From Defluviicoccus sp. bin129 (GTDB lineage Bacteria; Pseudomonadota; Alphaproteobacteria; MPNO01): 64,000 bases of DNA. The translations under genes and the position numbers were made by a program. Below, one piece after another: positions 1-64,000 of this stretch. Location: positions 36,400 through 100,399 of the forward strand of contig MPNO01000009.1 in assembly GCA_002239065.1 (NCBI GenBank), read 5' to 3'. Each line of letters begins with the position of its first letter. The stretch's first letter is position 1. A model generated the notes under the pieces. It saw only the letters and a list, made by a program, of their open reading frames with translations, was not told where the DNA came from and did no database searches.

Positions 1-2611
<2,611 letters not shown>

Positions 2612-2614
2612 GGC

Positions 2615-3652
2615 TCAGCTCCGCAGCGCCTCCGCGATGGCGGCGCGGTCGAGGCCGGCCTGGCCGATCACCACCAAGCGGGTCTCGCGCCGCTCGTCCG
2701 CCGCCCAGAGGCGGTCGAAATGGTGGTTGACCCGCCTTCCGACGCCCTGGACGGCGAGGCGCATCGGCTTTCCCGCGACCGCCGCGAAGCCCTTGATGCG
2801 CAGAATGTCGTGCGCGGCGGCGACGCGGGCGAGGCGCGCGGCGAAGGCGGGCGGGGACTCGATTTCGCCCATCGCCACGTCGAAGGACTCGAAGTCGTCG
2901 TGCTCGTGGTCGTCTTCGCCGTCATGGTGCGACGGGCGGGCGGCGAGGTCGTCCTCCGCCGCGGCGTCGAGCCCGAGCACGACGACCGGGTCGACCGCGC
3001 CCTCTGTGGTGGCGATCATCCTGACCGGGCGGCCCGCCGCCGCGGCGATCTCGTCGCGCAGCCCCGGCAGCCGCGCCGCTTCGAGCAAATCGGTCTTGTT
3101 GAGCACCACGATGTCGGCCGCCATCAGCTGGTCTTCGTAGAGCTCCTGCAACGGGTTGTCGTGGTCGATCGACGGGTCCTCGGCGCGCATCGCCTCGACC
3201 GCGTCGAGATCGTCGGCGAAGCGGCCTTCCGCGACCGCCGGCCCGTCGATCACCGCGACCACCCCGTCCACCGTCATGCGGGAGCGGATTTCCGGCCAGT
3301 CGAAGGCCTTGATCAACGGCTTGGGCAGCGCGAGGCCGGAGGTCTCGATCACGATGTGGTCGGGCGGCGCGTCGCGGTCGATCAGGGCGCGCATGGTGGG
3401 CACGAAGTCGTCCGCCACGGTGCAGCACAGGCAGCCGTTGGCGAGCTCGACGATGTTCTCCTCCGGGCAGTCCTCGATGCCGCAGCTCCTCAGCGTCTCG
3501 CCGTCCACCCCTTCGGCGCCGAACTCGTTGACGATGACGGCGAGCCGCCTGCCATTGGCGTTGCCCAGCAGGTGGCGCACCATTGTGGTCTTGCCGGCGC
3601 CGAGGAAGCCGGTGACGATGGTGGCCGGGATCTTGGCGGCGGAAAAGCTCAT
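2615..3652 (-). CDS. cobW: CobW GTPase, cobalt chaperone for CobN
   Basis: A 345-residue G3E-family GTPase thought to deliver cobalt to the CobNST chelatase. Visible features are the P-loop GFLGAGKTT at residues 15-23, the metal-binding CLCC motif at 74-77, an ETSGLALPKPL switch region, NKTDL for guanine recognition, and a His/Asp-rich loop (HHDGEDDHEHDD) that may bind metal. A CobW C-terminal domain follows. The ATG at 3652 overlaps the DUF1636 stop as ATGA, which implies translational coupling; cobN follows after 3 nt. The cobN/cobP context separates it from zinc-type COG0523 homologues. Confidence 0.95.
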   Translation of the reverse strand: MSFSAAKIPATIVTGFLGAGKTTMVRHLLGNANGRRLAVIVNEFGAEGVDGETLRSCGIEDCPEENIVELANGCLCCTVADDFVPTMRALIDRDAPPDHIVIETSGLALPKPLIKAFDWPEIRSRMTVDGVVAVIDGPAVAEGRFADDLDAVEAMRAEDPSIDHDNPLQELYEDQLMAADIVVLNKTDLLEAARLPGLRDEIAAAAGRPVRMIATTEGAVDPVVVLGLDAAAEDDLAARPSHHDGEDDHEHDDFESFDVAMGEIESPPAFAARLARVAAAHDILRIKGFAAVAGKPMRLAVQGVGRRVNHHFDRLWAADERRETRLVVIGQAGLDRAAIAEALRS

Positions 3653-4158
3653 GCGGTCTCTCGCGGTTCGGGAACGTCGTCGGGGAAGGCGGGGATTCGC
3701 GCGACGATCGCGTCGCGCAGCGATGGCGCGCGCTTCGACGGCATGACCGCCCCGGTGCGGGACGTGGCATAGGTGAGCGCGTAATCGATCAAATCGTCGG
3801 CGAGCTCGGCACCGAGATATCCCGCCACGTAGGACCACTTGCCGGGCTGCGAGAGCGCCGCGCTGCAGCCCTGCTCGCAATTCGCCATGCAGCTGACCGG
3901 GTTGACCCGGACGGCGCGGCCCAGCCCGCGGCTGCGCAGGCGGCCGAGCACCGCCTCGTGCAGCCGCGATCCCGCGGCCGGGTCGTTCGGCGCGTCCGGA
4001 GCCAGCCCGGCCGGCCGGCAGGTCAGGCAGATATGGAGGACCGGTCGGCTGTCGGTCAGCGCTAAATCTCCCGCCGCAAACGAAGGCGCCGCGAGTTTAC
4101 CCGACCGGAGGCCCCGACTGCATTCCCCTTGCGCGCGTGCTACAAGGCGGGCGCCCAT
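3649..4158 (-). CDS. DUF1636 metal-binding protein of the cob operon
   Basis: This is a DUF1636-family protein with cysteine pairs resembling a thin ferredoxin-like metal site: CLTC near residue 44, then NPVSCMANCEQGC. The family is often found with cobW/cobN and may bind iron-sulfur or cobalt; its role is unknown. The only ATG start (4158) adds about 33 unconserved residues and lacks a Shine-Dalgarno. The conserved domain starts just after an in-frame CTG at 4059, which is preceded by GCGGGAG at a good distance, giving a 136-residue protein. No ATG, GTG or TTG lies between. The end overlaps cobW by 4 nt (ATGA). It is divergent from cobP. Confidence 0.8.
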   Translation of the reverse strand: MGARLVARAQGECSRGLRSGKLAAPSFAAGDLALTDSRPVLHICLTCRPAGLAPDAPNDPAAGSRLHEAVLGRLRSRGLGRAVRVNPVSCMANCEQGCSAALSQPGKWSYVAGYLGAELADDLIDYALTYATSRTGAVMPSKRAPSLRDAIVARIPAFPDDVPEPRETA

Positions 4159-4172
4159 CGCCGGGGGAGGAC

Positions 4173-4694
4173 ATGCCAGTCGCCGGGCTCTACCTGGTTC
4201 TGGGCGGCGCCCGTTCGGGGAAAAGCCGCCACGCCGAATCCCTCGTCGAGGCCGGCCCGCCGCCCTGGCTCTACGTCGCGACGGCCGAGGCCGGCGACGC
4301 GGAGATGGGTGCGCGCATCCGCGAGCACCGGGAGCGCCGGGGCAAGGGCTGGCGGATTGTGGAAGAGCCGATGGAGCTCGCCGCCGCCCTGGAAAGCTGT
4401 CCCGCGGAGGTGCCGGTGCTGGTCGACTGCCTGACGCTCTGGCTGAGCAATCTGATGGCGGCGGACCGCCCGGCCGGGCCTGAGAGCGACCGATTGGTCG
4501 CGGCGCTGGAGCGCCGCCGCGGCAAGACCGTGCTGGTCTCCAACGAGGTGGGCCTCGGGATCGTCCCCGACAACCGCCTCGCGCGCGACTTCCGCGACGC
4601 CGCCGGCGCGCTGCACCGCGCGCTTGCCGCGCACGCGGAACATGTGCATTTCATGGTCGCCGGGATCCCCATGATCGTCAAAGGCAAGCCATGA
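4173..4694 (+). CDS. cobP: Bifunctional adenosylcobinamide kinase / GTP:adenosylcobinamide-phosphate guanylyltransferase
   Basis: CobP/CobU phosphorylates adenosylcobinamide and transfers GMP to it, activating the nucleotide loop intermediate. The 173-residue protein has the P-loop GGARSGKS at residues 11-18 and the family segments [12 protein letters not shown] and [10 protein letters not shown]. The ATG at 4173 follows the strong ribosome site GGGGGAGG (4163-4170); an earlier in-frame start at 4137 lacks one. It ends in a 4-nt ATGA overlap with cobO, forming a cobP-cobO-cobQ operon divergent from DUF1636-cobW-cobN. Confidence 0.96.
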
Positions 4695-5302
4695 CCCGAA
4701 GCGAAGACGACTCCCGCCACAAGGCGAAGATGGCCCACCGCAAGGCCGTGCAGGACGCCGAGGTCGCCTCCAAGACATTCGAGAAGGGGCTGTTGATGGT
4801 CCATACCGGCACCGGCAAGGGCAAGTCGACGGCCGCCTTCGGGCTGGCGCTCCGCATGATCGGCCGCGGCCGCAAGGTGGGCGTGGTGCAGTTCATCAAG
4901 GGCGCCTGGTCGACCGGCGAGAAGCTGGCGCTCGAAGAGATGGCACCCGACATGGTCGAGTGGCACGCGCTCGGCGAGGGGTTCACCTGGGAGACCCAGG
5001 ACAAGGCGCGCGACATCGCCGCCTGCGAGCGGGCCTGGGAGACCGCGGTCGCGATGATGGCGAACCCGGAATTCGGCCTGGTCGTGCTCGACGAGCTCAA
5101 TATCGCGCTGCGCTACGACTACCTGCCGCTCGCAGACGTGCTCGCCGGCCTCGCCGCCCGGCCCGGGGACCTGCACGTCGTGGTGACCGGCAGGAACGCC
5201 AAGGCGCCGCTGATCGAGGCCGCCGACCTGGTGACCGAGATGACGCTGGTCAAGCACCACTTCAAGGCCGGGGTGAAGACCCAGGAGGGCATCGAGTACT
5301 GA
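4691..5302 (+). CDS. cobO: Corrinoid adenosyltransferase CobO/BtuR type
   Basis: This enzyme transfers the 5'-deoxyadenosyl group from ATP to cob(I)yrinate a,c-diamide or cobinamide. It is a 203-residue CobA/CobO/BtuR-family protein with the Walker A GTGKGKST at residues 40-47, [11 protein letters not shown] and [14 protein letters not shown]. It begins inside the cobP stop (ATGA) and its own stop overlaps the cobQ start by one base (TGATG), so the three genes are translationally coupled. Confidence 0.96.
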
Positions 5303-6771
5303 TGCCCGCGCGGGCGGTCATGCTGCAGGGGACCGGCTCGAATGTCGGCAAGTCGGTGCTTGCCGCCGGCCTCCTGCGGGCGCTCGCCGACCGGGGATAC
5401 GCGGTCCGCCCGTTCAAGCCGCAGAACATGTCGAACAACGCCGCGGTCGCCGCCGACGGCGGCGAGATCGGCCGCGCCCAGGCGCTCCAGGCGCGCGCCG
5501 CCAGGGTGCCGCCCAGCGTCCACATGAACCCGGTACTGCTCAAGCCGAGCTCGGAGACCGGCGCGCAGGTCGTGGTCCAGGGGCGGGTCGAAGGCACCGC
5601 GCGCGCGCGGGAATTCCAGGAGGCGAAGCGCCGGCTGCTTCCGCGGGTGATGGAGAGCTTCGCGCGGCTGCGCCGGGAGGCCGAGCTGATCGTCGTCGAG
5701 GGCGCCGGCAGCGCGTCGGAGACCAATTTGCGCGACGCCGACATCGCCAATATGGGGTTCGCCGCCGCCGCCGATATCCCGGTCGTGCTGGTCGGCGACA
5801 TCGACCGCGGCGGCGTCATCGCCGCCCTGGTCGGGACCAGGGCGGTGATCGCGCCGTCGGACGAGGCGCTGGTCGCGGGCTTCGTCGTCAACAAGATGCG
5901 CGGCGACCCCTCGCTGTTCGTGGACGGCATGGCGGAAATCGCGCGGCGCACCGGGTGGCCGGCGCTCGGGCTGGTGCCGTTCTTCGAGCCCGCCCGGCTG
6001 CTGCCCGCCGAGGACTCCTACGACCTCGCCGAGCGAAGCCGTCCCGCCGGGGATGCCGGGGACCGCCGGCTGCGCATCGCCGTGCCGCATCTCCCGCGCA
6101 TCGCCAATTTCGACGATCTCGACCCGCTCGACGCCGAGCCGGGGGTGGCGGTGATGCTGGTCGAACGCGGCGCGCCGCTGCCGGCGGATGCCGACCTGGT
6201 CGTCCTGCCGGGCAGCAAGGCCACGATCTCCGACCTCGCGGCGCTGCGCGCGGAGGGGTGGGACATCGACATCATCGCGCATCGCCGCCGCGGCGGGCGG
6301 GTGCTCGGGCTGTGCGGCGGCTACCAGATGCTGGGCCGGCTCGTGTCCGATCCCGACGGGCTGGAGGGCGCGCCCGGCTCGGTCGCCGGGCTCGGCCTGC
6401 TCGATGTCGAGACCGTGCTGGCCGACCCCAAGACGGTCGCCGAGGCCGCCGGGGAGACCCCGGACGGCATCGCTCTGTCGGGCTACGAGATCCACATGGG
6501 CCGGACCGAGGGCCCCGATACCGCAAGACCCCTGCATCGCCTCGCCGACGGCCGGCCGGACGGCGCACGCTCGCCGGACGGGCGGGTGGCGGGGACTTAT
6601 GTGCACGGGCTGTTCGGCGGCGATCGCTACCGGTCGGCATGGCTGCGGGGGCTGGGTACGGAGAGCACCATCGACGATCACGGCGCGCTGGTCGAGAAGA
6701 CGCTGGACGGCCTCGCCGCCCATCTGGAGGCGTATCTCGACATCGACCGGCTCATCGCCATGGCGCGATAG
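5302..6771 (+). CDS. cobQ: Cobyric acid synthase
   Basis: CobQ (CbiP) amidates four carboxyl groups of adenosylcobyrinate a,c-diamide using glutamine and ATP. The 489-residue protein has an N-terminal dethiobiotin-synthetase-like ATPase domain ([12 protein letters not shown] near residues 7-18; VEGAGSASE) and a C-terminal triad-type glutamine amidotransferase domain with LCGGYQMLG carrying the nucleophilic Cys and YVHGLFGG carrying the catalytic His. It is the last gene of the cobP-cobO-cobQ run. Its 3' end overlaps the convergent cobD by 20 bp, leaving no room for a terminator between them. Confidence 0.96.
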
Positions 6772-7741
6772 CGAGCAAAGCGAGGGCGACGGCGGCGAGC
6801 TGGATCGCGCAGGCGCGGCGGTAGAGGGCGAGCGCCCGGCCGATGTCGCCCGGCGTCGCCTCGGCGCGACCGTCGCCCATCCACCGATCCTCGACCCTGC
6901 GGCCCGCGTATTGCCTGGGCCCGCCGAGCCTGAGTCCGAGCGCGCCCGCCAGCGCCGCTTCCGGCCAGCCGGCGTTGGGCGAGCGGTGGCGCGTCGCGTC
7001 GCGTCGCACCGCCCGCAGCGCGCCGCCCGGCGAAGCGCCCGGCACGGTCGCCGCCGCGAGAACGATCCACCACGCGGCGAGGCGCGAGGCCGGCAGGTTG
7101 ACCAGGTCGTCGAGCCTGGCGGCGAAGCGGCCGAAGTCGCGGTAGCGCGAATCCCGGTGTCCGATCATGCTGTCGGCGGTGTTGACCGCCTTGTAGGCGA
7201 CCGCCCCCGGCAGGCCGAGCACGGCGCACCACAGCGAAGGCGCCACCACGCCGTCGGAGAAGTTCTCGGCCAGGCTCTCGATCGCGGCGCGCGCCACGCC
7301 CGCCTCGTCGAGCGAGGCGGGGTCGCGGCCGACGACGTGGCGCACCCGGTCGCGGCCCGCCGCGAGGCCGCCCGAGTCCAGCCCGTCCCGCACCGCCGCG
7401 ACGTGCCGGTAAAGGCTGCGCTGCGCCGGCAGCGACGCAGCAAGGACGGCGAGACCGAGCGCGCCGGCCCACCAGGGTGCCCACAGCATCGCGGCGCCTT
7501 GCAGGGACGCCGCGACGGCAAGCGCCGGGACCACGACCAGCAGCACGCAGCACGCGCCGTTGAGGCGCCGCCGCCGATCGGGCAAGGTCGGCCGGTTCCA
7601 GCGGCGCTCCGCGCGCTCCAGCATGGCGCCGACCCAGACCACGGGATGGGCGATGCGCGCATACAGCGGCTGCGGATAGCCGAACACCGCCTCGAGCGAG
7701 AGGGCGGCGAGGAGGAGAAGCAGGTTGGTTTCGAACCACAT
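6752..7741 (-). CDS. cobD: Adenosylcobinamide-phosphate synthase CobD/CbiB
   Basis: CobD (CbiB) joins the aminopropanol linker to adenosylcobyric acid at the inner membrane. The 329-residue protein has several hydrophobic segments and family signatures: the N-terminal stretch [34 protein letters not shown] and [14 protein letters not shown] chose the ATG at 7741. An in-frame ATG at 7765 would run into the divergent cobC start, whose GTG lies only 12 nt away. It converges with and overlaps cobQ. Confidence 0.95.
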
Positions 7742-7753
7742 GGCGGGCGTCAC

Positions 7754-8752
7754 GTGATCCGCCATGGCGGGCAATTGTCGCTGCTGCGCGACCGGTACCC
7801 GGAGGCGCCCGAGCCGCTGATCGACCTGTCGACGGGCATCAACCCCTTTTCCTACAAGCTGCCGCCGATCCCCGAGACAGCCTATACGCGCCTGCCGGAG
7901 GAGGCACATACGGGCCGGCTCAGGGAAGCGGCGGCTTCGGCCTATGGCGCGCGGGGCCCGGAATTCGTCGCCGTCGCTTCGGGCACCCAGCTGCTGATCT
8001 CGTCGCTGCCCCGCATGTTTCCCGCCGCGCGCGTCTCGGTGCTGTCGCCGACCTATGGCGAACATGCGGCGGTCTGGGCCGCCGCCGGGGCCGGGGTGGC
8101 GGAGGTGTCCACACTCCAGGCGCTGGAGGACGGCGATGTCGCGGTCCTGTGCAACCCCAACAACCCCGACGGCCGCGCCTTCGATGCCGCCGCGATCGGC
8201 GAACTCGCGGCCCGGAAGGCGCGGCATGGCGGGCGGCTGATCGTCGACGAGGCCTTTGCCGAATTCGCCGAGGCGGGGCTGAGCGCCGCGCCGCTGCTGC
8301 CCCGGCCCGGGCTGATGGTCCTGCGGTCCTTCGGCAAGGCCTACGGGCTGGCCGGGCTCAGGCTCGGCTTCCTGGTCGCGGACGAGGATGTCGTCGACCG
8401 GGTGGCGCGGGCGCTCGGGCCGTGGCCGGTCTCCGGCGTCGCCATCCATGTCGCCTGCCGGGCGCTCGCCGATTCGGGCTGGCGGCGGGACACCGCCTTG
8501 CGTCTGGCCCGGGCCGGCGCCCGGCTGGACGCCCTCATTGCGGATTACGGGCTGGATGCGGTGGGCGGAACCTCGCTGTTCCGCCTGGTCCGCCACGGCA
8601 ACGCGCCGGCGCTGGCCAATTCCCTCGGCCGCGCCGGTATCCTGGTGCGCGGCTTCGACGAACGCCCCGACTGGCTGCGCTTCGCCCTGCCGCCCGACGA
8701 GGATGCCTGGTCCCGGCTCGAAGCCGCGCTGGCGACGGGCCCGAGACCGTGA
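7754..8752 (+). CDS. cobC: Threonine-phosphate decarboxylase-like PLP enzyme CobC
   Basis: CobC is a fold-type I aminotransferase-like protein that makes (R)-1-amino-2-propanol phosphate from L-threonine phosphate for the corrinoid nucleotide loop. The 332-residue protein starts at a GTG, giving MIRHGGQL; the usual family signature LIDLSTGINPF follows. CNPNNPDG and the PLP-lysine region RSFGKAYGLAGLRLGF are present. The GTG start lies 12 nt from the divergent cobD ATG, so the two promoters must overlap the other gene's start region. No good ribosome site precedes it. Confidence 0.93.
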   Translation: MIRHGGQLSLLRDRYPEAPEPLIDLSTGINPFSYKLPPIPETAYTRLPEEAHTGRLREAAASAYGARGPEFVAVASGTQLLISSLPRMFPAARVSVLSPTYGEHAAVWAAAGAGVAEVSTLQALEDGDVAVLCNPNNPDGRAFDAAAIGELAARKARHGGRLIVDEAFAEFAEAGLSAAPLLPRPGLMVLRSFGKAYGLAGLRLGFLVADEDVVDRVARALGPWPVSGVAIHVACRALADSGWRRDTALRLARAGARLDALIADYGLDAVGGTSLFRLVRHGNAPALANSLGRAGILVRGFDERPDWLRFALPPDEDAWSRLEAALATGPRP

Positions 8753-8814
8753 CAGTGGCGAGAAATCCGGGCTAGTGTCGTCTGCGACCGTCGCGACGTC
8801 AGGGATGTTGGGGG

Positions 8815-9327
8815 ATGAATCTGCGCGGAACCGTCGCGGTGTTCGGCGACTACGTGTCGGGAGACGTGATTCTTCCCGCCCGCTACGCCTTTCTCGATCC
8901 CGAAGCGATGACGGCCCATGTGCTGGAAGAGCTCGATCCGGCCGCCAACGAACGTGTGCGCCGGGCCGACATCCTGGTTGCCGGCACCGCTTTCGGTTAC
9001 GGCACCGGACGCGAGTCCTCGGCGCGCGCGCTCCGCGCCGCCGGGGTGAAGGTGGCGATCGGGGGGCCGTTCGCGCGGATGTTCTATCGTAACGCCATCA
9101 ACAACGGGCTCCTGGTGCTGGATTGCCCGGCGCTCGTCGGCGACGGCGTCGAGGACGGTTGCGAGATGGAGATCGACACCGTGGCGGGGAAAATCCGCTG
9201 CGCCGGCCGGGTCTACGCCGTGCCGCCGGTGCCCGATCTGGTCAACCGCATCGTGGCCGCGGGCGACCTCGTGGCATACGGCCGAAGCTGGCTGCGCGAG
9301 CGCGCGCGAGGCGGTCCAAATGCCTGA
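8815..9327 (+). CDS. Aconitase-family dehydratase small subunit (LeuD/HacB-like)
   Basis: The 170-residue swivel-domain subunit of a 3-isopropylmalate/homoaconitate/dimethylmalate-type dehydratase. It has GDYVSGDVILPARY and the conserved AGTAFGYGTGRESSARAL loop, followed by IGGPFARMFYRNAINNGLL. Its length matches the short archaeal-like two-subunit type. It overlaps the following large subunit by 8 bp. No other leucine genes (leuA, leuB) are nearby, so the true substrate is unknown. It sits inside the cob cluster on the opposite strand from cobS and cobT. Confidence 0.85.
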   Translation: MNLRGTVAVFGDYVSGDVILPARYAFLDPEAMTAHVLEELDPAANERVRRADILVAGTAFGYGTGRESSARALRAAGVKVAIGGPFARMFYRNAINNGLLVLDCPALVGDGVEDGCEMEIDTVAGKIRCAGRVYAVPPVPDLVNRIVAAGDLVAYGRSWLRERARGGPNA

Positions 9328-10597
9328 ACCCGGCCTGACGCTCGCGCAGAAGATCCTGGCCCGCACGTCGGGCGTCGCCCATCCCCGCCCCGGCCAAATC
9401 GTGGAAGCGATGCCGGACTTCTCCTACTCGCACGACTTCGCGGTCTACGCGATCGACGCGTTCGAACGCATGGGAGCGACCCGCGTGCTGCGTCCGGACA
9501 GGGTGGCGATATGCCTCGACCACATCGTGCCGGCCGACAATGTCCGCGATGCGAACAACCACGCCCTCATCCGCGCCTTCGCGAAGGCTCAGCGGCTGCG
9601 CCATTTCTTCGATGGTGGCACCGGGATCTCCCATCAGGTCATGTTCGAGCGGGGGCTCGTTGTCCCGGGCAGCCTCGTGGTGGCGAGCGATTCCCATGCG
9701 CCGTCGGGCGGCGCGCTCGGGGCGCTGGCGCTGGGTGTCGGCGAGACCGAGCTGGGCTTCGCCTGGGCGACGGGACGGCTGTGGGTGAAGGTCCCCGACA
9801 CCGTTCGCATCTCGCTGGACGGCGCGCTGCCGCCCGGGGTTCATGCCAAGGACCTGATGCTCCACATGGTGGCAAGGCTCGGCGTCCTGGGCGCGGTGTA
9901 CGAGGTGCTGGAATATGCCGGTCCCGCCGCCCCGTCCCTGTCGCCGTCGGAACGCTTCACGCTATGCAACATGAGCGCCGAGCTCGGTGCCAAGAGCGGC
10001 GTTTTCCCCTTCGATGCGACGACCGCCGAATTCCTGCGCGGGCAGGCGCAGTTCGATTTCGAGCCCGTCCAATCCGACGCGGACGCGGCGTATGCGCGGG
10101 AATTGACGGTCGACCTGGCCGCGCTGGGGCCGATGGTCGCCCTGCCCGGGCGCGAGGATCGCGGCGTGCCGGTGGGCGAGGCGGCGGGCCGGACGGTGCA
10201 CCAGGTGTTCATCGGATCCTGCACCAACGCGCGGGCCGACGACCTGGCGATCGCCGCCGGAATCCTGCGCGGGCGGCGCGTCCATGAAGACGTGCGCCTG
10301 ATCGTGGTCCCGGCCTCGCGCGCGGTGATGGCCGAAGCGGCCAGGACGGGCGACCTGGAAGCCCTGCTCGAGGCGGGCGCGACCTTCATGCCGAGCGGCT
10401 GCGCGGTCTGCGCGGGCGTGCATCAGGGCGTGCTCGCCGATGGCGAGCTGTGCCTCTCGACCAGCAACCGGAACGCGCCGGGCCGCATGGGCAACAGGAA
10501 GGCGGAGATCGCGCTCTGCAGCCCCGCCACCGCCGCGGCCAGCGCGGTCACCGGGGTGGTGACGGACGCGCGCGAATTCGCCGCGGTCAGCGACTGA
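9320..10597 (+). CDS. Aconitase-family dehydratase large subunit (LeuC/HacA-like)
   Basis: The 425-residue catalytic subunit carries a [4Fe-4S] cluster. The three expected cysteine ligands are visible in FIGSCTNA and in PSGCAVCAG. DSHAPSGGALGALALGVG and the substrate-loop sequence NRNAPGRMGN also match the family. The length fits the 420-residue HacA/LeuC2 group rather than the 470-residue leucine-pathway LeuC. It is coupled to the small subunit by overlap, with the small gene first. The end overlaps the convergent AhpD-like gene by 11 bp. Isopropylmalate, homoaconitate or dimethylmalate are all possible substrates. Confidence 0.87.
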   Translation: MPEPGLTLAQKILARTSGVAHPRPGQIVEAMPDFSYSHDFAVYAIDAFERMGATRVLRPDRVAICLDHIVPADNVRDANNHALIRAFAKAQRLRHFFDGGTGISHQVMFERGLVVPGSLVVASDSHAPSGGALGALALGVGETELGFAWATGRLWVKVPDTVRISLDGALPPGVHAKDLMLHMVARLGVLGAVYEVLEYAGPAAPSLSPSERFTLCNMSAELGAKSGVFPFDATTAEFLRGQAQFDFEPVQSDADAAYARELTVDLAALGPMVALPGREDRGVPVGEAAGRTVHQVFIGSCTNARADDLAIAAGILRGRRVHEDVRLIVVPASRAVMAEAARTGDLEALLEAGATFMPSGCAVCAGVHQGVLADGELCLSTSNRNAPGRMGNRKAEIALCSPATAAASAVTGVVTDAREFAAVSD

Positions 10598-11183
10598 CGC
10601 TTTCGGCGTAATTCGCCGACGGCAGGTTTTCCTTCGGCCAGTGCTCGCCGTTCTCGAACGGCGCCACCCCCGCCGCGTGGCGCGCCATGCCCGATTCCAG
10701 CATCGCCATGGACACGATCTCGGCGATGCCCAGATCGTCAATGCCATGGTCGCGCAACGCCTGGAAATCCCGGTCTTCCGTCCCCTCGTCGAACGCGACC
10801 TTGCGGGCGAAGCGGAGCACGTCCTTCCACATCGGATCGAGCGTCGACGCGTTCTCGAAATCCATACACTCCGTCACGTCGTCGACGCTCATCCCGAAAT
10901 GCTGGATCAGATGGGTCTGGTGATTGTTGATGCAGCGCGGGCAGTCCACCTCGGCAGCGCAGACCAGCGAGATCGCGTTGAGAAGCGGCTTGGGGAGCGA
11001 GCCCGGGGCCGACTGGAGACGCTTGGTCAGCGTCCACCATCCCCTGAGGAGCTCGATGTCGAGGGCGAAGAACCCCCAGGTGGGGGTCAGGAAATTCGCG
11101 CCCTTGGTCGCGCGGATGTCGTCGAAGATCGCCGCGACCTCGTCATCGGCGGAATCGGGTTGGACGAGCCTGACCTTTTCCAT
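10587..11183 (-). CDS. Carboxymuconolactone decarboxylase / AhpD-like protein
   Basis: A 198-residue protein of the AhpD/CMD superfamily. The redox motif is C-P-R-C followed by INNH within AAEVDCPRCINNHQTHLI, typical of peroxidase-related members with a CxxC plus downstream His. The exact role (alkylhydroperoxidase-like reductase or decarboxylase) cannot be read from sequence. The start ATG at 11183 is supported by the family-like N-terminus. It is transcribed leftwards and converges with the LeuC-like gene. Confidence 0.85.
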   Translation of the reverse strand: MEKVRLVQPDSADDEVAAIFDDIRATKGANFLTPTWGFFALDIELLRGWWTLTKRLQSAPGSLPKPLLNAISLVCAAEVDCPRCINNHQTHLIQHFGMSVDDVTECMDFENASTLDPMWKDVLRFARKVAFDEGTEDRDFQALRDHGIDDLGIAEIVSMAMLESGMARHAAGVAPFENGEHWPKENLPSANYAESVSR

Positions 11184-11269
11184 GCTTACCTCCGGCGCCG
11201 TGCGGCGGCCCGGCCGCCGCCTCCCTCGCTGGAACGCAGTGTAGCGCCGCCCGGAAGGGGATACCCGGG

Positions 11270-12031
11270 CTAAATGCCGGCCAGCAGGCCGAGGCAGGCG
11301 CCGATCTCGCTCGCCTGCTGGGTCGCGCCCAGGCAATCGCCGGTATAGCCGCCGAGCTTTCTCTGGAACGCCGCCCGCGCCGCGACATGCCCGAGCGCGA
11401 GCCCGGCAACGACAGCGAGCGTCGCCGCCGGCGTCGCGACGGTCGCCAGCACGGCGAGGCAGGCGATCGCGGTCGCCCCGGCGAGAGCGTGCGAAGCGGG
11501 CGAGACCGGGCCGGCGACCGGGCTCGCAATCCCCGAATCGCGGACATAGCGCGCGGTCGCGATCATCAGGACGACGCTCCACCTGCTGAGCCCGTGCGCG
11601 GCGACCAGCATGGCGGCGCCAATCCACATGGGGAGGGCGGCCAGCACCAGGACCCTGGCGGCGACGGCGAGGATCAGGGCGAGCACGCCGTAGCTGCCGA
11701 TCCGGCTGTCGCGCATGATTTCGAGCGCGCGCTCCGCCGTGCGTCCGCCGCCGATCCCGTCCGCCGTGTCGGCGAGCCCGTCCTCGTGCAGCGCGCCGGT
11801 GACGATCACGGTGGTGGCGACCGCAAGCACCGCCGCGACGGGCGCGCCCAGCGGGGCGTGCGCGGCGGCCAACACGGCCGCGCCCGCGAGGCCCACGACG
11901 ACCCCGACCAACGGGTAGTAGCGGACCGAGGCGGCTTCCGGTCCGGATCCACGGCCGACTCCCCGCGCCACCGGGATGCGGGTCAGCATCCGGCAGGCGA
12001 GAAGCAGCAGCCTCCATTCCCGGGCGAGCAT
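11270..12031 (-). CDS. cobS: Adenosylcobinamide-GDP ribazoletransferase (cobalamin synthase)
   Basis: This membrane enzyme joins alpha-ribazole (phosphate) to adenosylcobinamide-GDP, the last step of cobalamin assembly. The 253-residue protein is strongly hydrophobic with several membrane spans and has the conserved HEDGLADTADGIGGG motif, MRDSRIGSYG and GGYTGDCLGA. It follows cobT in the same direction after 16 nt, consistent with a cobT-cobS operon. Confidence 0.96.
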   Translation of the reverse strand: MLAREWRLLLLACRMLTRIPVARGVGRGSGPEAASVRYYPLVGVVVGLAGAAVLAAAHAPLGAPVAAVLAVATTVIVTGALHEDGLADTADGIGGGRTAERALEIMRDSRIGSYGVLALILAVAARVLVLAALPMWIGAAMLVAAHGLSRWSVVLMIATARYVRDSGIASPVAGPVSPASHALAGATAIACLAVLATVATPAATLAVVAGLALGHVAARAAFQRKLGGYTGDCLGATQQASEIGACLGLLAGI

Positions 12032-12047
12032 CGCCGAGACCGCGACG

Positions 12048-13061
12048 TCAGCCCGGCCCGCTGACGCCGGCGCTCTCGAAGCTCGCCATGTCGGTCAGCA
12101 TCGCCGATGCGGCGCGCACCACCGGCCAGGCGAGCAGCGCGCCGGTGCCTTCGCCGAGGCGCATCCCGAGATCGAGAACCGGCCATGCGTCGAGGGCCGC
12201 GAGCAGCTGCGCGTGGCCGGGCTCGGCCGAGCGGTGGGCGTAGACCAGCGCGCGCTCCGCCGCCGGCTCGATGCGGAGCGCGGCGAGCGCGGCGGCGGTG
12301 GCGATGAACCCGTCGACCAGAACCGGGCGGTTCGACCGCGCCCCGGCCAGCATCGCGCCGGCCATCATGGCGATCTCGAAACCGCCATATTCGGCGAGCG
12401 CGGTCCCGGCGTCGAGCCTCGGCGCGGTGCGCGCGGCGGCGGCTTCCAGCACCGCCCGCTTGCGCGCGAGCCCGGAATCGTCGAGCCCGGTGCCGCGCCC
12501 CACCAGCTCGGCCAGGGGGACGCCCAGCAGCTTGTGCGCGACCAGGGACGCGGCCGAGGTGTTGGCGATCCCCATCTCGCCGAAGCAGAGCACGTCCGCC
12601 CCGCACCCCTGCGCGAGCGCGGCCCCCGCTTGCATCGCCTCGTCGCGCTCGGCCCCGGTCATCGCCGGTTCCAGCCGGCTGTTGCGGGTGCCCGGCGCGA
12701 TGCGGCGCGGAACCAGCTCCGGATGGTCGATCGGCTCCCCCGCCACCCCGGCATCGACCACCCGGACCGATGCGCCGACAATCCTCGCGAAGACATTGGC
12801 GGCCGCCCCGCCATGCAGGAAATTGAGCACCATCTGCCGGGTCACGTCCTGCGGATAGGCCGAGACGCCGTCGGCGGCGATGCCGTGGTCGGCGGCGAAG
12901 ATGGTGAGTTCGCAGGAGTCCAGCCGGGGCGCCGTCTCGCCGGTGGCGCGCGCGAGCTGGAGGGCGAGCGCTTCGACTTGCCCCAGCGCGCCGAGCGGCT
13001 TGGTCTTGCCGTCGATCAGCGCCCGGACGGCGCCTTCGAAATCCGGCGGCAGATCCGTCAT
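12048..13061 (-). CDS. cobT: Nicotinate-nucleotide:dimethylbenzimidazole phosphoribosyltransferase
   Basis: CobT (CobU in Pseudomonas naming) activates the lower ligand base to alpha-ribazole phosphate. It is 337 residues long from the ATG at 13061. Signatures include FAADHGIAADGVSAYPQDVT, GEMGIANTSAAS, GTGLDDSGLARKR and VDGFIATAAALAA. The start overlaps the upstream deoxyribosyltransferase stop by 4 nt (ATGA). The unusual upstream partner handles nucleosides, so a role in nucleobase supply is conceivable but unproved. Confidence 0.95.
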   Translation of the reverse strand: MTDLPPDFEGAVRALIDGKTKPLGALGQVEALALQLARATGETAPRLDSCELTIFAADHGIAADGVSAYPQDVTRQMVLNFLHGGAAANVFARIVGASVRVVDAGVAGEPIDHPELVPRRIAPGTRNSRLEPAMTGAERDEAMQAGAALAQGCGADVLCFGEMGIANTSAASLVAHKLLGVPLAELVGRGTGLDDSGLARKRAVLEAAAARTAPRLDAGTALAEYGGFEIAMMAGAMLAGARSNRPVLVDGFIATAAALAALRIEPAAERALVYAHRSAEPGHAQLLAALDAWPVLDLGMRLGEGTGALLAWPVVRAASAMLTDMASFESAGVSGPG

Positions 13062-13543
13062 GGCGACGGGGGAGGGGAGTCCGCCAGCCAGCGCGCAAGC
13101 GCCTTGCCGGGATCGGCGATCTCCTCCACCGAGGCGTACCACCAGGCCTCCCAGCCGGTCTCCGGCAGGCCGGTGAACAGCATCAGGTTGAGCGGGTAGG
13201 TTTCGCTGTCGGTGCAGCGCCGGAAATCGTCGCGGAACAGGAACACCGGCTTGTCCCAAGCGATCGCCATGCCGAGCTCGACCATCACGCCCTCGTCCGG
13301 CGGGCAGCCATTGACCACGGCGAACAGCCCGTCCGCCTCGCGCACGTCGCGCAGATCGGCCTGGCCGATCCGGTAGGCCCAGCCGGCGCCCGCCCGGTCG
13401 ATCTGGTTGTTGCGCTCGAACGGCTCCCAGATCTCGGCGCCCAGCGCCTCCAGCGCCGCCTTCAGTTCCGGCAGCGGCCCCCGGTTCTGCTGCGCCGAGA
13501 AGCCGTAGGGGTTCGCGAGATAGAGGGTCCTGTTCGCCGCCAT
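13058..13543 (-). CDS. Nucleoside 2-deoxyribosyltransferase-like protein
   Basis: A 161-residue protein of the nucleoside 2-deoxyribosyltransferase fold, which exchanges bases between deoxynucleosides or hydrolyses deoxynucleotides. Visible features are the N-terminal LYLANPYGFS, the acidic motif ADGLFAVVNG, and DEGVMVELGMA containing the probable catalytic Glu. The ATG at 13543 was preferred over one 30 nt upstream because the fold starts directly after it. It overlaps cobT by 4 nt, so the two are probably co-translated. Confidence 0.85.
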   Translation of the reverse strand: MAANRTLYLANPYGFSAQQNRGPLPELKAALEALGAEIWEPFERNNQIDRAGAGWAYRIGQADLRDVREADGLFAVVNGCPPDEGVMVELGMAIAWDKPVFLFRDDFRRCTDSETYPLNLMLFTGLPETGWEAWWYASVEEIADPGKALARWLADSPPPSP

Positions 13544-13651
13544 GCCCGCCCGCCTCCCTGCCGGGCCGGGCACAGCGTCGGGCGGCGCAAGGCGCGAGTC
13601 AACGTCGCCGTCCGGCCCGGGTCGCGCGCATGCGGCCGGGCGGTCTCCGCG

Positions 13652-15091
13652 TCACTCCGGTTTCCCGCCGGGGACCGGCGTCGCCCCCGGGGTGCCGGTC
13701 TCGAAGGCGGCCTGCGGGCCGCCGAAGCGGGCGGTGAGCGCGTTCTGGTCGTCCTTGGCGCGGCGGTCGACGCGCTCGGGATCGCAGATCCGGCGCAGGA
13801 TCGCCTCGTATTCCGCCACCGCCGCGGGGTCCGAGGCGGCGAGGTCCGTCGTCTCTTCGGGGTCGGCCGCGAGGTCGAAGAGCTCCGGCTCGTAGCCGAC
13901 ATAGTGGATCAGCTTCCTCGTCCCCCGCCGCACCATGAAGGCGGCGCTCGGCGAGGCGGCGGCGTGGTATTCGCTGAACGCGACGCGCTCGGGATCGCAG
14001 GGCGCGGCGGCGGTGTCGAACCAGGACTGCCCGGGCAGCGCCGCCTCCTCGCCGGTCGGGGCGAGCCCGGCGGCGGCGAGCACGCTCGGATAGGCGTCGA
14101 GCAGCGAGACCGGGGTGTCGCAGACCGCGCCGGCGGGGATGTCCGGCCCGGCGAGGATCAGCGGAATTCCGGCCGATTCCTCGTACATGTTGGATTTGCC
14201 CCAGAGGCCGCGCGCGCCCACATTGTCGCCGTGGTCGCTGGTGTAGACGACGCGGGTGGTCTCGCCGAGCCCGACCGCCTCCAGGGTTTCCAGCACCTCG
14301 CCGATCAGCGAATCGACATAGGTGCAGAGCCCGAAATAGGCCGCCACCGCCTTCAGCCTGTCCTCCGGCGCCAGGTTGCGGTCGACCTGCTGGAAGTCGT
14401 CCATGCGCTGCAGCCAGGGGTGGCGTCGATAGCCGGCCGCCGGGTCGAGCTTGCGCGCGGGCAGGCGGTCCAGCGGGTAGAGGTCGTAGAACGCGTCCGG
14501 CACCACCAGCGGGAAGTGCGGCGCGACGAAGCCGACATAGAGCACCCAGGGCTCTTCGTCCCGCTTCGCCGCGTCGGCGAGCCACGCCCTGGCGCGCTCG
14601 GCGATCAGCCGGTCGTAGCGGTTGTAGCTCGATTCCCCCGGCCCGATCCGGTTCAGCATCTTTGCCGGGCGGGCCGGCGGCAGCGGGTCGCGCACCGAGC
14701 CCCAGACCTGGCCGATGCCGTCCATCACGTGCATCGGCTCGATCTCGCGGTCGAACCCCGAGTCCATGTCGGCGCCGCGATAGTGCAGCTTGCCGATCGC
14801 CTCGACCCGGTGTCCCTCGCGCCGCAGCCGGTGGCCCCAGCTCGGGATGGCCCCGTCATAGGGGTGGGCGTTGTCCCAGTAGCGCGTCTCGTGGACATGG
14901 CGCCCGGTGGCGAAGGCGGCGCGCGCCGGGATGCAGATCGGCGAGTTGGTGTAGGCGGCTGTAAAGCGCGTGCCGCGCTCGGCCAGCCGGTCGAGATTGG
15001 GCGTCCGCACCATGGCGTGGCCGTAGCAGCCGAGCATCTTCGGGTTGTGCTCGTCCGACATGATGAAGAGGAGGTTCTGGCCGTCCGGCAT
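13652..15091 (-). CDS. Type I sulfatase (formylglycine-dependent)
   Basis: A 479-residue alkaline-phosphatase-superfamily sulfatase. The C-x-P-x-R signature is Cys53-Ile-Pro-Ala-Arg57 in PICIPARAAFATGR, so Cys53 would be converted to formylglycine. Metal ligands are suggested by MSDEHN at the N-terminus and TSDHGDNVG later. Choline-sulfatase-like or aryl/alkyl sulfatases are closest in appearance. No sulfatase-maturating enzyme is in this window. Its ATG directly abuts the tctA stop (TAG-ATG), so it is the last gene of the tctB-tctA-sulfatase run. No signal peptide is evident. Confidence 0.93.
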   Translation of the reverse strand: MPDGQNLLFIMSDEHNPKMLGCYGHAMVRTPNLDRLAERGTRFTAAYTNSPICIPARAAFATGRHVHETRYWDNAHPYDGAIPSWGHRLRREGHRVEAIGKLHYRGADMDSGFDREIEPMHVMDGIGQVWGSVRDPLPPARPAKMLNRIGPGESSYNRYDRLIAERARAWLADAAKRDEEPWVLYVGFVAPHFPLVVPDAFYDLYPLDRLPARKLDPAAGYRRHPWLQRMDDFQQVDRNLAPEDRLKAVAAYFGLCTYVDSLIGEVLETLEAVGLGETTRVVYTSDHGDNVGARGLWGKSNMYEESAGIPLILAGPDIPAGAVCDTPVSLLDAYPSVLAAAGLAPTGEEAALPGQSWFDTAAAPCDPERVAFSEYHAAASPSAAFMVRRGTRKLIHYVGYEPELFDLAADPEETTDLAASDPAAVAEYEAILRRICDPERVDRRAKDDQNALTARFGGPQAAFETGTPGATPVPGGKPE

Positions 15092-16672
15092 CTAGATTGC
15101 TTTCCTTTCCCGCCCGCGGGCGAAGAACACCACCACGAGCGCGGCGAGCGCCATGAAGGCGATCGAGATCGGGCTCGAGAACAGGAACCACGGATCGGCG
15201 CCGGTCGCCGAGAAGGCCTGGCGCACGGCCTCCTCCAGGTTGTTGGCGAGGATGAAGGCGATCACGAAGGGCAGGACCGAGAACCGGAGCCTGCGCATCA
15301 CATAGCCCACCAGGCCGAAGAACAGCGTCACGTAGATCGACAGCATCTCCGGGCGCTGCGCATAGATCGCGGTCAGCGTCAGCAGCAGCACGATGGGCAG
15401 CAGGCGCTGCTTGGGAATCCGCACCATGATCCCCATCGAGCGCATGAAGACGCCGCCGATGGTCCAGTTGAGCAGGTTGGCGAGCACCATGGCGGTGAAC
15501 AGGCCGAAAGCGACGACCATCTCGGCGTTCACCTGGTCCGGGGTCAGGCGGAACACCGCCGGGCCGGGGTTGAAGCCGCTGATGGTCTCGGTCGCGAGGA
15601 TGATGAACACGGCGGCGACATTGCCCGGGATGCCGAGCGAAAGGACGGGGATCAGATTGGCGCCGGAGACCGCGCTGTTGGCCGCCTCGGTCGCCGCGAC
15701 CCCTTCGGGCGCGCCGTCTCCGAACCGCACCTCGCCCCGGTGCAGCCTGCGCCCGGTTGCGTAGCCGAGCGTCGCCGCGAGCGTCGAGCCGATGCCGGGC
15801 AGCGCGCCCACCATGGTGCCGATGCCCGCGGACATCCCGACGAAGGGCAGGATGCGGCGAATGTCGCGGAGCTTGAGCCGGTCGTCGCCGCCGGCCGCCT
15901 GCGCGGCGATCGCGTCGGTCGCACGCTTCTCGCGCCACATGTCCTCGAGCGCCGCGAACACCTCGCCGAGGATCAGCACGCCGAGCACCACGCTGATCAG
16001 CGGCAGCCCGCCGGCCAGCGCGTCGCTGCCGAGCGAGAGCCGCGGATGGTGGTCCTCCCCGGTGCCGATGAAGGCGGCGAACATGCCGAACAGGGCGGCG
16101 AGGATGCCCTTCCACACCGAATCGCCCACCACGGCCGAGATGAAGGCGAGCGACAGGATGATCAGCGCCGCCTTTTCCGGGAAGTCGAGATAGGCCTCGA
16201 CCGTGATCGCCAGGAACGGCGCGCAGGTGAACAGCACGATGTCCGAGAACGTGTCGCCCGAGGCGGACGAGAAATGGGCGATCCTCAGCGCCTTGCCGGC
16301 CTCGCCCTTCCGGGTCATCGGAAATCCGTCGAGCGTGGTCATCAGCGAATCCGGCGTGCCGGGCGTGTTGAACAGGATCGCCGGCACCGCGCCGCCCACC
16401 GTCGCCCCCTTCATGATGCCAATCAGGAAGCCGAGCACGGGAAGCAGCGCGTCCGGGTTGAAGCCGAAGATGGTGATCAGGATGGGCAGCGAGATCGCCA
16501 TGGCGAACGGCCCGCCGAGACCGGGCGTAGCCCCGACCACGATTCCGCCGAGAAAGCCGAGCGCCACCATGACGACGGTGATCGAGATCGGCAGCCCGAG
16601 CACGGTCGCGACCGGAGCCTCGGTGAACACCGCGACGATCCCCAGCCAGACATGGTCGAGGATCCCCATCAC
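15092..16672 (-). CDS. tctA: Tripartite tricarboxylate transporter large membrane subunit TctA
   Basis: The 526-residue, roughly 10-12-span TctA permease of a tripartite tricarboxylate-type uptake system. Family signatures include GFLGGIVVGATPGLGGPFAMA, GSTLAATLGYATGRR and FNTPGTPDS. It starts within the tctB stop (4-nt overlap). Cognate partners are TctB and the two TctC proteins upstream. The linked sulfatase suggests that a sulfated or sulfonated carboxylate may be imported, which is an inference. Confidence 0.95.
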   Translation of the reverse strand: MMGILDHVWLGIVAVFTEAPVATVLGLPISITVVMVALGFLGGIVVGATPGLGGPFAMAISLPILITIFGFNPDALLPVLGFLIGIMKGATVGGAVPAILFNTPGTPDSLMTTLDGFPMTRKGEAGKALRIAHFSSASGDTFSDIVLFTCAPFLAITVEAYLDFPEKAALIILSLAFISAVVGDSVWKGILAALFGMFAAFIGTGEDHHPRLSLGSDALAGGLPLISVVLGVLILGEVFAALEDMWREKRATDAIAAQAAGGDDRLKLRDIRRILPFVGMSAGIGTMVGALPGIGSTLAATLGYATGRRLHRGEVRFGDGAPEGVAATEAANSAVSGANLIPVLSLGIPGNVAAVFIILATETISGFNPGPAVFRLTPDQVNAEMVVAFGLFTAMVLANLLNWTIGGVFMRSMGIMVRIPKQRLLPIVLLLTLTAIYAQRPEMLSIYVTLFFGLVGYVMRRLRFSVLPFVIAFILANNLEEAVRQAFSATGADPWFLFSSPISIAFMALAALVVVFFARGRERKAI

Positions 16673-17238
16673 TGGTCGCCGTTGGGCGGCAGCAGGAGGT
16701 CGTCGAACGGCACGTCGTAGAGGACGATTAGCGCGACCGTCGCGATCACGGCGGCGACCGCGGCGCCTCGCGTCAGGCGCTGCTCGACGACGGCGATCGC
16801 CCCGCCCACGATCACCGCGCCGCCGACCAGGTAGCCGAGATACTTGTAGGGCGCCGTGTCGCGCAGCTCGCGGTAGCTGCCGATGGCGCCGCCAAGGGCG
16901 TTGACCGCATCGACCGCCAGAGGCCCCGTGTAGGTCATCGCGGCGAGGCCGGCGACGATCACGCCGGCCAGCTGGACGACGAACAGGGCGCTTTGCCCGT
17001 CGAACGCCGCCTCCTTGCGGCGCGGTTTCAGAAACCCGGAAACGGCGAGCAGCACCGCCGCCGCAGCCATGCCGATGACGGCGGCGGAGGGCGCCATGGC
17101 GTCGCCGATGACGGTGCGGCGCCGGAACGTCTCGATGACGCCGCTCTCCACGTCGGCGGGGATCCAGACCCCCAGGGTCAGAAGGGCGAACGCGGCGACG
17201 ACCGCCGCGATGCCGAGCGACCAGGGATCGATACGCAT
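16669..17238 (-). CDS. tctB: Tripartite tricarboxylate transporter small membrane subunit TctB
   Basis: A 189-residue protein with four or so hydrophobic spans, typical of the poorly conserved TctB subunit: a first span after MRIDPWSLGIAAVV, then a loop and spans ending LIVLYDVPFDDLLLPP. Position between tctC and tctA and the 4-nt overlap with tctA decide the call. The gap to tctC upstream is 38 nt, so it is probably transcribed from the operator-bearing promoter upstream of tctC. Confidence 0.88.
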   Translation of the reverse strand: MRIDPWSLGIAAVVAAFALLTLGVWIPADVESGVIETFRRRTVIGDAMAPSAAVIGMAAAAVLLAVSGFLKPRRKEAAFDGQSALFVVQLAGVIVAGLAAMTYTGPLAVDAVNALGGAIGSYRELRDTAPYKYLGYLVGGAVIVGGAIAVVEQRLTRGAAVAAVIATVALIVLYDVPFDDLLLPPNGDQ

Positions 17239-17276
17239 GTCGGTCCCGGCGGCCGGCGCAGGCCCCCGGGGGCCGA

Positions 17277-18230
17277 CTACTGGGTGGCCGCCATCAGCTT
17301 CTTCGAGCCCGCGATGCCGTCCACGATCAGTTTTTCGAGCGCCGCGCCGGAGATCAGCTGCGGCCCGCCGAACGCGCGCTGGACGAACTGCGCCGCCTTG
17401 GTGGACTTGTCGGTCAGCACCGAGGCGACGGCGTCGGCGATGCCCTTGCGGGCGTCGGCCGGAATGCCCTTGGGCGCCACGATGAGGAACTTGGCGCCCC
17501 CGACATAGGGGATGCCGAGCTCGCCGAGGGTCGGCGCGTCCGGGGAGATCTTGAGCCGGGCGGCCTCGCCCGACATCAGGTTGACCAGGTCGCCCGCCCG
17601 GACGCCCTTCGCCTGGATGCCGGCGACCCAGCCGACATCGACATCGCCGGCGGTGATCGCGTTCAGCACCTTGCGGCCGCCCCGCATCACGACGGTGTTG
17701 AACTCGACGCCGTATTTCTGCTGGATGACGTAGGCGATGTCGGCGAGCTTCGCGCTCATGGCGCCGAGCTTTACCGTCGCGCCCCCCTTCGCCGCCGCGA
17801 TCACGTCCTCGATCGTCTTCCAGCCGCGGCCCGTCTTCGCGACGATGCCCATCTGCGAGCCGGCCGTCGTCGTGACAAAGGTGAAATCGTCGGCCGAATA
17901 GCCCGCCTTCTTCACCGCCAGCATGTTGTAGCCGAAGGTCTCGGTGACCGCGATGCCGATGGTGAGCCCGTCATTCGGCTGCGTCTTCAGCTTGCGCGCC
18001 ATCACCGCGCCGCCCTTGCCGGTGACGTTCTGCGGGATGATCTTCCAGCCTTTGGTCCTTTCCAGCTCGGTCGCGATCAGCCGCGCCTGGGTATCCGCAC
18101 CGCCGCCCGCGGCGAATGCGATCATGAAGTTGACGGGACCGCTCGGCTTCCAGGCGGCGGTCGCCGGTCCGGCGGCAAGGGCCAGGGCGCCGGCCGTCGC
18201 GACGGCCGCCCCGAAGGACTTGAAGGTCAT
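17277..18230 (-). CDS. tctC: TctC/Bug-family solute-binding protein, copy 1
   Basis: A 317-residue periplasmic binding protein of the Bug/TctC family with a signal peptide ending near AAGPATAAW. It captures the ligand for TctAB. The mature part contains the AFAAGGGADTQARL phosphate-like/carboxylate-binding loop and VAPKGIPADARKGIADAV. It is closely similar to the adjacent second copy (by eye about four residues in five identical), with differences concentrated in the ligand-binding half. AGGAGAG lies 5 nt before the ATG. A GTTG-N6-CAAC palindrome lies about 37 nt upstream. Confidence 0.93.
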   Translation of the reverse strand: MTFKSFGAAVATAGALALAAGPATAAWKPSGPVNFMIAFAAGGGADTQARLIATELERTKGWKIIPQNVTGKGGAVMARKLKTQPNDGLTIGIAVTETFGYNMLAVKKAGYSADDFTFVTTTAGSQMGIVAKTGRGWKTIEDVIAAAKGGATVKLGAMSAKLADIAYVIQQKYGVEFNTVVMRGGRKVLNAITAGDVDVGWVAGIQAKGVRAGDLVNLMSGEAARLKISPDAPTLGELGIPYVGGAKFLIVAPKGIPADARKGIADAVASVLTDKSTKAAQFVQRAFGGPQLISGAALEKLIVDGIAGSKKLMAATQ

Positions 18231-18260
18231 CTCGGCTCTCCTGCTAGAATTCTCATATCA

Positions 18261-18274
18261 GTTGCAGTTACAAC
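18261..18274. promoter_or_regulatory. Putative MarR operator GTTG-N6-CAAC (tctC copy 1)
   Basis: The palindrome GTTG-cagtta-CAAC is centred about 37 nt upstream of the tctC copy 1 start. On the minus strand it lies between a possible -35 GTGACA and -10 GATATG (17-nt spacer), where a bound repressor would block RNA polymerase. The same palindrome occurs before tctC copy 2 and before the second sulfatase, so the marR product encoded in this cluster is the obvious candidate ligand-responsive repressor. Confidence 0.6.
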
Positions 18275-18376
18275 GGTGTCACCTGCCACCGGTCGGCGAC
18301 AACGCGCGCCGCCCCGTGGCCGGGAGATCGATCCGCAGTTCGCCACGCAGCCGTGGTCGGTCCCCGGACAATCCGG

Positions 18377-19330
18377 CTATTGCGTGGCCGCTATCAGCTT
18401 CCTGTTGTTCTCGATGCTGTCGGCGACCAGCTTTTCGAGCGCAGCGCCCGAAATCAGGCTGGGCCCGCCGAAGGCGCGCTGGACGAACTGCGCCGCCTTG
18501 GTGGACTTGTCGGTCAGCACCGAGGCGACGGCGTCCGCCATCCCCTTGCGCGCGTCGGCCGGGATCCCCTTGGGGGCGACGATCAGGAACTTGACGCCCG
18601 CGTCGTAGGGAATGCCGATCTCGTGCAGCGTGGGGATGTCGGGCGAGATCTTGAGGCGCGCGGTCTCTCCCGACACCAGATTGACCAGGTCGCCCGCCTT
18701 GACGCCCTTGTTCTGGATGCCGGCCACCCAGCCGAGATCCACGTCGCCCGCGGTGATCGCATTGAGGACCGCGCGGCCGCCGCGAAGCATGACCGTGTTG
18801 AACTTGATGCCGAACTTCTGTTCGGTCACGTAGGCAAGGTCGGCAAGCTTCGGACCCATGGCGCCGAGCTTGAAGGTGGTCCCCGCCCCGGCCGCCGCGA
18901 TCACGTCCTCGATCGACTTCCAGCCGCGCTCCGACTTGGCGACGAGCCCGAGCTGGGTGCCCGCCGTCGTCGTGACGTAGGTGAAATCGTCCGCCGCATA
19001 GCCGACATTCTTCACCGCGAGAACATTGTAGGTGAAGGTCTGGGTGACCGCGATGCCGAAGGTGAGACCGTCATTCGGCTGGCCCTTCAGCTTGCGCGCC
19101 ATCACCCCGCCGCCCTTGCCGGTGACGTTTTGCGGGATGATCTTCCAGCCCTTGGTCTTCTCCAGCTCGGTCGAGATCAGCCGTGCCTGGGTGTCGGCGC
19201 CGCCGCCCGCGGCAAAGGCGATCATCAGGTTGATGGGACCGGCGGGCTTCCAGGCAGCGGCCGCCGGTCCGGCGGCGAGGGCCAGGGCGCCGGCCGTCGA
19301 CACGGCCGCTCCGAAGGACTTGAAGGTCAT
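18377..19330 (-). CDS. tctC: TctC/Bug-family solute-binding protein, copy 2
   Basis: This is the tandem paralogue of the downstream tctC, also 317 residues with the same signal-peptide layout (ending near AAGPAAAAW) and the AFAAGGGADTQARL loop. Substitutions relative to copy 1 include TETFGYN/TQTFTYN and GAMSAKLAD/GAMGPKLAD around the binding cleft. This suggests that the two copies present related but different ligands to one TctAB permease. It has its own upstream GTTG-N6-CAAC site and can therefore be induced on its own. Confidence 0.93.
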   Translation of the reverse strand: MTFKSFGAAVSTAGALALAAGPAAAAWKPAGPINLMIAFAAGGGADTQARLISTELEKTKGWKIIPQNVTGKGGGVMARKLKGQPNDGLTFGIAVTQTFTYNVLAVKNVGYAADDFTYVTTTAGTQLGLVAKSERGWKSIEDVIAAAGAGTTFKLGAMGPKLADLAYVTEQKFGIKFNTVMLRGGRAVLNAITAGDVDLGWVAGIQNKGVKAGDLVNLVSGETARLKISPDIPTLHEIGIPYDAGVKFLIVAPKGIPADARKGMADAVASVLTDKSTKAAQFVQRAFGGPSLISGAALEKLVADSIENNRKLIAATQ

Positions 19331-19361
19331 CTCGGGTCTCCCGCTCGAATGTGTCCATTTA

Positions 19362-19375
19362 GTTGTTATGACAAC
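19362..19375. promoter_or_regulatory. Putative MarR operator GTTG-N6-CAAC (tctC copy 2)
   Basis: GTTG-ttatga-CAAC, with symmetry extending to GTTGT-N4-ACAAC. The centre is about 38 nt before the tctC copy 2 ATG, almost the same distance as for copy 1. On the minus strand the context ACAACTAAAT is shared with the site before the second sulfatase, indicating conserved promoter architecture. Confidence 0.6.
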
Positions 19376-19426
19376 CTTATCATCTGCAACCGGTCCGCGG
19401 CAATGCGCGTGTCCGCTCCGCCGCGC

Positions 19427-20314
19427 CTAGCCGGTGTGGCGCTCGGCCTCGGGATCGGCGAGGGGGACGCGCATCAGGTCCTCGCCCCAGACGATGTTGC
19501 CGGCGAAGACTTCCGCCATCTCGGCGATCAGGCGCTCGCGCACGCCCGGCACGTCCATCTGGTTGGAGACGTGGCTCACCACCAGCGTCCGTGCCCCGGC
19601 TTCCGCCGCGATCCGCGCGGATTCCATGTGGCCGGCCGCGCCGCGGGTCCATTCCGGGCCGGGCGCGGTGCCCGAGATCTGGTAGGTCATGTGGACCAGC
19701 ACGTCCGATCCCGCGGCGAGCCTGGCGAAGGCGCTGGAGGGGCCGGCGTCGCCCGAATAGGCGAAGGCGCCGCGCGGCGCATCGAGCCGGAAGCCGAGGC
19801 ATTCGAGCACCGGCTGGGCGTGCGGCACCGAGACGGCGGACAGCGTCCAGCCGTCGCCCTCGACGACGTCGCCGCTCGCGATCTCGCGCAGCACGGGTTC
19901 GGGACCCTTTCGCGGGCGGGTGCCGCCGCGCGATTCGTAGACCTGCACGCTGGGCTCGAGCGTGGTGCGCGCCGCGATATCGGGCCCGAACACGCCGTCG
20001 GCGGCGAACAGCAGCCGGGTCATCCGCGCGGTATGCGCCGGGCCGTAGACCGCGAGCTCGGGGATCTGCCCGGCGCCCTGGTCCCAGCGCGTCATCACCA
20101 GCCGCGCATAGTCGAGGCAGTGATCGTAGTGCAGGTGGGAAAACGCGAGATGGGTGATGTCGGTCGCCCGGTATCCCGCCTCCATCATCCGGTGATAGGC
20201 GCCCGGGCCGCAATCGAACAGGATCACGCTGCCGCCGAGATCCACCAGGTAGCTGGAGCTTGCACGCTTCAGCGACGGCGCGGGCGTCCCCGTGCCGAGA
20301 AGGACGATCTCCAT
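19427..20314 (-). CDS. Metallo-beta-lactamase-fold hydrolase (RNase Z/AtsA-like)
   Basis: A 295-residue MBL-fold protein of the RNase Z-like/AtsA-like group, starting MEIVLLGTGTPAPS. The dinuclear zinc motif is SHLHYDHCLDY, with further ligands in AYSGDAG and VVSHVS. Such proteins next to sulfatases can be alkyl- or arylsulfatases or lactonases; the activity cannot be settled from sequence. It is the last gene of the sulfatase-marR-MBL operon, 5 nt after marR. It is unlikely to be the housekeeping tRNase Z because of this catabolic context. Confidence 0.85.
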   Translation of the reverse strand: MEIVLLGTGTPAPSLKRASSSYLVDLGGSVILFDCGPGAYHRMMEAGYRATDITHLAFSHLHYDHCLDYARLVMTRWDQGAGQIPELAVYGPAHTARMTRLLFAADGVFGPDIAARTTLEPSVQVYESRGGTRPRKGPEPVLREIASGDVVEGDGWTLSAVSVPHAQPVLECLGFRLDAPRGAFAYSGDAGPSSAFARLAAGSDVLVHMTYQISGTAPGPEWTRGAAGHMESARIAAEAGARTLVVSHVSNQMDVPGVRERLIAEMAEVFAGNIVWGEDLMRVPLADPEAERHTG

Positions 20315-20319
20315 CGCGA

Positions 20320-20802
20320 CTATTCCTCCGTTGCCGCCAGCAGCGCCCGGGCGCGCGTGTCCAGCCTGTCGAGCAGCGCAGACAGCGTCCTCCGTTCGTC
20401 CGCGCTGAAATCCTCGAACAGGGCCTCTTCGCGATCGCGCGAGCGCGCCGCGATCCTGCTGTGCAGCGCCCTGCCTTCCTCGGTAAGGGTCAGGATCCGG
20501 CTCCGCCCGTCCGCCGGATGGCTGGATTGCGCGACCAGCCCGCGCGCGGCCAGGCGGCGGACCGCCCGGCTGACATTGCTCTTGTCCAGCACCGAGAACT
20601 CGGCGACATCGCGCGCCATCGCCGGGCCAAGCTGGGCCAGGATCGACAGCACCCGCCATTCCAGCACGCTGGCGCCGAACTCCCGCCGGTAGACCCGGGC
20701 GGACCACAGGGTCAGGCGGTTGGACAGAACCGCCAGCCTGTAGGCGGTCACCCGGGCGAGGTCGTAGCCGGTATCGTCGCGCGGCTCGTTGCGGGTCGCC
20801 AT
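20320..20802 (-). CDS. MarR-family transcriptional regulator
   Basis: A 160-residue MarR protein with the winged-helix core: LEWRVLSILAQLGP, then the recognition-helix region SVLDKSNVSRAVRRLAARGLV and wing DGRSRILTLTEEG. Such dimers usually repress catabolic genes and are released by an aromatic or other small ligand. It lies between the second sulfatase and the MBL hydrolase with 4-nt and 5-nt gaps, so it is autoregulated if the upstream GTTG-N6-CAAC is its operator. Confidence 0.93.
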   Translation of the reverse strand: MATRNEPRDDTGYDLARVTAYRLAVLSNRLTLWSARVYRREFGASVLEWRVLSILAQLGPAMARDVAEFSVLDKSNVSRAVRRLAARGLVAQSSHPADGRSRILTLTEEGRALHSRIAARSRDREEALFEDFSADERRTLSALLDRLDTRARALLAATEE

Positions 20803-20806
20803 CGTC

Positions 20807-22339
20807 CTATTCGCGATGTTCGGGAAACGCGTCGAGCAACGGCCCGGGCCGGGCGCGCACCATGTCCGTCAGCGCGCGGCGCAGCCCGCGCCGCCCCGAA
20901 TCGTCGAACAGGTTGTCCATCTCGTCCGGGTCGTTGGCGAGGTCGTACATCTCGCCGGCGCCGGATTTGAGGTCGACGGTGAGCTTGGCGTCGCCCGTGC
21001 GGACGGTGCGGAGCTGCAGCTCCACCCCGGCCCGGCTCGGATGCAGGTTCCATTCGCTGTAGGCGACGTCGCGGCTCTCCCCGCCCTCGATCAGCGGCTT
21101 GAGCGACCGGCTCTGGATGTCGTCCGGGCATTCGATCCCGGCGTAGTCGTAGAACGTCGCCGCGAGGTCCACGGTCGAGACCGGGTCGGCGACGACGCGC
21201 CCGGCGGGGATGCCGGGCCCGCGCGCGATCAGCCCGACCCTGAGCAGCCCCTCATACGGCGTCGGCCCCTTGAGGTAGAGGCCGTGGTCGCCCAGCAATT
21301 CGCCATGGTCCGCGGTGAACACCGCGAGCGTGTCGTCCGCGAGTCCGAGCGCGTCGAGCCGGTCCAGGATGCGGCCGACGCCGTGGTCGATGAAGGCGAT
21401 CTCGCCAAAATAATTGGCCGTCATCTCGGCCAGCTGGCGGTCGGTCTGCGGCGGGATCCGGCTGTACTCCCGGCGCAGGATGCGCGATCGCCCGGTGCGC
21501 GCCCGCGGCTCGTTCTCCAACGCCGCGCGGTGCCACCACGGCCGGCGGTCGAGGTCGCGCGCGTGGGTCGCGGAAATGTCCACCGCGTCGGCGCCGTGCA
21601 GCCGGCTCCAGGGCTCGGGGCAGTCGAACGGGTGGTGCGGGTCCGGGTAGGAGACCCAGAGGCAGAACGGCCTGTCGGGGTCGCGCCCGTCCAGGAAGGC
21701 GAGGCTGCGCTCGGTGACCCAGGTCGTGGAATGCCACAGCTCGGGCAGCCGCGAGAACCAGGTCTGCGCCGCCTCGGGCGGCGGCCCGGCATCCTCGGCC
21801 CACAGCGCCCACGCCTCGCCGTCGCCGCCCCGGCTCCAGAACCAGCGCTCGAAATGCTGGCCGCGCGGCGGCTGCTCGCAGGGCAGCAGGTCGTGCCAGT
21901 GGCCGAGGATCATCAGCTCGACCTCGTCGAAGCCCATATAGGGGCCCGACCACCCGTCGGGAAAGCCGGCCGATTGCTCGCGGCTCTCCGGCGCGCCGTG
22001 GGGGGTCGCCGCCGGGTCCTCGCCGAAATGGCCCTTGCCGATGAACTTGCCGGCATAGCCCGCATCCGCCAGACGCCGCGCCCAGCCGCGCTCGGCTGTG
22101 CGCGCGTCGAGGTCCACGAAATTGTCGTACGCGCCGTGGGTCAGCGGCAGCATGCCGGTCAGGATCGAGGCGCGCGCCGGCTGGCATACCAGGTTGGGCG
22201 TGATCGCCGCCGAAAACCGGGTTCCCGCCGCCGCCATCCTGTCGAGCCAGGGCGTCCGGATCCGCCGCCCCTCGAAGCCGAAGCAGTCCCAGCGGTGCTG
22301 GTCCGAGGTGATGAGCAGGATGTTGGGCGGTCGCGGCAC
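20807..22339 (-). CDS. Type I sulfatase, second copy (formylglycine-dependent)
   Basis: A 510-residue sulfatase with the activating signature Cys52-Gln-Pro-Ala-Arg56 and N-terminal metal-site segment LLITSDQHRWD; FTADHGELLGDHGLY supplies further metal ligands. It shares family but not close identity with the sulfatase at 13652-15091. No signal peptide is seen, suggesting cytoplasmic hydrolysis after uptake. It is first in the sulfatase-marR-MBL operon; GGGGAG precedes the ATG and a putative operator lies about 49 nt upstream. Confidence 0.93.
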   Translation of the reverse strand: MPRPPNILLITSDQHRWDCFGFEGRRIRTPWLDRMAAAGTRFSAAITPNLVCQPARASILTGMLPLTHGAYDNFVDLDARTAERGWARRLADAGYAGKFIGKGHFGEDPAATPHGAPESREQSAGFPDGWSGPYMGFDEVELMILGHWHDLLPCEQPPRGQHFERWFWSRGGDGEAWALWAEDAGPPPEAAQTWFSRLPELWHSTTWVTERSLAFLDGRDPDRPFCLWVSYPDPHHPFDCPEPWSRLHGADAVDISATHARDLDRRPWWHRAALENEPRARTGRSRILRREYSRIPPQTDRQLAEMTANYFGEIAFIDHGVGRILDRLDALGLADDTLAVFTADHGELLGDHGLYLKGPTPYEGLLRVGLIARGPGIPAGRVVADPVSTVDLAATFYDYAGIECPDDIQSRSLKPLIEGGESRDVAYSEWNLHPSRAGVELQLRTVRTGDAKLTVDLKSGAGEMYDLANDPDEMDNLFDDSGRRGLRRALTDMVRARPGPLLDAFPEHRE

Positions 22340-22381
22340 GCAGGGGCTCCCCGATGGACCGGCGCAGGCTGCCGCAATTTA

Positions 22382-22395
22382 GTTGTCGCTGCAAC
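22382..22395. promoter_or_regulatory. Putative MarR operator GTTG-N6-CAAC (sulfatase / MetE-like intergenic region)
   Basis: GTTG-tcgctg-CAAC lies in the divergent region between the second sulfatase (ATG at 22339) and the MetE-like gene (start 22486), about 49 nt before the sulfatase start. It may control both directions. The minus-strand flank ACAACTAAAT is identical to that of the tctC copy 2 site. Confidence 0.55.
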
Positions 22396-22485
22396 CAGAC
22401 TGCCGCAACCTACCCGGGGGCTCCTTGCCGGGCCATGGCGTTTTCCGCAATATCGCGCCCCGTCGGACGAGCGAGGACCCCGGTC

Positions 22486-23535
22486 TTGAGCAAGCACGAA
22501 ATCCACCTCTGCGGCAGCATCCCCCTGGCGGATGCCGGGGAGGTCTTCGCCACCGTCTCCGACCGGCTGGGCGGCGCGGTGAAGCGCATCCCCGACGGCG
22601 AGACCGGCGAACGGCTCGCCTGGATCCGCTGGCAGGACCGCGTGTTCAGGGACCACCCCCAGCTCGAGCCCGTCGAATCGGAGGGGGATTACCGCAACCC
22701 CACCGCGTTCGTCGGCGGCGGCAGCATCGCCCATACCACATGGTGGCGGATCGGGGACGGCGTCTCCCCCGACGCGCTGGAGATGCGTCCGCTCGGCTAC
22801 GCCGCCTGCGCCATCGAGAGCTTCGCGACCTTCGAGGCGTTGCAGGGGGCGGGCAAGATTGCCCGCGACACAAGGTTCCTGATCGCCGTGCCGAGCCCGT
22901 TCAACGTGCTCAACTCGGCGATCGCGCCCGCCGACCGGATCCGCGTCGAGCCGTCCTACGTGGCGCGCATGTTGCGGGAGATCGACGAGGTCGCCCAGGC
23001 CCTGCCGCATGAGCGCATCGCCTGGCAGTGGGACAACGCGCACGACATGCAGGCCTTCGACGGCGCGCGGCAGAGCTACTTCCCCTTCCACAGGGACGGC
23101 ATAGCCGAACGCCTGGTCGCGTGCGGCGAAGCGATCCCGGCCGGCATCGAGATGGGCTACCATCTCTGCTACGGCTCGTTCGGCGGCAGGCATTTCGTCG
23201 AGCCGCGCGACATGGGCGCAATGGTCGACCTCGCCAACCGGCTCGCTTCGGGCGTCGAGCGGTCGATCGACTGGATCCACATGCCGGTGCCGGTCGAACG
23301 CGACGACGAGGCCTATTTCGAGCCCCTGCGGGACCTCGCGCTGAAGCCGGAGACGACGCTGTTCCTCGGCCTGATCCACGACACCGACGGCGTCGACGGG
23401 ACGCGGCGGCGGATGGCGACGGCCGACAGATTCGTCGCCGGCTACGGCATCGCCACCGAATGCGGCTTCGGCCGGCGGCCGGCGGAGACCGTCGGGCCGC
23501 TGCTCGACATCCACGCCGCGCTGGCCGGAGTCTGA
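22486..23535 (+). CDS. UROD/MetE-like TIM-barrel protein (cobalamin-independent methionine synthase-like)
   Basis: A 349-residue protein resembling only the C-terminal catalytic barrel of MetE. A zinc site of the MetE kind is suggested by H-L-C in GYHLCYGSFGG and by the Cys in TECGFGRRP near the C-terminus. Its size excludes full-length MetE, so it is probably a methyl-transferring or C-S/C-O cleaving enzyme acting on an unknown thiol or sulfonium substrate. The TTG start at 22486 is chosen because GAGGA precedes it by 8 nt; an ATG at 22435 is an alternative. The ThDP enzyme follows after 11 nt. Confidence 0.8.
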   Translation: MSKHEIHLCGSIPLADAGEVFATVSDRLGGAVKRIPDGETGERLAWIRWQDRVFRDHPQLEPVESEGDYRNPTAFVGGGSIAHTTWWRIGDGVSPDALEMRPLGYAACAIESFATFEALQGAGKIARDTRFLIAVPSPFNVLNSAIAPADRIRVEPSYVARMLREIDEVAQALPHERIAWQWDNAHDMQAFDGARQSYFPFHRDGIAERLVACGEAIPAGIEMGYHLCYGSFGGRHFVEPRDMGAMVDLANRLASGVERSIDWIHMPVPVERDDEAYFEPLRDLALKPETTLFLGLIHDTDGVDGTRRRMATADRFVAGYGIATECGFGRRPAETVGPLLDIHAALAGV

Positions 23536-23546
23536 AAGGAACCAGC

Positions 23547-25175
23547 TTGCCGAGACTGACCACCGGCGAGGCGATCGCCAAGTCCCTCGTCCTGCACGGC
23601 GTCGACACGGTGTTCGGGATACCCGGCGCCCACATGTACCACTTCACCGACGCGCTGGCGCGGGAGAGCAACCGCATCCGCTTCGTCACCACCCGCCACG
23701 AGCAGGGGGCGGGTCATATGGCGTTCGGCTACGCCAAGTCGACCGGAAACGTCGGGGTCTACACGGTCGTGCCCGGCCCCGGCGTGCTCAATTCGGCGTC
23801 CGCCCTCAGCGTCGCCTATGGCGCCAGCGCGCCGGTGCTGTGCGTCACCGGGAACGTGATGTCGCATTTGATCGGAAGGGGGCGCGGGCAGCTGCACGAG
23901 CTGCCCGACCAGCTTGCGACGCTGCGCGGCTTCACCGGCTATGCCGAGCGCATCGACCACCCGACCCAGGCGCCCCGCATCGTCGCCCGCGCGTTCCGGG
24001 AAATGCTCGCCGGCCGGGTCCGCCCGGCGGCCGTCGAGGCGCCGTGGGACGTGTTCGGCCAGGCCGCCGAAGTCGAGCTCGACATCGACCGCTCCCTGCC
24101 CGCCCCGCCGGCGCCCGACCCGGACGCGGTCACGGCGGCGGCGAAGCTGATCCGGGAGGCCCGCAACCCGCTGATCGTGGTCGGCGCGGGCGCCCAGCAC
24201 GCCCCGGAGGAGGTCGCGGCGCTGGCCCGGCTGATCCAGGCGCCGGTCACCGCCTTCCGCAGCGGCAAGGGGGTGGTCGGCAATGACAGCCCCTACGGCC
24301 TGCTGTCTACCGCGGCCTGGGAGTACTGGCCCGAATGCGACCTGCTGATCGGCATCGGCAGCCGGCTGGAGCTGGTCCATTTCCGCTGGCGCTGGATGCC
24401 GGACGGCATCAGGACGATCCGCATCGACATCGATCCGACCGAGTTCGTCCGCGTCCGCCCCGATGTCGGGATGGTCACCGACGCCAGGCTCGGCACCGCC
24501 GCGCTGATCGCGGCGCTGGAGACCTCGATCGACCGGCGGGCGTCGCGCGCCGCAGAGTTCCTCGGCTACACGGCGGCGGCGGAGGCGGCGATCGAGGCGG
24601 TCCAGCCGCAGGTCGGCTTCCTCGGGGCGATCCGCGCCGCGCTGCCCCCCGACGGGCTGCTGGTCGAGGAGATCACCCAGGCCGGGTTCACCGCGCGCTT
24701 CGCCTTCCCGGTCTACCGCCCCCGGCAATACGTGACCTGCGGCTACCAGGAGAGCCTGGGCTTCGGGTTCCAGACCGCGGTCGGCGTCAAGATCGCCAAT
24801 CCCGACAAATGCGTGGTCTCGATCACCGGGGATGGCGGCTTCATGTTCGGCATCCAGGAGCTCGCAACCGCGGTGCAGCACCGGGTCAACCTGGTGACGG
24901 TGGTGTTCAACAACAACGCGTTCGGCAACGTCCACCGCGACCAGACGACGGTGTTCGACGGCCGGCTGATCGGCGCCGAGCTGGTCAACCCCGATTTCGT
25001 CAGGGTCGCCGAGGGGTTCGGCGCGAAGGGGGTGCGGGCCTCGACCCCGGCGGCGCTGCGGACGGCGCTGGAGGAGGGGTTCCGGGAGGACGGGCCGGTG
25101 CTGATCGAGGTTCCCATCGAGACCGGCAGCGAGGCGTCGCCCTGGCCCTTCGCCCACCCCGAGCGGGAGAGCTAG
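23547..25175 (+). CDS. Thiamine-pyrophosphate enzyme, acetolactate-synthase-like family
   Basis: A 542-residue ThDP enzyme with the three usual domains: N-terminal pyrimidine-binding (VFGIPGAHMYHF; catalytic Glu in TRHEQGAGHMA), central domain (PLIVVGAGAQHAPEEV) and C-terminal diphosphate-binding domain, whose motif starts GDGGFMFGIQEL and ends in FNNN. Acetolactate synthase, oxalyl-CoA or benzoylformate decarboxylase and sulfoacetaldehyde acetyltransferase share this fold. The sulfatase context makes a sulfur-compound or 2-oxoacid substrate attractive, but this is not shown. It uses a TTG start with AGGA upstream and is coupled to the MetE-like gene. Confidence 0.88.
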   Translation: MPRLTTGEAIAKSLVLHGVDTVFGIPGAHMYHFTDALARESNRIRFVTTRHEQGAGHMAFGYAKSTGNVGVYTVVPGPGVLNSASALSVAYGASAPVLCVTGNVMSHLIGRGRGQLHELPDQLATLRGFTGYAERIDHPTQAPRIVARAFREMLAGRVRPAAVEAPWDVFGQAAEVELDIDRSLPAPPAPDPDAVTAAAKLIREARNPLIVVGAGAQHAPEEVAALARLIQAPVTAFRSGKGVVGNDSPYGLLSTAAWEYWPECDLLIGIGSRLELVHFRWRWMPDGIRTIRIDIDPTEFVRVRPDVGMVTDARLGTAALIAALETSIDRRASRAAEFLGYTAAAEAAIEAVQPQVGFLGAIRAALPPDGLLVEEITQAGFTARFAFPVYRPRQYVTCGYQESLGFGFQTAVGVKIANPDKCVVSITGDGGFMFGIQELATAVQHRVNLVTVVFNNNAFGNVHRDQTTVFDGRLIGAELVNPDFVRVAEGFGAKGVRASTPAALRTALEEGFREDGPVLIEVPIETGSEASPWPFAHPERES

Positions 25176-25182
25176 GCCGGCC

Positions 25183-25824
25183 GTGAAATACTGGGCGCCG
25201 GTCCTGCTGGCGGTGTCGCTGGCCGCGCTGACCGCGCGCTCCGAACCGCTCGTCGTGGGACGGTTCTCCGCCGGCGACCTGGCGGGATGGCAAATGCGCG
25301 AGTTCGAGGGCGAGACCCGCTACCGGATCGTCGAGCTCGACGGGCAGCGCGTGCTCGAGGCGGACAGCGTGTCCTCGGCATCGAGCCTCTATTTCGAGCG
25401 CGAGATCGACCTCGCGGCGACCCCGGTGCTGGAATGGCGCTGGCGGATCGACAGGACCCTCGGGGTGAGCGACGAGCGGGTCAAGCAGGGCGACGATTTC
25501 GCCGCCCGGGTCTATGTCGTCGCGCCCGGCGAGGGGTGGTTCTCGCTGCCGATCGCGATCAGCTATGTCTGGGCCCGCGGGGCGCGCGTCGGCGATGCCT
25601 GGCCCAACCCCTTCACCGCCAAGGTGACGATGTTCGCCCTCGATTCCGGCGACCGGCACGCGGGGGCCTGGCGGACCCACAGACGCAATGTCCGCGCCGA
25701 CTTCAAGCGCCTGTTCGGCCGCGACGTGGACCGGCTGGAAGGGGTCGCGGTGATGACCGATTCTGACAATAGCGGGCGCCGCGCGCGCGCTTGGTACGGC
25801 GACATCGTCTTTCGCCCCGAATAG
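25183..25824 (+). CDS. DUF3047 exported protein
   Basis: A 213-residue protein with an N-terminal hydrophobic signal segment (MKYWAPVLLAVSLAALTARS) and the DUF3047 core: W-x-W in VLEWRWRIDR, the DDFAARVYVV stretch and TDSDNSGRRARAWYGDI at the end. Function unknown; probably periplasmic. GTG start 7 nt after the ThDP enzyme stop, so it may be co-transcribed with it. Confidence 0.88.
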   Translation: MKYWAPVLLAVSLAALTARSEPLVVGRFSAGDLAGWQMREFEGETRYRIVELDGQRVLEADSVSSASSLYFEREIDLAATPVLEWRWRIDRTLGVSDERVKQGDDFAARVYVVAPGEGWFSLPIAISYVWARGARVGDAWPNPFTAKVTMFALDSGDRHAGAWRTHRRNVRADFKRLFGRDVDRLEGVAVMTDSDNSGRRARAWYGDIVFRPE

Positions 25825-25839
25825 CCGCGTCCGCCGGCG

Positions 25840-26505
25840 TTACCCGCCCCCGGCCTCGCCCGCCGCCGCGTCGTCCAGCGCGGTCGCGCGGCGACAGGCA
25901 TCGCGCGTCTCCAGCCGCGACCAGTAGGCCTCGAATGCCGGGCGCTTCTCGATCAGTTCGAATTGCAGGCCCCAGAAGACATGCGATCCGACATAGACAT
26001 CGGCGGCGGAGAAGTCCTTTCCGGCGACATGGCCCCCGCCCTCCACCGCCCGTTCCAGCGCCGCCATCACGGTCGGGAAATTGCCGTACCCCACCATCGC
26101 CTCCTTGTCCTCGGGCGGGGCCAGGCCGAAGGCGCGGTTGGTGATCGCCGCCTCCAGCGGGCCGGCGGCGAAGAACAGCCAGCGGTAATAGGCGCCGCGA
26201 TCCCCGGCCGGCGGCGCCAGCCCGGCATCCGGGAAGGCGTCGGCGAGATAGGCGCAGATCGCCGGAGCCTCGGTGACCACGGTCTCGCCATGGCGGATCG
26301 CCGGCACCTTGCCCATCGGGTTGATCGCCAGATACGATTCCGACTTCATCGCCGGCCCGTATTCGAGGATCTCGGTACGGTAGGAGACCCCCACCTCCTC
26401 CAGCATCCACCGCACGATCCGACCGCGCGACATCGGGTTGGTGTAGAAGATCAAATCCTGCGTAGGCGGTGGGTCACTATATGAAGTAGGTCGTTCTGCG
26501 CTCAT
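25840..26505 (-). CDS. Glutathione S-transferase family protein
   Basis: A 221-residue GST with an N-terminal thioredoxin-like domain (LIFYTNPMSRGRIVRWMLEEVGV; cis-Pro segment GKVPAIRHGE; VTEAPAICAYLAD for glutathione gamma-glutamyl binding) and a helical C-terminal domain. The substrate is unknown. The start is less certain: about 17 residues precede the fold and the GAGGA lies unusually close to the ATG. It marks the right edge of the ordinary sequence before decayed mobile DNA begins. Confidence 0.9.
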   Translation of the reverse strand: MSAERPTSYSDPPPTQDLIFYTNPMSRGRIVRWMLEEVGVSYRTEILEYGPAMKSESYLAINPMGKVPAIRHGETVVTEAPAICAYLADAFPDAGLAPPAGDRGAYYRWLFFAAGPLEAAITNRAFGLAPPEDKEAMVGYGNFPTVMAALERAVEGGGHVAGKDFSAADVYVGSHVFWGLQFELIEKRPAFEAYWSRLETRDACRRATALDDAAAGEAGGG

Positions 26506-26644
26506 TCCTCTGTCATTTTACTATGGGTTAGGGTGGAAAACCCTTGGATCTAGGCAATTGCGAGCATCCGACAGGGTGATCCATCGGTGCCATTCCGCTC
26601 TATCGATAATATCAGCAATAGCGTAGGGGCTACTGGGCACCAAG

Positions 26645-26962
26645 ATGTTTTTCGAGCGGAAATTTGGCGAACATCGGCGACGCCTGGAGCCGCGTCGTGA
26701 GCCGGGGTCCGGTGGAGCGCCGCGCCGGCACGCGGTTGAGGCGACGGCGAGCGAGTGGGCCAGGATCCGGGAGCTCGCGGCGGAGGCGGGCATGGAGCTC
26801 TCGCGCTACATCGTGCACCGGGCGAGCCGGCCGGACCCGCTGCCGGCCGTCGTGCAGCGCCGCGCGGTGCGCGAGCTCCTGCTGCTTGCCAAGCTGGAAG
26901 AAAGGCGGATGGCTGACATGGGGCTGGAGGAGCGCTGGCTGTCAATCGGCTTTGAAGTTTGA
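26645..26962 (+). CDS. Small ribbon-helix-helix/MobC-like protein, possibly plasmid- or element-derived
   Basis: A 105-residue basic protein. The segment VEATASEWARIRELAAEAGMELSRYIVHRA resembles the ribbon-helix-helix DNA-binding domain of MobC-type relaxosome accessory proteins. I recognise no partner relaxase. The first 25 residues are low-complexity and the true start may be later. Its 3' end overlaps, on the other strand, the tail of the broken ankyrin ORF. It is probably a remnant of a mobile element; expression is uncertain. Confidence 0.5.
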   Translation: MFFERKFGEHRRRLEPRREPGSGGAPRRHAVEATASEWARIRELAAEAGMELSRYIVHRASRPDPLPAVVQRRAVRELLLLAKLEERRMADMGLEERWLSIGFEV

Positions 26963-27393
26963 CCCCCTATTGGAGTGGGCCCCTGGGGTCGGACAGCTTC
27001 ATGCGGCGGTTTTGACGCGTCGTGCGCTTCCCTGAGCCGCCCGTAGGCTGCGCTGCCGGCAAGCTTCCTGTTTTTCTTCGCCAGGTCGAACGCGGTATCT
27101 CTGTTAATGGTAACCTTCGGATCCGCCCCGTTGTTCAGCAGGACCATGAGGACGGCCGGGTTGCTGCTCCGCCAAGCCGCCAGATGCAGTGGTGTGGCGC
27201 CGATCTTGACTTTCGCGTTCGGATCGGCGCCGGCCTTCAACAATGCCAAAGCGACCGCCGGATCCCGGTTGAAAATTGCCGCCAAGTGCAGGGAGGTCGC
27301 GCCCTTCCCGGTTCTGGCGCCGGGTTTTGCGCCGCCCTCCAGCAGTTCCGCAACGATCGTCGGATCGCTGTTGTACCGGGCTGCGAAGTGCAA
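26806..27393 (-). pseudogene. Ankyrin-repeat protein fragment
   Basis: Residues 1-120 read as three and a half ankyrin repeats (LHFAARYNSDPTIVAELLEGG, SLHLAAIFNRDPAVALALLKAG, PLHLAAWRSSNPAVLMVLLNNG) plus a capping AFDLAKKNRKL. There is no proper start: an in-frame TGA lies at 27400-27402 just before the first repeat, and the only start inside is a TTG in the middle of repeat one. After the cap the frame runs on through unrelated sequence antisense to the MobC-like ORF until 26806. The gene has lost its N-terminal coding part and probably its natural end. Confidence 0.65.
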
Positions 27394-28326
27394 GGGTAAT
27401 CATGTAAGGATCCGCGTTTCGTTGCCGCGTGAGCCCGCTCAACCCTGCAGAATTCCTTGATTCTTCGCTCCACCCGCGAAAACGGGCGTGGACGCCCGTC
27501 ATCGTGCCGGAACCGTTTGCGTTCAAACTCCAGACTGCGCTTGGCATTTCATCAGGTCGTGCTGCTTGATGTCGGCCCCGGCGGCACGATCACGGCTGTC
27601 GACGAAATCCTCATCCGCTCCCGCCGCTGAATCCGGTCCCATTCCGCCGGTGAATCTACGTTTTGTGTTATTCTGACTAATATCAAAACTTTTGTCATGT
27701 TTACAATAACTTATAGAATAACCCCTCCTGTCGGTCTTCAATCCGCAAGCTGATTCAAGTCAACTCCCGACCCCGCATGTTCACCGCAACCGCCCGGATT
27801 CCGGGTACGTTTCCAATAATGCGTCGGCGACGGTAGCGCCGGGCGGTCGATGCCGCAATGCGGATTCCCGTTTCCGGCACGGCCGGGCGGCCGCTACGAG
27901 ACGGGTCCTACGGTCGGCGCGGCCTGCCACGGCTCCGGCACCTGGCGGGGCACGAGGTCGCGCCAGCCGCCGGCTGCCAGCTCCCAGGCCTTGGGGATCC
28001 CGCGCCGGACCTGCGCGCGCATCCAGCTTTCGGAACTCCATTCCGAGGCGATCCGGTATGGGGAACTGCCTGAAGTCAAGGAGCGCTTGTTCGAGGCGGT
28101 GGATGACGCCGTGGATCAGCAACATCTTCTCGATCTAATCACGGATCGCGCCCTCGTCCGGGACACGATGACGACGGCTGATGTGGCGCATATTCCCATC
28201 GGATGCTAGCGAGTCACGTATACATGGTATGCATCCTCCCAAGACCGCAGGGGTAGGTAGGCCGCCTTTGAACGGCCAGTGCGTGCGAGGCGGATTGGTT
28301 TTGGGGCGGGAGCCGGCTTACGCGGC
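27394..28326. other. Decayed intergenic DNA without a recognisable gene
   Basis: This stretch has only short open frames (for example 27850-28209 on plus, 27781-28125 and 27523-27741 on minus) that match no family I know. One part, 27655-27730, is clearly AT-rich against the GC-rich background and contains the inverted pair GTTATTCT/AGAATAAC. The composition and the neighbouring transposase remains suggest imported, degraded DNA. Confidence 0.6.
27667..27722. repeat. 8-bp inverted repeat in AT-rich segment
   Basis: GTTATTCT (27667-27674) and AGAATAAC (27715-27722) are perfect inverted copies 40 nt apart inside the most AT-rich part of the window. They could be ends of a lost element or a regulatory palindrome; chance is possible because the sequence is AT-rich. 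Confidence 0.35.
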
Positions 28327-28431
28327 TCAATCGAGTATCTGCTCCGGAACCCAGTTCCAGGGGAGGAGTTCATCGAGCCGGCTCTGCAGGGTCTCCGCGA
28401 TTCTTCCCCATTGGATTGGTCCATCCTTAGG
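28327..28431 (-). mobile_element. IS66-family transposase C-terminal remnant
   Basis: On the minus strand a frame running from after an in-frame TAA to the TGA at 28327-28329 encodes IAETLQSRLDELLPWNW plus VPEQILD, the characteristic end of IS66 TnpC transposases (DELLPWNW). Only about 34 residues of the roughly 500 are left. It lies 17 nt beyond the 3' end of the sterol methyltransferase gene. Confidence 0.7.
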
Positions 28432-28448
28432 TTATGGAAAGAGCAGGA

Positions 28449-29483
28449 TCAGGGGGGCTTACGCGCCAGGAAACAGTACAGAGGCGTGAAGATGCCGGTC
28501 GCGCCGCCCGCTACATAGGCGCCAGCGGTCCGGTCCAGCAGTTCGACGACCTTTGAGGAGCCCTTCGGGAACACGCCCAGCAGCTCAGCCAGCCTTGATG
28601 CCCGGATGACCGCCTTGCGACCCGCCGAAGTCCTCCGCAGGGCACTGGCCCGGGTCCCGCCCCAGACCTCCATGGGCCGGTACCACGGCGTAGCCGGACC
28701 GTCCTCCGCAATCGCCAGATTCACTCCCTCGACGATCCGGAATCCCGCCGATTCCAGAGCCCGGTCCACCCCGTCCATCGTCTCGATATCCTTGAGCGCA
28801 ATACCCCGCATAAGGTCCTGCTTGATGGACCGGTGGCGGTCGTTATCCGGATCGAATTTGCTCGTCATGCACATTTCCTGGCCCCAGAACAGGGCGCCGG
28901 GTTTCAACACGCGGTATATCTCAGTGAACGCGCCCGCCTTGTCCGGCGCATGGCATGTCGATTCGATCGCATAGCCTCTGTCGAAGCTGTTGTCCTCGAT
29001 GGCGCTCATGTCCATGAAGCTGCAGTGCACATAATCGACCATATGGTCGAGCCCGGCATCCGCGCTTAACGCCTTCGCCTTGTCGAGCTGGATTTCGCTG
29101 CTGTTAACCCCGACCACCCTGACGTCGGCCTCGCGGACGACGCGGCGCATCGGGCCGCCGACGCCGCAACCGACGTCGATCACCACCATGCCCGGGCGCA
29201 ACTCCAGCTTGGAGATTATCAATCGCTGGTGCCTAGCGATCGATTCCTCCAGGCTCTCGTGCCGCGACAGCGGCGCGAAGTGCAGGGATTCGCCCCACCC
29301 GAACACCATGAACTCGCTGCAAAGGTCGTAATATTCCCTGACGGTATCGGCGTGGTCGTAATCCGTCGTGGCACCCTCCGAAGACGCCCTGGCAGTCCAG
29401 TTCTCGAAGCGTTGCGCGCGACGGGAGACATTCGACCCGCGGTACGAGGTCTTTAGCCCGCGGTACAGGCTTCGCATCTTCAT
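28449..29483 (-). CDS. Sterol C-24 methyltransferase (Erg6/SMT-like)
   Basis: A 344-residue SAM-dependent methyltransferase that looks like eukaryotic Erg6/SMT over its whole length. All conserved SMT regions are present: YYDLCSEF...FGWGESLHF (51-69), SAM motif VIDVGCGVGGP (101-111), YAIESTCHAP (171-180), PWYRPM (266-271), and the C-terminal sterol-MT domain ending GIFTPLYCFLARKP (330-343). SMTs transfer methyl from SAM to C-24 of the sterol side chain, making ergosterol- or phytosterol-type tails. The ATG at 29483 has only a weak GGGGG site. It is flanked by IS remnants, pointing to gene transfer. A tocopherol or cycloartenol-like relative is possible, but the YAIE-TCHAP and C-terminal match favour SMT. 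Confidence 0.9.
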   Translation of the reverse strand: MKMRSLYRGLKTSYRGSNVSRRAQRFENWTARASSEGATTDYDHADTVREYYDLCSEFMVFGWGESLHFAPLSRHESLEESIARHQRLIISKLELRPGMVVIDVGCGVGGPMRRVVREADVRVVGVNSSEIQLDKAKALSADAGLDHMVDYVHCSFMDMSAIEDNSFDRGYAIESTCHAPDKAGAFTEIYRVLKPGALFWGQEMCMTSKFDPDNDRHRSIKQDLMRGIALKDIETMDGVDRALESAGFRIVEGVNLAIAEDGPATPWYRPMEVWGGTRASALRRTSAGRKAVIRASRLAELLGVFPKGSSKVVELLDRTAGAYVAGGATGIFTPLYCFLARKPP

Positions 29484-29733
29484 CGCGGGCGGCCCCCGGT
29501 CTTCACACCCGCCGAGAATCCCGCGCCGGTGGACCGAACGGGCAGGCTTCCCGGCGGCTTCATCCGTCCGGCGACGTACGGGTGCCGACGGTCGCAGCGT
29601 TTCCTGTGCATGAAGGACTACCGTTTTCCAAACCTGAAATGAGCCTGAACGAGGAGTGAGAGTCCGCAGTTTGGAGGACCGATGTTGGGGCGGTTGTGGG
29701 AGGGGGCATGATGGGTTGGGAGACCGGTTGAGG
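29484..29733. other. Intergenic region upstream of the sterol methyltransferase
   Basis: These 250 bp hold the likely promoter of the leftward methyltransferase gene and the 3' edge of the truncated transposase. I see no convincing promoter or operator. Confidence 0.4.
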
Positions 29734-30249
29734 TCAAGCAGAGCCTTTGGCGCTGTGTGGTGTTGTCGTCCCAGTGATTGTACGGAACAGCTCGTCGCGC
29801 GCAGCGTTGACCGCGAGGGCCGCATCAACTTCGCTCTGGACGTAGGCAACGGCGTCCAGGCGCTCGAAGGTGGCCGGTCCGCAGCGCTGACCGAGCGCTG
29901 CGTCGACTTCGGCGAGCAGGCGGATTTCGGCCGCGGTGTAGCGCCTCGCGAAGGGACGTGCCCGCCCGGCGCTGCGGCGGTCGCGGATGCGTCCCGTCCA
30001 GCGGTGCCGGGCCATCAGCCGGGTGAGCTGCGCCCGCGACAGCCCCGTCATCTTCGCGAGGTACGCCTTCACCGCGCCTATGTCCGCCTTGCCCAGCGCC
30101 GCGTAAACGAACTGCACCAGGGTGCGCCGGATGAACTCGTAGGCCGATGCGCGGTCGGCGATGGCGAAATCCACCGTCTCATTGGCCTCGGCGACGCGCC
30201 GCACGTGCTCCAGGGTCTGAACCCGTTGTGTCTGTAGCGTTACGATCAT
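29734..30249 (-). pseudogene. Truncated integrase-type (rve/DDE) transposase
   Basis: The first 120 or so residues (MIVTLQTQRVQTLEHVRR, SAYEFIRRTLVQFVYAALGKADIGAVKAYLAKMTGLSRAQLTRLM, RARPFARRYTAAEIRLLAEVDAALGQ) match the N-terminal HTH part of a common proteobacterial IS integrase family. After CGPAT the normal continuation to the DDE catalytic domain is missing and the frame ends at residue 171. It is therefore a transposase remnant with an internal or terminal deletion, and it separates the methyltransferase from the P450 fusion. Confidence 0.75.
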
Positions 30250-30386
30250 CCTCCGACGATCCCCGAATCGCTCCCGCTACAGGCTCGTCTGTCCTTGGAT
30301 TCAACCCCTCCCTTCAGGCTCATTTCTCATTGGACAAGGCTGGACCTGTCCTCATGTTCGTCGACAAGGTGCGATATCGTTGGGTA

Positions 30387-30414
30387 TTGTGACAGTTTAC
30401 GATGACAAGATACG
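30387..30414 (+). promoter_or_regulatory. Possible promoter of the GPP34-P450 gene
   Basis: TTGTGA (30387-30392) and GATACG (30409-30414) with a 16-nt spacer form a weak sigma-70-like promoter about 115 nt before the P450 start. The sequence from TTGTGACA to TGACAA is an imperfect inverted repeat and could bind a TetR-like regulator. Just upstream, GGACA-N10-TGTCC (30332-30351) is another inverted repeat. Evidence is by eye only. Confidence 0.25.
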
Positions 30415-30530
30415 GAATGAGAGCGGCAACCACGCACTTCATGGTAAACTTCCCGCGCTTCCGCGTGTGATCGCCTTTCGCGGGAGACCCGGCGCCCGTA
30501 TCTTGCGACCGCTTGGGATGCGAGGAGGCC

Positions 30531-32549
30531 ATGCCCGATACGACCGTGACGACCCAACCGCTGAGCCTGCCCGAAGAGCTCATCCTGATGCTGCTCAACG
30601 AGCAGAACGGGTATTTCCATCAGGTGCCCGGCTGGGACCTGAACTGCACCGTCGTCGGCGCGGTACTCGCCGAGCTCTCGCTCCAGTCGCGCATCGACAC
30701 GGATCTGGATTCGCTGCATCTGCTGGACCGGACGGACACCGGCGATCCCGCCCTGGATCCGTTTCTGAAGCAGATCGCGGACGAACCGGCCCAGCGGAAC
30801 GCCCAGTACTGGATCGAGCGGTTCGCCGGCCAGGCGGAGTCGATCATCGATCTGACCCTGGACCGCCTGGTCGGGCTGAAGATCCTGGAACACCATGACG
30901 GCGATTTCTGGACGCTGGCGACCGCGAGGTGGTACGAGGATTTGCGCGGCGGCGCCCAGGAAGGGACCGTCGGTCAGTTCATCAAGACGCGCGTCGTCAA
31001 GGCGCTCTTCACCGACGAGATCCCCGATCCGAGAGAGGTCATCGTCATCTGCCTCGTCAATGCGTGCGACGTCTTTCGCATCATGTTCGAGCTCGACGAG
31101 GAGACCGAGGAGCGCATCGCCTCCATCTGCCGGATGGACCTGATCGGCCGTTCCATAGCCGCCGCGGTCGCACAGAACATCTCGACCCCGATGCTCCGTC
31201 GTTCCACGCTCAACAAGAAGATACCCGTCGTCGCCCTGCGCCGGCTGCTGCTCAGCCCGCATTTGCGCAGCGGCAACATTCCCGCGGTCTTTGCCGACCT
31301 GGCGAAAGAATACGGCCCGGTGTTCGAGATCCGTCCGCCGTTCGCCAAGCCGATGACGTTCCTCGCCGGGCCGGAGACCAACCACTGGGTGCACCGGCAC
31401 GGGCGGATGCACCTGAAGGCCGGGGGCTATTTCGCGGATTTCGAGAAGGTCTACGGCGCGCATGGCGTGCTGCCGTCGCTCGACGGCGCCGATCACTTCC
31501 GCCTTCGCAAGGCGATGGGACCGGCCAATTCGCGGGGCCGGCTGGCGGGCCGGCTGGACGAGGTGTACGGCCTTGTCCGCCAATACATGGCGACCTGGAC
31601 GGTCGGCGAGACCTTCCCCGTGCGCGCCTGCCGGCGGATGATCAACGCGCAGCTCTCGCCGCTCTTCCTCGCCGTCGAATCGCAGGACATCATCGACGAC
31701 CTGATGGGCTTCAAGGAGCGGGCGCTGACCACCCACATCGTCAAGGCCCTTCCCAGGTTCATGCTGAACACCCCCGGGATGAAACGCCGCGCGAAAGCCG
31801 TCGACACGCTGCTGGAACGGATCCAGAGCGTCCATACCCCGGCCCAGCGGGCGGGTTGTCCGCGGAACCTCGCGGACGACTGGCTGAGCCTGCACGCGAG
31901 CGATCCCCAGCTGGTGCCGGAGGCCAATCTGCGCTTCGCCCTGTCCGCGGCGCTGGTCGCCAGCGTCTATCTCGGCGACGCGCTGAGCTTCTCGGTTTAC
32001 GCACTGGCGTCCCAACCCGCGCTCTGCGCGAGAATCCAGGCCGAAGCCGACGCCCTGTTCGACAACGGCGACCCCGACGGCGATGACTTCAACCAGGGCT
32101 CGATGGATGTCACGCACCGCTTCCTGATGGAGTGCCTCCGCATGTATCCGATCGTCCCGATGTCGATGCGGGACGTGATGAATTCCTTCGTGTTCGAAGG
32201 CTACGAGCTGCCGGTGGGGTCGAGGCTCTTTATCGCCCAGACGGCCTCGCACTACATGGAAGACATCTTCCCCGACCCCTTCTCGTTCGACATCGACCGC
32301 TATCTGCCCCCGCGCGAGGAGCACCGCGGCCCCGGCTACGCGCCCTACGGGCTGGGCACGCACAGATGCCTGGGCTCGCGCTGGATGGACCTGCAGCTGG
32401 CGGTGAACGTGATGATGATCGCGCATCACTTCACCCTCGAAGTGTCTCCCGCGGACTGGAAGCTCAAGTTCAGCCCGCTCCCGTCGATGAAGCCGAGCGA
32501 AAAGCTCAGTTTCCGGGTCGCCGAGCAGCGGCGCGACCTGCCCGCCTGA
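30531..32549 (+). CDS. GPP34 (GOLPH3-like) domain fused to cytochrome P450
   Basis: A 672-residue two-domain protein. Residues 1 to about 215 form a GPP34 domain (LSLPEELILMLLNEQNG; GAVLAELSLQSRI; DRTDTGDPALDPFL; IKTRVVKALF). In eukaryotes this domain (GOLPH3/Vps74) binds phosphatidylinositol-4-phosphate membranes; bacterial members are of unknown role. Residues about 240-672 are a P450: ExxR at Glu534-Arg537 (ECLR) and the heme loop YGLGTHRCLG with Cys613 as thiolate ligand. The usual I-helix AGx(D/E)TT is not evident; VASVYLGDALS stands there (near 475-485). The ATG at 30531 follows GAGGAGG. No redox partner is adjacent. Sterol context suggests a sterol or lipid substrate. Confidence 0.88.
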   Translation: MPDTTVTTQPLSLPEELILMLLNEQNGYFHQVPGWDLNCTVVGAVLAELSLQSRIDTDLDSLHLLDRTDTGDPALDPFLKQIADEPAQRNAQYWIERFAGQAESIIDLTLDRLVGLKILEHHDGDFWTLATARWYEDLRGGAQEGTVGQFIKTRVVKALFTDEIPDPREVIVICLVNACDVFRIMFELDEETEERIASICRMDLIGRSIAAAVAQNISTPMLRRSTLNKKIPVVALRRLLLSPHLRSGNIPAVFADLAKEYGPVFEIRPPFAKPMTFLAGPETNHWVHRHGRMHLKAGGYFADFEKVYGAHGVLPSLDGADHFRLRKAMGPANSRGRLAGRLDEVYGLVRQYMATWTVGETFPVRACRRMINAQLSPLFLAVESQDIIDDLMGFKERALTTHIVKALPRFMLNTPGMKRRAKAVDTLLERIQSVHTPAQRAGCPRNLADDWLSLHASDPQLVPEANLRFALSAALVASVYLGDALSFSVYALASQPALCARIQAEADALFDNGDPDGDDFNQGSMDVTHRFLMECLRMYPIVPMSMRDVMNSFVFEGYELPVGSRLFIAQTASHYMEDIFPDPFSFDIDRYLPPREEHRGPGYAPYGLGTHRCLGSRWMDLQLAVNVMMIAHHFTLEVSPADWKLKFSPLPSMKPSEKLSFRVAEQRRDLPA

Positions 32550-32551
32550 CC

Positions 32552-33910
32552 TCACGCCTTCCTGAAGCGCCAGCCGTACATCATCCGGCCGTAGAAGTTG
32601 AACCACTTGCGCGCTTCCGCGTCCTCGAACGGATAGTCGGCGCCGATCTGCCGCGCCGTCGCCAGGCCCGAGACGAAACAGGTCTCCTGGCTGTTGACCA
32701 GCGTGTGGGCGCCGCAATGCCAGCTTCGCCGCCTGCCCTGGACGAAGCGGAACAGGTGGATCAGAAGCGCCACATGGCGCACGTCGTGCACGATGTGCTG
32801 GAACCACCAGCGCTTGACGATCTTTGCTTCGTCGATGCGGCTGACCGGGTTGTAGGTCACCAGGCACGGCTTGTCGGACCGGTTCGCCCAGGGCTGCTGG
32901 TTGTGCATGATGTAGGTGATTTCGTAGTTGTCGGGCCGCGCGCCGTATTGCTCGATGTGATTGCTCCGGCTGGCCAGCGGCTTGACGTCGTTGTCCGGCA
33001 GCACCGAGGCGTCCGAATGAACCACGGTATGGTTGTGCAGCTCGCTCTCGTAACGGATCGCCGACAGCAGCCAGCCCTCCAACAGGGTCGGGTTGTCGAG
33101 GATCATCAGCGTCTGGTTCGCGTTGCAGGCGAAGACCACGTCGTCGAACGCCTCCGCCCTGCCGTCCTCGTCCTCCACGACCACGCCGGACGCACGCCGG
33201 TAGACCTTTCGCACCGGCCGGTCGAGATCGATCCTGTCGCGGAAGCCGGCGGACAATTCGTCGTAAATCCGCCGCGTGCCGCGTTCCCAGGTCTGCATCG
33301 GCGTCGCGGTCTCGATATCGAAGAACTCCAGATACCGCGCGAACAGCGACGCCGGCATGTCGAACACGTTGGTGGCCATCAGGAAGTTGACGAACATCGG
33401 CTTCAGGACCTGGTAGCGGAAATCGCCGGAGAACCGGCCGAAATCGAGCACCGTGCCCATGCTGACGTAGTTGAACGGGTTGAGGGCGTTGAGCGCCCTG
33501 GACCGCGTCCGGTTGAGCCGGCCGAGCCGCTTGAGACGTTTCAGGAGCTTCTGGAATTTCGCGATTTCCGGCTGCAGCCGCCGCCTGATGTCGGAGTCGA
33601 AATCGTGCGCGTAGACGCCGCCGCGATACCTCACGCTGTAGCTGAACCGGGTGTCGACCAGCTCGATACCGTGCCGGCGCATCAACAGGACGATGTGGTG
33701 GTAGACCGAGGGGATGCAGGCGGTGACGGAGATGTCGAAGGGTATCGAGCTGCCGTCGTCCTGCGGCATGTCGGCGGTGATCGCATTGCCGCCGACCCGG
33801 CTCTCCGCTTCGAACAGCCTGAAGTCGAAGCGGTCGGGGTGCCGCGCGAGCGCCCAGGCCACGCCGAGACCCGAGATGCCCCCGCCGACAATGGCGATCC
33901 GTCTCGGCAT
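32552..33910 (-). CDS. FAD-dependent amine-oxidase-like oxidoreductase (COG2907-like)
   Basis: A 452-residue flavoprotein with an N-terminal Rossmann motif IAIVGGGISGLGVAWAL, the ESRVGGNA segment typical of the amine oxidase/desaturase superfamily, and a C-terminal FAD segment CFVSGLATARQIGADYP. It resembles COG2907 predicted NAD/FAD-binding proteins; HpnE-type or carotenoid-desaturase-like redox chemistry on an isoprenoid is possible. It follows the LolA-like gene by 19 nt in an RND-LolA-FAD operon and converges with the P450 gene only 2 nt away. Confidence 0.85.
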   Translation of the reverse strand: MPRRIAIVGGGISGLGVAWALARHPDRFDFRLFEAESRVGGNAITADMPQDDGSSIPFDISVTACIPSVYHHIVLLMRRHGIELVDTRFSYSVRYRGGVYAHDFDSDIRRRLQPEIAKFQKLLKRLKRLGRLNRTRSRALNALNPFNYVSMGTVLDFGRFSGDFRYQVLKPMFVNFLMATNVFDMPASLFARYLEFFDIETATPMQTWERGTRRIYDELSAGFRDRIDLDRPVRKVYRRASGVVVEDEDGRAEAFDDVVFACNANQTLMILDNPTLLEGWLLSAIRYESELHNHTVVHSDASVLPDNDVKPLASRSNHIEQYGARPDNYEITYIMHNQQPWANRSDKPCLVTYNPVSRIDEAKIVKRWWFQHIVHDVRHVALLIHLFRFVQGRRRSWHCGAHTLVNSQETCFVSGLATARQIGADYPFEDAEARKWFNFYGRMMYGWRFRKA

Positions 33911-33929
33911 CGCCGGGCCCGGCCCGGCT

Positions 33930-34751
33930 CTAGCGCACCCGCTTCAGCGCCGTCCGGGTGAAATCGCCGAGGTCGAGGTCGGTGCCGAACTCGTAGTCCG
34001 ACCAGTGCAGCACGGTGCTCTTGCCCGTGAGATGATTGTTCATCGTGATCTTGCCGCCGCGCCAGAACCGGTCGAGGTATTTCTCGTAATCCTCCACCGC
34101 CATGGTCTTGAGATGCGCGCCCCGGCGGTCGAAGTACTGGATCTTGATGCTGCGAAGCTCCTTCTTGTCGAGCCAGACCAGCTGCCTGGAATACCCCGAA
34201 TCCTTGCTCAGCGGGATACGCTCCAGGACGCTGCACCGGAGGTCGCCGCAGGCCTCGTCGCGCAGGAAGCGGTGCCTGAATTTCTCGACCTCGACGGCGC
34301 CCATGTCCTCGTAGGAGAATTCGCTGCCCATGAAGGAGCCGGACTGTTTCGACGAGCTGATGCGCTTGACCCGCTTCAGGGCGGGAAGATAGAGCCACTG
34401 CTCGTCCGGTCCGTCCTTGTGGGCGTGGACCAAGAACCCGGTTCCCCTGACATCGCGCGGGCGGTCGAATACGAAGATGGTGCGGTCGCCGTCGCCCTCG
34501 ACCTCGATGGTCTTGAGCCGGACTTGCCGACGGCTTTCCTGCCCCCGCTTGGTGCGCAACACCATGGTCAGGTTGGCGGTGAAATTGCCGAAACCCTTCT
34601 GGCGCTGGCGGGATTCGGTGGCGATCTTTCGCCCGGCTTCCTCGGCGTCGCTGTCCGCGCGGACGGCCGAAGGCTCGGCCGTCCAGGCAAAGACGGCGGC
34701 CAGGATGCCGCACCACAGCGGCATCGGGTGGGGGAGCGAGGCGCGAATCAC
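33930..34751 (-). CDS. LolA-like outer membrane lipoprotein-sorting protein (PF17131-like)
   Basis: A 273-residue exported protein with a signal sequence near MPLWCGILAAVFAWTAEPSAVRA and a LolA/LppX-like half-barrel: RQKGFGNFTANLTMVLR, DRTIFVFDRPRDVRGTGFLVH, YLPALKRVKRISSSKQSGSFMGSEFSYED. In this family the protein is regularly paired with MMPL/RND exporters and probably carries a hydrophobic ligand across the periplasm. The GTG start at 34751 has AGGAGG 5 nt upstream. It is the middle gene of the RND-LolA-FAD run. A sterol cargo is inferred from the neighbours. Confidence 0.87.
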   Translation of the reverse strand: MIRASLPHPMPLWCGILAAVFAWTAEPSAVRADSDAEEAGRKIATESRQRQKGFGNFTANLTMVLRTKRGQESRRQVRLKTIEVEGDGDRTIFVFDRPRDVRGTGFLVHAHKDGPDEQWLYLPALKRVKRISSSKQSGSFMGSEFSYEDMGAVEVEKFRHRFLRDEACGDLRCSVLERIPLSKDSGYSRQLVWLDKKELRSIKIQYFDRRGAHLKTMAVEDYEKYLDRFWRGGKITMNNHLTGKSTVLHWSDYEFGTDLDLGDFTRTALKRVR

Positions 34752-34847
34752 CGTTTCCTCCTGTGCTTCGCCTTCACCCAAAGTGCTTCGCGCATGGTAG
34801 CACGATTCCCGCCCGACCGGCGTGCGACATTGCGCCATGCGGCCCGT

Positions 34848-37175
34848 CTATTCGGCCTCGCGCCGCAGCCGTTCCCTGATCTGCGCGCTGGTCTCCCGCG
34901 CCCCGTCGAGCGCCATCAGGAGCGGCGGCAGGAGCAGGAAATCCGCCAGCAGGGCGACGATCACCGTGACTCCCACCAGCAGGCCGAGCGCCTGGTTGGT
35001 CGCCATCCCCGAGGCGCCGAACACCAGGAATCCCAGCGCGAACACGACGGTGGTCGCGAACAGCGCCTTGCCCACCGTGCGGAACGCCGATTGAACCGAT
35101 TCCGAGGGCAGCAGCCCGCGCTTCCTGCCCTCGACGTAGTTGGTCATGAAGTGGATCGTGTCGTCGACGATGATGCCGAACGCGATCGCGGTGACCACCG
35201 AGGCGGCGACCCCGACCTCGCCCACCGCATACCCCCACAGGCCCATCGCCATGGCGGCCGGGACGAAATTGGGGATCAGGGTGATCAGGCCGAGACGCAC
35301 GCTCCTGAACACGAAGAGCAGGAGCAGCGAGACGATGGCCATCGCCGTCACGGTGCCGATCAGCATGCCCTCGATGTTGCGCTGGATCGAACGCGCCCCG
35401 ACCACCGCGACGCCGCTGGCCTGGGTCGCCATTTCGGGCGCGTTTTGCCGGAACCAGCCCTGCGCGCGCTCGTCGAGCGCGATCTTCTCGCTGGTCGACA
35501 GGCTCTTGAGCACCACCGTCAGCCGCGTCGACGACCGGTCCACGTCGATCAGGTTGTTGAGGTCGCGGCCGACCGGCAGGGACAGCTCGTAGAGCAGCAG
35601 ATACTGCGCGGCGAGATCGGAGCTCTCCGGAATCCTGTAGAACGCCGGATCGTCGCCATGCAGGTTCTTGTTCAGCCGCTTCAGGATGTCGGCGATGCCG
35701 GACACATGGGCGATTTCGGGCTGGGACCGGAACCATGCGGACAACGCATCGACCTTGCCGAGATAGCCGACATCCGTGATGCCGCCCTCCCGCCCCGCGC
35801 CGAGCGAGTACTCGTAGGTTTCCACGCCGGTGAAGTTCTCGCTTATGAAGTCGGTGGACCGGCGGAACTCGTAGCTCTCGTCGAGCAGCTCGAGCCAGTT
35901 CTCCTTGAGTTCGATCCGCGAGATACCGGCAACCAGCACGACCACCAGGAAGCCGAAGCAGACCAGCAGCGTCGTGTGGCGGGAAACCACGAACCGCCCC
36001 AGGAGATCGAAGACATCGGATCTCCCGGCGCGCGGCGGCCGGGCACGCATCGGCAGGATCGACAGCAAAACCGGCAGCAGGGTCACCGAATAGATGAAGG
36101 CGCACAGCGCGCCGAACGCAACCATGTTGCCCATCACCTTGAACGGCGGCATTTCGGCGAAATTCAGGCTGAGGAAACCGATCGCGGTGGTCAGCGACGT
36201 CAGGAAGACGGGCCACGAATTGACTTCCAGGGAGTGTGCGGTCGCCTGTCGGCGGTCCATGCCCTGGCGCAGGCCCGCGTACATGCCCTCGATGATGTGA
36301 ACGGAATGCGCGACGGTGACCGCCATCAGCACGAACATCGCCGCGGCGCTCTCGCCGAACAGCTTCATTCCCGTCCAGCCGATGAAGCCCATCGCGGAAA
36401 GGATGACGACGACCATCATCACGACGATCGCCACTGTCCCCCAGATCGAGCGCAGCAGGATCACGGCGACGACCAGCATCGTCGCGAGCGCGATGGGGGC
36501 GAGGATCGCCATCTCGCCGTCGATCGCGTCGCGCATCGCCCGATTGAGGACGAGTTCGCCGGTCATGTGGTAGTCGACGTTCGAGAACTTCTCCCGCGCC
36601 TTGGCGGCGGTGTCATGGAGGAAATCGGTGACCTCGATCCTGCCCTGCTGCCGGTTGTCGGGCAGCGCGACGCTGACGACCAGCCCGGCGACGCGGCCGT
36701 CGCGGGAAACGAAGCGTCCGGCGACCTCCTCCGTGGCGAGGGCGACGCGCTCGATCCGTTCGATGTCCTGATCCGTCAGCGCGCCCGCCTCGTCGATCAG
36801 CGGTTCGACGATCAGCTCGTCCTCGCGGCCTTCGCTGTGGGTGTAGTTGGTGATCGAATCGACGCGGGTGACATAGGGCGTTTGCCACAGCCGCTCGGTC
36901 AGATCCTCGATGGCGACCAGGGTTTCGCGCGTGAAGATGGTGCCGCTTTTCGGCGCCACCGCGACCAGCGCCGCGTCGGACAGGGCGTAGGTGTCTTCCA
37001 GCCGCTCCAGCGCGACGATATTCGGGTCGTCCTTCCCGAAGTGGTTCCGCACGTCCACGTCGACCGCGACGATTCGCCCGGCGCCCGCGGCGAGGGCGGC
37101 CATGAAGACGAGCGAGAGCAGCATGGTCAGCCATCGCCGACCCATGACGAGCGCGATGAAGGATTCCATTTTCAT
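34848..37175 (-). CDS. RND/MMPL-family lipid exporter
   Basis: A 775-residue RND transporter of the MMPL/HpnN/Patched-like class, with about 12 spans: one at residues 15-37, an extracytoplasmic loop with TRVDSITNYTHSEGRE, a five-span block with AVTVAHSVHIIEGMY and TAIGFLSLNFAEMPPFKVMGN, a second loop, and a second block with FGIIVDDTIHFMTNYVEGRK. HpnN-type relatives move hopanoids, and RND transporters also serve bacterial sterol trafficking. It is first in the operon with the LolA-like protein and the FAD enzyme. The start is the first of two ATGs (37175, 37169); the ribosome site is weak. Confidence 0.9.
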   Translation of the reverse strand: MKMESFIALVMGRRWLTMLLSLVFMAALAAGAGRIVAVDVDVRNHFGKDDPNIVALERLEDTYALSDAALVAVAPKSGTIFTRETLVAIEDLTERLWQTPYVTRVDSITNYTHSEGREDELIVEPLIDEAGALTDQDIERIERVALATEEVAGRFVSRDGRVAGLVVSVALPDNRQQGRIEVTDFLHDTAAKAREKFSNVDYHMTGELVLNRAMRDAIDGEMAILAPIALATMLVVAVILLRSIWGTVAIVVMMVVVILSAMGFIGWTGMKLFGESAAAMFVLMAVTVAHSVHIIEGMYAGLRQGMDRRQATAHSLEVNSWPVFLTSLTTAIGFLSLNFAEMPPFKVMGNMVAFGALCAFIYSVTLLPVLLSILPMRARPPRAGRSDVFDLLGRFVVSRHTTLLVCFGFLVVVLVAGISRIELKENWLELLDESYEFRRSTDFISENFTGVETYEYSLGAGREGGITDVGYLGKVDALSAWFRSQPEIAHVSGIADILKRLNKNLHGDDPAFYRIPESSDLAAQYLLLYELSLPVGRDLNNLIDVDRSSTRLTVVLKSLSTSEKIALDERAQGWFRQNAPEMATQASGVAVVGARSIQRNIEGMLIGTVTAMAIVSLLLLFVFRSVRLGLITLIPNFVPAAMAMGLWGYAVGEVGVAASVVTAIAFGIIVDDTIHFMTNYVEGRKRGLLPSESVQSAFRTVGKALFATTVVFALGFLVFGASGMATNQALGLLVGVTVIVALLADFLLLPPLLMALDGARETSAQIRERLRREAE

Positions 37176-37473
37176 GCGGATGAACCAGCCCGTGAGCAGG
37201 CTCCGAACATAGCATTTCCCGGCCGATTCGCCACCGGCAATCCCCCGCGGCGCGCGGGCTCGCGCCGATGAAACGGCTCCCGCCCGGCGCCGGTGCCGCG
37301 GCGTCTGGCCGCTGGCCGATGCGAACCGGGTTGGGCTATGATGCCGGCCGGCAGACACGCGCGCCGTCGGTCGCCGCGTGCTTCTCACCCACCGTGCCCG
37401 GTCACGATGCGGAGGGCAGTCCGATACCCCGTCAGCACATGCCGTCGCGCAACCCGGGCTGACCGACCCTGCC
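37176..37473. other. Divergent intergenic region RND / Rieske
   Basis: About 300 bp separate the leftward RND operon from the rightward Rieske gene and should hold both promoters. I found no clear palindromic operator or riboswitch in it. Confidence 0.4.
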
Positions 37474-38620
37474 ATGGAGCTGCCTCGACAGGGACGCGCA
37501 TCCCCGCGGGACGCGACCGGGGATCGTCGCACAGACGATGGCGACGCCCGCCTCTTTCCGTTTCCCGAGGGATGGTATTTCGTCGCCGACCGCCGATCCC
37601 TGGCGAAAGAAGGACTGATTCAGAGGCAGTGGCTCGGGCAAGACATCGTCGTCTGGTCCGACGGCGCGGGGGCGGTCTGCGCGGCCCGCGCGGTGTGCCC
37701 CCATCTCGGCGCCTCGCTCGGTCCCGCGGCCGGCGGGCGGGTGCGCGACGGCCGCCTCGTGTGCCCGTTTCACGGCTTCACCTACGACGTCCGCGGCGCC
37801 TGCGTCGCGACCCCCTTCGGCCCGCCGCCCCCGTCGGCGAAGCTGACGGTCTTCGAGACCCGGGAAATCCTCGGCCTCGTCTTCGCCTGGTGGGGCATCG
37901 GCGGACGCCCGCCGCGATGGCGCCCTCCCCAGGAGCCCCCGGGGGGCGGCGGGGGGGGGGGCGTGGGGGGCCCCCCCGCCGCAATGGCGCCTTCCCGAGG
38001 ATCCGCCGGCGGGAGACGGGTGGGGCGGCCAGGATATCCGCACGATCCGGTTTCCCGGCCACCCGCAGGAGACCACCGAGAACTCCGTGGACCTCGCCCA
38101 TCTGCGCTACGTGCACGGCTACGACGCCGTGAAGCCCGTCGGAGAGACCACGGTGGACGGCGCGTATCTCCTGACCCGCTTCGACTTCAAGCGCCGCCGG
38201 CGCATCGCCGGGTTCACCGACCTGATCTACGACATCTCGGCGACCGCCCATATCCACGGGCTGGGCTATTCGTTCGTCGAAGTCGTCGAGCGCACGATCG
38301 GCATGCATTCCCGCCTTTGGGTGCTCGCCACACCGGTCGACGGCGAAGTCATCGACCTGGTCCTGGTCTCGCAGATGCGGGAGCTGCGCAAGCCCAAGCG
38401 GCCGATCTCCGGTCTCGGTTTCCTGCCGGTGAAGCTGCGCACCAGGCTGATGAGCCGGATCCTGAGTTCCTCGCAGGAGAGGGACGTTCGCCAGGATGTC
38501 ACGATATGGGGAAACAAGAGATACCGTCCGCGTCCGAGTCTGTCCCGTTCCGACGGCGAGATCGGCAGGTATCGGCGCTATTGCAGGCAGTTCTATCCGC
38601 GCGACTGCGACGGCGGTTAG
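37474..38620 (+). CDS. Rieske oxygenase, Neverland/DAF-36/KshA type (frameshifted in this sequence)
   Basis: The N-terminal part (frame of 37474) has the Rieske [2Fe-2S] ligands Cys75-x-His77 (CPHLG) and Cys97-x2-His100 (CPFHG). The C-terminal part continues one frame over (from about 37978) with ENSVDLAHLRYVH, giving the mononuclear iron triad region (Asp184, His187, His192 in the repaired protein), and the terminal signature IWGNKRYRPRP...YRRYCRQFYP typical of cholesterol 7-desaturases and KshA. Deleting the 67-bp period of an imperfect repeat at 37911-38009 gives one 359-residue protein, so the gene is probably intact in the organism. A sterol or steroid substrate is inferred. The missing reductase must be elsewhere. 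Confidence 0.8.
37911..38009. repeat. Imperfect 67-bp-period repeat with poly-G/poly-C, likely assembly artefact
   Basis: Two copies of a GCCGC-RATGGCGCC-type stretch (37911-37942 and 37978-38009) are offset by exactly 67 bp. The first copy differs from the second mainly by changes to G or C and then dissolves into a run of ten or more G, a further G run and seven C. The 67-bp offset shifts the Rieske reading frame by +1. Poly-G read tails joined during assembly would produce this pattern. Confidence 0.7.
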
Positions 38621-38724
38621 CCCGCAGACGGGCCGGCGATTTGCAGGGACACGCAGGCAGGGGAAGCCGAAGGGACGGCGCGGCGATTTCGAACCGCAAC
38701 GCATTTGGAAGGGACTATTGACCC

Positions 38725-39894
38725 ATGAGCGAAATCACGCTCGGCATCGAAGAGGAGTTGATGATCGTCGATCCGCGTTCGCGCGACGTGGTTGCGGATC
38801 CCGACGAGGGGATCATGGCCCGCGCCGTCGAGCTGGCGGGCGAGCACAAGGTGGTCAGCGAATTCATGCGTTCGCAGATCGAAACCAATTCGCGGGTGTG
38901 CGGCTCGGTCGCGGAGGTTCGGCAGAGCCTCAAGGAGACGCGGCGCTGCGCCATCGAGGCCGCGCGCGAGCACGGCGCGCGGGTGATCGCGTCCTCCACC
39001 CACCCCTGGGCCAGGTGGCAGGAGCAGCAGGTCACGCAGAAGGAGCGCTACCAGCGCGCCGAGATCGACTTCCAGGACACCGTGCGGCAGTTCTTCATCG
39101 GCGGGATGCACATCCATGCCGGGTTCGGCGACGACGACCGCAGGATCGCGGTGATGCACGCGCTGCGCGGCTATCTGGCGCTGTTCCTCGTGCTCTCCTG
39201 CTCGTCCCCGTTCCACGGCGGCCGGCTGACCGGGCTGAAATCCTACCGCCAGATGGCGATCGGCGCGCTGCCGCGAACCGGGACGCCGCCGGCGATGCGC
39301 ACGCGCGCCGACTACGACGCCGTGGTGGCGCGCTACGAGGCGATCCGGGCGATCGAGGACGGCAGCGAGCTCCGCTGGGACATCCGCCCGTCGGCGAGCT
39401 ACGCCACCATCGAGCTCAGGATCTGCGACATCTGCCCGAGGATCGAGGACGCGGTGGCCATCGCGGCGCTCTATGCCTGCCTGATCCGCAACATGAACGC
39501 GCGCCTCGACGCCGGCGAACGTCTCCAGGAGGCGCCGACGGAATCGGTGGACGAGGGGCGCTGGATCGCGCAGCGCTACGGCACCTTCGCCTTCCTGCCC
39601 CGCCCCGACGGGAAGGACGGCCGGATCGACGTGGCCGAACTCGCGGGCGAGCTCGTGGCGGCGCTCCGCGACGATGCCAGGGCGCTCGGCTGCGAGTCGG
39701 CGCTCGCGCGGGTCGAACACATCGTTGCCCTGGGCAACAGCGCCGACCGGCAGGAGGACGTCTACCGCCAGGCGATGCTCGACGGGGCGGACAGCGCCGA
39801 GGCGCTGCGGGCGGTGGTCGATTCGGTCATCGCCGAGACCGAGCGCGAAGACGCGTCCGCGTCCGCGCCGGCGGAAGAGACGGAGTCAGGATGA
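38725..39894 (+). CDS. ybdK: Carboxylate-amine ligase YbdK family (glutamate-cysteine ligase type 2)
   Basis: A 389-residue GCS2-family ATP-dependent ligase. Characteristic parts are GIEEELMIVDP at the N-terminus, FFIGGMHIHAGF, SCSSPFHGG, GLKSYRQM and RPSASYATIELRICD. E. coli YbdK has weak glutamate-cysteine ligase activity; the physiological substrates of most members are unknown. The SDR gene begins in its stop codon (ATGA). Confidence 0.92.
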   Translation: MSEITLGIEEELMIVDPRSRDVVADPDEGIMARAVELAGEHKVVSEFMRSQIETNSRVCGSVAEVRQSLKETRRCAIEAAREHGARVIASSTHPWARWQEQQVTQKERYQRAEIDFQDTVRQFFIGGMHIHAGFGDDDRRIAVMHALRGYLALFLVLSCSSPFHGGRLTGLKSYRQMAIGALPRTGTPPAMRTRADYDAVVARYEAIRAIEDGSELRWDIRPSASYATIELRICDICPRIEDAVAIAALYACLIRNMNARLDAGERLQEAPTESVDEGRWIAQRYGTFAFLPRPDGKDGRIDVAELAGELVAALRDDARALGCESALARVEHIVALGNSADRQEDVYRQAMLDGADSAEALRAVVDSVIAETEREDASASAPAEETESG

Positions 39895-40748
39895 CGGATG
39901 GCATGCAGGGCAAGACCTGCCTGGTGACCGGCGCCAACGCGGGCATCGGCAAGGAGGCGGCGCTCGGCCTCGCCCGGCTGGGCGCGACCGTGGTGCTGCT
40001 GTGCCGCAGCGAGGCCCGCGGCGGCGCGGCGCTGGCGGAGATCGAACGGCGCAGCGGCAACCGCGCGCTCCACCTGCTGGTTGCCGACCTCGCTTCGCAG
40101 CGCGAGATCCGCCGCGTGGCGGCCGAGTACCTGGAGCGTTTCGAGCGTCTCGACGTGCTGGTCAACAACGCGGCCGTGCTCGCCTGGCGGGAGCGCCGGC
40201 TCGGCGAGGACGGGCTGGAGCTCACCTTCGCGGTCAACCACCTGGCGCCGTTCCTGCTCACCGGCCTGCTGCTCGACCGGCTCCGGGCGAGCGCGCCGTC
40301 GCGCATCGTGACCGTGGCTTCGGGCGCGCACCGGAGGCAGGCGCTCGATTTCGAAGACTTGCAGAACGAGCGCGACTACTCTCCCTTCGACGCCTATTCC
40401 CGGTCCAAGCTGGCCAATGTGTACTTCACCTACGAGCTCGCGCGCCGCCTCGAGGGGACCGGGGTGACGGCCAATTGCCTGCACCCGGGCGTGGTCTCGA
40501 CCGCCCTGTTCCGCGACATGAAATGGTGGCAGCGGATCGCCATCTGGCTCGGCCGCCCGTTCCTCCTGACACCCGCGCGCGGCGCCGACACGGCGGTCCA
40601 TCTCGCCGCCTCCGCCGACGTCGCCGGCGTCACGGGGCGGTATTTCGAGAAGCGCGAGGAGGTCCGGTCCTCGCCCGCCTCATACGATGCCGCGCTCGCG
40701 CGGCGCCTGTGGGAGGCGAGCGAGGCGTTGACGGAGTCCCGGAGCTAG
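39891..40748 (+). CDS. Short-chain dehydrogenase/reductase (retinol-dehydrogenase-like)
   Basis: A 285-residue SDR with TGANAGIGKEAA for the dinucleotide, NNAAVLA, the catalytic Ser region TVASGAH and Y-x3-K in AYSRSKLAN. HPGVVSTALFRD resembles retinol dehydrogenase/WW-oxidoreductase-type members that act on lipophilic alcohols. It is translationally coupled to ybdK by a 4-nt overlap. A sterol alcohol is a possible substrate given the neighbouring island, but the ybdK coupling argues against reading too much into that. Confidence 0.9.
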   Translation: MTDGMQGKTCLVTGANAGIGKEAALGLARLGATVVLLCRSEARGGAALAEIERRSGNRALHLLVADLASQREIRRVAAEYLERFERLDVLVNNAAVLAWRERRLGEDGLELTFAVNHLAPFLLTGLLLDRLRASAPSRIVTVASGAHRRQALDFEDLQNERDYSPFDAYSRSKLANVYFTYELARRLEGTGVTANCLHPGVVSTALFRDMKWWQRIAIWLGRPFLLTPARGADTAVHLAASADVAGVTGRYFEKREEVRSSPASYDAALARRLWEASEALTESRS

Positions 40749-41149
40749 CCCGCACCCGCCCGCGAGCCGGCACGCCGCGCGAGCCACCACGCGGCCCAGA
40801 CGGGCAGGCTCAGCACGGCCGCGGCGACGGCGATGGCGACGGGTCCGAGCAAGCCGGCGAAGAGCCCGGCCGCCACCGTGAGCGCGCCGAGCCCGACACC
40901 CGCCGACCACGCCGATTTCCGGTAGCCCCGCCGCCACAGTGCACGGCAGGCGAGCGCGAGCGGCAGGCCGCACGGCGCGACGACGACCAGGCTCGCCGCC
41001 GACATCACCAGCACGGTCAGCCAGGAGCCCGGCTCGGTCGGCGCTCCGAAGCGCAGCAGGGCAGAGGCGACGAACCCGGCCGGCAGCCAGAGCAGGGCGA
41101 GCGGCCAGAACCCGCATCGCCCGGCGATCCCCCGTCTCGCGGTATCCAC
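40745..41149 (-). CDS. Small integral membrane protein of unknown function
   Basis: A 134-residue hydrophobic protein with about four spans (WPLALLWLPAGFVASALL, LTVLVMSAASLVVVAPCGLPLALA, two further spans) and an Arg-rich C-terminus. I do not recognise a family. The GTG start at 41149 has GGGAG 9 nt upstream and lies 16 nt after the dps stop, so it is probably co-expressed with dps. Its 3' end overlaps the convergent SDR gene by 4 bp. Confidence 0.65.
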   Translation of the reverse strand: MDTARRGIAGRCGFWPLALLWLPAGFVASALLRFGAPTEPGSWLTVLVMSAASLVVVAPCGLPLALACRALWRRGYRKSAWSAGVGLGALTVAAGLFAGLLGPVAIAVAAAVLSLPVWAAWWLARRAGSRAGAG

Positions 41150-41165
41150 CGGGTCCGCGCTCCCG

Positions 41166-41660
41166 TCAGCCCTGGGCCTGGGCGTGCGCTTCCACCAGCC
41201 ACAAATTCTTGTCGATGTCGCGCGAGACGCCGACGAACAGGTCTTCGGTATCGGCGTCGCCGATCTCCGCGGCCTCGGCGATCGCCCGGCGGACCCCCTT
41301 GCCGAACGCGGCGAGCGCCGCGCTCGCCGCCTCCACGTGATCGGCGCCCGCCAGAATCTCCAGGGGATATTCGGGCAGCGCCGAGGCGGACGCCGCCACC
41401 CTGGCCGTGCCGCGCGCGGTGCCGCCCAGCGCCGTGATCCGCTCCGCCATGTCGTCGACATGGGCCCGCACGGCGTCGTGGACGGAGTCGAAGAGCTCGT
41501 GCAGCGCGATGAAGCCGGGGCCCTTGACGTTCCAGTGGGCCTGCTTCATCTGACTCGACAGATCGACGGCGTCGGCCAGCCGGGCGTTGAGGAGATCGAT
41601 CGTCGCCGCGCGCAGGTCGTCCGGGATGTCGATCTTCGTCCGGTGCAGTGTCCGGGGCAT
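41166..41660 (-). CDS. dps: DNA-protecting ferritin-like protein Dps
   Basis: A 164-residue Dps-type miniferritin that oxidises and stores iron and shields DNA. The inter-subunit ferroxidase site is visible as QAHWNVKGPGFIALHELFDSVHDAVRAHVDDMAERI (His, Asp and Glu ligands). An Irr/ICE-like box lies 18 nt before the ATG, which would link expression to iron or heme status. Confidence 0.94.
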   Translation of the reverse strand: MPRTLHRTKIDIPDDLRAATIDLLNARLADAVDLSSQMKQAHWNVKGPGFIALHELFDSVHDAVRAHVDDMAERITALGGTARGTARVAASASALPEYPLEILAGADHVEAASAALAAFGKGVRRAIAEAAEIGDADTEDLFVGVSRDIDKNLWLVEAHAQAQG

Positions 41661-41677
41661 GTTGGGCCTGCCTTTCT

Positions 41678-41694
41678 TTTAGAACGATTCCAAA
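41678..41694. promoter_or_regulatory. Iron control element (Irr box)-like palindrome upstream of dps
   Basis: TTTAGAA-CGA-TTCCAAA matches the alphaproteobacterial ICE/Irr consensus TTTAGAA-N3-TTCTAAA with one mismatch (C for T in the right arm). It lies just upstream of dps, as expected for an iron-storage gene repressed by Irr when iron is scarce. The CDF gene diverges from the same region (start 41803). Confidence 0.6.
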
Positions 41695-41802
41695 TATGGC
41701 GATTTGCGCCGCGAATTCAAGAGGGGAGGCGTGGGAGAGGCCGGTAGGTCGGGCCCTGTTTTCCTCCTCGGCGGCGGGTTGTCCCGGGGCCGGGGGTGTT
41801 CC

Positions 41803-42723
41803 ATGATTTCCGATCAGGACATGCACAGCCATACACATGTCGGCGCCGGGCAGGGCGGCAACGCGCGGCGCATCTTCTGGGCGCTGCTGCTGACCGGCGG
41901 CTTCATGGTGGTCGAGGTCATCGGCGGCGTGATCTCGGGATCGCTCGCGCTGCTTGCCGACGCCGCCCACATGCTGGTCGATACGGTGGCTCTCCTGTTC
42001 GCCTGGATCGCCTTCCGGGTGAGCCGCCGCCCCGCCGATCGCGCGCGCACCTACGGCTATCACCGCTTTCCGGTTCTCGCCGCCTTCGCCAACGGCGTCG
42101 GACTGTTCTTCATCGTCGCCTGGATTTACGTCGAGGCTGCCGGGCGGCTAGCCGCGCCCAGCGCGGTTCTCGCCGGGCCGATGCTGGCCGTCGCCGGCGT
42201 CGGGCTCGCCGTCAACATTGCCGCCTTCGCGATCCTGCACGGCGCCGATCGAAGCAACCTCAATGTCCGCGGCGCCCTCCTCCACGTACTGGGCGACATG
42301 CTCGGCTCAGCCGCGGCGGTCGCCGCGGCGGTGGTGATCCTGACCACCGGTTGGACGCCCATCGATCCGCTGCTGTCGATCCTGGTCGGGCTGCTGGTGC
42401 TGCGCAGCGCATGGTTCCTGGTGAGGGACGCAGCCCATGTGCTGCTCGAAGGCACGCCCGAGCGGCTCGACGTGCGCGAAATCGGCCCCGATCTGGTCTC
42501 GCATCTCGCGGTCGTCGAGGACGTGCATCACGTGCATGCCTGGTCGCTGTCGCAGGAACGGTCGCTGCTCACCCTGCACGCGAGGATCGCCGACGGCGCC
42601 AGCCCCGATGCTGCGGTCGCCGCGATCCAGGACCGGCTCGCCGAGCGCTTCGACATCCGACACGTCACCGTGCAGATCGAGATCGAAGGCTGCACCGACG
42701 AACCCGTCCCGGCGCCCGGCTGA
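41803..42723 (+). CDS. Cation diffusion facilitator, zinc-type (CzcD/ZitB-like)
   Basis: A 306-residue CDF antiporter that exports Zn2+ or related divalent metals. It has six predicted spans, a His-rich N-terminus (HSHTH), the binding-site motifs SLALLADAAHMLVD and HVLGDMLGS, and a cytoplasmic domain with VHHVHAWSLS. ATG at 41803 has GGGGG 8 nt before it; an inner ATG at 41821 is possible. It neighbours two Znu importers, giving an import/export zinc locus. Confidence 0.93.
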   Translation: MISDQDMHSHTHVGAGQGGNARRIFWALLLTGGFMVVEVIGGVISGSLALLADAAHMLVDTVALLFAWIAFRVSRRPADRARTYGYHRFPVLAAFANGVGLFFIVAWIYVEAAGRLAAPSAVLAGPMLAVAGVGLAVNIAAFAILHGADRSNLNVRGALLHVLGDMLGSAAAVAAAVVILTTGWTPIDPLLSILVGLLVLRSAWFLVRDAAHVLLEGTPERLDVREIGPDLVSHLAVVEDVHHVHAWSLSQERSLLTLHARIADGASPDAAVAAIQDRLAERFDIRHVTVQIEIEGCTDEPVPAPG

Positions 42724-42744
42724 ACGCGCCGCAAGCCCTTCGGT

Positions 42745-43536
42745 TCAGCGCGGTCTCCGGTGCCCGAACCGGGTGACGATGAAGAGCGCCAGGGCCGCGA
42801 CCACGATCGAGGGGCCGGACGGCGTGTCGAGGCCCGCCGAGGCGAGCAGCCCGGCGGCCACCGCGAGCACGCCTGCGGCCGCGGCGCCCGCCGCCATGCC
42901 TTCCGGGCTTGAGGAGAAGCGGCGGACCGTCGCCGCCGGGATGATCAGCAGGGCGACGATCAGCAGGACGCCCACGATCTTGATCGCAGCGGCGATCACC
43001 GCCGCCAGCAGGATGCCGAATATCAGCCGCGCGCGGTCCGGCCGCAGCCCGGCGACCGAGGCCATGTCGGCGCTGACGGTCGTCGCGAGCAGCGGGCGCC
43101 AGATCCAGCGCAGGACGGCCAGGGCGAGCACGCCGCCAATCCAGATCACGGCGAGGTCGACGCGCGACACCGCGAGCAGATCGCCGAACAGCAGCGCATG
43201 CAGGTTGAGGCGCATCCCGGGAAAGAAGGACAGGATGACCAGGCCGAGGGCGAGCCCGCCATGCGAGAGCAGGCCGAGCAGGGTGTCGGTCGGCAGCGTG
43301 TCGCGCCGTTCGAGATAGAACATCGCCAGCACGACCGTCGCGGCGACGGCGAAGATGCCGACCGCGAGGTTGAGGTCGATCAGGATGGCGAGGGCGACAC
43401 CGAGCAGCGCCGAATGGGCCATCGTCTCGCCGAAATAGGCGAGCCTGCGCCAGACGATGAAACACCCCGTCGGCCCGGTGACCAGAGCGAGGCCGATCCC
43501 GGCGATCAGGGCGCGGGTCAGGAAGTCGTCCAGCAC
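42745..43536 (-). CDS. znuB: Zinc ABC transporter permease ZnuB, set 1
   Basis: A 263-residue ABC-3 family permease with about eight spans, starting MLDDFLTRALIAGIG. Conserved segments include WRRLAYFGETMAHSALLG and the TVRRF/PAATVRR stretch. It follows znuC set 1 after 3 nt. It is a clear paralogue of the permease at 45344-46144. Confidence 0.92.
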   Translation of the reverse strand: MLDDFLTRALIAGIGLALVTGPTGCFIVWRRLAYFGETMAHSALLGVALAILIDLNLAVGIFAVAATVVLAMFYLERRDTLPTDTLLGLLSHGGLALGLVILSFFPGMRLNLHALLFGDLLAVSRVDLAVIWIGGVLALAVLRWIWRPLLATTVSADMASVAGLRPDRARLIFGILLAAVIAAAIKIVGVLLIVALLIIPAATVRRFSSSPEGMAAGAAAAGVLAVAAGLLASAGLDTPSGPSIVVAALALFIVTRFGHRRPR

Positions 43537-43539
43537 GGC

Positions 43540-44175
43540 TCAGCCCCGCTCGTCATGCTCATGCGGCAGGAGGACCACCACGTCGTCGCCGGTCGCCATC
43601 GCCCGCTCCAGATCGTGCGAGATCAGCAACACCCCGCAGCCGAGGTCGGCGCGGATGCCTTCGATCAGTTCGTGCACCACATCCGCGCCCGCGATATCGA
43701 CCCCCTGCGCCGGCTCGTCGAGGACCAGCAGGTCGGGGCGGTGGATCAGCGCCCGCGCCAGCAGCAGCCTCTGGAACTCGCCGCCCGACAGGGTGGTGAC
43801 CGGCGGATTGCCCAGCCGTTCGAGGCCGACGGCGTGGAGCGCCGCGTCGATGTCGCGCGCGGCGAACCGGCCGGTCAGGGTCATCAGGCGGCGCAGCGTC
43901 AGGGGCAGGGTCGCGGTCAGCGCCAGCCGTTGCGGCACATAGCCCACCTCGATCGAGGGCGAGCGCTCGACGATCCCCTCGTCGGTCGCGATCAGCCCGA
44001 GCACGGCTCGCGCGCATGTCGACTTGCCGGCGCCGTTGGCGCCGATGAGAAAGACCAGCTCGCCCCGGCTCACCGTGAGGTCGACATGCCGGACGATCCA
44101 GCGTTCGCCGCGGCGCACGCCGATGCCCCGGGCCGCGACGAGAGTCGCGGCGTCGCCGATCCCCGCGCCCGTCAT
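43540..44175 (-). CDS. znuC: Zinc ABC transporter ATPase ZnuC, set 1
   Basis: A 211-residue ABC ATPase with Walker A GANGAGKST, signature LSGGEFQRLLLARAL and Walker B LLVLDEPAQGVD, followed by SHDLERAMATGDDVVVL. The ATG at 44175 is chosen because GAGG lies 8 nt before it; ATG 44226 would add 17 residues without a ribosome site. It is divergent from znuA, and the intergenic region has no obvious Zur palindrome. Confidence 0.9.
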   Translation of the reverse strand: MTGAGIGDAATLVAARGIGVRRGERWIVRHVDLTVSRGELVFLIGANGAGKSTCARAVLGLIATDEGIVERSPSIEVGYVPQRLALTATLPLTLRRLMTLTGRFAARDIDAALHAVGLERLGNPPVTTLSGGEFQRLLLARALIHRPDLLVLDEPAQGVDIAGADVVHELIEGIRADLGCGVLLISHDLERAMATGDDVVVLLPHEHDERG

Positions 44176-44390
44176 GCGCACCGCCTCGCCGGTATCGGAC
44201 AAGCGAAGGCGGGGAAAGTCAGGCATCGGCCGGTGGGCATCGCGTCGGTTCGCTCGAAGGGCGGTAATTTCCACTACGAACGCGCGCGCGATCCTCGTCG
44301 CTGGACGCTCACGCACCTCTGACTGTACAAGCGAAGAAGCCACGCGCAAGGCGGCCCAGCCCATAGAAGACAATCATTGGAGCTGCTTCC

Positions 44391-45347
44391 ATGAATGTCA
44401 CTGCCTCCATCCCTCTACCCATCCGGCCCGCACTGGCCGCCGGCGCGATCGCGGTCGGCGCGGTCGCCACCGTTTCCGCCGCGTCCGCCGACATCCGGGT
44501 GGTGGCCTCGATCAAGCCGGTTCACTCCCTGGTGAGCGCGGTGATGGCCGGGACGGGCGAGCCCCGCCTCCTGATGCGGGGGAGGGCCTCGCCGCACACC
44601 TTCACCCTGCGCCCGTCCGACGCCGCCGCCCTCGCGGAGGCCGATGTCGTTTTCCTGATCGACGAGTTGATGGAGACGTCGCTCGCCCGCTCGGTCGAGG
44701 CGCTTGCGGGCAAGGCGCGCGTGGTTGCCCTGGCCGACGCGAAGGGGCTGGTCCGCAGGTCGCTCCGCGAGGGGGGCGCTTTCGAGGCCGACTCCGAGCG
44801 CGACCATGACGACGGCCACGATCACGGCACGTTCGACATGCATGTCTGGCTCGACCCGGTAAACGGCCGGGCGATGGCGCGCGCGATCGCCCGCGCCCTG
44901 TCGCAAGCCGATCCCGCCAACGCCGCCAGCTACGACGCCAATGCGCGCGCGCTGGTTCCCAGGCTCGACGCGTTGACCGGGCAAATCTCCGCGGAACTCG
45001 CCCCGGTTCGCGGCAAGCCGTTCGTCGTCTACCATGACGGGTACCGGTATTTCGAGGACCGCTTCGGCCTCAAGTCCGTCGGTTCGGTGGTGGTCAGCCC
45101 GGAGCGGTCGCCGGGCGCCAAGCGGCTTCGACGGCTGCGCGCGAAGATGCGCGAGTTCGACGTCGCCTGCGTGTTCGCCGAACCCCAGTTCAACATGCGG
45201 ATCGTCGATGTCGTCCTCGAGGGCAGCAGGATGAGATCCGGGGTGGTCGATCCCCTGGGCGCCGACATCGAGGACGGGCCCGAGCTGTATTTCACGCTGC
45301 TGCGCAACATGGCCGCCGCGTTCAAGGGCTGCCTCGCGCCGGGCTAG
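44391..45347 (+). CDS. znuA: Periplasmic zinc-binding protein ZnuA
   Basis: A 318-residue cluster A-I solute-binding protein with a signal sequence ending near VSAASA. ASIKPVHSLVSAVMAG carries the first ligand His, the acidic/His-rich loop DHDDGHDHGTFDMHVWLDP the second, YHDGYRYFEDRFGL the third, and an Asp follows later. GGAG precedes the ATG. It serves one or both of the flanking ZnuBC pairs, since no second ZnuA is in the window. Confidence 0.93.
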   Translation: MNVTASIPLPIRPALAAGAIAVGAVATVSAASADIRVVASIKPVHSLVSAVMAGTGEPRLLMRGRASPHTFTLRPSDAAALAEADVVFLIDELMETSLARSVEALAGKARVVALADAKGLVRRSLREGGAFEADSERDHDDGHDHGTFDMHVWLDPVNGRAMARAIARALSQADPANAASYDANARALVPRLDALTGQISAELAPVRGKPFVVYHDGYRYFEDRFGLKSVGSVVVSPERSPGAKRLRRLRAKMREFDVACVFAEPQFNMRIVDVVLEGSRMRSGVVDPLGADIEDGPELYFTLLRNMAAAFKGCLAPG

Positions 45348-46144
45348 CCCCGGGACCGTCCCCCGCGCACCGGGACGAGCAGGCTGGCTGCGAATATCGC
45401 GCTAGCGACCAGCACGATGGCCGGTCCCGCCGGAACGTCCCATTGCAGCGAGCCGAACAGCCCGGCGACCACGGCGACGATGCCGATCGCGGTCGCGGCC
45501 ACCGCCATCCCCTCGGGCGTCGCTGCAAGGCGGCGCGCGGCGGCCGCCGGGACGATCACCAGCGCCACCACCAGCAGCATGCCGACGATCTTCATCCCCA
45601 CCGCGATCACCGCGGCGACCAGGAACAGGAGCAGGAGGCGGACCCGCTCCACCGGCACACCTTCGACCGCCGCGAGATCCGGGTCGACGGCGAGCGAGAG
45701 GAGGTTGCGCCACTGCCAGGCGATGACGGCGACGACGACGGCAGCGGTCAGGAAGATCAGCCAGAGGTCGGCCGCGCTCACCGCGAGGATGTCGCCGAAC
45801 AGGTATCCGATCAGATCGACCCGCAGACGTTCCATGAACGCGACCGCGGCCAGCCCCGCCGCGAAGAACGCGTGGGCGAGAACCCCGAGCAGGGCGTCGA
45901 CCGACAGGTAGCGCTGGCGCTCCAGCAGCGTCAGGCACCCGGCCAGCAGGGCACAGACCGCGAAGACCGCCAGGATCGGCTCGATGTCGAGCAGGAACCC
46001 GAGCGCGATCCCCAGCAGCACCGCATGCGCCAGCGCCGCGCCGAAATAGGCCATGCGCCGCCACACCACGAAGCAGCCCACCGGCCCCGCCGCCAGCGCA
46101 GCCCCGATCCCGCCGCCCAGCGCGCGCAGGAAGAAGTCCTCCAT
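45344..46144 (-). CDS. znuB: Zinc ABC transporter permease ZnuB, set 2
   Basis: A 266-residue ABC-3 permease beginning MEDFFLRALGGGIGAA with WRRMAYFGAALAHAVLLG. It starts within the stop codon of znuC set 2 (TGATG) and its own stop overlaps the convergent znuA end by 4 bp. It is similar to set 1 throughout, indicating duplication. Confidence 0.92.
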   Translation of the reverse strand: MEDFFLRALGGGIGAALAAGPVGCFVVWRRMAYFGAALAHAVLLGIALGFLLDIEPILAVFAVCALLAGCLTLLERQRYLSVDALLGVLAHAFFAAGLAAVAFMERLRVDLIGYLFGDILAVSAADLWLIFLTAAVVVAVIAWQWRNLLSLAVDPDLAAVEGVPVERVRLLLLFLVAAVIAVGMKIVGMLLVVALVIVPAAAARRLAATPEGMAVAATAIGIVAVVAGLFGSLQWDVPAGPAIVLVASAIFAASLLVPVRGGRSRG

Positions 46145-46959
46145 CAGGGGCGGTCGGCGGGAGGCGCCGCTTCCTCCGGCGCGCCCGGCTCCATGGTCAG
46201 GGGCTCGCCGAGCGCGTCGTGGCGGTGATCGTGCAGGTGGCGATAGACCGCCAGCGTGTCCGACAGATGCGGGCCGTAGAGCGAGATGAACCCGGGGTCG
46301 CGCAGCACCGCCTGGGGCCGGCCCGTGCAGCAGACATGCCCGTTGAGGCAGACCACCGTATCGGTGGCGGCCATCACCAGATGCAGGTCGTGCGAGACCA
46401 GCAGCACGCCGCAGCCATAGCGATCCCGGATCGTCGCGATCAACCGGTACAGCTCGCTCTGGCTGGTCAGGTCGACGCCCGCCAGCGGCTCGTCGAGCAC
46501 CAGCAGCCCCGGCTCGCGCAGCATCGCCCGGGCCAGCAGCACGCGCTGCAACTCCCCGCCCGAGAGGTCGGCCAGCGGGTCGTCGATGACCCCGCCCGCA
46601 CCCACCTCATCGAGCATCGCATCGAGCTTTTGGCGGGACGCCGGCGCACCCAGGGTGAGGAACCGCCGCACCGTCATCGGCATGATCGGATCGCGCAGGA
46701 TGTGCTGCGGCGTGTAGCCGATGCGCAGCCCGGGCGCGCGGACCACCTCCCCCGAATCCGGCCGGATTATGCCGAGGATCGCGCGGACCAGCGTCGACTT
46801 GCCGGCGCCGTTGAGCCCGACCAGGGTGACGATCTCGCCGGCATGGACGACAAGGTCTACGCGGTCCAGGACGGTCCGCCGTCCGAAGTTGAGCGACACG
46901 CCGCGCGCCGCGACCAAGGGCGGGGCGTGCAACGGATCGCCGGACGATGCGGAAATCAT
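46144..46959 (-). CDS. znuC: Zinc ABC transporter ATPase ZnuC, set 2
   Basis: A 271-residue ATPase with Walker A GLNGAGKST, signature LSGGELQRVLLARAM and Walker B LLVLDEPLAGVD. It is longer than set 1 and ends in a His-containing tail (RHLHDHRHDALGEP) typical of ZnuC. The tail may sense zinc. It is coupled to znuB set 2 by a 1-nt overlap. Confidence 0.92.
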   Translation of the reverse strand: MISASSGDPLHAPPLVAARGVSLNFGRRTVLDRVDLVVHAGEIVTLVGLNGAGKSTLVRAILGIIRPDSGEVVRAPGLRIGYTPQHILRDPIMPMTVRRFLTLGAPASRQKLDAMLDEVGAGGVIDDPLADLSGGELQRVLLARAMLREPGLLVLDEPLAGVDLTSQSELYRLIATIRDRYGCGVLLVSHDLHLVMAATDTVVCLNGHVCCTGRPQAVLRDPGFISLYGPHLSDTLAVYRHLHDHRHDALGEPLTMEPGAPEEAAPPADRP

Positions 46960-47004
46960 GGGGAAAACCTATCAGCGCGCGGTCCCGCGCGCCACGTCCG
47001 GGCC

Positions 47005-49611
47005 TCAGGCGGCGATCGACCTGTCCGACGGGCCCGTGTCGAAGGCGAGCCCGTCTCCGCCCCGGGCGACGCGCACGGTCTCCCCGTCCTTGACCTTGCC
47101 TTCGAGGATCAGGGTGGCGAGCGGGTTCTGCAGGCTGCGCTGGATCGCCCGCTTGAGCGGCCGCGCGCCATAGGCGGGATCGTAACCCTGCTCGGCGAGC
47201 CAGGCCTTCGCGTCCTCGGCCACGTCGAGCCCGATATTGCGGTCTTCCAGCAGCCCGGCGAGCCCGGCGAGCTGGATGTCGACGATCGCTTCCATGTGGT
47301 CGCGCCGGAGCCGGTGGAATATCAGCATCTCGTCCAGCCGGTTGAGGAATTCGGGCCGGAAGGCGGCGCGCGCGATCTCCATCACCCTGTCGCGCGAGTC
47401 CGCCGCGTCCTCGTCCTCCGCCCGCGCGGCCAGCACCTCGCTGCCCAGGTTGGAGGTGAGCACGATCAGCGTGTTGCGGAAATCCACCCGCCGCCCGTGG
47501 CCGTCGGTCAGGCGGCCCTCGTCGAGCACCTGGAGGAGGATGTTGAACACGTCGGAATGGGCTTTCTCGACCTCGTCGAACAACACCACCTGGTAGGGCC
47601 GCCGGCGCACCGCCTCGGTCAGCGACCCGCCTTCCTCGTACCCGACATAGCCCGGCGGCGCGCCGATCAGCCGGGCGACCGAGTGCTTTTCCATGAACTC
47701 CGACATGTCGATGCGGACCATCGCCGCCTCGTCGTCGAACAGGAACGCCGCCAGCGCCTTGGTGAGCTCGGTCTTGCCGACCCCGGTGGGGCCGAGGAAC
47801 AGGAACGAGCCGAGCGGGCGGTTGGGGTCCTGCAACCCGGCGCGGGCGCGGCGGACGGCATTGGCGATCGCGGCCACGGCATCCTCCTGGCCGACCACCC
47901 GGCGGGCGAGCGTCTCCTCCATCGCTATCAGCCGGTCGCGCTCGCCCTCCAGCATCTTGTCGACGGGAATACCCGTCCAGCGCGACACCACGGCGGCGAT
48001 ATCGCCGTCGGTGACCTCTTCCTTGAGCATCCGCCTGTCGCCGTTCCCGGGCTCCGCCTCGGCCTCCGCGAGGCCGCGCTCCAGCTCGGGGATCAGCCCG
48101 TAGGCGAGTTCGCCGGCGCGCGCGAGGTCGCCGCTCCGCTGCGCCGATTCGAGCTCCGACCGCGCCTGGTCGAGCCGTTCCTTCAGCTTCTGGCTCTCCG
48201 CGATCTTGTCCTTCTCGCGGGTCCACAGAGCGGTCAACCCGGTCGCCTGCTCCTCGAGCTCGGCCAGCTCGCGCTCCAGAACCGCCAGCCGCGCGCGCGC
48301 CGCCTCGTCGTTCTCCTTGCCCAGCGCCTCGCGCTCGATCTTGAGCTGGATGATGCGGCGGTCGAGCTCGTCGATCTCCTCGGGCTTGGAATCGACCGTC
48401 ATCCTGAGGCGGGACGAGGCCTCGTCCACCAGGTCGATCGCCTTGTCGGGGAGGAACCGTTCGGTGATGTAGCGGTTGGCGAGCGTCGCCGCGGCGACGA
48501 TGGCGCCGTCGGTGATCCGGATGCCGTGGTGAAGCTCGTATTTCTCCTTGAGCCCGCGCAGGATCGAGACCGTGTCGGCGACCGTGGGCTCGGTGACGAA
48601 GACCGACTGGAAGCGCCTGGCGAGCGCCGCGTCCTTCTCGACATGCTTGCGATGCTCGTCCAGCGTGGTCGCGCCGATGCAGTGCAGTTCGCCGCGCGCC
48701 AGCATCGGCTTGAGCATGTTGGACGCGTCCATCGCCCCTTCCGCCGCCCCCGCGCCGACCAAAGTGTGGAGTTCGTCGATGAAGACGATGATGGCGCCTT
48801 CCGCCGCCCTGATTTCCTCGAGCACCGCCTTCAGGCGCTCCTCGAACTCGCCGCGATACTTGGCGCCGGCCACCATGGCGCCGAGGTCGAGCGCCATCAG
48901 GCGCTTGTCGCGCAGCGGCTCCGGCACGTCCCCGTTGACGATCCGCTGGGCGAGGCCTTCGACGATCGCCGTCTTGCCGACGCCGGGCTCGCCGATCAGC
49001 ACCGGGTTGTTCTTGGTGCGCCGCGCCAGCACCTGGACGGTACGGCGGATCTCCTCGTCGCGCCCGATCACCGGGTCGAGCCTGCCCGACTCCGCCTGTT
49101 CGGTGAGGTCGGTCGCGTAGCGCTTGAGCGCGTCATAGGCCTGTTCGGCGGTGGCGCTGTCGGCGGCGCGGCCCTTGCGCAACCGCTCGATCGCGGCGTT
49201 GAGCGATTGCGGCGTCACGCCGCTCGCCCGCAGGATGTCGGCCGCGCTCGTGCCCTTCGCGAGCGCCGCGCCGAGCAGCAGGCGTTCGACCGTGACATAG
49301 CTGTCGCCGGCCTTGTCCGCGGCCTCCTGCGCCGCCGAGATGAGTCGCGACGCCTCGGTCGTCAAGTAGAGCTGGCCGTCCCCGCCCTCGACCCTGGGCA
49401 GCTTGTCGAGCGCTGCCTCGGTGCGCGCGAGCGCCTGCCCGGGATCGCCCCCGGCGGCCTGGATCAGCCCCGCGCACAGACCCTCGCGATCTTCCAGCAG
49501 GACCTTGAGAACATGTTCGGCGGCGAGGCGCTGGTGCAGGCGGGCGGCAGCCTGGGCCTGGGCCGCTTGCACGACCCCGCGCGCCCGTTCGGTGAAACGG
49601 TCGAAATCCAT
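47005..49611 (-). CDS. clpB: Disaggregase chaperone ClpB
   Basis: An 868-residue Hsp100 disaggregase working with DnaK. Order: Clp-N domain (1-145), first AAA+ module with GEPGVGKT (about 205-212), coiled-coil middle domain (about 400-520), second AAA+ with GPTGVGKTE (about 605-613), and C-terminal D2-small domain. The ATG at 49611 has GGAG 9 nt upstream; a TTG at 49620 is too close to it. I could not identify a clear sigma-32 promoter or CIRCE element. Confidence 0.97.
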
Positions 49612-49765
49612 CTGCTGCAACTCCGGTTACAGACATTGCATCTTGCGCCCCCTGCGACAGGCGGGCGTGTGAGCGGACCCCTCGGGCATCCGCTCGACAA
49701 TGACTATATGGAAACGCCGCGCAGACCCTGCAAGGCCCGCGATCCCGCGGAGGTGCGGCCGCGCG

Positions 49766-50209
49766 CTACTCCCGGGACTGCGGCTCCTGGGGCGGGGTTT
49801 CCGGCGCAGCCTGCGGCGACAGCCCGTTCTGGGGCGGCTGTTCGGCGTCCGCCGCGCTCCCGTTGGAGGCCTCGGCGACCGGCTGGCGCGGCTCGGCGCC
49901 GTTGCTGTCGGCCTTGGCTTCGTGCTGGGCGTTCTGGCGATGCCCCTGGGCGTTGCGGTCCTCGCCGCCGCCATTGGCCGTCATCACCCGGTAATAGTGC
50001 TCCGCGTGCTGAAAATAGCTTTCCGCCGTGATGCGGTCGCCCACGGAATGCGCGTCCCGCGCCAGCGCCAGGTATTTCTCCACCACCTGCTGGGCGTTAC
50101 CCCGAACCTTTACCTCGGGACCGTTGCTCTCGAAGGTCTGTGACCGGGGATGCGAATTCTTGCGTCCTGTACGGCCGCGCAAACGCTTCGGATTGGATCC
50201 TTGTCTCAT
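49766..50209 (-). CDS. DUF4167 domain protein
   Basis: A 147-residue protein with the DUF4167 N-terminus MRQGSNPKRLRGR and core NAQQVVEKYLALARDAHSVGDRITAESYFQHAEHYYRV, then a disordered Gln/Pro/Ala-rich tail. The family is found in alphaproteobacteria between prmC and clpB, exactly as here; the function is unknown and the basic start suggests nucleic-acid binding. ATG at 50209 is preferred over an upstream GTG by family similarity. Confidence 0.9.
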   Translation of the reverse strand: MRQGSNPKRLRGRTGRKNSHPRSQTFESNGPEVKVRGNAQQVVEKYLALARDAHSVGDRITAESYFQHAEHYYRVMTANGGGEDRNAQGHRQNAQHEAKADSNGAEPRQPVAEASNGSAADAEQPPQNGLSPQAAPETPPQEPQSRE

Positions 50210-50425
50210 GGGTCCCACTTCTCTGTTCGAGCGAATGTCGTTCCCTCAGCTTTTCGCCCGGTCGCACCTCAAGGGAGCGGCGTCTTTCGACCCGGGCGGC
50301 GTGCTGTGGGGGTGCGCCTGGTTGCGGCCTGCAGTCTCGAGCCTTCGGCTTGCTGCTGTGCCCGTCGTTCAGGCTAGACCGCGAGCCCCGTCATTCCAAC
50401 TATTATCTTGTCGACCCCATGTCGA

Positions 50426-51280
50426 TCAACCCCGCCATGCGAAGCCAAGGCAGCGGACGATACCGCCGAGATCGGCCTCGAGGGCGAATCGCTCGAGTCC
50501 CACCCCCGCCATGATGGCCTCGACGGCGTTTTCCTGGCCGGCGCCGATTTCGACAAAGGCGGCGCCGGGGGGCGCGAGCCGCCGGGCGATCGCCGGCGCC
50601 ATCCGGCGATAGGCGTCGAGCCCGTCCGCGCCGCCGTCGAGCGCCGTTCTCGGCTCCCAGCGCGCGACCTCGGGTTCCAGCCGGTCTATCGCGGCGCGCG
50701 GAATATAGGGCGGGTTGCAGAGGACCAGGTCGAAGGCGCCCGCGAGCCCGGAGTCCCAATCGGTGGGGAGGAAAGTCGCGCGCCGCGAAAGGCCGAGCGC
50801 CGCGGCATTGCGCGCCGCCGTGGCGACCGCCCCCGCCGAGATGTCCGTGCCGACGCCCGCCGCGCCCGGCAGTTCGCCGAGCACCGCGAGAAGCAGGCAT
50901 CCCGTGCCGGTCCCGAGGTCGAGCACCCGCAACGGCCCCGACCGGCCGGCGCACCAGCGAAGCGCCGCCGCGACCACCGTCTCGCTGTCGGGCCGCGGGT
51001 CGAGCGTGTCTTCGCCGACCGCGAATTCCAGGCTCCAGAACTCGCGTTTGCCGAGGATGCGCGACACCGGTTCGCGTTCGGCGCGGCGCGCGATCAAGCC
51101 ATCGAATCGTTGCGCCCGCGCGGCTGCGACCGGCGCGCCGGGCGCCCGGATCAGGGCTTCGGCGGGTTGGCCGAGGGCCGCCTGGAGCAGAAGCCGCGCC
51201 TCGCCGCGCGGCGCTGCGATGCCGGCGCTTTCCAGCCTGTGCCCGGCCTCGCGCAGCAGCGTTTCGACGGTGCGGCTCAA
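50426..51280 (-). CDS. prmC: Release factor glutamine methyltransferase PrmC
   Basis: PrmC (HemK) methylates the GGQ glutamine of release factors. The 284-residue protein has an N-terminal helical domain, SAM motif [15 protein letters not shown] and the substrate motif NPPYIPR. Its start overlaps the prfA stop by 4 nt, and prfA encodes its substrate. Confidence 0.96.
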
Positions 51281-52353
51281 GAGATCTCGGCGAGCCGCGC
51301 CGCCTGATCGTGGGTGGTGAGCGCGTCGATCACCTCGTCCAGCGCCTCGCCGGCGAGAATGCGGTCGAGCTTGTGCAGGGTGAGGCCGATGCGGTGGTCG
51401 GTGACCCGGCCCTGCGGAAAGTTGTAGGTCCGGATCCGTTCCGACCGGTCGCCGGAGCCCACCTGGGACTTGCGCTCGGCCGCGCGTTCGGCGTCCCGCG
51501 CCGCGCGTTCGGCCTGATAGAGCCTGGCGCGCAGCACCTTCATGGCCTTGGCACGGTTCTTGTGCTGCGATTTCTCGTCCTGCTGCGAAACCACGATTCC
51601 GGTCGGAACATGGGTGATCCGCACGGCGCTGTCGGTGGTATTGACCGACTGGCCGCCGGGACCCGAGGCGCGGAACACGTCGATCCGCAGGTCGCGCTCG
51701 TCGATCGCGACGTCGACCTCCTCGGCCTCGGGCAGCACGGCGACGGTGGCGGCCGAAGTGTGGATGCGCCCGCTCGACTCGGTCTCCGGGACGCGCTGGA
51801 CACGATGCACCCCCGATTCGAACTTCAACCGGGCGAAAACGCCGCCGCCGGAAATCTCGGCGATCGCCTCCTTGAACCCGCCGATCCCGGTCTCGGTCGC
51901 CTGCATCAGCGCGAGACGCCAGCCGCGCAGCTCGGCATAGCGCTGATACATGCGGAACAGATCGGCCGCGAACAGCGCCGCCTCGTCGCCGCCCGTGCCG
52001 GCGCGGATTTCGAGGATCGCGTTCTTCTCGTCCGCCGCATCCCTAGGGAGCAGCAGGACTTTCAGCCGGTGTTCGTGCCCGGCGATGGTCTCCCTGAGGG
52101 CCGGCAGCTCGTCCTGCGCCAAAGCACGCATTTCGGCGTCTCCGCCCGCGTCGGCCATGATCTCCTCCAGCCCCTCCGCTTCGCGCTCCGCCGCGCGCAG
52201 CGCCCGGATCGCCTCGACCACCGGGGCCAGGTCGGAATATTCCTTGGAGGCCCGCACGAAGGCCTGGGTGTCCTCGTAGTCCTGGACGCTCATCTGCGCC
52301 GCCAGCTCCTCGTGGCGCTGCAGGAGCTGGTCGAGCTTCTCGTTCATCTCCAC
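51277..52353 (-). CDS. prfA: Peptide chain release factor 1
   Basis: RF1 terminates translation at UAA and UAG. The 358-residue protein contains the GGQ loop [14 protein letters not shown], the codon-recognition region around [13 protein letters not shown], and the C-terminal [18 protein letters not shown] use GTG 52353; an ATG 6 nt later has no room for a ribosome site. It lies 16 nt after hisS. Confidence 0.96.
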
Positions 52354-52369
52354 GGGCGGCCCCGCCGGT

Positions 52370-53614
52370 TCACGAGAGTCCCGCCAGCCGGTCGGCGAGG
52401 GCGGCGAGGGGAACCTCGTCCTGGGCTCCGCTGTCGAGGTCCCTCACCGTCGCCATGTCCCGGGCGAGCTCGTCCTCGCCGAGGATGACCGCGGCGCGCG
52501 CGTTGACCCGATCCGCGCGGCTCAGCCGGCGGCTGAGATTGCCGCGATAGCCGAGCTCGATGGCGAACCCGGCGCGACGCAGCCGGTCGGCGAGGACCAG
52601 GGTCTCCGCCTCCGCCCTCGGACCGATGGGGATCAGCGCGATCGGCCGCGGCGGCGGCTCCGGCGCGCCGGCCAGCATCGACAGCCGCTCGATTCCGCCG
52701 GCCCAGCCGACTCCCGGGGTTTCCGGCCCTCCCATCTGGCCGACCAGCCCGTCATAGCGTCCGCCGGCGATGACCGCGCCCTGTGCGCCGAGCGCGTCGG
52801 TGGTGAATTCGAACGCCGTATGGCAGTAGTAATCGAGCCCGCGAACCAGGCGAGGATTGACCGCGTAGGCGATCCCGAGACGGTCGAGCCCGTCCCGGAC
52901 GGATGCGAAGAAATCGGCGGATTCCGCGTCCAGGCTGTCGCCCAGCGTCGGGGCTCCGGCGATGGCGGCGCGGTCGCCCGGGTTCTTGGAGTCGAGGATA
53001 CGCAGCGGGTTGCGCGCGAGGCGGTCGAGGCTGTCCCGCGACAATTCGCCGCGCCGCGCCTCGAAGTAGTCGACCAGCAGCTCGCGGTATGCTGCCCGGC
53101 TCGCCGCGTTGCCGAGCGTGTTGAGCTCGAGCGTCACCTGTCCGGAGACGCCGAGCGCGTCCAGCGTCGCCGCCCCCAGCGCAATCGCCTCGATGTCGCC
53201 GAGCGGCTCCGCGACCCCGAGCAATTCGACGCCGATCTGGTGAAACTGGCGCAGCCGGCCCTTCTGCGGACGCTCGTAGCGGAACATCGGGCCGGCATAG
53301 AAGTACTTGAGCGGCATGTGCTGGGCGAGCCCGCCCGAAATGACCGCGCGCGCGACCCCGGCGGTGCCTTCGGGGCGCAGCGTGATTTCCGCGCCGCTGC
53401 GGTCCGCGAAGGTGTACATCTCCTTGGTCACGATGTCGGAGGTGTCGCCGAGGGTACGCTTGAACACCTCGGAGAACTCGAAGATCGGCGTCGCCATCTC
53501 GTGATAGCCGTAGCGCTCCGCCACCCCGCGCGCGGCATCCGCCACGCGCCGGAAGGCGCGAGCCTGCTCGGGCAGGAGGTCGTGGGTCCCGCGAACCGGC
53601 TGTAGTCTGGCCAT
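52370..53614 (-). CDS. hisS: Histidyl-tRNA synthetase
   Basis: A 414-residue class II synthetase. Motif 2 is [16 protein letters not shown], the histidine loops are [15 protein letters not shown] and GGRYDGL, and an anticodon-binding domain is at the C-terminus. It forms hisS-prfA-prmC with short gaps. Confidence 0.97.
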
Positions 53615-53640
53615 GGCGGCTTGCGGCGGTCAGGTCGCAG

Positions 53641-53661
53641 CCGGGCGCGGACCGCGCCCGG
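53641..53661. repeat. Perfect 21-nt palindrome upstream of hisS
   Basis: Ten bases CCGGGCGCGG, one central A, then the exact inverted copy. It lies 27 nt before the hisS start and could form a stable hairpin in the leader. It has no T-run on the downstream side for either strand, so it is not a standard terminator. It may stop readthrough from the rodZ-like gene, or do nothing. Confidence 0.45.
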
Positions 53662-53761
53662 AAAATGCGGTGGTTCGCTGTGTCATCTGCCGCGCCTCGC
53701 GCTCTCGGATTGGCGCCTTATAGCGCAGATCGACGAACCGCAAAAACCGACTCCGCCGCGC

Positions 53762-54892
53762 CTAGCGCCGCAGGCCGTCGAGTTCGATATCGCGCATTAC
53801 CGCGCCCGGGGGGCCGAGCGGCGGCATCGCCTGCCCGTCGACCAGCACCTCCAGGCCGCCGGCATTTCCGGTGACCAGCGTAAGGCCCTGCTGCTGCGGT
53901 ACGGCGTAGCTCTGACCTTGCCGAAGCAGGCCCGAATAAAGCGGCGGCGCGGTGCCCGACCGGATCTCGATCCAGCTGTCCGTCACCGCGCGCAGTACGA
54001 GGCCGCCGGGGACGGCCGCTGCGGCATCCGCCGGTCCCGTGCCGTCGCCCGCTTGTTCGTCGATCGCCGGGGGCGGTGCGGGCGGTCCGGGCAGTGCGGC
54101 CGCCACTGCCTGTGCCGGGGATTCGGGCTCCGCCTCCCCTGCCTCGGCTGCGTCCGCCGTCTCCGGTGCGGCCGGGTCGCCGGATCCGGGAGGCTCGGAC
54201 GGGGAGACCGGTTGCGGGCCCGGTTCTGTCGTCGCGGTTGCGCCGGCCGGGGGCGCGGCCTGGAGATCCGGCTCGGGCGGCGGCGAGGGCTCTCGTATCG
54301 CCACGACCGTCGCTTCGGCCTCGATGCCGCTGGAGTCATCGCCGGCGCGGGCGCTCGGTTGGGGCGTCGGCGGCGACTCTTCCCTGGCCGGGCCGGCGGG
54401 CGGCGGGTCGGCGCCTCCCGCACCGGGCTCCTCGTCGAGCAAGCTGGCGAACCGCTCCGGCAGCGCCGCGACCCGTTCCATCGGATCGCCCTCGGTATTC
54501 GCCATGAAGTACCAGACGCCGTAGACCGCGATCGCGAGCAGAGCCGCCAGCAGCAGCACCGACCGGGTGGGAAGATGCCCCTCGTCGACGGGGGAGAACA
54601 CCTGCAGCTCGCTGCGATCCGCGGTGCCGGCACGCGCGGTACGGAGGCGTTCCGCCAACTCCGCCCCGTCGAGACCGAGATAGTTGGCGTAGGTTCGCAG
54701 GAACCCGGTCTGGTAGGCGAGGCCCGGAAGGTCTTCGAATCGCCCGGCTTCGATCGCCTCGATATAGACCTGCCGGATGCGCAGGTCGCGCGCGACATGG
54801 GTCACGTCCCGTCCGAGGACGATCCTTGCTTCGCGCAGGCTCGCGCCGACCTCGGCTGGCTCGAAACCCAGCGAAATCTCCTCATCGAACAT
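53762..54892 (-). CDS. RodZ-like helix-turn-helix membrane protein (DUF4115)
   Basis: A 376-residue protein: an N-terminal XRE-like HTH (VGASLREARIVLGRDVTHVARDLRI, IEAIEAGRFEDLPGLAYQTGFLRTYANYLGLD), one membrane span (SVLLLAALLAIAVYGVWYF, about residues 120-138), a long Pro/Ala/Glu-rich periplasmic linker and a DUF4115 domain (VTDSWIEIRSG, LRQGQSYAVP). This is the RodZ layout, linking MreB to cell-shape control. The ATG at 54892 starts directly before the domain. Confidence 0.88.
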   Translation of the reverse strand: MFDEEISLGFEPAEVGASLREARIVLGRDVTHVARDLRIRQVYIEAIEAGRFEDLPGLAYQTGFLRTYANYLGLDGAELAERLRTARAGTADRSELQVFSPVDEGHLPTRSVLLLAALLAIAVYGVWYFMANTEGDPMERVAALPERFASLLDEEPGAGGADPPPAGPAREESPPTPQPSARAGDDSSGIEAEATVVAIREPSPPPEPDLQAAPPAGATATTEPGPQPVSPSEPPGSGDPAAPETADAAEAGEAEPESPAQAVAAALPGPPAPPPAIDEQAGDGTGPADAAAAVPGGLVLRAVTDSWIEIRSGTAPPLYSGLLRQGQSYAVPQQQGLTLVTGNAGGLEVLVDGQAMPPLGPPGAVMRDIELDGLRR

Positions 54893-55057
54893 TTCGCGGC
54901 CGGCTCTCGCGATGGGTCCACCTCCACGCATGCCGTCGACGCCGCCCGCCGGGCCGCAGCGCTCACCCCGATGCGATCCCATGCGGATACGGCATCTCAG
55001 TATAGCGATGCGAGGCCGCGTTGAAAGACATGGATTCGGCTCGCCGGTGGCCGGATC

Positions 55058-57343
55058 TCACAGCTCCGCGAGCTCGATGCCGTGATCGATGGCGTAGTCC
55101 CGCAGGCGCTCCCGGATGCTGTGATCGGGCAGGCTCAGGAGCGTCTTCATGAAACCGGCGAGCGCGCCGGCGTCGAGGCCGTTGACCATCGTCTTGACCG
55201 CTCCGAGGGTGCCCGCCGGCGCGGACAGGCTGCGGAACCCGACGCCGATCAGCGCCATCGCCTCGATCGGGCGGCCGGCCATCTCGCCGCACAGGGAAAC
55301 CGCCACGCGGTTCTCGGAGCATCGGCGCGCCAGGTTCTCCAGCACCGAGAGCAGGCCCGGAGAAAGCACGTCATAGCGGTCCGCCACGAGGGGATTGCCG
55401 CGGTCGACGGCAAAGAGAAACTGGAACAGGTCGTTGCTGCCGACCGACAGGAAGTCGACCTGGGGCAGGAGCGAATCCAGCTGCCACATCAGGCTCGGCA
55501 CCTCCAGCATCGCGCCGACCTCGAGCGGTTCCGGCATGCGCCGGCCGCGGCTCTTCGCCCGCTCGATTTCGAGGTCGAGTATGGCGCGCGCCGCCTCGAA
55601 CTCCGCGACCTCGGCGATCATCGGGAACATGACGCTCAGCGGGCGTCCGTCGCATGCCACGATGAGGGCGCGGAGCTGCTGGCGCAGCATGCTCGGCCGG
55701 TCGAGCGCGACCCGGATCGAACGCCAGCCCATCGCCGGGTTCTGGTCGGCGGAATCGCGGAAATAGGGGAGCTGCTTGTCGCCGCCGATATCGAGCGTGC
55801 GGAACCTGACCGGCCGTCCCGCGGCGCCTTCGAGCACCCGGCGATAGAGGTCGGTCTGTGCCTCGACGCCGGGTAGCTCGGACTCCAGCATGAACGGGAT
55901 CTCGGTACGGTAGAGCCCGACACCGTCCGCCCCGCTCGCCTCCAGCGACTGCAGATCCATCAACAGCCCGGCGTTGACGTTGAGGCTGACACACACCCCG
56001 TCCTTGGTGACGGCCGGTTCGTCCCGCTTGGCGCTGTAAGCCGCGAGCCGGCGCTGGCGCACGGAGAAATACTCCGCCACCGTCTGCTGGATATCTTCCC
56101 CCGGCCGGACATAGACCTGGGAATGGTCTCCGTCCACGATCACCGGATCCATCGGGTCGACCTGCGACAGCGCCCCCTTGACCCGGCCCACCACCGGGAT
56201 GTCGAGCGCCCGGGCGACGATGGCGACATGCGAATTGGCCGAGCCCTCTTCCAGGATCAGGGCCTTGAGCCGCTTGGGCGCATAGTCGAGGAGCTCCGCC
56301 GGGCCGATCGAATGGGCGACCAGCACCAGCGCCTCCGGCTGCTCCGCGAGATGCGCGGTGCGGACGTCGCCGGTCAGGTGGTGCAGCATCCGGTATGCCA
56401 GGTCCTCGAGGTCCGCCATCCGCTCGCGGAGATAGGGGTCGGTGATCTGGCGCATCCGGGCGCGGGTGTCGTCGAGCACCTTTTGCACGGCGGCCTCGGC
56501 GGTCAGACCGCCGTCGATCGCCTCGCGGATCCGGCGCAGCCAGCCCCGGTCCTCGGCGAACTTGCGATAGGCCCGGAGCACGTCCCGGTGCTCGCCAGGC
56601 CGGCCGAGCGCATCGAGCGTCAGCATGTCGTCGAGTTCGCTGTGCATCGAAGACAGGGCTTCCGCGAGCCGTCGGTGCTCGGCCGCCGGGTCGTCAGCGA
56701 CGAGCTGGGGGATGCTGACCCGCGGGGTGTGGTGCACGGCCTCCCCGGTGGCGAGGCCTCCGTTGATCCGGACACCTTCGAGACGGATGGCGAGAACCGC
56801 GTTACCCTGCGCCGGCGCGGTCTCCACCGGGCTGACCAGCCCGCCCGAGGCGATCAGCTCGGCGATGATGACGGCGATCACCTCGAGCGTTTCGGCCTCC
56901 TCGTCGCTGTAATGCCGTTGCGCCCGGTTCTGCACCACCAGGACGCCGCGCACCCGCCCGCCGCGCAGGACCGGCACGCCGAGCAGGGAGTGGAAGGCCT
57001 CTTCCCCGGTCTCCGGCCGGTAGCTGAATTGCGGGTGGCTCTGGGCATCGGGAAGGTTGAGGGGGCGCGCGCGTGCCGCGACCTCGCCGACCAGCCCTTC
57101 GCCCACCCGGAGCCGGGTCAGGTGAACGGCCGTCGGGTTCAGGCCTTCGGTCGCGAACAGCTCGAGCGTTTCGCCGGCGCGCATCACGTAGATCGAGCAG
57201 ACCTCGGCGACCATTTCCGCCGCCACCACCTTGACGATCTCGTCGAGGCGTTCCTGCGCCGAGCCGTCCCCCGCCATGATCGTCCGGAGGCGGCGGAGAG
57301 CCCGGCGATGTCCGCCAATGCCGGTCTGCGCCATCGAGGTCAT
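55058..57343 (-). CDS. ptsP: PEP-protein phosphotransferase EI-Ntr (PtsP)
   Basis: A 761-residue enzyme I of the nitrogen PTS. An N-terminal GAF sensor (about 20-165) precedes the PTS-EI N-domain, the phospho-His region EGSANSHVAIVARALDIPVVG (His near 372) and the PEP-binding barrel with RTLDIGGDKQLPYF and SLCGEMAG. It phosphorylates NPr and regulates K+/nitrogen/carbon responses. Its start overlaps the NPD-family stop by 4 nt. Confidence 0.95.
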   Translation of the reverse strand: MTSMAQTGIGGHRRALRRLRTIMAGDGSAQERLDEIVKVVAAEMVAEVCSIYVMRAGETLELFATEGLNPTAVHLTRLRVGEGLVGEVAARARPLNLPDAQSHPQFSYRPETGEEAFHSLLGVPVLRGGRVRGVLVVQNRAQRHYSDEEAETLEVIAVIIAELIASGGLVSPVETAPAQGNAVLAIRLEGVRINGGLATGEAVHHTPRVSIPQLVADDPAAEHRRLAEALSSMHSELDDMLTLDALGRPGEHRDVLRAYRKFAEDRGWLRRIREAIDGGLTAEAAVQKVLDDTRARMRQITDPYLRERMADLEDLAYRMLHHLTGDVRTAHLAEQPEALVLVAHSIGPAELLDYAPKRLKALILEEGSANSHVAIVARALDIPVVGRVKGALSQVDPMDPVIVDGDHSQVYVRPGEDIQQTVAEYFSVRQRRLAAYSAKRDEPAVTKDGVCVSLNVNAGLLMDLQSLEASGADGVGLYRTEIPFMLESELPGVEAQTDLYRRVLEGAAGRPVRFRTLDIGGDKQLPYFRDSADQNPAMGWRSIRVALDRPSMLRQQLRALIVACDGRPLSVMFPMIAEVAEFEAARAILDLEIERAKSRGRRMPEPLEVGAMLEVPSLMWQLDSLLPQVDFLSVGSNDLFQFLFAVDRGNPLVADRYDVLSPGLLSVLENLARRCSENRVAVSLCGEMAGRPIEAMALIGVGFRSLSAPAGTLGAVKTMVNGLDAGALAGFMKTLLSLPDHSIRERLRDYAIDHGIELAEL

Positions 57344-58410
57344 CCCCCGCTCGATGCCCTCGCCTCGATGGCGGCGAGCGCCTGGTCGACCAGCTCGCCG
57401 ATGATCTCGGCGGTGGGCTGCTCGCGGACCACCATGCCGACGCTCTGTCCGGCCATCAGCGAGCCCGATTCGATGTCGCCGTCGATCACCGCGCGGCGCA
57501 GCGCGCCGGCCCAGAAATGCTCGATCTCGAGCTGCGCCTCGTCCTGCGCCAGCTCGCCGGCGCGGACCTTGGCGATCGCCCGCTTCTGGGCTTCGACGAA
57601 GGCTTGCGTCCCCTTGTTCTGCAGCGCGCGCACCGGGGTCACCGGAAAATCAGGGTCGATCTGCACCGTGGTCACCGCGTCGCGCGCCGAGGCCCGGATG
57701 AAGGCGCGCTTGAAATCGGCATGCGCGATCGACTCGGTCGCGCAGACGAACCGCGTGCCGAGCTGACAGCCCGATGCGCCCAGCTCCAGATATCCCAGGA
57801 TCGCGTCGCCGCGCCCGATACCGCCGGCGATGAACACCGGAACCTGGTCGAGATTGGGCAGGATTTCCTGCGCGAGCACGCTGGTCGCGACCGGCCCCAC
57901 ATGGCCGCCCGCCTCCGCGCCCTCGATGACGATCGCGTCCGCGCCGAGCCGCACCAGCCGGCGCGCGACCGCCAGGGTGGGGGCGAAGCAGAGCACTTTC
58001 GCGCCGCTCTCCTTGATCCGCGCGATCGCGGGGCCCGGCGGCAGCCCGCCGGCGAGGATGACATGCGATACCCGGTGGTCGCGGCAGACGTCGATCAGCG
58101 CGTCGAGCTCCGGATGCACGGTGATCAGGTTGACGCCGAAGGGCCGCTCCGTGAGGCGGTACGTCGCCTCGATCTCGGCGCTCAGCAGGTCGGGAGTCAT
58201 TGCGCCGCAGGCGATCACGCCGAACCCGCCCGCGTTCGACAGCGCGGAGACCAGGTTGCGTTCCGACACCCAGGTCATCGCCCCGCCGAGGATGGCGTAC
58301 TCGGCGCCGAGGAAAGCGCGGCCGCGCTGCCACAGGGCGTCGAGCCGCGCCCGCGCGGCGCGGCCGCCGGCCGACGATCTCTGCGGTTCGCGGGGCGCGG
58401 CTGCGCTCAT
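57340..58410 (-). CDS. Nitronate monooxygenase (2-nitropropane dioxygenase family)
   Basis: A 356-residue FMN-dependent NPD-type TIM barrel: AILGGAMTWVSERNLVSALSNAGGFGVIA, FGVNLITVHPE, the motif VIEGAEAGGHVGP, and VFIAGGIGRGDAILGYLELGASGCQLGTRF. The GHxG loop with His is typical of nitronate monooxygenases, although enoyl-ACP-reductase (FabK)-like roles occur. Overlaps of 4 nt with both lysC and ptsP show one operon. Confidence 0.88.
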   Translation of the reverse strand: MSAAAPREPQRSSAGGRAARARLDALWQRGRAFLGAEYAILGGAMTWVSERNLVSALSNAGGFGVIACGAMTPDLLSAEIEATYRLTERPFGVNLITVHPELDALIDVCRDHRVSHVILAGGLPPGPAIARIKESGAKVLCFAPTLAVARRLVRLGADAIVIEGAEAGGHVGPVATSVLAQEILPNLDQVPVFIAGGIGRGDAILGYLELGASGCQLGTRFVCATESIAHADFKRAFIRASARDAVTTVQIDPDFPVTPVRALQNKGTQAFVEAQKRAIAKVRAGELAQDEAQLEIEHFWAGALRRAVIDGDIESGSLMAGQSVGMVVREQPTAEIIGELVDQALAAIEARASSGG

Positions 58411-59636
58411 GCGGTCTCGCCGTCGTCGAGCCCGTAGGCGGTGTGCAGCGCGCGCAGGGCGAGTTCGGTGTATTCCTCGGCCAGCAGCACGCTCACCTTG
58501 ATCTCGGATGTCGATATTACCTGGATGTTGATGCCCTTCTCGGCCAGGGCGGTGAACATCTTCTGCGCGACCCCGGCGTGCGAGCGCATGCCGATTCCGA
58601 TCACCGAGATCTTCACGACTTCCGGGTCGCCCTCGACGCGGCTGAAGCCGATCTTGTCGCGCGCCGCCTCGATCATGCCCAGCGCGCGATCGTAATCCGC
58701 CTGGGCGACGGTGAAGGTGATGTCGGTCTGCTGGCCGTCCGCCGACACGTTCTGGACGATCAGGTCGACATTGATGCTGGTCTCGGCCAGCGGGCCGAAT
58801 ATGCCGGCCGCGATCCCGGGGCGGTCGGGCACGCCGACGATGGTGACCTTGGCCTCGTCCCGCGTATAGGCGATGCCGCTGACGACTTGCTGTTCCACGT
58901 CCTCGTCCTCGTTGACCACGAAGGTGCCGGGCCCGTTCACGAAGCTGGACAGCACCTGCAGCTCGACCCCGTGGTTCATCGCCAGTTCGACCGAGCGGGT
59001 TTGCAGCACCCGGGCGCCCTGCGAGGCCATCTCGAGCATCTCCTCGAAGGTGACCTTCTCGAGCTTGCGCGCCTTGGCGACGATTCGCGGGTCGGTGGTA
59101 TAGATCCCGTCCACGTCGGTAAAGATGTCGCAGCGGTCGGCGCCGAGCGCGGCGGCGAGCGCCACCGCGGAGGTGTCCGATCCGCCGCGCCCCAGCGTGG
59201 TGATGCGCCGCGCCGCGCTGAGACCCTGGAAGCCGGCGACCACCGGGACCTGGCCCTGCGCCATGCGGTTCAACAGCTCGTCCGGATCGATCTCGTCGAT
59301 GCGGGCGCGACCGTGCACGTCGTCGGTCAGGATCGGGATCTGCCAGCCCAGCCAGGACCGCGCGTCGACGCCCGCGGCCTGAAGCGCGAGCGCCATCAGC
59401 CCCACGGTCGCCTGCTCGCCCGACGACACCACGACGTCGTATTCGCGCGCGTCATGCACCGGGGCGATCTCGCGGGTCCACGCGACCAGCCGGTCGGTGG
59501 TGCCGGCCATGGCCGAGACGACGACGGCGACTTCGTTCCCAGCCGCGACCGCGTCGGCGACCCGGCCGGCGGAGGCCCGGATCCGGTCGATATCGGCGAC
59601 CGATGTTCCGCCGAATTTCTGGACGAGACGCACCAC
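58407..59636 (-). CDS. lysC: Aspartate kinase
   Basis: LysC phosphorylates aspartate for lysine, threonine and methionine synthesis. It is 409 residues long, with VQKFGGTSVAD at the N-terminus, LGRGGSDTSAVALAAAL, FTDVDGIYTTDPRI and two C-terminal ACT domains that usually bind the feedback amino acids. It starts at tandem GTG codons. It is the first gene of the lysC-NPD-ptsP operon and divergent from ubiG. Confidence 0.96.
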   Translation of the reverse strand: MVRLVQKFGGTSVADIDRIRASAGRVADAVAAGNEVAVVVSAMAGTTDRLVAWTREIAPVHDAREYDVVVSSGEQATVGLMALALQAAGVDARSWLGWQIPILTDDVHGRARIDEIDPDELLNRMAQGQVPVVAGFQGLSAARRITTLGRGGSDTSAVALAAALGADRCDIFTDVDGIYTTDPRIVAKARKLEKVTFEEMLEMASQGARVLQTRSVELAMNHGVELQVLSSFVNGPGTFVVNEDEDVEQQVVSGIAYTRDEAKVTIVGVPDRPGIAAGIFGPLAETSINVDLIVQNVSADGQQTDITFTVAQADYDRALGMIEAARDKIGFSRVEGDPEVVKISVIGIGMRSHAGVAQKMFTALAEKGINIQVISTSEIKVSVLLAEEYTELALRALHTAYGLDDGETA

Positions 59637-59779
59637 TCAGCGCTCCCCTGCCGCGAACGCGCCCAGGCCGGATACGCCGGGAAATCGGCCGCCGCGGAGC
59701 CATGCGGTCCGGCGCGCCGCAAGGCTGGACACCGCACCCCTCTGGCCCTTCCGCGGGGGCGCGCATACATATACACAAG

Positions 59780-60535
59780 ATGGCTGACAAGCAACCGAAG
59801 CAGGCCCGCGTCGACGAAGCCGAGGTGGCGAGGTTCTCCGCGCTGGCCGATGCCTGGTGGGACCCCGAGGGCGAGTTCCGCCCGCTGCACAAGCTGAACC
59901 CGGTCAGGATGCGCTACATCCGCGACGCGCTGTGCGCGGCGAACGGTCGTGCGGCCGGGGAGCCGGTGCCGCTCTCCGGCATGGACATCGTCGATGTCGG
60001 CTGCGGCGGCGGGCTGTTGTGCGAGCCGCTGGCGCGGCTGGGTGCCCGGGTGACCGGAATCGACCCGAGCGCCCGAAATGTCGAAATCGCCGCCAATCAC
60101 GCCGCCCGTGCCGGGCTCGAAATCGCTTACCGGGTGGGCACGGTCGAGGATCTTGTTGCAGAGGGGCGGCGCTTCGACGCGGTGCTGGCGCTCGAAGTGG
60201 TCGAGCACGTGCCCGACCTCCGGGGATTCGTCGCCGCCTGCGTGTCCACCGCCGGGCCGGACGCCAGGCTGTTCTTCGCGACCCTGAACCGGACGCCGCA
60301 ATCCTTTCTGCTGGGGATCGTGGCCGCGGAATACGTCCTCGGCTGGCTGCCGCGCGGCACCCATGACTGGCGGCGCTTCGTGCGGCCGTCGGAGCTCGCG
60401 CGCGCGCTCGAGGCCGGCGGCGCCACGCTCAGCGCGCTCGACGGGGTCCGCTACGACGTGCTGACCGACGACTGGCGGGTGACGCCGAACGTTTCGGTGA
60501 ACTACATGGCGATGGCCGAACCCGCGCGTGGGTAG
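59780..60535 (+). CDS. ubiG: Ubiquinone biosynthesis O-methyltransferase UbiG
   Basis: UbiG carries out both O-methylations of the ubiquinone ring. The 251-residue protein has ALADAWWDPEGEFRPLHKLNPVR at its start, SAM motif VDVGCGGGLLCEPLARLG, LEVVEHVPD and the UbiG tail segment GTHDWRRFVRPSEL. The ATG at 59780 agrees with family N-termini. Confidence 0.95.
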   Translation: MADKQPKQARVDEAEVARFSALADAWWDPEGEFRPLHKLNPVRMRYIRDALCAANGRAAGEPVPLSGMDIVDVGCGGGLLCEPLARLGARVTGIDPSARNVEIAANHAARAGLEIAYRVGTVEDLVAEGRRFDAVLALEVVEHVPDLRGFVAACVSTAGPDARLFFATLNRTPQSFLLGIVAAEYVLGWLPRGTHDWRRFVRPSELARALEAGGATLSALDGVRYDVLTDDWRVTPNVSVNYMAMAEPARG

Positions 60536-60544
60536 CGTCGGCGA

Positions 60545-60973
60545 TCAGGCGTCTTCGCGCGGGATCCAGGGGATGCGGCCGAACGGGACGTCTTCCTCGA
60601 TCAGCGTCTTGGTCTCGTCCTCGGTCGCTTCGCCGTAGATGCTGCGCTCGTCCGAGTCCCCGTTGTGGATCTTGAGCGCCTCGGCGGCGAAGTCGGGGCC
60701 GACATAGTCGCAATTCTCTTCCACCTTGCGGCGCATCTCGCGCAGCGCCTGCACGTATTTCGTCCGCACCTCCGCCGGGTGCGGCGTCTCGCCGGCGCCC
60801 TTCCTGGCGGTGCGCGACAGGCGCGGCGCCATGATCGCCTTGCCGACGCGCATGTCGCCGCAGACCGGGCAGACGACCTCGCCGCCCTCGACCTGACGGT
60901 CATAGGTTCCGCTGTCCTTGAACCAGGCTTCGAACTCGTGATCCTCGGCGCAGCGCAGGTTGTACAAGATCAT
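60545..60973 (-). CDS. DUF1178 protein
   Basis: A 142-residue DUF1178 protein beginning MILYNLRCAEDHEFEAWFKDS with a CPVCGD zinc-ribbon-like pair and the C-terminal EDVPFGRIPWIPRED. The function is unknown. It is usually adjacent to the nitrilase-family and grxC genes in alphaproteobacteria. The ATG at 60973 was chosen by family start; an ORF extension upstream is not conserved. Confidence 0.92.
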   Translation of the reverse strand: MILYNLRCAEDHEFEAWFKDSGTYDRQVEGGEVVCPVCGDMRVGKAIMAPRLSRTARKGAGETPHPAEVRTKYVQALREMRRKVEENCDYVGPDFAAEALKIHNGDSDERSIYGEATEDETKTLIEEDVPFGRIPWIPREDA

Positions 60974-61052
60974 CCAGGACCTACACATTGTACCCGATGA
61001 CAGAAACGTTGCGGTTAATTTGGTCGATGTCGCTGCTTTGGGCAAGCCGTCC

Positions 61053-61556
61053 GTGACACCGCGTGGACGGCTGGAATCGCCCTCGCCCTGGGTGGCGCGG
61101 TTCGCCCACCTGGCGCCGGAACATGGCGCGGTGCTCGACCTTGCCTGCGGAACCGGGCGGCACGCGCGATACTTCCTGTCGCGCGGCCACGAGGTGACCG
61201 CGGTCGATCGCTACAGCGCGGGCGTCGCGGACCTGCTGGGGCGCGAGGACTTCACGCTGATCGAGGCCGACCTCGAGGATGGCGGGGAATGGCCCACCGG
61301 GGGGCGCAAGTTCGCCGCCGTGGTGGTGACCAACTATCTGTTCCGTCCCATCCTGCGGGACATCGTCGGTGCCGTGGCGGAGGGCGGCGTGCTGATCTAC
61401 GAGACTTTCGCCGAGGGCAACGCGCGGTTCGGGCGGCCGCGCAACCCGGACTTCCTGCTGCGCCCGGCCGAGCTCTTGCGGGCGGTCGAAAGCGAGCTCG
61501 CGGTCATCGCCTACGAGCACGGCGAGATCGCCCGCCCCGCGCCCGCCCTGGTGTAG
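61053..61556 (+). CDS. Class I SAM-dependent methyltransferase (TehB-like)
   Basis: A 167-residue small methyltransferase with VLDLACGTGRHARYFLSRGHEVTAVDR as SAM motif I and EADLEDGGEWP after it, then a VVTNYLFRP active region and YETFAEGN. The substrate is unknown. The start is uncertain: GTG 61053 is placed to match small TehB-like proteins, while earlier TTG codons (to 60960) would overlap the DUF1178 start. No good ribosome site is seen. Confidence 0.75.
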   Translation: MTPRGRLESPSPWVARFAHLAPEHGAVLDLACGTGRHARYFLSRGHEVTAVDRYSAGVADLLGREDFTLIEADLEDGGEWPTGGRKFAAVVVTNYLFRPILRDIVGAVAEGGVLIYETFAEGNARFGRPRNPDFLLRPAELLRAVESELAVIAYEHGEIARPAPALV

Positions 61557-61614
61557 CGCATCTGCTCCCGCCGCGGGCCTTGGCGCCGCACACAGGCGCT
61601 TGCCGCGGGTCGGG

Positions 61615-62460
61615 CTATTCGCCGGCGCGCAGGCTCGACGGCGGCGCGTAGTGCCGCGCGTTGGCGAGCGCCGGCAACGCCGCCCGGGCTTCGCGCACCC
61701 TGGCGGGGTCGATCTCCGCCAGCACGAACCCCACCTCCTCGCCGCCGTCGGCGACGATCCCGCCCCACGGCTCGACCACCAGCGAGTGACCGTAGCTCTC
61801 GCGCCCGCCCGCATGGTCGCCGCACTGCGCGGGTGCGATGACGTAGCAGCCGGTCTCGATCGCCCGCGCCCTCAGGAGCGCGTGCCAATGCGCCCGACCG
61901 GTGATCCGGGTGAACGCCGAGGGCACCGCCAGGAAGTCGGCTCCCGCCTGTGCGAGGTCCCAGTAGAGCGCCGGAAAGCGGAGGTCGTAGCACACCGTCA
62001 TCCCGAGCCCGCCCCAGGGCAGCGCCGCCAGCACGGCCGCCGCCCCGGCCCGGTAGCGCTCGGACTCGCGGGAGCGCCGCCCATCCGGCAGGTCGACGTC
62101 GAACAGGTGGATCTTGTCGTAGCGCGCCGCGATCCGGCCGCGCGGATCGACCAGGAAGGACCGGTTGGCGAGCCTGTCGCCGCCAGTCCCCACGGTGAGA
62201 GATCCGACCAGGAGCCAGGCACCGGAGGCGGCGGCGAACGCCTTGAAGGCGGCCAGCGCCCGGTGGTCGCTCTCGCCGCGGGCCTCGGCCGCCAGCGCCG
62301 CGGGGTCCGGTTCGACAAGCCCGACGACCTCGGGAAAGGCGATCAGATCCGCCCCGGCGGCATGCGCGTCGCGCGCCAGCGCGAGCGCGGCCGACATATT
62401 CGCGGCCGCGTCGTTCCCGGTATTGGTCTGGACGCAGGCGACCGTGAACGGCGCCGCCAC
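61615..62460 (-). CDS. Carbon-nitrogen hydrolase (Nit1/omega-amidase-like)
   Basis: A 281-residue nitrilase-superfamily amidohydrolase with the Glu-Lys-Cys triad: Glu in AFPEVVGL, Lys in RYDKIHLFDVD and Cys in TVCYDLRFPALY. Nit1/Nit2-like enzymes repair deaminated glutathione or hydrolyse omega-amides. It uses a GTG start that overlaps the grxC TAG by 1 nt. The grxC neighbour fits a glutathione-repair role. Confidence 0.93.
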   Translation of the reverse strand: MAAPFTVACVQTNTGNDAAANMSAALALARDAHAAGADLIAFPEVVGLVEPDPAALAAEARGESDHRALAAFKAFAAASGAWLLVGSLTVGTGGDRLANRSFLVDPRGRIAARYDKIHLFDVDLPDGRRSRESERYRAGAAAVLAALPWGGLGMTVCYDLRFPALYWDLAQAGADFLAVPSAFTRITGRAHWHALLRARAIETGCYVIAPAQCGDHAGGRESYGHSLVVEPWGGIVADGGEEVGFVLAEIDPARVREARAALPALANARHYAPPSSLRAGE

Positions 62461-62720
62461 TAGCCGATCCCGAGCAGGGCGTCGAGCTCGCCCGCGCGTT
62501 CCAGATCCGCGAGGTCGTCCGAGCCGCCGACATGGCGGCCGTCGATGAAGATCTGCGGCACGGTCCGCTGCCCGCCCGCGCGCCGCATCATCTGCTGGCG
62601 CAGATTGGGGTCGCGGTCGACGTCGATCTCCTCATAGGCGACGCCCTTGCGCTTCAGCAACGCCTTGGCCCGGCTGCAGAACGGGCACCAGAGGCTGGAA
62701 TAGACTTCGATTCTGCTCAC
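62460..62720 (-). CDS. grxC: Glutaredoxin 3
   Basis: An 86-residue glutaredoxin with the dithiol active site CPFC (residues 11-14), cis-Pro segment TVPQIFID and GGSDDLADLERAGELD. It reduces disulfides with glutathione. The GTG start at 62720 follows GGGG by about 8 nt. It is coupled to the nitrilase-family gene. Confidence 0.94.
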   Translation of the reverse strand: MSRIEVYSSLWCPFCSRAKALLKRKGVAYEEIDVDRDPNLRQQMMRRAGGQRTVPQIFIDGRHVGGSDDLADLERAGELDALLGIG

Positions 62721-62773
62721 CGTTCGGACCCCGTGATCTGCCGCTTCCAATATGCCTTTCCGCGGCGGAATTT

Positions 62774-63535
62774 CTACCCGTTTCCCGTTCCGTCCTGCGA
62801 TGTGACGCGGGCAAGGGTCAAAACGTCCACCCCGTCCGCGCCGGCGCGCCGCAACGGACCCGCGCAGGCCTCGGCCGTGGCCCCGGTCGTCAGCACGTCG
62901 TCGATCAGCAGCGCGCGGCGTCCGGCGACCGCCGCCTCGCCCGCCGCGGTCACGGCGAACGCGCCGCCCACATTGCGCCGGCGTTCGGCGGGACTCAACC
63001 GTCCCTGCGACCGGGTCTTGCGGTGCCTCGCGAGCCCGTCCGGCAACCATTCGAGCCCGGCGATCCGGGCGAGGCCGGCGGCGAGCAGGGAGGACTGGTT
63101 GTAGCGCCTGGCGAACAGGCGTGCGCGGTGCAGGGGCACCGGCACCAGGACCGGCGCGCCGTCGAGCAGCTCGCCCGCCGCGTTCGCCAGCCATCGCGCG
63201 AATACCGGGGCCGCGTCGGTGCGATCGCCGTGCTTGAACTTGAGTACGAGGTCGCGCGAGGCGTCGTCATAGCGCAGCACCGCCCGCGCCCGGTCGAAGC
63301 GCGGCCGGCGGCCGAGGCATCCGGCGCAAACCGTCTCGCCCGGCACGGCGTAGACGAACGGCTCGCCGCAGACCGCACAGAACGGCGCGGCGATGAAGGT
63401 GAGCGCCGGCCAGCAGTCGCCGCACAGCGTGCCCGGGTCGCTCACCGCCGCTCCGCAGGCGAGGCAGCGCGCGGGCAGGACGAGGTCGACCAGCGCCCGC
63501 CCGGCGGCGACGGCGGTGGTGGAGAGGCCGCTCAC
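62774..63535 (-). CDS. comF: ComF family phosphoribosyltransferase-like protein
   Basis: A 253-residue ComF protein: paired zinc-ribbon cysteines (CLACG, CGDC, CAVCG, CAGC) followed by a phosphoribosyltransferase-like domain with VLVPVPLHRARLFARRYNQS and the PRPP loop LLIDDVLTTGATAEA. It is linked to DNA uptake or processing in competent bacteria. The GTG start overlaps the rhodanese stop as GTGA. Confidence 0.92.
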   Translation of the reverse strand: MSGLSTTAVAAGRALVDLVLPARCLACGAAVSDPGTLCGDCWPALTFIAAPFCAVCGEPFVYAVPGETVCAGCLGRRPRFDRARAVLRYDDASRDLVLKFKHGDRTDAAPVFARWLANAAGELLDGAPVLVPVPLHRARLFARRYNQSSLLAAGLARIAGLEWLPDGLARHRKTRSQGRLSPAERRRNVGGAFAVTAAGEAAVAGRRALLIDDVLTTGATAEACAGPLRRAGADGVDVLTLARVTSQDGTGNG

Positions 63536-64000
63536 CCGTCGAACCGGCGGAACCGCGCGGTGCCGTCGGCTTCGAGCTGGGCGACCAGTTGCAGCTCCCA
63601 TTCGAGATACGCGTTCATCGCCTGGGCCACGTCGCCGCCCCGGTCATAGGGCCTGAGCCAGACATCGTCGGGGCGGTCCAGCATCGACTCCTCGCCGTCC
63701 GTGAGCGGCTTGCCCGCCGCCGCCCAGGCCTCGGTCCCGCCTTCGAGACAGGCGACTTCGCCGCCGCGCTCGGAAGCGGCCAGCCGGGCAAGCCGCCCGT
63801 CGGGCGAGGTCAACACCACCGTCCGCGCCCTGGGCAGCTTGTCGAGCGCGCCGTCGAGGCGGGACCTGAGCGCGAAACCCGCACCCGGGATGTGGCCCGC
63901 CAGATAGGTGCGGCTGCCGCCGAGATCGACCGCGGCCATGGTCCCGGCGGCGAGCCCCGCCGCGAGCGCCTCCACCCCGACCGAGCGGGTCTCCGCCCGG
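63532..64000 (-). CDS. Rhodanese-domain sulfurtransferase, C-terminal part (runs off window)
   Basis: The visible 156 codons hold one rhodanese domain: VDLGGSRTYLAGHIPGAGFALRSRL, and the loop VACLEGGTEAWAAAGKPLT where the active-site Cys would be followed by LEGG. The frame is open to the window end with a linker AETRSVGVEALAAGL, as between domains of multi-rhodanese proteins, so a larger N-terminal part probably lies beyond 64000. A GTG at 63975 could start a short version. Confidence 0.8.
   Translation of the reverse strand, partial: RAETRSVGVEALAAGLAAGTMAAVDLGGSRTYLAGHIPGAGFALRSRLDGALDKLPRARTVVLTSPDGRLARLAASERGGEVACLEGGTEAWAAAGKPLTDGEESMLDRPDDVWLRPYDRGGDVAQAMNAYLEWELQLVAQLEADGTARFRRFDG

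What the first reader, a model, noticed from the sequence alone, without database searches (positions are those of the whole stretch)
28449..29483. Bacterial Erg6-like sterol C-24 methyltransferase
The protein carries every conserved region of eukaryotic SMT (FGWGESLHF, VIDVGCGVGGP, YAIESTCHAP, PWYRPM) and the specific C-terminal sterol-MT tail, which ordinary bacterial methyltransferases lack. SMTs are a hallmark of eukaryotic sterol synthesis; bacterial ones have been reported only from a limited set of uncultured, partly invertebrate-associated bacteria. An alphaproteobacterial gene flanked by IS remains would bear on phytosterol biomarkers and on host-symbiont sterol supply.
Basis: partly seen in the sequence, partly recalled or inferred. 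Interest (0 to 1): 0.93.

Follow-up and report, generated by a model that had tools for sequence, protein, structure and literature searches.

The report
Bacterial gene set for remodelling sterols
This bacterium has an intact gene for a methyltransferase from a separate branch beside the enzyme that methylates sterols in fungi and plants; in bacteria of eight phyla, many of them apparently sponge symbionts, genes of this branch often sit beside a recurring set of predicted sterol-modifying genes, so it would likely let cells that mostly lack sterol synthesis remodel sterols taken from their surroundings.

Summary
The gene is real: an intact 344-aa ORF on the minus strand (29483-28449) with Methyltransf_11 and Sterol_MT_C domains. 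It is not a plain Erg6 orthologue. In a 73-row tree it belongs to a bacterial clade ('T2') outside the clade of fungal/soybean SMTs and two other bacterial SMT groups; the rooting stays open (AU p 0.245). T2 keeps the SAM and acid/base core but lacks the sterol Region I side chains (Y81 to M, E82 to V, F89 to L). A second, canonical SMT lies elsewhere in the genome.

The best 80 of 442 related stretches from one scan are T2, in eight phyla, with a recurring cassette: GPP34-P450 fusion 37, Rieske/KshA-type oxygenase 38, FAD oxidoreductase 27, MMPL transporter 29 of 50 loci with full flanks. The window has all four partners, the Rieske gene broken. Some Nitrospirota loci join the cassette to OSC, CYP51 and a canonical SMT, yet only 4 of 48 carriers examined have OSC.

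Best reading: a side-chain methyltransferase in a cassette that tailors acquired sterols; untested. Sponge-symbiont SMTs are already known (Brown 2023, Kelly 2022), so it is a new variant.

The parts
28449..29483 (-). T2-type sterol-methyltransferase-like gene (344 aa)
   Evidence: full-length relatives
29734..30249 (-). integrase-like fragment between the SMT and P450 genes (171 aa, no Pfam match)
   Evidence: searches (no family; 39% to an 'integrase' on a Polaromonas plasmid), GC3 0.808
30513..32549 (+). GPP34 (GOLPH3-like)-cytochrome P450 fusion, 678 aa
32552..33910 (-). FAD-dependent amine-oxidase-like oxidoreductase, 452 aa
   Evidence: Amino_oxidase 65.6 bits; LkcE; weaker, 2b9w 'putative aminooxidase'; 27 of 50 full-flank loci
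33930..34838 (-). LolA-like outer-membrane lipoprotein-sorting protein, 302 aa
   Evidence: LolA_like 202.5 bits; recognised in only 2 of 80 loci
34848..37532 (-). MMPL/RND transporter with weak sterol-sensing-domain match, 894 aa as listed (true start probably further in)
   Evidence: MMPL 128.6 bits, Sterol-sensing 27.7 bits, cut-off 22.3; an MMPL of either kind in 29 of 50 full-flank loci
37558..37923 (+). 5' part of a broken Rieske/KshA-type oxygenase gene
   Evidence: 66% to the L056 oxygenase, its residues 29-150; Rieske domain 63 bits in the listed ORF
37982..38599 (+). 3' part of the same Rieske gene in another frame, after a G/C-homopolymer stretch; decay or assembly error
   Evidence: 61% to the L056 oxygenase, its residues 148-353; sequence of the break

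Best explanation
The gene at 29483-28449 (minus strand) encodes an intact 344-residue methyltransferase of a bacterial clade beside Erg6, which likely methylates the side chain of sterols that the cell takes up rather than makes, as one step of a predicted sterol-tailoring cassette (GPP34-P450 fusion, Rieske oxygenase, FAD oxidoreductase, MMPL and LolA-like transport proteins). Shown: the gene, its clade, the changed Region I, the recurring cassette, the spread across phyla, and the lack of oxidosqualene cyclase in 44 of 48 carriers examined. Inferred: that the substrate is a sterol; that SAM's methyl goes to a side-chain double bond as in Erg6 (the Glu/His/Asp core is kept); that the altered Region I shifts the position attacked or the proton lost; that the P450, Rieske and FAD enzymes oxidise or isomerise the same molecule; that the MMPL and LolA-like proteins move it between membranes. 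Untested: every catalytic step.
For: Sterol_MT_C over cut-off and 37% identity to Erg6. Conserved D125, D189, E195, E209, H90, H107, W286 (Erg6 numbering). Cassette: of 50 loci with about 10 kb on both sides, GPP34-P450 37, Rieske 38, FAD oxidase 27, MMPL 29; all four together in 21. Partners lean to steroids: the Rieske protein has a KshA_C domain (87.3 bits) and its nearest solved relatives are 3-ketosteroid 9alpha-hydroxylases; the P450 profile's top three solved relatives are CYP51. Loci L099, L116 and L117 join the cassette to sterol genes: a P450 whose solved relatives are CYP51 (355 bits), an ERG24-type reductase, a squalene-epoxidase-OSC fusion, a canonical SMT, and in L099 proteins whose best NCBIfam models are SdmA (414.7 bits) and SdmB (303.3; both under the cut-off of 600). 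Acquired sterol: OSC in 4 of 48 carriers (45 fetched genomes plus G000, G002, G003); the own genome has no PF08491 and its cyclase passes the squalene-hopene cyclase model (760.6 bits, cut-off 431.1). Class survey: GPP34-P450 in 7 of 385 genomes, all 7 among the 10 with an SMT-type gene. SMT and P450 distances correlate beyond phylum (r 0.44; 0 of 2000 within-phylum permutations as high; 51 loci).
Confidence: 0.58

Rival explanations
1. It is an ordinary sterol C-24 methyltransferase: T2 does the same reaction as Erg6, on desmosterol-type sterols, and the Region I changes are neutral drift.
For: Full-length similarity and conserved catalytic core. In 22 of 45 carriers it is the only PF08498 match, so it may stand in for the canonical enzyme. 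An identity of 37% to Erg6 means that T2 members could pass the homologue filter of Brown et al. (30%, E 1e-50), and 20 of their 24 bacterial SMTs alkylated the side chain (8 of 10 and 12 of 14).
Against: M59, L67, Q202 and M204 (Y81, F89, Y223, W225 in Erg6) are fixed in all 94 T2 rows aligned (86 distinct), which does not look like drift. 23 of 45 carriers also have another PF08498 match (two of them only fragments), and so has this genome.
Confidence: 0.22
2. It methylates a non-sterol polyprenyl or terpenoid lipid; the cassette makes a symbiont lipid unrelated to sterols.
For: 44 of 48 carriers examined lack OSC and 26 of 45 lack any full-length triterpene cyclase. Region I lost its acidic and two aromatic residues. 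P450, amine-oxidase-like and MMPL genes are common in other lipid pathways.
Against: Adjacency to sterol-synthesis genes in L099, L116, L117; KshA_C and CYP51 similarity of partners; NCBIfam models for geranyl-PP methyltransferase and cyclopropane/mycolic methyltransferases far below cut-off.
Confidence: 0.17
3. In this genome the locus is a decaying import: the SMT came with an insertion element and its cassette no longer works (can be true together with any reading above).
For: GC3 of SMT and integrase fragment about 5 sd below 17 chosen window genes; Rieske gene in two frames; copies in same-genus G002 and G003 lie on another T2 branch.
Against: SMT, P450, FAD, LolA-like and MMPL frames are all open; dN/dS about 0.2-0.3; the Rieske break lies in a G/C homopolymer run of the kind that assemblies get wrong.
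Confidence: 0.12

Closest known systems
Erg6 / SMT1 sterol C-24 methyltransferase (yeast, plants)
   Same: Class I SAM core with Sterol_MT_C tail; 37% identity; conserved D125, D189, E195, E209, H90, H107, W286
   Different: Region I Y81-E82-Y83...F89 is M-V-F...L; Y223 to Q, W225 to M, D249 to I; falls outside the eukaryotic + canonical bacterial clade in the best tree
Bacterial SMTs of sponge symbionts and other uncultured bacteria (Brown et al. 2023, PMC10070321; abstract, sections 7, 9, 11 and further passages read)
   Same: Bacterial, many from sponge symbionts, same domain pair; one Chlamydiae SMT lacked other sterol genes, as most T2 carriers examined lack OSC
   Different: Whether any of the 24 enzymes tested there is a T2 member could not be checked (Supplementary Table 4 not available here); their clusters are described with erg and sdmAB genes, and no GPP34-P450 or MMPL partner is named in what I read
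Clusters of steroid genes in Ircinia MAGs (Kelly et al. 2022, PMC9531527; passages read)
   Same: Multi-phylum spread with signs of horizontal transfer; SMT1/ERG6 often flanks ERG24-CYP51-ERG7
   Different: T2 is mostly apart from OSC (4 of 48 carriers examined); its partners are GPP34-P450, KshA-type Rieske, FAD oxidase and MMPL
SdmA / KshA Rieske oxygenases
   Same: Partner Rieske protein has Rieske + KshA_C domains, solved relatives are KshA
   Different: Only 34.5 bits against the SdmA equivalog model (cut-off 600); the L099 locus holds a separate Rieske protein that scores 414.7 on that model

Membership tests
Sterol C-24 methyltransferase (Erg6/SMT) | Class I SAM-binding core with GCGxGGP | tested here: met
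Sterol C-24 methyltransferase (Erg6/SMT) | Sterol_MT_C domain PF08498 over curated cut-off | tested here: met
   61.3 bits, cut-off 21.7
Sterol C-24 methyltransferase (Erg6/SMT) | Region I sterol motif, Tyr81-Phe91 of Erg6, rich in aromatics (defined in PMC5711494, passage read) | tested here: not met
   Y81 to M 100%, E82 to V 85%, Y83 to F 76%, F89 to L 100% of 94 T2 rows (86 distinct); W85, H90, F91 kept
Sterol C-24 methyltransferase (Erg6/SMT) | Place within the clade that holds eukaryotic SMTs | tested here: inconclusive
   Outside it in the best trees (95/92, 91/91); AU test does not reject T2+eukaryotes, p 0.245; long outgroup branches
Sterol C-24 methyltransferase (Erg6/SMT) | Transfers methyl to C-24 of a sterol | not testable with these tools
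   needs enzyme assay
De novo bacterial sterol cluster (OSC + CYP51 + ERG24) | Oxidosqualene cyclase and squalene epoxidase in the genome | tested here: not met
   Own genome: one cyclase, of the hopene type, 29% to the OSC fusion; no PF08491; caveat 89% complete
Geranyl/farnesyl diphosphate methyltransferase | NCBIfam GPPMT equivalog | tested here: not met
   25.7 bits, cut-off 400
Cyclopropane / mycolic acid methyltransferase | NCBIfam equivalog cut-offs | tested here: not met
   38-52 bits, cut-offs 390-650
gamma-Tocopherol methyltransferase | Clusters with tocopherol methyltransferases in a tree | not tested
   no such sequence was put in a tree

The most novel reading that the evidence does not exclude
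The T2 clade is the missing second kind of sterol side-chain methyltransferase of sponge holobionts: with its P450/Rieske/FAD partners it methylates positions other than C-24 (C-26 above all), so that bacteria of many phyla, not the animal, finish the 26-methyl and other odd sponge sterols whose fossils are read as the earliest animals.
Probability: 0.13. Interest if true: 0.93.

Novelty: new variant of a known kind. Interest (0 to 1): 0.64.

Why it matters
Brown et al. 2023 state that proteins methylating sterols at C-26 remain undiscovered and that they matter for the sponge biomarker debate (PMC10070321, section 9). Here is a widespread bacterial clade with a rebuilt sterol-facing motif, a recurring oxidase/transport cassette, and carriers of which most of those examined cannot make sterols themselves. 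A single expression experiment with known substrates would say whether symbionts tailor acquired sterols, and at which carbon.

Tried and rejected
'Plain Erg6 orthologue acquired from a eukaryote': dropped, because in both trees T2 is a bacterial clade of its own. 'Part of a de novo sterol cluster in this genome': dropped for lack of OSC and squalene epoxidase, with the completeness caveat. 'Cyclopropane or GPP methyltransferase': far below NCBIfam cut-offs; the best NCBIfam match was sarcosine/dimethylglycine methyltransferase with 63.9 bits against a cut-off of 550. Fold search of the SMT model (pLDDT 87.7) returned among its top 50 natural-product, terpenoid, N- and cyclopropane methyltransferases (RebM, MitM, AtmM, TleD, GPPMT and others). 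With yeast Erg6 as query, the only chain named as a sterol methyltransferase among the 60 of 65 matches shown was 6f5z (231 aa, 57.9 bits), too distant to serve as an Erg6 structure; so structure does not settle the substrate. The VIA comparison of the fusion model covered only the P450 part (residues about 231-678); nothing is claimed on the GPP34 fold. Paper searches with no paper returned. Nothing on a bacterial GPP34-P450 fusion by title and abstract start among the 12 of 19 listed. On C-26 sterol methyltransferases only Brown 2023 among the six listed was on the point. One search listed two papers, neither on the point.

Limits: the 80 loci are the best 80 of 442 stretches related at E<=1e-3 (the rest not seen); 46 of the 80 were given to (45 genomes held). 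BLAST thresholds for the cassette were mine. The T2-only tree by phylum was a quick one with many weak branches. The tree program warned of long outgroup branches meeting the rest in both trees.

Full report
Observation. Window 28449-29483, minus strand, encodes an intact 344-aa protein (P0001) with Methyltransf_11 (66 bits) and Sterol_MT_C (61.3 bits; cut-off 21.7). It is 37% identical to yeast Erg6 over 325 columns. The frame aligns with relatives end to end; pairwise dN/dS against five relatives is 0.21-0.28. The four quoted motifs are there.

Own genome. The window is part of a 4.83-Mb, 122-contig genome, 89% complete. It holds two PF08498 genes: P0001 and, on another contig between an amidohydrolase gene and dnaA, P0122, which has the standard Region I (FYEYGWGRSFHF) and is 42% identical to P0001. 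It has a squalene-hopene cyclase (760.6 bits, cut-off 431.1) beside a squalene-synthase-family gene, no squalene epoxidase family match, one ERG4/ERG24-family reductase, and no OSC. Of four same-genus genomes, G001, G002 and G004 hold a squalene-epoxidase-OSC fusion (72-75% to that of L116) next to a canonical SMT; G003 holds a T2 gene but neither OSC nor ERG4/24 match.

Clade. Tree of 73 rows: the 28 T2 rows form one clade (98/96). The other SMTs, 35 bacterial rows and five eukaryotic ones (three yeasts and two halves of a soybean entry), form another (95/92), in which the eukaryotes join one bacterial group. In a smaller tree of 46 rows without the longest outgroup rows the same split holds with 91/95 and 91/91; holding T2 and eukaryotes together is not rejected (AU p 0.245). 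The program warned of long outgroup branches in both. So 'separate clade' is firm, 'sister to all other SMTs in the tree' is the best tree but not proven. Same-genus copies in G002 and G003 sit on a different T2 branch from P0001, and GC3 of the SMT (0.812) lies far under 17 chosen window genes (mean 0.913, sd 0.019): likely horizontal arrival.

Residues. Against an alignment of 94 T2, 54 + 17 canonical bacterial, 10 eukaryotic and 8 outgroup rows (distinct: 86, 50, 9, 10, 8): kept in T2 are D125, G127-G129, D189, E195, E209, H90, H107, W85, F91, W286. Changed in T2: Y81 to M (100%), F89 to L (100%), Y223 to Q (100%), W225 to M (100%), D249 to I (97%), E246 to M (88%), E82 to V (85%). E108 to Q is fixed too but is shared by 70% of one canonical group. 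Region I (Tyr81-Phe91) is described as the aromatic sterol motif that directs methylation-deprotonation (PMC5711494, passage read). The core is thus that of an SMT; the sterol-facing motif is rebuilt. That this changes regiochemistry is inference.

Spread; 2980 proteins at E<=1e-3 among 8000 candidates scored; the 120 listed are 70-97% identical; 514 stretches, 442 related at E<=1e-3, best 80 fetched at 63-76% identity, which puts these 80 in T2; the other 362 were not seen. By record title: Chloroflexota 37, Gemmatimonadota 9, Pseudomonadota 7, Actinomycetota 7, Thermodesulfobacteriota (Dadabacteria) 5, Acidobacteriota 5, Nitrospirota 4, Nitrospinota 1, not named to phylum 5. Thirty of 80 titles bear the prefixes RHO, COS, IRC or APA, which fit hosts in Robbins et al. 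2021 (Rhopaloeides, Coscinoderma, Ircinia, Aplysina; PMC8163846, passages read); reading the prefixes so is my inference, and that the rest are sponge symbionts was not checked. Phylum labels need 17 changes on a quick tree, 7 being the least possible. In an even draw of 385 genomes of the window's class, 10 have an SMT-type gene (E<=1e-40), of which 3 are T2 at 60% identity or more, G000 included.

Cassette. In the 50 of 80 loci with about 10 kb on both sides: GPP34-P450 37, Rieske 38, FAD oxidoreductase 27, MMPL of either kind 29 (21 + 8), ERG4/24 7, canonical SMT 5; the first four together 21, none of those tested 9. Over all 80: 56, 48, 32, 39 (28 + 11), 7, 5. The LolA-like gene was recognised in 2 of 80. 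The window has the SMT, the fusion, the FAD enzyme, LolA-like, MMPL and a Rieske gene in two frames. The fusion is found in 7 of 385 class genomes, all among the 10 with an SMT-type gene (Fisher p 5e-13; related genomes are counted singly, so the p is too small). Of these the G348 pair (T2) and the G355 pair (canonical type) are neighbours; in G358 T2 and fusion are on different contigs. SMT and fusion distances correlate (r 0.44) more than any of 2000 within-phylum permutations (max 0.39; 51 loci).

Link to sterols. In L116 the cassette (SMT, FAD enzyme, fusion) is contiguous with an ERG24-type reductase, a CYP51 (355 bits to solved CYP51), a squalene-epoxidase-OSC fusion (PF08491 88.8, PF13243 189.5 bits; best NCBIfam model 2,3-oxidosqualene cyclase with 736.7 bits, cut-off 851) and a canonical SMT. 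In L099 it adjoins the CYP51 and ERG24 counterparts, SdmA- and SdmB-like proteins (414.7 and 303.3 bits, cut-offs 600) and a canonical SMT, with an OSC fusion further on in the same contig (G093:C55). L117 holds the OSC fusion too. Yet OSC occurs in only 4 of 48 T2 carriers examined (G002, G089, G093, G103). Of 45 fetched genomes 19 have a full-length cyclase (16 of the hopene type only, by score; 3 both) and 26 none, though four of these show short or weak matches. ERG4/24-family reductases pass cut-off in 34 of those 45. In 22 of 45 the T2 gene is the only PF08498 match. So T2 belongs with sterol genes but mostly lives where sterols are not made: hence tailoring of acquired sterols.

Known work. 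Brown et al. 2023 showed that 20 of 24 bacterial SMTs alkylate the sterol side chain, three going to 24-isopropyl, and that a Chlamydiae SMT came without other sterol genes. Kelly et al. 2022 found ERG24-CYP51-ERG7 clusters with SMT1/ERG6 nearby in 10 phyla of Ircinia symbionts, with signs of horizontal transfer. Bacterial SMTs in sponge symbionts are therefore known. The T2 clade with its rebuilt Region I and its GPP34-P450/Rieske/FAD/MMPL cassette was not named in what I read; searches gave no other paper on it, judged by title and start of abstract among the rows listed. T2 proteins could pass Brown's homologue filter, so some of their enzymes may be T2: not checkable here.

Verdict. Real gene, superfamily right, orthology and rarity claims not borne out; a new variant of bacterial sterol methyltransferase in a predicted sterol-tailoring cassette. 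Chemistry untested.

Noticed in passing
window 30513-32549: Fusion of a GPP34 (Golgi phosphoprotein 3-like) domain to a cytochrome P450, found near SMTs in many phyla; the role of a GOLPH3-like domain in bacteria here is unexplained (membrane docking is a guess).
   Followed up: partly
L116:14-7862; L099:1-5670; L117: Nitrospirota loci with de novo sterol genes (squalene-epoxidase-OSC fusion in L116 and L117, CYP51, ERG24 type, canonical SMT) joined to the T2 cassette.
   Followed up: partly
G001:C107, G002:C208, G004:C365 (L157-L159): Same-genus genomes carry a squalene-epoxidase-OSC fusion 74-75% identical to that of a Nitrospira MAG, next to a canonical SMT; none was found in the window's genome.
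   Followed up: partly
window 37923-37982: Rieske gene broken by a G/C-homopolymer stretch that seems to repeat part of its neighbourhood; may be an assembly error.
   Followed up: partly
window 26645-27393: Lower-GC stretch with an ankyrin-repeat ORF (26806-27393) overlapping a weak NikA-like mobilisation ORF (below cut-off).
   Followed up: no
window 13652-15091 and 20807-22339: Two proteins that look like sulfatases (motif recalled, not scanned) on either side of a region with two similar 317-aa ORFs (17277-18230, 18377-19330).
   Followed up: no
L011:6628-10901 (G000:C76): The canonical SMT of this genome sits beside dnaA, with dnaN next, an odd place for a lipid gene.
   Followed up: no
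G000:C88:74987-76027 (L010:8982-10040): ERG4/ERG24-family reductase of a lower-scoring type (about 105-150 bits) that is common in T2 carriers without OSC; substrate unknown.
   Followed up: partly
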